Shown one piece after another: positions 1 through 11,597 of a stretch of DNA of 11,597 nt (its first letter is position 1; the number at the start of each line of letters is the position of its first letter). Made by a program: the position numbers and the translations under genes. The notes beneath the pieces are model-generated. The model saw only the letters and a program-made list of their open reading frames with translations. It did not search any database and was not told where the DNA came from. The stretch is taken from contig JAKAPU010000075.1 of assembly GCA_021806865.1 (NCBI GenBank), positions 1 to 11,597 on the forward strand, read 5' to 3'. Origin of the DNA: an archaeon. GTDB lineage: Archaea > Thermoproteota > Nitrososphaeria > Nitrososphaerales > CADDZS01.

Positions 1-117
1 GCTAGATGTTGTAGTAGAACTCGTACTTGTAGTAGAGCTCTTGCTAGATGTTGTAGTAGAACTCGTACTTGTAGTAGAGCTCTTGCTAGATGTTGTAGTA
101 GAACTCGTACTTGTAGT
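1..117. repeat. 42-bp tandem repeat encoding the Thr/Ser stalk
   Basis: Two complete units (1-42 and 43-84) are identical base for base. A third (85-117) matches for 33 bp before diverging into related TGT/CGT triplets up to about 153. Each unit encodes 14 residues made only of Ser and Thr plus one Lys. The unit length is a multiple of three, so gain or loss of units keeps the frame. The array may extend past the left edge. Confidence 0.9.
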
Positions 118-813
118 GCTGGATGTCGTAGATGTCGTGGTTGTCGTACTTGTGGGTTCAGCACCGGGGTATACGAGATTCTGAGTATTAGACCCGGCCT
201 GATTTGAGATCTCTATGTATCCGCCAGTCGAGTTCAAGAGAACACATGGGGCAGAACAGGAAGAAAACGAGCTCAAGCTTTGAAGGAAACTGCTCGCGGA
301 GATAGTAGTCCCCTGCGCCACGACGCTCAAAGGTGAAGATCCAACATAGTAAAAGTAGATATCAACAGTCACGGTCGGCGCAGTAGTGTCATCAAGCTCG
401 ATGTAATTTGTCGTAATCTGACTTATAGTAAGGTTGTCGCCATTCACTCCTACGCCAAACGTCCAAGCCGGACTGGTCGAATTGCCGAGCCCTGCGTCTG
501 TAAAGTTGACGTGATCAGTAAAGTAGTTAACAGAATTAGCATACAAAGTCTGAGCCCACGTGATGTAGGTATTGTAAGTAGTGGAGTAAAAGCTGTAATC
601 GGTTCCAAGAACCACTATGCCATGGCTCGAGCTACTTGGGGATTCATTCACGAGCGATGCCGCTAGTGCTCTGCCAGATGGTGGCGCGGATGCTGTCCTG
701 GAATTGGGAACCAGCACAACTGCCAGGATCAGGAGTAAGGACAGCGTTACGATCAGAGGCACGTGCTTCTTGCAAGCAGTCGCTGCGTTGCCAGTGGGCT
801 TTATTTTAACCAC
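1..813 (-). CDS. Secreted Ser/Thr-rich surface protein with stalk repeat (partial, C-terminus missing)
   Basis: The minus frame is open from the GTG at 813-811 to the left edge (271 codons, no stop seen). Residues about 14-43 form a signal peptide: basic residues (CKKH), a hydrophobic core (LIVTLSLLLILAVVLV), then NSRTASA. The ectodomain (about 55-215) is rich in Thr, Ser, Asn, Tyr and Val, has several N-x-S/T sequons (NES, NFT, NST, NLT) and one close cysteine pair (CSAPC). From about residue 220 the chain becomes an almost pure Thr/Ser stalk with a 14-residue repeat. This architecture suits an exported, possibly O- and N-glycosylated cell-surface or S-layer-associated protein. I recognise no enzymatic domain; the anchor would lie beyond the window. 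A stop codon in frame (minus strand of 859-861) lies just upstream, so GTG 813 is the only good start. Confidence 0.8.
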   Translation of the reverse strand, partial: MVKIKPTGNAATACKKHVPLIVTLSLLLILAVVLVPNSRTASAPPSGRALAASLVNESPSSSSHGIVVLGTDYSFYSTTYNTYITWAQTLYANSVNYFTDHVNFTDAGLGNSTSPAWTFGVGVNGDNLTISQITTNYIELDDTTAPTVTVDIYFYYVGSSPLSVVAQGTTISASSFLQSLSSFSSCSAPCVLLNSTGGYIEISNQAGSNTQNLVYPGAEPTSTTTTTSTTSSTTSTSSTTTSSKSSTTSTSSTTTSSKSSTTSTSSTTTSS

Positions 814-841
814 TTGATCTCTACCAAGAAAGCGATAGTTC

Positions 842-851
842 TTAATTCTCC
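842..851 (-). promoter_or_regulatory. Possible TATA box for the surface-protein gene
   Basis: On the minus strand an AGAATTAAGA stretch is centred about 34 nt upstream of the GTG start at 813. This would give a leader of roughly 8 nt. GGTAGAGATC just before the GTG may serve as a weak ribosome-binding site. Placement is by spacing only. Confidence 0.3.
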
Positions 852-1195
852 TTCTTTCCTAAAGTCTCAAACTCGCAAAGTGAAACAGGTCATTATCTGC
901 CGGGTAGTAAGTGCCCTCTGGCAACCAGTCCTGAACTGAGGAGAACAAGGTGATCTGCGCCCTCTTGATAGACAAAACAACTGAATTTCGGTAATTAGTG
1001 GATTATGAATTCTAAATACTTACTGTAAGATCTATCTATTCTTCCGATCCCTGAAAAATATCTCCGGATGACATACAGGCTGCAAAGACAACTGCCTAGT
1101 TGAACCAGACGTCTAAACAGTTGGAGATGGTGTCTTTGCGCGCCAAGAAGATTCTGGAAGTTTTCCCACAGCGAGTCGCTTTCCCGGTTGGAATA

Positions 1196-1203
1196 GATAT
1201 ATC
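1196..1203 (+). promoter_or_regulatory. Possible TATA box for the epimerase gene
   Basis: GATATATC is centred about 33 nt before the ATG at 1233, which predicts a start of transcription near 1225. GGAAGG at 1222-1227 lies 5 nt before the ATG and would be the ribosome-binding site if transcription starts slightly earlier. Confidence 0.35.
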
Positions 1204-1232
1204 AGTAGTCGGATAGTCCATGGAAGGAAATC

Positions 1233-2210
1233 ATGCCTTCCCCACGGAAAGCAATCGTAACTGGCGGCGCGGGTTTCATCGGCAGCCATCTGTGCGAAGC
1301 TCTTGTTTCCCCAAAAGAGGGGTATCACGTCGTTGCGATAGACAACCTAAGGACCGGAAATGAAAGACGCCTCGGCCACTTAGTGGACTCTGCCAAACTC
1401 GAGCTTCACAAATTAGATTTGACGAAAGGGCTGATTTCGCCTGATTTGCTTCTAGGCACAGACCTCTTATTCCATCTGGCGGCGAACCCGGAGGTTAGAA
1501 TCGGAAAGTCGGACACGCTGGTCGACTTTGAAAACAACATAGTTGCCACAAGAAACCTCTTGGAAGCATTGCGAAACGCGGAATTCAGGGGCACGATGGT
1601 TTTTGCTTCAAGCTCCACTGTTTACGGGGAAGCAAGGGTCATCCCGACTCCAGAAGACTATGGACCTCTCATTCCAATCTCGATGTATGGAGCCTCAAAG
1701 CTTGCGTGCGAATCCCTGATATCGGCATATGCGAAACTCTTTGGATTCAAGGCGAAATTGATTCGTTTTGCCAATGTCGTAGGAGGAAGAAGCAACCACG
1801 GCGTCATCTACGACTTTCTTCAGAAACTCAGATCAAATCCAAAGAAACTCGAAGTCCTGGGAGACGGCACGCAGTCGAAATCTTATGTCCATATCTCCGA
1901 CTGCGTCGATGGATTGATGGCTAGCACCAATTTGGGGCTTGATGTTGATGTTTTCAACCTTGGCAGCGCACAAACCACTAATGTATTGCAGATCGCCAGG
2001 ATCGTAGCTGAAGAAATGGGCATCAATGAGCCTGCGATAGAAACAGGCTATGGTCAGGGAACCGGAGGGGCCGGATGGCCGGGCGATGTCAAGAACATGT
2101 TGCTCGACTGTCAGAAACTCAGCAGAGCGGGATGGAGTATCAAGTATTCCAGCGACGAGGCTGTGAGGAAAGCGGCAAACGAAATGGTTTCGGCCACGAG
2201 CAGATCCTAA
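1233..2210 (+). CDS. NAD-dependent epimerase/dehydratase (UDP-glucose 4-epimerase-like extended SDR)
   Basis: The 325-residue protein has the usual length of extended short-chain dehydrogenases. The Rossmann motif GGAGFIGSH (11-19) shows G11-x2-G14-x2-G17; D37 in VVAIDNL would hold the NAD ribose. FHLAAN (80-85) and the SSSTVYG strand (126-132) follow. The catalytic Tyr-Lys pair is in YGASK (Y152, K156), with Ser/Thr from SSST completing the triad. RFANVVG (178-184) and DGTQSKSYVHISD (211-223) are the nucleotide-sugar binding segments seen in GalE-type enzymes. It probably interconverts UDP- or dTDP-linked sugars in the cytoplasm for glycan or glycoprotein synthesis. The exact substrate cannot be read from sequence, since GalE, dTDP-glucose dehydratase and related families share these motifs. 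The ATG at 1233 has GGAAGG 5 nt upstream. Its divergent neighbour is a sequon-rich surface protein, which fits a role in surface glycosylation. Confidence 0.9.
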   Translation: MPSPRKAIVTGGAGFIGSHLCEALVSPKEGYHVVAIDNLRTGNERRLGHLVDSAKLELHKLDLTKGLISPDLLLGTDLLFHLAANPEVRIGKSDTLVDFENNIVATRNLLEALRNAEFRGTMVFASSSTVYGEARVIPTPEDYGPLIPISMYGASKLACESLISAYAKLFGFKAKLIRFANVVGGRSNHGVIYDFLQKLRSNPKKLEVLGDGTQSKSYVHISDCVDGLMASTNLGLDVDVFNLGSAQTTNVLQIARIVAEEMGINEPAIETGYGQGTGGAGWPGDVKNMLLDCQKLSRAGWSIKYSSDEAVRKAANEMVSATSRS

Positions 2211-2269
2211 ATTTCAAGCACCGCTGCGCTGTAACATTCCGATTACGACTCGCGATACTTTCTAGCTCA

Positions 2270-2332
2270 GGATGCCATAGCTCAAGCAGTTATGAACTCT
2301 ACCAGTCTTGTTCATTAGGGGGATTGAGCTAG
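2270..2332. repeat. 8-bp inverted repeat downstream of the epimerase gene
   Basis: CTAGCTCA (2270-2277) is the exact reverse complement of TGAGCTAG (2325-2332), with a 47-nt loop. It lies 60 nt past the epimerase stop. It could be a weak 3' structure, but there is no T-tract after it and the loop is long, so the function is uncertain. Confidence 0.3.
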
Positions 2333-2460
2333 AGAACTCTTACATGCCGTTTGGATTATCTGCGTAATAGGCGTACTACAAGCAAGAGGGTCAAGCGCCA
2401 TATATTTCTCGTACGTACTGACAATCTATGCGAAAGATATTGATTGCATATACTTACAGC

Positions 2461-2466
2461 TTATAT
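2461..2466 (+). promoter_or_regulatory. TATA box giving a leaderless GTG start
   Basis: TTATAT in the context AGCTTATATCATG is centred 25 nt before the GTG at 2488. Archaeal transcription starts about 25-26 nt after the box centre, so the transcript would begin at the GTG itself. No ribosome-binding site precedes the GTG, consistent with leaderless translation. Confidence 0.5.
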
Positions 2467-2487
2467 CATGTCCTAAAGTAACCCTCA

Positions 2488-2790
2488 GTGTCGGCGGTTG
2501 CGGTGAGCGGGCTGCAAATCCTGAACGCATATTCGCGCAAGTATGAGAGCGTAAAACTATCATCGATTTTGAAAGCAAGGATTTTCGGAATAGCAAAGCT
2601 CGGTCCGAGAAAGTACCTTGGCTGGAGAAGAGCAACTGACTTTTACCTGTACAAGTGCAACGGATGCGGCAAGTTGCACATCGACTATAAGCAGGGATAC
2701 GATCGCGCTTCAACGTGCCCGTTTGAGAACGTCGTCGCGCTTTCTAACATATCCTCGCCTGTGGAGTCTCCGGTGCCCTCCCGTCAATAG
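2488..2790 (+). CDS. Small zinc-ribbon-like protein with three cysteines
   Basis: This 100-residue protein starts with GTG at the predicted transcription start. The N-terminal half is basic (KLSSILKARIFG, GPRKYLGWRR). It is followed by FYLYKCNGCGKLHIDYKQGYDR and then CP: a C57-x2-C60 knuckle, H64, and a single C77 where a zinc ribbon would normally have a second CxxC (here CPFE). Either H64 or another residue completes the site, or the zinc site is degenerate. The last 20 residues are Pro/Ser-rich and look disordered. It may be a small nucleic-acid or protein-binding factor, but no function can be assigned. It appears to stand alone, with gaps of 277 and 171 bp on its sides. The leaderless promoter and the CxxC motif are the main reasons to believe it is a gene. 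Confidence 0.6.
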   Translation: MSAVAVSGLQILNAYSRKYESVKLSSILKARIFGIAKLGPRKYLGWRRATDFYLYKCNGCGKLHIDYKQGYDRASTCPFENVVALSNISSPVESPVPSRQ

Positions 2791-2797
2791 AAAGTTA

Positions 2798-2875
2798 CGC
2801 CTAAACTTTCGCACACAATTGCTGCTCTGATTGTATTGCTTCAATCCAGGATACTATCGAAAGTGGATATAGGCG
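2798..2875 (+). other. Structured spacer: nested inverted repeats (possible RNA or 3' element)
   Basis: Eight bases after the zinc-ribbon stop, CGCCTA (2798-2803) and ACTTTCG (2805-2811) pair with CGAAAGT (2858-2864) and TAGGCG (2870-2875). That is a 13-bp stem with a 1 x 5 internal loop. Inside the 46-nt loop, CTGATTG (2827-2833) pairs with CAATC-C-AG (2842-2849), seven pairs with one bulge. Nested helices of this kind suggest a folded RNA, either a 3' UTR or a small RNA, or a regulatory site. The sequence is not a tRNA. Confidence 0.4.
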
Positions 2876-2938
2876 CTATGGATAAGGCAATTGAACAACT
2901 GCAAATTCAATCTGTAGCATTTTCTCCGTAGAACAATC

Positions 2939-2944
2939 TTATAT
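2939..2944 (+). promoter_or_regulatory. TATA box for the 114-residue membrane protein
   Basis: TTATAT in ATCTTATATGCG is centred about 20 nt before the ATG at 2962 and 32 nt before the in-frame ATG at 2974. A start of transcription near 2967 would favour the second ATG or leave the first just outside the transcript. Confidence 0.4.
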
Positions 2945-2961
2945 GCGAGAAAACGCAGTGT

Positions 2962-3306
2962 ATGTTGTTCGCCATGCTTGTGGGAAAGCTGATGGCTGCG
3001 GCGAGCGGTCTTTTTTTGTATCACTCGAAGAGCGTGTCCTTGAGTCTTCAGAGCATCGGTGTGCTATTCTCCGGCACTCTTTCCTTCATAAGCCTTCGAC
3101 TTATCTCGGTCCAGCTAATCATAGGCATCCTCGCGATCGGCCTTCTGTTTTTCATTGAGGTTTCAGACCAGACCTACGGCAGGACACCGAAGCTTGTCGC
3201 GCAGGTGAGGAAGGCACTGATACCAGTGTGCGTGGTCATGATGATACTCCTTTTTGTGATAGTCGGAATAAAGATCCACGACCTGCTCGTGGCTCGCACG
3301 GTCTGA
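2962..3306 (+). CDS. Small multi-pass membrane protein of unknown function
   Basis: The 114-residue protein is strongly hydrophobic. A first segment lies at about residues 2-20 (LFAMLVGKLMAAASGLFLY). A long hydrophobic stretch at 31-66 is probably two helices (SIGVLFSGTLSFISL and SVQLIIGILAIGLLFFI). A polar loop follows at 67-85 (EVSDQTYGRTPKLVAQVRK), then a last helix at 86-104. There are no recognisable catalytic motifs. The in-frame ATG at 2974 is an alternative start that better fits the TATA box spacing and would shorten the first helix by four residues. The gene converges on another small membrane-protein gene 58 bp away, but there is no evidence that they act together. Confidence 0.65.
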   Translation: MLFAMLVGKLMAAASGLFLYHSKSVSLSLQSIGVLFSGTLSFISLRLISVQLIIGILAIGLLFFIEVSDQTYGRTPKLVAQVRKALIPVCVVMMILLFVIVGIKIHDLLVARTV

Positions 3307-3364
3307 AGCAATCGTACGCGCTTTTCGACCATCGTATGACTTTGGGCAAGCGCTCGCAAGACAA

Positions 3365-3670
3365 TCAGCCCCGGAGCATATCTTTCTGCGATTTTGAAGA
3401 GCCAAACACGCCGAAGATCAGAAGGATTCCTGAAACGACTGCGAACACAACTCCATAAACAACCTGCATCCGTGCGGCGTCGGCCAGAAAAGCGATCCCC
3501 GAATCCGTCGGCGAGAGTCCGATGGGACACGGACCAAAGTTTTCGCAACTTGCTATGGTGGCGAGCCTTTCATAACCGGAGACGAGCACTGGCAAGACGA
3601 ATGCCATGATCAAAGCGCCCACTATCAGAAGTCCCTTTCTCAACGCGCTCCACCGAAATCCCTCCTCCAC
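3365..3670 (-). CDS. Small two-helix membrane protein with an extracytoplasmic loop
   Basis: The longest reading gives 101 residues from GTG 3670. A TTG at 3643 (residue 10) is likely the true start. A TATA-like TTTATTA sits only 14 nt before the GTG, so that codon would be upstream of the transcript start, whereas CGGTGGAG lies just before the TTG as a ribosome-binding site. Helix 1 is LLIVGALIMAFVLPVLVSG (residues 14-32) and helix 2 is VVYGVVFAVVSGILLIFGVF (70-89). The loop between them (33-69) contains a Cys pair (CENFGPC) that could form a disulphide outside the cell. The tail is short and basic. I recognise no family. It converges with the membrane protein at 2962-3306. Confidence 0.65.
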   Translation of the reverse strand: MEEGFRWSALRKGLLIVGALIMAFVLPVLVSGYERLATIASCENFGPCPIGLSPTDSGIAFLADAARMQVVYGVVFAVVSGILLIFGVFGSSKSQKDMLRG

Positions 3671-3680
3671 TGCGTTCGAC

Positions 3681-3687
3681 TAATAAA
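3681..3687 (-). promoter_or_regulatory. TATA box for the minus-strand membrane protein
   Basis: Read on the minus strand, TTTATTA (in TTGTTTATTAG) predicts a transcription start near 3658. This is downstream of the GTG at 3670 and 15 nt upstream of the TTG at 3643, and is the main argument for the TTG start. Confidence 0.45.
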
Positions 3688-3777
3688 CAATTGAAGGAGA
3701 ACAAGGATTAACAAGCTACAAACCGCGGCGCGCCGTACTGATCAAGCGTCCAGAACGGTTAATATCCGGAGTTCTGT

Positions 3778-3797
3778 AGTATTACTGCAATAATACT
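3778..3797. promoter_or_regulatory. Palindrome AGTATTA-N6-TAATACT, possible operator/promoter
   Basis: Perfect 7-bp arms flank a 6-bp centre (CTGCAA). The right arm also looks like a TATA-type box (AATAATACT). It would place a plus-strand transcription start near 3818, just ahead of the structured G-rich element. A dimeric regulator could bind here, or it may simply be part of the promoter. Confidence 0.35.
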
Positions 3798-3838
3798 TGA
3801 CTCGATCCCGCAAGGTGCCTTTGTGTCTCGCGTTTTTC

Positions 3839-3966
3839 CTATCTTTGATCATGGATTTTTTCCCAAGGAAAAGCAGCAGAGGGCCCCCCGGGGGAGGGGA
3901 GGGGGGTGGGGGGGACCCCCGGGGGTGTCTTGGTTAGTACTGCTGATCCATGATCAGGGCAGATAG
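3839..3966. other. Predicted three-way-junction element enclosing a G-quadruplex motif
   Basis: Outer arms TGATCATGGAT (3846-3856) and ATCCATGATCA (3946-3956) pair perfectly over 11 bp and are extended by CTATCT (3839-3844) with AGATAG (3961-3966). Directly inside, TTTTCC-CAA-GGAAAA (3858-3872) forms its own hairpin. CAGCAG (3874-3879) then pairs with CTGCTG (3940-3945), which abuts the outer right arm. The enclosed apex (3880-3939) carries the G and C runs. Several helices that fit together without overlap argue for a selected fold in RNA or single-stranded DNA. I know of no matching RNA family. Confidence 0.5.
3890..3914 (+). other. G-quadruplex motif G5-A-G4-A-G6-T-G7
   Basis: Four uninterrupted G runs (3890-3894, 3896-3899, 3901-3906, 3908-3914) are separated by single bases, the arrangement known to favour very stable parallel quadruplexes. 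It is flanked by C6 (3884-3889) and by C5G5 (3916-3925), which could instead pair with the G runs as hairpins. Confidence 0.7.
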
Positions 3967-4000
3967 AAGTTGATGATCATTCGTAGTATAGAACAAGAGA

Positions 4001-4026
4001 GGAGGGTACCCCCTGGGGGAGGGGGT
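4001..4026 (+). repeat. Second G/C block related to the G-quadruplex element
   Basis: GGAGGGTA is followed by C5-T-G5-A-G5-T. It shares CCCCC[C/T]GGGGGAGGGG with 3885-3899 and so looks like a diverged copy or a recurring building block. It contains the palindrome GGGTACCC and a possible C5-T-G5 foldback. Confidence 0.5.
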
Positions 4027-4045
4027 AGACTGTGTCTATCTATCT

Positions 4046-4063
4046 AGTTACCAAGAAGTAACT
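4046..4063. repeat. Hairpin AGTTAC-CAAGAA-GTAACT
   Basis: A perfect 6-bp stem with a 6-nt loop, extendable by a T-G and a C-G pair, closes the unusual non-coding region. On the minus strand it lies downstream of the orphan antitoxin gene. No T-tract follows in either direction, so terminator function is unclear. Confidence 0.4.
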
Positions 4064-4149
4064 GGACAAACAACGAGAGAGGAAACACGATTGAAATCAG
4101 ATGAAATTGTAACGCTTGGGGCAGATTCACAAGAGGGTGTTCGGGCAGG

Positions 4150-4422
4150 TCATCTTGTAAACCGAGCGTCCCTGCCGCCCGAGGCTCTTCTGTCCGCCGT
4201 AATCTTTGCCTCTATCTCTTCGACACTTTCTTCCTTCCAGGCCCCGATGAACCGATCAAGACTCCCGCTCGGAGCTTTGGCGGCGCGTGTTATCACATCC
4301 GAGAGTGATTCAGATTCTTTCTTAGCTCTCTTCAATCTCTCGTACGCTTCCTCAGAAAGTGAAACCTTGCTTATCTTTTGCCAAACTTTCGTATCATCTA
4401 CTCTTGGAAAAATTGATCTCAA
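4150..4422 (-). CDS. vapB: VapB-type antitoxin (DUF217 family), apparently without a toxin
   Basis: ISKVSLSEEAYERLKRAKK, followed by ESESLSDVITRAAK, matches the N-terminal DNA-binding part of the archaeal VapB antitoxin family DUF217 (consensus ISLSEEAYERLK...ESFSDVI). GSLDRFIGAWKEESVEEIE then resembles its toxin-binding tail. Such antitoxins neutralise a VapC PIN-domain RNase and repress their own operon. Start choice is poor: no ATG is in frame. TTG 4422 gives 90 residues, TTG 4464 gives 104 but would overlap the divergent aminopeptidase start. The family motif begins only about 18 residues after TTG 4422, so the 5' end may be eroded. No vapC follows. The TGA is overlapped by an ATG frame (MTCPNTLL, then stop) and then by the G-rich region, so the toxin is missing or lost. 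Confidence 0.7.
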   Translation of the reverse strand: MRSIFPRVDDTKVWQKISKVSLSEEAYERLKRAKKESESLSDVITRAAKAPSGSLDRFIGAWKEESVEEIEAKITADRRASGGRDARFTR

Positions 4423-4443
4423 CGCTGACAGGCAAGGGAATCG

Positions 4444-5502
4444 ATGAGCACTGAAAAAGCTCAATTACGCAGTGCTCGAGCAGAATGGAACATGGGCTCA
4501 ATCGAACAGGGAGCGAAGAACGCCGTCGAAACGTGCATGGGAGTGAAGCGGGGAGAAAGGGTGCTGATAGTGACTGACGAATCCCAGCTCGGGGTGGGGA
4601 GAGCGCTGAAAAAGGCAGCTGAAAAGATCACCGGAGGGGAGAACGTGCGCATGTTTGTCTTGGAAAAGATAGCAAGTAGGCCGCTGCAGAGCCTCCCGAA
4701 GCAGATCGACGACGAGATCCCGAGATCAGACGTGACCTTCTGGGCCGCGCGGAGCCTTCCCGGAGAGCTGGGTGCGAGACACAGTTTCATCAACGAGGCA
4801 AAGGCGCACGCGAGGCACGGGCACATGCCGAACATCACGGCGACCCTGATGGAACAGGGGATGTGCGCCGACTACAACGAGGTCTACGAATTGACGCACA
4901 GGGTCTACGACTCTGTCAGGGGAGCGAGAAAAATAGAGGTGTCGAACGATCTCGGAGCAGACATCGTGGCCGAGTTTGACAGATCATGGCGCTGGGTTCC
5001 GAGCGACGGACGATACCACGAGAAGGGCAGGTGGGGAAACCTTCCCGAGGGAGAGACCTTCACAGCCCCAAAGAGGGTGAACGGGAAACTGGTGACAAAC
5101 TTGCTGGGAGACTGGTTCTCCGAGAAGTACGGGAACTTCAAGGAAACAATGACGCTTTCAGTCAAGGACTCCAGAATTGATTTGAGCTCGATTCAGACAG
5201 AAAACGGCTTACTGAAGCAGGAGATCACAAAGTACCTCTCGACCGACGAGAACAGCAACAGGGCGAGCGAGTTTGCGCTGCCCACAAATCCGATCCTGAT
5301 CTCTTTACCCACGATAGGAAACCTCCTCCAGGACGAGAAGGCGAGGGTGCACATCGCATTCGGCGATCCCTATCCGGACGAGACGGGCGCTGACTGGGAA
5401 TCAGGGACGCACGTCGACATGCTGCTGGAGAGGTGCGACGTCAGGGTAGACGGGAAGGAACTGATGCGCGGCGGAAAGTATGTTTTCTCTGATCGCACTT
5501 AA
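4444..5502 (+). CDS. M29-like metallo-aminopeptidase
   Basis: The 352-residue protein fits the aminopeptidase T/AmpS family (M29), which removes N-terminal residues from peptides in the cytoplasm with two metal ions. The N-terminal domain shows the family signature VKRGERVLIVTDES (34-47). The C-terminal domain carries GNLPEGETFTAP (198-209, E204 a likely ligand), ASEFALPTNP (274-283, E276), VHIAFGD (302-308, H303) and GTHVDML (321-327, H323 and D325), the places where M29 enzymes hold their metals. Size is slightly below the usual 370-410. Family similarity starts near residue 18, so ATG 4492 (M17) is an alternative start. It is the first gene of an apparent operon with enolase, which overlaps its end by 23 nt. 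The divergent vapB start lies about 20 nt upstream. The ligand assignments come from memory of the family. Confidence 0.82.
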   Translation: MSTEKAQLRSARAEWNMGSIEQGAKNAVETCMGVKRGERVLIVTDESQLGVGRALKKAAEKITGGENVRMFVLEKIASRPLQSLPKQIDDEIPRSDVTFWAARSLPGELGARHSFINEAKAHARHGHMPNITATLMEQGMCADYNEVYELTHRVYDSVRGARKIEVSNDLGADIVAEFDRSWRWVPSDGRYHEKGRWGNLPEGETFTAPKRVNGKLVTNLLGDWFSEKYGNFKETMTLSVKDSRIDLSSIQTENGLLKQEITKYLSTDENSNRASEFALPTNPILISLPTIGNLLQDEKARVHIAFGDPYPDETGADWESGTHVDMLLERCDVRVDGKELMRGGKYVFSDRT

Positions 5503-6826
5503 AAGGGTGAAAGGGGGGAAATCGCCCGGATTGCCAGCGAGAATAGCCGCAAAGTACAAGGTAGCAAGGATACTCTCAAGACAGGTTCTAGATTCCAGAG
5601 GAAACCCGACGGTTGAGACGGACGTCTGGCTGAAGGACGGAGCCTTCGGTCGCGGAACTGTGCCTTCGGGCGCCTCGACCGGTGTGCACGAAGCACTTGA
5701 ACTGCGCGACGGAAACGAGACGACGTACGGAGGAAAGGGAGTACTCAGGGCGGTGTCAAACGTCCAAAGAAAGATCGCCCCAAAGATAGTTGGGATGAAC
5801 GCGGCCGACCAGCGCTCTTTGGATCAGGCAATGCTGGCGCTCGACGGAACTCCGAACAAGTCAAAGCTCGGCGCAAACGCAATCCTCTCAGTATCCATGG
5901 CACTCGCGCGCGCCGCCGCTGCTTCCAAGGGAGTCTCGCTCTTCAGGTACCTCGAAGAGAGGAAGAGGTACACGCTACCCGTCCCGATGCTCAACGTGAT
6001 CAACGGAGGCAAGCACGCAGGAAACAACCTCGCAGTGCAAGAGTTCCTGATCGAGCCGGTGGGCGCGAAGAACTTTCCAGAGGGCCTTCGCTACGCGGTC
6101 GAGGTGTACCACTCGCTGAAATCCGTGCTCAAGGAGAAGTACGGCGTCTCCGCAACAAACGTCGGAGACGAGGGCGGGTACGCGCCACCGCTCCAAAAAA
6201 CTGCCGAAGCAATCGAAGCGATACTGTCGGCAATATCAAAGGCTGGCTACGGCGAGTCAGAGATCAAACTCGGGCTGGACGCCGCATCCTCGAGCTTCTA
6301 CGACGAAAACAGGCAGACATACCAGATAGACGGGCGCGAATTGACCAGCGGATCTTTAGAAGATTACTACGAGAACCTTGTCAACACTTATCCCATACTC
6401 ACTGTGGAGGATCCCTTTGCCGAAGAAGCATTCGAGGACTCGGCAAGACTGACAGCAAAGCTCGGATCAAAGGTGAGGATCATTGGCGATGACCTCTACG
6501 TGACAAACGTCGAGCGGCTGAAGAAGGGAATCCAGGAAAAGTCGACCAACGCCGTCCTGATCAAACTCAACCAGATAGGCAGCGTGAGCGAGACACTCGA
6601 TGCTGTAAGAATGGCAAAGAAAGCAAAGTTCACCGTCGTCGTGTCGCACAGGTCCGGCGAAACAGAAGACACCTTCATATCGCACCTTGCAACAGCGGTC
6701 GAAAGTTCGTTCATAAAGACGGGAGCGCCGGCAAGGGGAGAGAGAACCGCGAAGTACAACGAGCTATTGAGGATACACGAAGAGTTAGGATCAGCTGCAT
6801 CGTACGCGGGCTCAAAGATGCGCTAG
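5480..6826 (+). CDS. eno: Enolase (phosphopyruvate hydratase)
   Basis: Enolase interconverts 2-phosphoglycerate and phosphoenolpyruvate in glycolysis and gluconeogenesis. Family landmarks run in order: QVLDSRGNPTVE (35-46), PSGASTG (62-68), INGGKHAGN (174-182), QEFLIEP (187-193), VGDEGGYAP (228-236, catalytic E231), GLDAASSSFY (265-274, metal D267), TVEDPF (308-313, E310), GDDL (336-339, D337), LIKLNQIGS (360-368, catalytic K362), SHRSGETED (389-397, H390) and IKTG (412-415, K413). All catalytic and magnesium residues are present. The ATG at 5480 gives 448 residues, about 20-30 more than usual, with an odd N-terminal stretch inside the upstream gene. GTG 5507 (codon 10) or TTG 5531 (codon 18, with GGGGGG 12 nt upstream) would give a normal-length protein. 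Confidence 0.97.
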   Translation: MFSLIALKRVKGGKSPGLPARIAAKYKVARILSRQVLDSRGNPTVETDVWLKDGAFGRGTVPSGASTGVHEALELRDGNETTYGGKGVLRAVSNVQRKIAPKIVGMNAADQRSLDQAMLALDGTPNKSKLGANAILSVSMALARAAAASKGVSLFRYLEERKRYTLPVPMLNVINGGKHAGNNLAVQEFLIEPVGAKNFPEGLRYAVEVYHSLKSVLKEKYGVSATNVGDEGGYAPPLQKTAEAIEAILSAISKAGYGESEIKLGLDAASSSFYDENRQTYQIDGRELTSGSLEDYYENLVNTYPILTVEDPFAEEAFEDSARLTAKLGSKVRIIGDDLYVTNVERLKKGIQEKSTNAVLIKLNQIGSVSETLDAVRMAKKAKFTVVVSHRSGETEDTFISHLATAVESSFIKTGAPARGERTAKYNELLRIHEELGSAASYAGSKMR

Positions 6827-6838
6827 AGTGGACAAGCA

Positions 6839-7621
6839 ATGCCGTTCGAATTCATCCAGTATTCAAAGCCAAAGGAAAACTATGCGAGGATAACGATCAG
6901 CCGGCCGGAAGTCATGAACGCCCTAAACTTGCAGGTGAGAAAGGAGATAATCGAAGCTTTGGACATTGCGGAGAAGGACGACTCTGTCAGAGCAGTGGTG
7001 CTCACGGGAGCGGGGGAAAAGGCATTCAGTGCGGGAGCAGACATCAACATGTTCCTAACCATGACGCCGTACTCGGCAAAGGAGTACCTGAAGACGAGCA
7101 AGGGAGCTTCAAACAAGTTGGAAAGCTTTCCAAAGCCGGTCATCGCGGCCGTGAACGGCTACGCCATAGGTGGAGGACTAGAGCTTGCGATGTCTTGCGA
7201 CATTATCATCGCGTCGGAGAACGCGAAATTCGGGCAGGGCGAGATCAACGTGGGAGCAATACCAGGCGTTGGGGGAACGCAGAGACTCCCGAGGCTCGTT
7301 GGCATAAAGAAAGCAAAGGAGATGATTTACACCGGGGACTTGATAGATTCATCCGAAGCATTGAGATTGGGTCTGGTGAACCGCGTCGTTCCACTCCAAG
7401 ACCTCTCAAGGGTTGTGGAGGAGCTCGTGGACAAGATCTCTTCAAAGAGCCCAATGATACTTAGGCTGGCAAAGGATGCCCTGAACCATTCGGTCGCAGG
7501 ACTAGCCGAAGGACTGGATTACGAAAGCGCTCTCTTTGCTTTCTGCTTTTCGACGAGCGATCAGAAGGAGGGGGCAAGAGCCTTCCTCGAAAAGCGAAAA
7601 CCAGTTTTCAAGGGAAACTAG
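6839..7621 (+). CDS. Enoyl-CoA hydratase/isomerase family protein (crotonase)
   Basis: The 260-residue protein has the normal crotonase length. The CoA-binding and oxyanion-hole segments are KAFSAGADINMF (61-72) and GYAIGGGLELAMSCD (107-121). Both hydratase glutamates are present: E115 in GGGLELAM and E135 in GQGEINVGAIPGVGGTQRLP. It is therefore expected to be an active hydratase adding water to 2-enoyl-CoA thioesters. In autotrophic Thaumarchaeota a close relative acts as crotonyl-CoA hydratase/3-hydroxypropionyl-CoA dehydratase in the 3-hydroxypropionate/4-hydroxybutyrate cycle. Fatty- or amino-acid degradation is the alternative, and sequence alone cannot decide. The gene starts 12 nt after the enolase stop, so it is probably co-transcribed. 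Confidence 0.92.
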   Translation: MPFEFIQYSKPKENYARITISRPEVMNALNLQVRKEIIEALDIAEKDDSVRAVVLTGAGEKAFSAGADINMFLTMTPYSAKEYLKTSKGASNKLESFPKPVIAAVNGYAIGGGLELAMSCDIIIASENAKFGQGEINVGAIPGVGGTQRLPRLVGIKKAKEMIYTGDLIDSSEALRLGLVNRVVPLQDLSRVVEELVDKISSKSPMILRLAKDALNHSVAGLAEGLDYESALFAFCFSTSDQKEGARAFLEKRKPVFKGN

Positions 7622-7622
7622 A

Positions 7623-8171
7623 TTAGTTTTTGACCTCGATTTTGAACCTGCAAAGTTTCGCGCCGCCGGACTCGCAGCTCACTTCGCGAGCGATGAACTG
7701 CCTTTGAAACAGCTTTGAGGCGGTGGCTCCGAGCACCCCGGATAGAAAATAGCAACTCGTCGGGCCGATGTCATCTCTTCGCAGGACAAAGGCGCTCTTC
7801 TCCGCGATGCATTCCATGTTGGATTCGTCCAGCACTCGGGCCTTCATCCTGCCCCAGCCCGCCATGTAGGATAGCCGCTCGAGGCCTCTCAACAGATCGT
7901 CGGTGCTGGATCCCAGCTTCGGAAAGGCTGCAAACATCTTCGAAGCGTAGCCCTCTCCCATCCTGTAAAGTATGACACCCGCCCCGCTCTGGAACTGGTT
8001 GTAGAGTTCGTCGCACATTGATCTATACGCGGAACAACTCATTACTATGACGCGCGAGTCGGTGACGGTGTCGCGCAGCACGAGATCGTCGCGTTTGAGT
8101 AAACTCGTATAGTGACCATCCTTGCCTTGATCGGACACCGGAATGTTCGTGCTCACTTGATGGTGAGGCAT
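7623..8171 (-). CDS. V4R-domain (4-vinyl reductase-like) ligand-binding protein
   Basis: The 182-residue protein ends in the typical V4R signature: a Gly-containing helix FLSGVLGATASKLF (142-155) followed by C166-ESGGAKL-C174-RFKI. The middle (GAGVILYRMGEGYASKMF, 63-80) is the other conserved V4R part. V4R domains bind small ligands and often serve as sensors or in porphyrin- and hydrocarbon-related enzymes. No output domain is attached, so its ligand and partner are unknown. The first 30 residues look disordered (PHHQVSTNIPVSDQGKDGH). ATG 8171 directly abuts a TTTAAAA box, so GTG 8156 or GTG 8138 could be the start if that box is used. It lies 42 nt after the acetyltransferase gene on the same strand and converges with the hydratase gene, one base apart. 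Confidence 0.72.
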   Translation of the reverse strand: MPHHQVSTNIPVSDQGKDGHYTSLLKRDDLVLRDTVTDSRVIVMSCSAYRSMCDELYNQFQSGAGVILYRMGEGYASKMFAAFPKLGSSTDDLLRGLERLSYMAGWGRMKARVLDESNMECIAEKSAFVLRRDDIGPTSCYFLSGVLGATASKLFQRQFIAREVSCESGGAKLCRFKIEVKN

Positions 8172-8178
8172 TTTAAAC
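8171..8178 (-). promoter_or_regulatory. TATA-like GTTTAAAA abutting the V4R gene start
   Basis: Read on the minus strand, GTTTAAAA overlaps the first base of the ATG at 8171. As a promoter it would start transcription near 8149, inside the called gene, and would favour the in-frame GTG at 8138. If the gene is instead read through from the acetyltransferase gene, the ATG stands. Confidence 0.3.
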
Positions 8179-8213
8179 CAGTCGCGAGGTCGCAGAATCC
8201 TGATTGCGTCAAA

Positions 8214-8702
8214 TCACAGTTCCAGCTCCATCTCAAAAGCGTCCCTGTTCCGACCGTAGTAATTCTTGATTTCATGCTTGTAGGTGAACCCTGCCTTTGC
8301 ATACAGTTTCTGCGCAGGTATGTTGTCCACCGAAACCTGCAGCACAAGGCGAGCTGTTTTAGGCTCAAGTGTCCTTATCCGTGATACTGCATCATGTATC
8401 AACAGCGAAGCAACTCCGCGCTTTTTGAAATCCGGGTGCACCGCAACAGATGCGACGAGCATGACCCTCTCGTCTCTTGTTCTGGTGATTACGCAGTAGC
8501 CCTGCAAGAGCCCGTCGTATTCGGCAACGCGGAATCCCGCTGGATACTCGTGAAGCATCTTTTTGAACAGCGAAAGAGGATACGGCTCGTCAAATGACAG
8601 TTTCTCAATCTCGTAAACTCGGGCAAGATCGGAGCTTTTGCAGTCTCTTATTACTGGATTTGACGATTTTTCTTTGGCACCATCGCTCAACTGGCAAACC
8701 AC
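8214..8702 (-). CDS. rimI: GNAT N-acetyltransferase, RimI/Ard1-like
   Basis: The 162-residue protein is a single GNAT domain. VIRDCKSSDLARVYEIEKLSF (17-37) is the usual opening. VASVAVHPDFKKRGVASLLI (83-102) is motif A, with the acetyl-CoA pyrophosphate loop KKRGVA. LQVSVDNIPAQKLYAKAGF (121-139) is motif B. NYYGRNRDAFEMELEL (147-162) matches the C-terminal tail of archaeal RimI/Ard1 enzymes, which acetylate protein N-termini. The longest frame starts at GTG 8702. A TATA box at 8712-8719 predicts transcription from about 8690, where an in-frame TTG (residue 5) could give a leaderless start. Residues 1-16 are not part of the fold, so either start is possible. It is probably the first gene of an operon with the V4R gene. 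Confidence 0.87.
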   Translation of the reverse strand: MVCQLSDGAKEKSSNPVIRDCKSSDLARVYEIEKLSFDEPYPLSLFKKMLHEYPAGFRVAEYDGLLQGYCVITRTRDERVMLVASVAVHPDFKKRGVASLLIHDAVSRIRTLEPKTARLVLQVSVDNIPAQKLYAKAGFTYKHEIKNYYGRNRDAFEMELEL

Positions 8703-8711
8703 CGAGATTTC

Positions 8712-8719
8712 TTAATAAA
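8712..8719 (-). promoter_or_regulatory. TATA box for the acetyltransferase/V4R pair
   Basis: On the minus strand TTTATTAA is centred about 13 nt before the GTG at 8702 and 25 nt before the TTG at 8690. The spacing fits a leaderless transcript starting at the TTG. Confidence 0.45.
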
Positions 8720-8973
8720 GTGGGGCGAACAATTAGGACGCGACTTGCTCCGGCTTTCAGGCTTTGGTAGATGTCAGGAAATGAAAGTGTCATGTTGTAA
8801 GAATATTGGTCGTTTGATCAGAGTTGCGCCTTTGAGCACTGTCGCTCCTGCTTCTCTAGTTGTACGGCCTCTGAACATGTTGATCTGGGACTACGCTACG
8901 AACCTTCAAATCAGGCAAGAATCGTGTTCATTGCGCTCCTTCAACTCTGGTATGTGAACTCTGGGAGATTTGA

Positions 8974-9768
8974 ATGCAATCGGGCTCAAAAGAGGCTCAA
9001 CTGGAGCTTCTTTCGGATCTTGCTGAAGCCAACAAGACAGGCGTGGTTTGCGTTAAGATAACCTCCGTCAGCGACGCGCTGGTCTCAAGAAGCGGTTGGA
9101 AGTACCGGCGGCTAGAGGTGCAAGACAAATCAATGGCGGCCGAGATGCTGGTCGCAGAGACAAAGTACTCCGAATGGAATTTCAAGCCCGACGACTATGC
9201 GATTTGCAGCACAAGGAGCAACGGCGTGAGCAGTGACGGCAGGCTGACTCTCTTTTTCAATGACTTTCCCGGACCCTTTGAGACTGCAAGGATGCTTTAC
9301 TCACTGAACGAGGAGTTGCACGATGCCAGATCGCGTTCGGCGGAGCACATGAAGTCCAGCGAGACCGTCTACCAGATGTCTGCAAGGGAGGCAAGATCTC
9401 TCCTCGAGCTCATAAGACTCTGGTCGCAGGAAGGAAAGCCGCAGCACTACACAAAGTGGTGCCAGATGCACCAGATAGTAGCCACGAACCTGTTCTACAT
9501 GGGGCTGGTCAAGAGGACCGCGTCCATGTCCGGGTACTACTATCCCACGGAAGAGGCTTTGGAGTTCTTCCAGGGAAAGAAGAATCTGCCAAAGAAGAGG
9601 GTATTCGTTCGCGACAAGGACGGCAAACACAAGCTTGCTTCGGATGAGGGCGAAAGCAAGTCCTTTTTGGAGTATCTTTCCGACTATGCGGATAGGGACA
9701 GCGCCCTGAACGAGTACGCCGAAGCTCTGCGCTCGTACAAGGAAAAGATCAAAGCAACCGAAGTCTGA
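8974..9768 (+). CDS. Unrecognised protein with OB-fold-like N-terminus and winged-helix-like middle
   Basis: The ATG is preceded by GGGAGAT 4 nt upstream. The 264-residue protein belongs to no family I can name. Residues 22-96 have the rhythm of an RPA-type OB fold: strands TGVVCVKITSV and KYRRLEVQDKS, then AEMLVAE, the turn FKPDDYAICSTRS (a KPGD-like motif) and SSDGRLTLFFND. After a charged linker (112-131), residues 132-200 resemble a winged helix: helices MSAREARSLLELIRLWSQ and HYTKWCQMHQIVATNLFYMG, then LVKRTASMSGYYYPTEEALEFFQGK, with the wing around SGYYYP. The tail is basic and then acidic and probably partly helical. The layout suggests a cytoplasmic DNA- or RNA-binding protein. The fold reading is inference from sequence pattern only. 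The next gene encodes an H1-like protein. Confidence 0.75.
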   Translation: MQSGSKEAQLELLSDLAEANKTGVVCVKITSVSDALVSRSGWKYRRLEVQDKSMAAEMLVAETKYSEWNFKPDDYAICSTRSNGVSSDGRLTLFFNDFPGPFETARMLYSLNEELHDARSRSAEHMKSSETVYQMSAREARSLLELIRLWSQEGKPQHYTKWCQMHQIVATNLFYMGLVKRTASMSGYYYPTEEALEFFQGKKNLPKKRVFVRDKDGKHKLASDEGESKSFLEYLSDYADRDSALNEYAEALRSYKEKIKATEV

Positions 9769-9841
9769 CCTAAACACGCATCCTCCAGATCTATCGGGAG
9801 ACTTGCGATTTAGAAAATCCCCTTATTCACGAACAAACAAC

Positions 9842-9850
9842 GCTTATTTA
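9842..9850 (+). promoter_or_regulatory. TATA box for the H1-like protein gene
   Basis: GCTTATTTA is centred about 38 nt before the ATG at 9884, predicting transcription from about 9872. GGAGTGA (9870-9876) lies 7 nt before the ATG as a ribosome-binding site. Confidence 0.4.
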
Positions 9851-9883
9851 GGAATAATCTCCTACCTCTGGAGTGAACTCTCA

Positions 9884-10309
9884 ATGGTCTCAGAAACCGA
9901 TGTAAGCACGGAAAGCACGGAGGAGGAAACAGGCGCGATGGAAGAGGCTCCCTCTTATGGCGCTGAAGCTGCACCAGCGGAGGCACCGAAGGTAGAAGCA
10001 AAGCCAAAACCAAAGGCCGGCGGTAGAAGGGCGGCTCTCAGGATCATCAGGGAAGGCGTGGACGCAGTATCCAAGGACGTAGCCAGTTTGAAAAAGGCGC
10101 ACGATGCGCACGACAAGAAGCTGGAGAAGCAGATATCTGCACTCAAAAGCGAAGTTGCTTCGCTGAAAAGCCATATCTCAAAGGAGTCAGCCGCAGCAAG
10201 GAAGAGGGAGGAAGCGGCTCTGGCAAGGATCTTTGCAAAGCTGAGCTCAAAACCAAAGGCGGCACCCAAGCCAAAGAAAACAGCAAAGAAGGGAAAGAGC
10301 AAAAAGTAA
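9884..10309 (+). CDS. Coiled-coil protein with histone-H1-like basic tail
   Basis: I chose ATG 9884 over the in-frame TTG at 9803 because it has a ribosome-binding site (GGAGTGA) and lies after a TATA box; this gives 141 residues. Three parts are clear. Residues 1-38 form an acidic, Ser/Thr/Ala-rich head (TESTEEETGAMEEAP). Residues 39-49 are a basic linker (KPKPKAGGRR), followed by a heptad-like helix to about 120 (VASLKKAHDAHDKKLEKQIS and onward). Residues 122-141 are a Lys/Pro/Ala tail (KPKAAPKPKKTAKKGKSKK), very like histone H1 C-termini. There are no cysteines or membrane helices. A DNA- or RNA-associating architectural role is plausible, but low-complexity tails arise easily, so function remains open. 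Confidence 0.75.
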   Translation: MVSETDVSTESTEEETGAMEEAPSYGAEAAPAEAPKVEAKPKPKAGGRRAALRIIREGVDAVSKDVASLKKAHDAHDKKLEKQISALKSEVASLKSHISKESAAARKREEAALARIFAKLSSKPKAAPKPKKTAKKGKSKK

Positions 10310-10311
10310 CT

Positions 10312-10334
10312 CTTTCCTCTCTCTTTTCTTTTTG
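10312..10334 (+). terminator. T-rich terminator after the H1-like gene
   Basis: Immediately after the TAA stop come T-rich tracts (TCTTTCC, then TCTTTTCTTTTTG) without a stable hairpin. Archaeal RNA polymerase terminates on such T-tracts alone. Confidence 0.6.
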
Positions 10335-10619
10335 TCGGGCTAGATTTTTTGCAATGCTCGACCTACGATGCTGATTCAAAGCTCTTCTCAACCGATTACG
10401 CGTTTGTTTATCTATGAGTGGCGTAAACATTGAACATCGCGCCGTAGAAGGCCTCGATGTTGGTCAGTCAAGCGTTACCTGCCATTTCGAAGCAAACTAG
10501 CATAATGCAAGCAATGAGTTTGGTTTCTCAAAACAGCCATCTGAGCAAACGGAATGATGTGGCTATAGATCACTGTGGCCGAAAGAGTCTCATGTTCAAA
10601 ATGTGCAACGGGTGTCCCA
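10335..10619. other. Intergenic region before the NfeD homologue
   Basis: I see no convincing gene here. A TATA-like GTTTATCT (10406-10413) directly precedes a 28-codon ATG frame (10414-10500), but its spacing does not fit that ATG. A second box (10563-10570) points to a start near 10592. No tRNA or repeat was found. Confidence 0.5.
10563..10570 (+). promoter_or_regulatory. Possible TATA box for the NfeD homologue
   Basis: CTATAGAT predicts a transcription start near 10592. That coincides with an ATG opening a 13-codon frame (10592-10633) which overlaps the TTG start of the protease homologue in another frame. The leader to TTG 10620 would be about 28 nt. Confidence 0.3.
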
Positions 10620-11597
10620 TTGAAGTTCAATAAAATAACCAGAATAGTGCTGGTGGTTGCCTTCCTTGGGGTCTTGCTCTTCTCTGCTTTTGACTCACCC
10701 AACAACGAAAATTTCAGGGTCAGCGTCGCCCAGGGTTCAGCAAAAGAAGTAGTTGTAATCAACTTCAATGTTCAGGTTGATTCTGGTTCCAGTTCACTTT
10801 TTTCTAGGGCGGTCTCGATCGCGAAAGCAGATCACGCGGCTGCCATAGTGATTAACGAGAACACTCCGGGCGGCTTGGTGAACGACATGCTCCTGATGAT
10901 ACATTCTATATCACAAGCAAACGCCAGTGGAATCCCCGTTTACACATACATCGGAAACGATTCTCTTGCAGCGTCGGCTGGTAGCTACATTGCAATGTCG
11001 ACCAGCAGAATATTCATGGGGCCGGGGTCGCAAATAGGGCCTTCAACTCCGATCGTCGTAGGAGGTACCGCTTTAGAGCAAAACCACACTGCTGGGGCAA
11101 TGCTCAGCCTGATGATTTCACTTGCGCAAGCTCATGGGAGGAACACGACGGCCGCATTCCAGATGGTCGTAAACGACATTGCCTACTCTTACTCCCAGGC
11201 GCTAGCCTACCACGTGGCAGACCAGAGCTCAAACAGCCTTTCTCAGACGCTTCAGGATCTCAACCTTTCGAGCGCAACGGTTGTCACGGTGAGCGAAAAC
11301 CTGCCGGAGCAGCTCGTCAGCTTTGTTTCAAACCCAACGGTCGATGGAATACTGCTTCTCATAGGGATCGTCGCAATAACTCTTGACTTCCTGCATCCCA
11401 CCGTGATACTTTCCATCGCGGGTCTGGTCCTGATCGCGCTGGCTCTGATCGGAGCCGAAGCAATACAGAGCGGCGCAACCTCTTCTGCGATTGCTGTCCC
11501 GTTAGTACTTTTCGCGGCCGCTGCTGCCCTAATCGTCTTTGAATTAAAGACGGGACACGGTTTCTTGATGTTTGCCGGAGTCGTCATCGGAGCCTTC
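10620..11597 (+). CDS. NfeD/ClpP-class membrane serine protease homologue (partial, lacks catalytic lysine)
   Basis: The frame is open from TTG 10620 to the right edge (326 codons). A signal anchor (KFNKITRIVLVVAFLGVLLF, 2-21) precedes a ClpP-like domain: INENTPGG (78-85), then SLAASAGSYIAM (115-126) with the nucleophile S119, GPGSQIGPSTPI (134-145) and AHGRN (171-175). Four hydrophobic segments follow from residue 243, ending with FELKTGHG, as in full-length NfeD proteins. Such proteins cleave membrane-associated substrates (stomatin in Pyrococcus) with a Ser-Lys dyad. The lysine normally sits 19 residues before the N of GRN; here that position is H156, and no lysine occurs between residues 69 and 310. 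The GTG at 10575 is an alternative start adding 15 residues with a CxxC, but the TTG gives a normal signal peptide. A stomatin gene often follows, outside the window. Confidence 0.85.
   Translation, partial: MKFNKITRIVLVVAFLGVLLFSAFDSPNNENFRVSVAQGSAKEVVVINFNVQVDSGSSSLFSRAVSIAKADHAAAIVINENTPGGLVNDMLLMIHSISQANASGIPVYTYIGNDSLAASAGSYIAMSTSRIFMGPGSQIGPSTPIVVGGTALEQNHTAGAMLSLMISLAQAHGRNTTAAFQMVVNDIAYSYSQALAYHVADQSSNSLSQTLQDLNLSSATVVTVSENLPEQLVSFVSNPTVDGILLLIGIVAITLDFLHPTVILSIAGLVLIALALIGAEAIQSGATSSAIAVPLVLFAAAAALIVFELKTGHGFLMFAGVVIGAF

Follow-up and report, generated by a model that had tools for sequence, protein, structure and literature searches.

What kind of element is the run of nested inverted repeats and G tracts that lies between two minus-strand genes of an archaeon of the class Nitrososphaeria, and does it act as DNA or as RNA, if it acts at all? 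We addressed this question in contig JAKAPU010000075.1 (assembly GCA_021806865.1), the whole 11,597 nt of which we refer to as the window. An earlier note on this DNA had described positions 3839-3966 as a three-way junction capped by a G-quadruplex and had offered three readings: an unknown non-coding RNA, a replication or recombination site that extrudes from DNA, or a protein-binding switch between hairpin and quadruplex forms. The reading that we tentatively prefer, at a probability somewhat short of even, takes it as a structural repeat between genes that is specific to this lineage and similar in kind to intrastrand triplexes or quadruplex hairpins; here it would have been elaborated into a three-way junction, and it would act at the DNA level.

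Anatomy of the element

The helices and the G5-A-G4-A-G6-T-G7 tract were found where the earlier note had placed them. The perfect 11-bp outer stem, the separate 6-bp hairpin and the 6-bp inner stem are all present (Table 1), and the outer stem is the sole perfect 11-bp inverted repeat in the window at a gap of up to 130 nt. The G tract occupies 3890-3914, with C6 before it and A followed by C5 after it. The description of the helices as having almost no unpaired bases was too strong: a simple model leaves 14 nt (3926-3939) and a T/GGGC internal loop unpaired. Three features had gone unmentioned, namely 6-bp closing arms, C5G5 palindromes round the G tract and a second core. The two CCCCCGGGGG palindromes (3885-3894 and 3916-3925) pair mutually in the folds, and the second C5-T-G5-A-G5 motif lies 83 bp past the first core. 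The element is located between called genes, and short ORFs of 46-47 aa cross it. As a separate observation, four of the nine TGATCA sites in the window (3739, 3846, 3951 and 3974) fall within 241 bp round the element, two of them in the outer arms.

Table 1. Features of the element and its immediate surroundings (window coordinates)
Feature	Position	Strand	Remarks
Small membrane-type protein gene, left flank	3365-3670	-	no Pfam match
A/T-rich near-palindrome GTATTACTGCAATAATAC	3779-3796		upstream of the small membrane protein gene; found by reading
Closing arm CTATCT	3839-3844		partner 3961-3966
Outer stem, left arm TGATCATGGAT	3846-3856		partner 3946-3956
Side hairpin TTTTCC-CAA-GGAAAA	3858-3872		6 bp (3858-3863 with 3867-3872), 3-nt loop
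Inner stem, left arm CAGCAG	3874-3879		partner 3940-3945
G/C core: C6, G5-A-G4-A-G6-T-G7, A, C5, G5	3884-3925	+	CCCCCGGGGG palindromes; class II and class I run order
Linker TGTCTTGGTTAGTA	3926-3939		unpaired in the simple model
Inner stem, right arm CTGCTG	3940-3945
Outer stem, right arm ATCCATGATCA	3946-3956
Closing arm AGATAG	3961-3966
Second core CCCCC-T-GGGGG-A-GGGGG	4009-4025	+	inside TACCCCC...GGGGGTA (4007-4027); direct repeat with the first core
VapB-type antitoxin ORF (PF02697), right flank	4150-4464	-	without VapC-like ORF downstream

Folding and chance expectation

Whether RNA or DNA parameters are used, either strand of the element adopts nearly the same fold. When compared with dinucleotide shuffles, the RNA fold gave z = -2.25 on the plus strand, where 3 of 200 shuffles did as well, and z = -5.25 on the minus strand (0 of 200), and DNA parameters gave -5.32 and -5.45 (0 of 200 on each strand). 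The named arms are Watson-Crick paired, and the equal folding of both strands with DNA parameters is as expected for a DNA structure. When the flanks alone were shuffled round an unchanged G/C core, z was -3.67 (plus) and -4.68 (minus), none of 1000 shuffles being as good on either strand; with the core removed, shuffles folding as well numbered 8 of 1000 (plus) and 1 of 1000 (minus).

The nested helices sum to 23 bp, a value that none of 200 Markov copies of the window reached (maximum 22). Among 173 other loci (1.27 Mb), nine have nested helices of at least 23 bp, and these nine consist of eight viral contigs chosen for their core and the poly-G junk locus L016. Flank folding energy is as low in 166 of 4058 natural control windows, the lowest eight all coming from locus L003. 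As for base runs, a stretch of 145 bp contains 9 of the window's 14 G or C runs of at least 5, a clustering matched by 0 of 20000 random placements; C5-N0-6-G5-N1-6-G4 is found twice on the plus strand of the window versus in none of 2000 Markov windows. Based on these shuffle, Markov, natural-control and G/C-run results, we conclude that the core plus arms together are real and that the arms alone are weak evidence. The earlier view that chance is unlikely to produce such an arrangement thus holds for the core and arms combined, but the arms alone are moderately unusual.

Triplex and quadruplex potential

At a stem length of 5, class II run order (Y-R-R) occurs at 3884 and 4009 and class I order (R-R-Y) at 3901. 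The triplex stems are either 5 nt, with loops of 1/6 and 1/1, or 7 nt (one mismatch) with loops of 9/1. The core contains four G runs, the number needed for a quadruplex, and ViennaRNA with quadruplexes allowed prefers that form (-92.6 versus -61.1 kcal/mol, RNA parameters).

Published definitions apply to the element to a different extent. The ITxF rule (PMC4666352) specifies three stems of 6-15, loops of 1-6 and at most one mismatch when the stem is 7 or longer; it gave no matches above 60% G+C for purine classes I and II on either strand of the whole window. The 9-nt stems of TM_ECO/BoxC, CCCTCNCCC ... GGGNGAGGG N3 GGGNGAGGG, are longer than any triplex stem found in 3830-4060, where the maximum is 7; the C tract of the first core is C6, not CCCTCNCCC. 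Of the properties given for archaeal quadruplex repeats in PMC8044849, the four G runs, the 3' C-rich tract (A C5) and the intergenic position are present. Those repeats are also defined by at least four copies per genome; the window itself has, besides the first core, a second and different one at 4009-4025.

Phylogenetic placement and apparent variability of the locus

In the enolase tree, the window is sister to exactly G405, G355 and G404 with support of 94/94, a bootstrap value slightly short of that at which the tool awards a star; the tree represents one gene in 11 rows, with G391 and G003 on long branches. Enolase identity to the window is 75% for G405, 73% for G355 and 72% for G404, and 69% or less for the other seven. 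The nearest genomes found are thus at no more than 75% enolase identity, and G405, G355 and G404 make up a three-genome genus.

The element seems to reside in a changeable stretch beside an orphan antitoxin, because the spacing differs at locus L001, the left-side ORFs were not found ahead of the G405 enolase and the M29 gene was not found in any of the three genomes of the sister genus. At L001, 156 bp separate the M29 gene from a 35-aa piece that is 49% identical to the small membrane protein; the corresponding distance in the window is 849 bp, about 690 bp more. None of six window ORFs from the left of enolase was found in the 6.9 kb before the G405 enolase, the G405 stretch being the one that reaches far enough for this comparison. 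The M29 gene has no match in G405, G355 or G404 (E 1e-20). On the right of the element, beyond the VapB ORF, the window encodes an M29-type aminopeptidase, enolase and enoyl-CoA hydratase. Enolase, an acetyltransferase and three more ORFs, including NfeD, are found in G405, G355 and G404; the G405 stretch lacks the hydratase, and none of the three stretches has the V4R protein.

A VapBC pair was considered for the right flank and rejected, as the antitoxin is there and a VapC-like ORF downstream is not. Among 15 vapB relatives (tblastn, 17 loci), 11 have a downstream PIN/VapC-like ORF, judged by eye and not by family scan. The best-scoring class relative of the window vapB (L033 in G004) has, also by eye, no adjoining PIN-like ORF either. 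On the left, the near-palindrome GTATTACTGCAATAATAC is a possible candidate operator of the minus-strand gene. Farther left, positions 1-813 hold an open-ended minus-strand ORF with 42-nt tandem repeats coding for a Ser/Thr-rich tail; it has no Pfam match and is probably a cell-surface protein.

Search for copies of the element

The element has no match in plasmids and phages (blastn), and region 3835-3970 gave chance hits of 14-20 bases alone in five near genomes. When 400 class genomes were queried with 3670-4445, 17 had a hit at E <=0.01 (best 4.9e-5), and none of the 8 places inspected out of 18 displayed arms plus core; two places, L016 and L032, proved to be poly-G/poly-C junk. Viral contigs contain no exact arms, and there is no second arm copy in the window. 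Two candidates were discarded: a single viral hit to TTGATCATGGATTTTTTCC (left arm plus hairpin), which is without the right arm in the stretch examined, and L019, which in part resembles the side hairpin and inner arm and has no right arm in the 201 nt viewed.

The core was also searched for by itself. The strict pattern CCCCCNGGGGGAGGGG has two matches in the window, both between genes and with starts 125 bp apart, and occurs in 2 of the 400 class genomes, at three places in DNA of 59-63% GC that sit under stop-free frames of 105, 411 and 522 codons. The looser C5N1-6G5N1-6G5 is present in 6 of 121 order genomes, with shared flanks in G405 alone among the inspected sites. Outside G405, the core, whether strict or looser, coincided with stop-free frames of 105-546 codons at all 8 measured places, and because they lie under such long frames these cores were not treated as kin. 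Frame length is a poor marker of coding, and a weak one to argue from: the stop-free frames at three G405 sites are 106, 362 and 91 codons, and those of the window's two cores 67 and 151.

Dispersed repeats in the sister genus

Three core sites with common flanks in G405 were extended by a DNA search (40 of 67 candidates scored) to 41 matches, representing at least 40 distinct copies of about 80 nt or more; the same search gave no match in the two genus mates. The repeat is about 140-200 bp long, mostly intergenic, has the core GGGGTACCCCCTAGGGGGAGGGG and is spread over a genome of 2.6 Mb (L186-L215, L216-L239). Thirty copies were fetched, of which 26 entered alignment A2 after three with a different left half and one shortened copy (L214) were dropped. 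The consensus reads TACAATATTTGTAA ... CATTGAAAAC ... GGGGTACCCCCTAGGGGGAGGGG ... AGCTAGCTAATGTCTTTCGAGTTAGGGCAGGTCTTGGGTACAGGTCTTTTGATCAGGTCT, with CAGGTC(T) recurring at steps of about 13 nt to the right of the core and ACCT motifs to its left. Overlap of more than 40 nt with an ORF of at least 100 aa is absent from 25 of 27 copies. A downstream ORF of that size is on the same strand in 16 of the 23 copies having one, and 4 of 27 are without any.

Across the 26 aligned copies, the longest helix between the left flank, with its ACCT motifs, and the right flank, with its AGGT motifs, averages 8.6 bp, as opposed to 5.5 bp with shuffled left flanks. Copy-specific compensation was considered and rejected: flanks of the same copy (8.6 bp) and of different copies (8.7 bp) pair to the same length, so the pairing is a family-wide feature. 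The G runs past the palindrome vary from GGGGGAGGGG to GGAGGAGGATCG, which indicates that quadruplex capacity is not strictly kept there. The consensus RNA fold is weak (-8.4 kcal/mol, 16 pairs, one with two-sided change). Seven G405 repeat loci compared with Rfam gave just three tRNAs in L196 at gathering score and none for the repeat.

A covariance model of the G405 repeat, run over 122 genomes, identified 24 places in G405 and one weak place each in G355 and G082. The G355 place (L217) led to 7 places, itself included, that have 20-38 nt in common, CCCCCTAGGGGG being part of them (L244-L250). This G355 repeat carries GGGCCCCCTAGGGGG and is distinct from that of G405. A GGGGGG run follows the core in 6 of the 7 places, the seventh being cut by the contig end, and TTGTATAATACAA-type palindromes follow in 3 of the 7. 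A/T-rich palindromes are found near the cores of G405 repeats and of some G355 repeats. G404 has one similar-looking intergenic palindrome (L264) among the 3 of 4 C5N0-2G5 sites inspected, the other two being covered by frames of 172 and 570 codons.

On the forward strand of the nine family genomes, the counts of C5N0-2G5 are 28 in G405, 10 in G355, 4 in G404, 3 in G005 (one overlapping), 2 in G002, 1 each in G252 and G004, and 0 in G001 and G391. The reversed control pattern occurs 14 times in G405, 5 times in G355, 7 times in G404 and not at all in the remaining family genomes; in G404 the control is therefore commoner than the pattern itself. Five sites viewed in G252, G002, G004 and G005 have stop-free frames of 132-531 codons.

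Relationship of the element to the sister-genus repeats

The G405 and G355 repeats resemble the window element in having a C5 and G5 core with a further G run in most copies, a nearby A/T-rich palindrome, a location mostly between genes, membership of the same archaeal family and, in G405, outer inverted motifs. They differ in that theirs is a CCCCCTAGGGGG palindrome with a TA centre, and their flanks cannot be aligned to those of the window.

A profile of 27 G405 copies, applied to the window alone, ranked 4002-4049, which holds the second core, first (E 1.2e-4), followed by 7156-7200 in the hydratase gene (E 0.005) and by 3848-3901 of the first element (E 0.17). When 1.3 Mb of control loci were included (nhmmer), 4002-4049 scored 15.1 bits (E 0.013), and a GC-rich viral locus (17.9 bits) and L217 of G355 (16.1 bits) both scored above the window. 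The core-less, tail-only G405 model did not find the element, and the G405 covariance model gave E 0.21 for the window. We infer the tie to the G405 and G355 repeats from the kind of core they share with the window, their place between genes, the resemblance in layout and the sister-group placement; the repeats and the element may have a common descent.

Comparison with known structural repeats

Kaplan et al. reportedly described, in 2016, an E. coli switch between G-quadruplex, hairpin and duplex, a three-state idea that matches the third option of the earlier note. That switch is bacterial and is not known to include a three-way junction.

Two families of repeats are closer in form. BoxC/PIT/TM_ECO of E. 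coli and other bacteria, as characterized by Holder et al. 2015 (PMC4666352), share with the window an intergenic location, a C run followed by at least two G runs (class II), the potential for hairpin, triplex and quadruplex, a link to variable loci and copy numbers that differ sharply among close relatives. In the window, by contrast, the stem measures 5, or 7 if one mismatch and a loop of 9 nt are allowed, instead of 9; the sequence is another one and the host is archaeal. The window also has a three-way junction, 11-bp arms and a G tract flanked left and right by C runs. The same paper portrays the E. coli intrastrand-triplex motifs as intergenic, stable in vitro and present in variable loci, and reports neither a stable triplex in vivo nor promoter or terminator activity for them. 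The repeats of Methanomicrobiaceae (Chashchina et al. 2021, PMC8044849) are, like the window, archaeal and intergenic, with four G runs and a C tract just 3'. They have loops of 1/3-5/1 and C3TC3 and belong to an unrelated lineage, whereas the window has loops of 1/1/1, a C5G5 palindrome and a 5' C tract as well. According to that paper, these recurrent quadruplex repeats with adjoining 3' C tracts switch in vitro between hairpin, triplex and quadruplex; when annealed with K+, one of two long oligonucleotides refolded from hairpin/triplex towards quadruplex, unlike the second. A narrow search of the open-licence literature, covering titles and the openings of abstracts, returned no account of such repeats in Nitrososphaeria.

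Alternative explanations

Several other explanations were weighed against a structural repeat acting on DNA. A structured RNA, whether a small RNA or a leader, could be made from the gap, most likely from the minus strand toward the small membrane protein gene. The three-way-junction shape, the minus-strand RNA fold (z -5.25, no shuffle of 200 as good) and the predominance of same-strand downstream ORFs in G405 would agree with it. However, the whole window has no Rfam 15 match at gathering score, the G405 consensus folds weakly with little covariation (two-sided in 1 of 16 pairs) and, with DNA parameters, the window element folds as well on one strand as on the other; we therefore regard such an RNA as rather unlikely. 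A search of 3671-4149 against Rfam with E up to 1 gave one lncRNA hit (E 0.2), far below its gathering score, and no tRNA or tmRNA was found; a retron ncRNA was rejected, there being no reverse transcriptase among the 14 distinct window ORFs scanned with Pfam. A non-autonomous, MITE-like mobile element is unlikely. Its terminal inverted repeats would be the outer arms, and the insert would have come with or beside the orphan vapB, in keeping with the inverted arms of 6 and 11 bp, the additional sequence relative to L001 and the dispersed G405 copies with their left ACCT and right AGGT motifs. Yet no target-site duplication was seen by eye at the element ends, the arms have no second copy in the window, the five near genomes offer only chance hits, and neither the inspected class places nor plasmids and phages contain the element.

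Chance or a neutral relic, that is, inverted arms and G runs without a selected role, appears improbable. Arms nested this strongly do occur in other loci (9 of 173), and the flank energy is not extreme; on the other hand, core and arms coincide and are nested, no flank shuffle with the core fixed was as good, two cores lie within 145 bp, and the sister genus has its own repeats. Most improbable of all is that the G tracts, or the join through them, are a sequencing or assembly error (collapsed low complexity). Two-colour poly-G is a possible source of false G tracts, run lengths of 5-7 are hard to call, and junk with long mixed G and C runs is present in G164, a class MAG (L016, L032). The window runs, however, are 4-7 long and interrupted, whereas junk runs reach 19 and pair run with run alone; complementary arms that are not G/C lie on both sides of the core, and G405 has dozens of repeats whose core is similar. 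Furthermore, the flank proteins P0126 (left, on two contigs) and P0121 (right, on one) have the same sequences as in the window except for the start residue. Each is recorded with a longest contig of 91,708 bases, and from this equal length we take it that another assembly probably carries both flanks together. For the M29 protein (P0001), the sole contig on record is the one of 11,597 bases, which a common contig of the two flanks does not explain.

Proposed mechanism and implications

Among the three options of the earlier note, the DNA-level switch between hairpin and quadruplex fits best, given the triplex run order and the sister-genus repeats; what speaks for an RNA is the fold, and a replication or recombination site is possible. 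For the preferred structural repeat acting on DNA, the G/C core (C6, runs of 4-7 G, C5G5) could exist as duplex, hairpin, intrastrand triplex or quadruplex, and would sit at the end of a three-way junction that resembles a cruciform. Strand opening by replication, transcription or negative supercoiling would allow the arms to pair and the side hairpin to fold, after which the G-rich strand may lock as a quadruplex or triplex. The locked form could make polymerases pause, be bound by a protein or draw repair, thereby marking an intergenic site prone to change. Pictured in this way, the element would serve as a strand-opening switch, a polymerase or protein site, or a rearrangement spot, and elements of its kind would have expanded independently in neighbouring genomes within one archaeal family.

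A bolder proposal, which we consider fairly unlikely, is that one family has repeatedly raised genome-wide sets of intergenic triplex/quadruplex switches built from a C5/G5 palindrome and G runs. The window's switch, set in a three-way junction, would then be a programmed extruding site read by a dedicated protein, such as a chromosome organiser or a transposase-derived or regulatory protein.

Repeats capable of duplex, hairpin, triplex and quadruplex forms are known in some bacteria and methanogens, and their function is not agreed. A Nitrososphaeria family with differing sets (at least 40 copies, 7 places and one site) provides a natural comparison through which to ask if these elements are mobile, control genes or mark sites of rearrangement. 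To this the version in the window adds a defined three-way junction that is open to direct structure probing.
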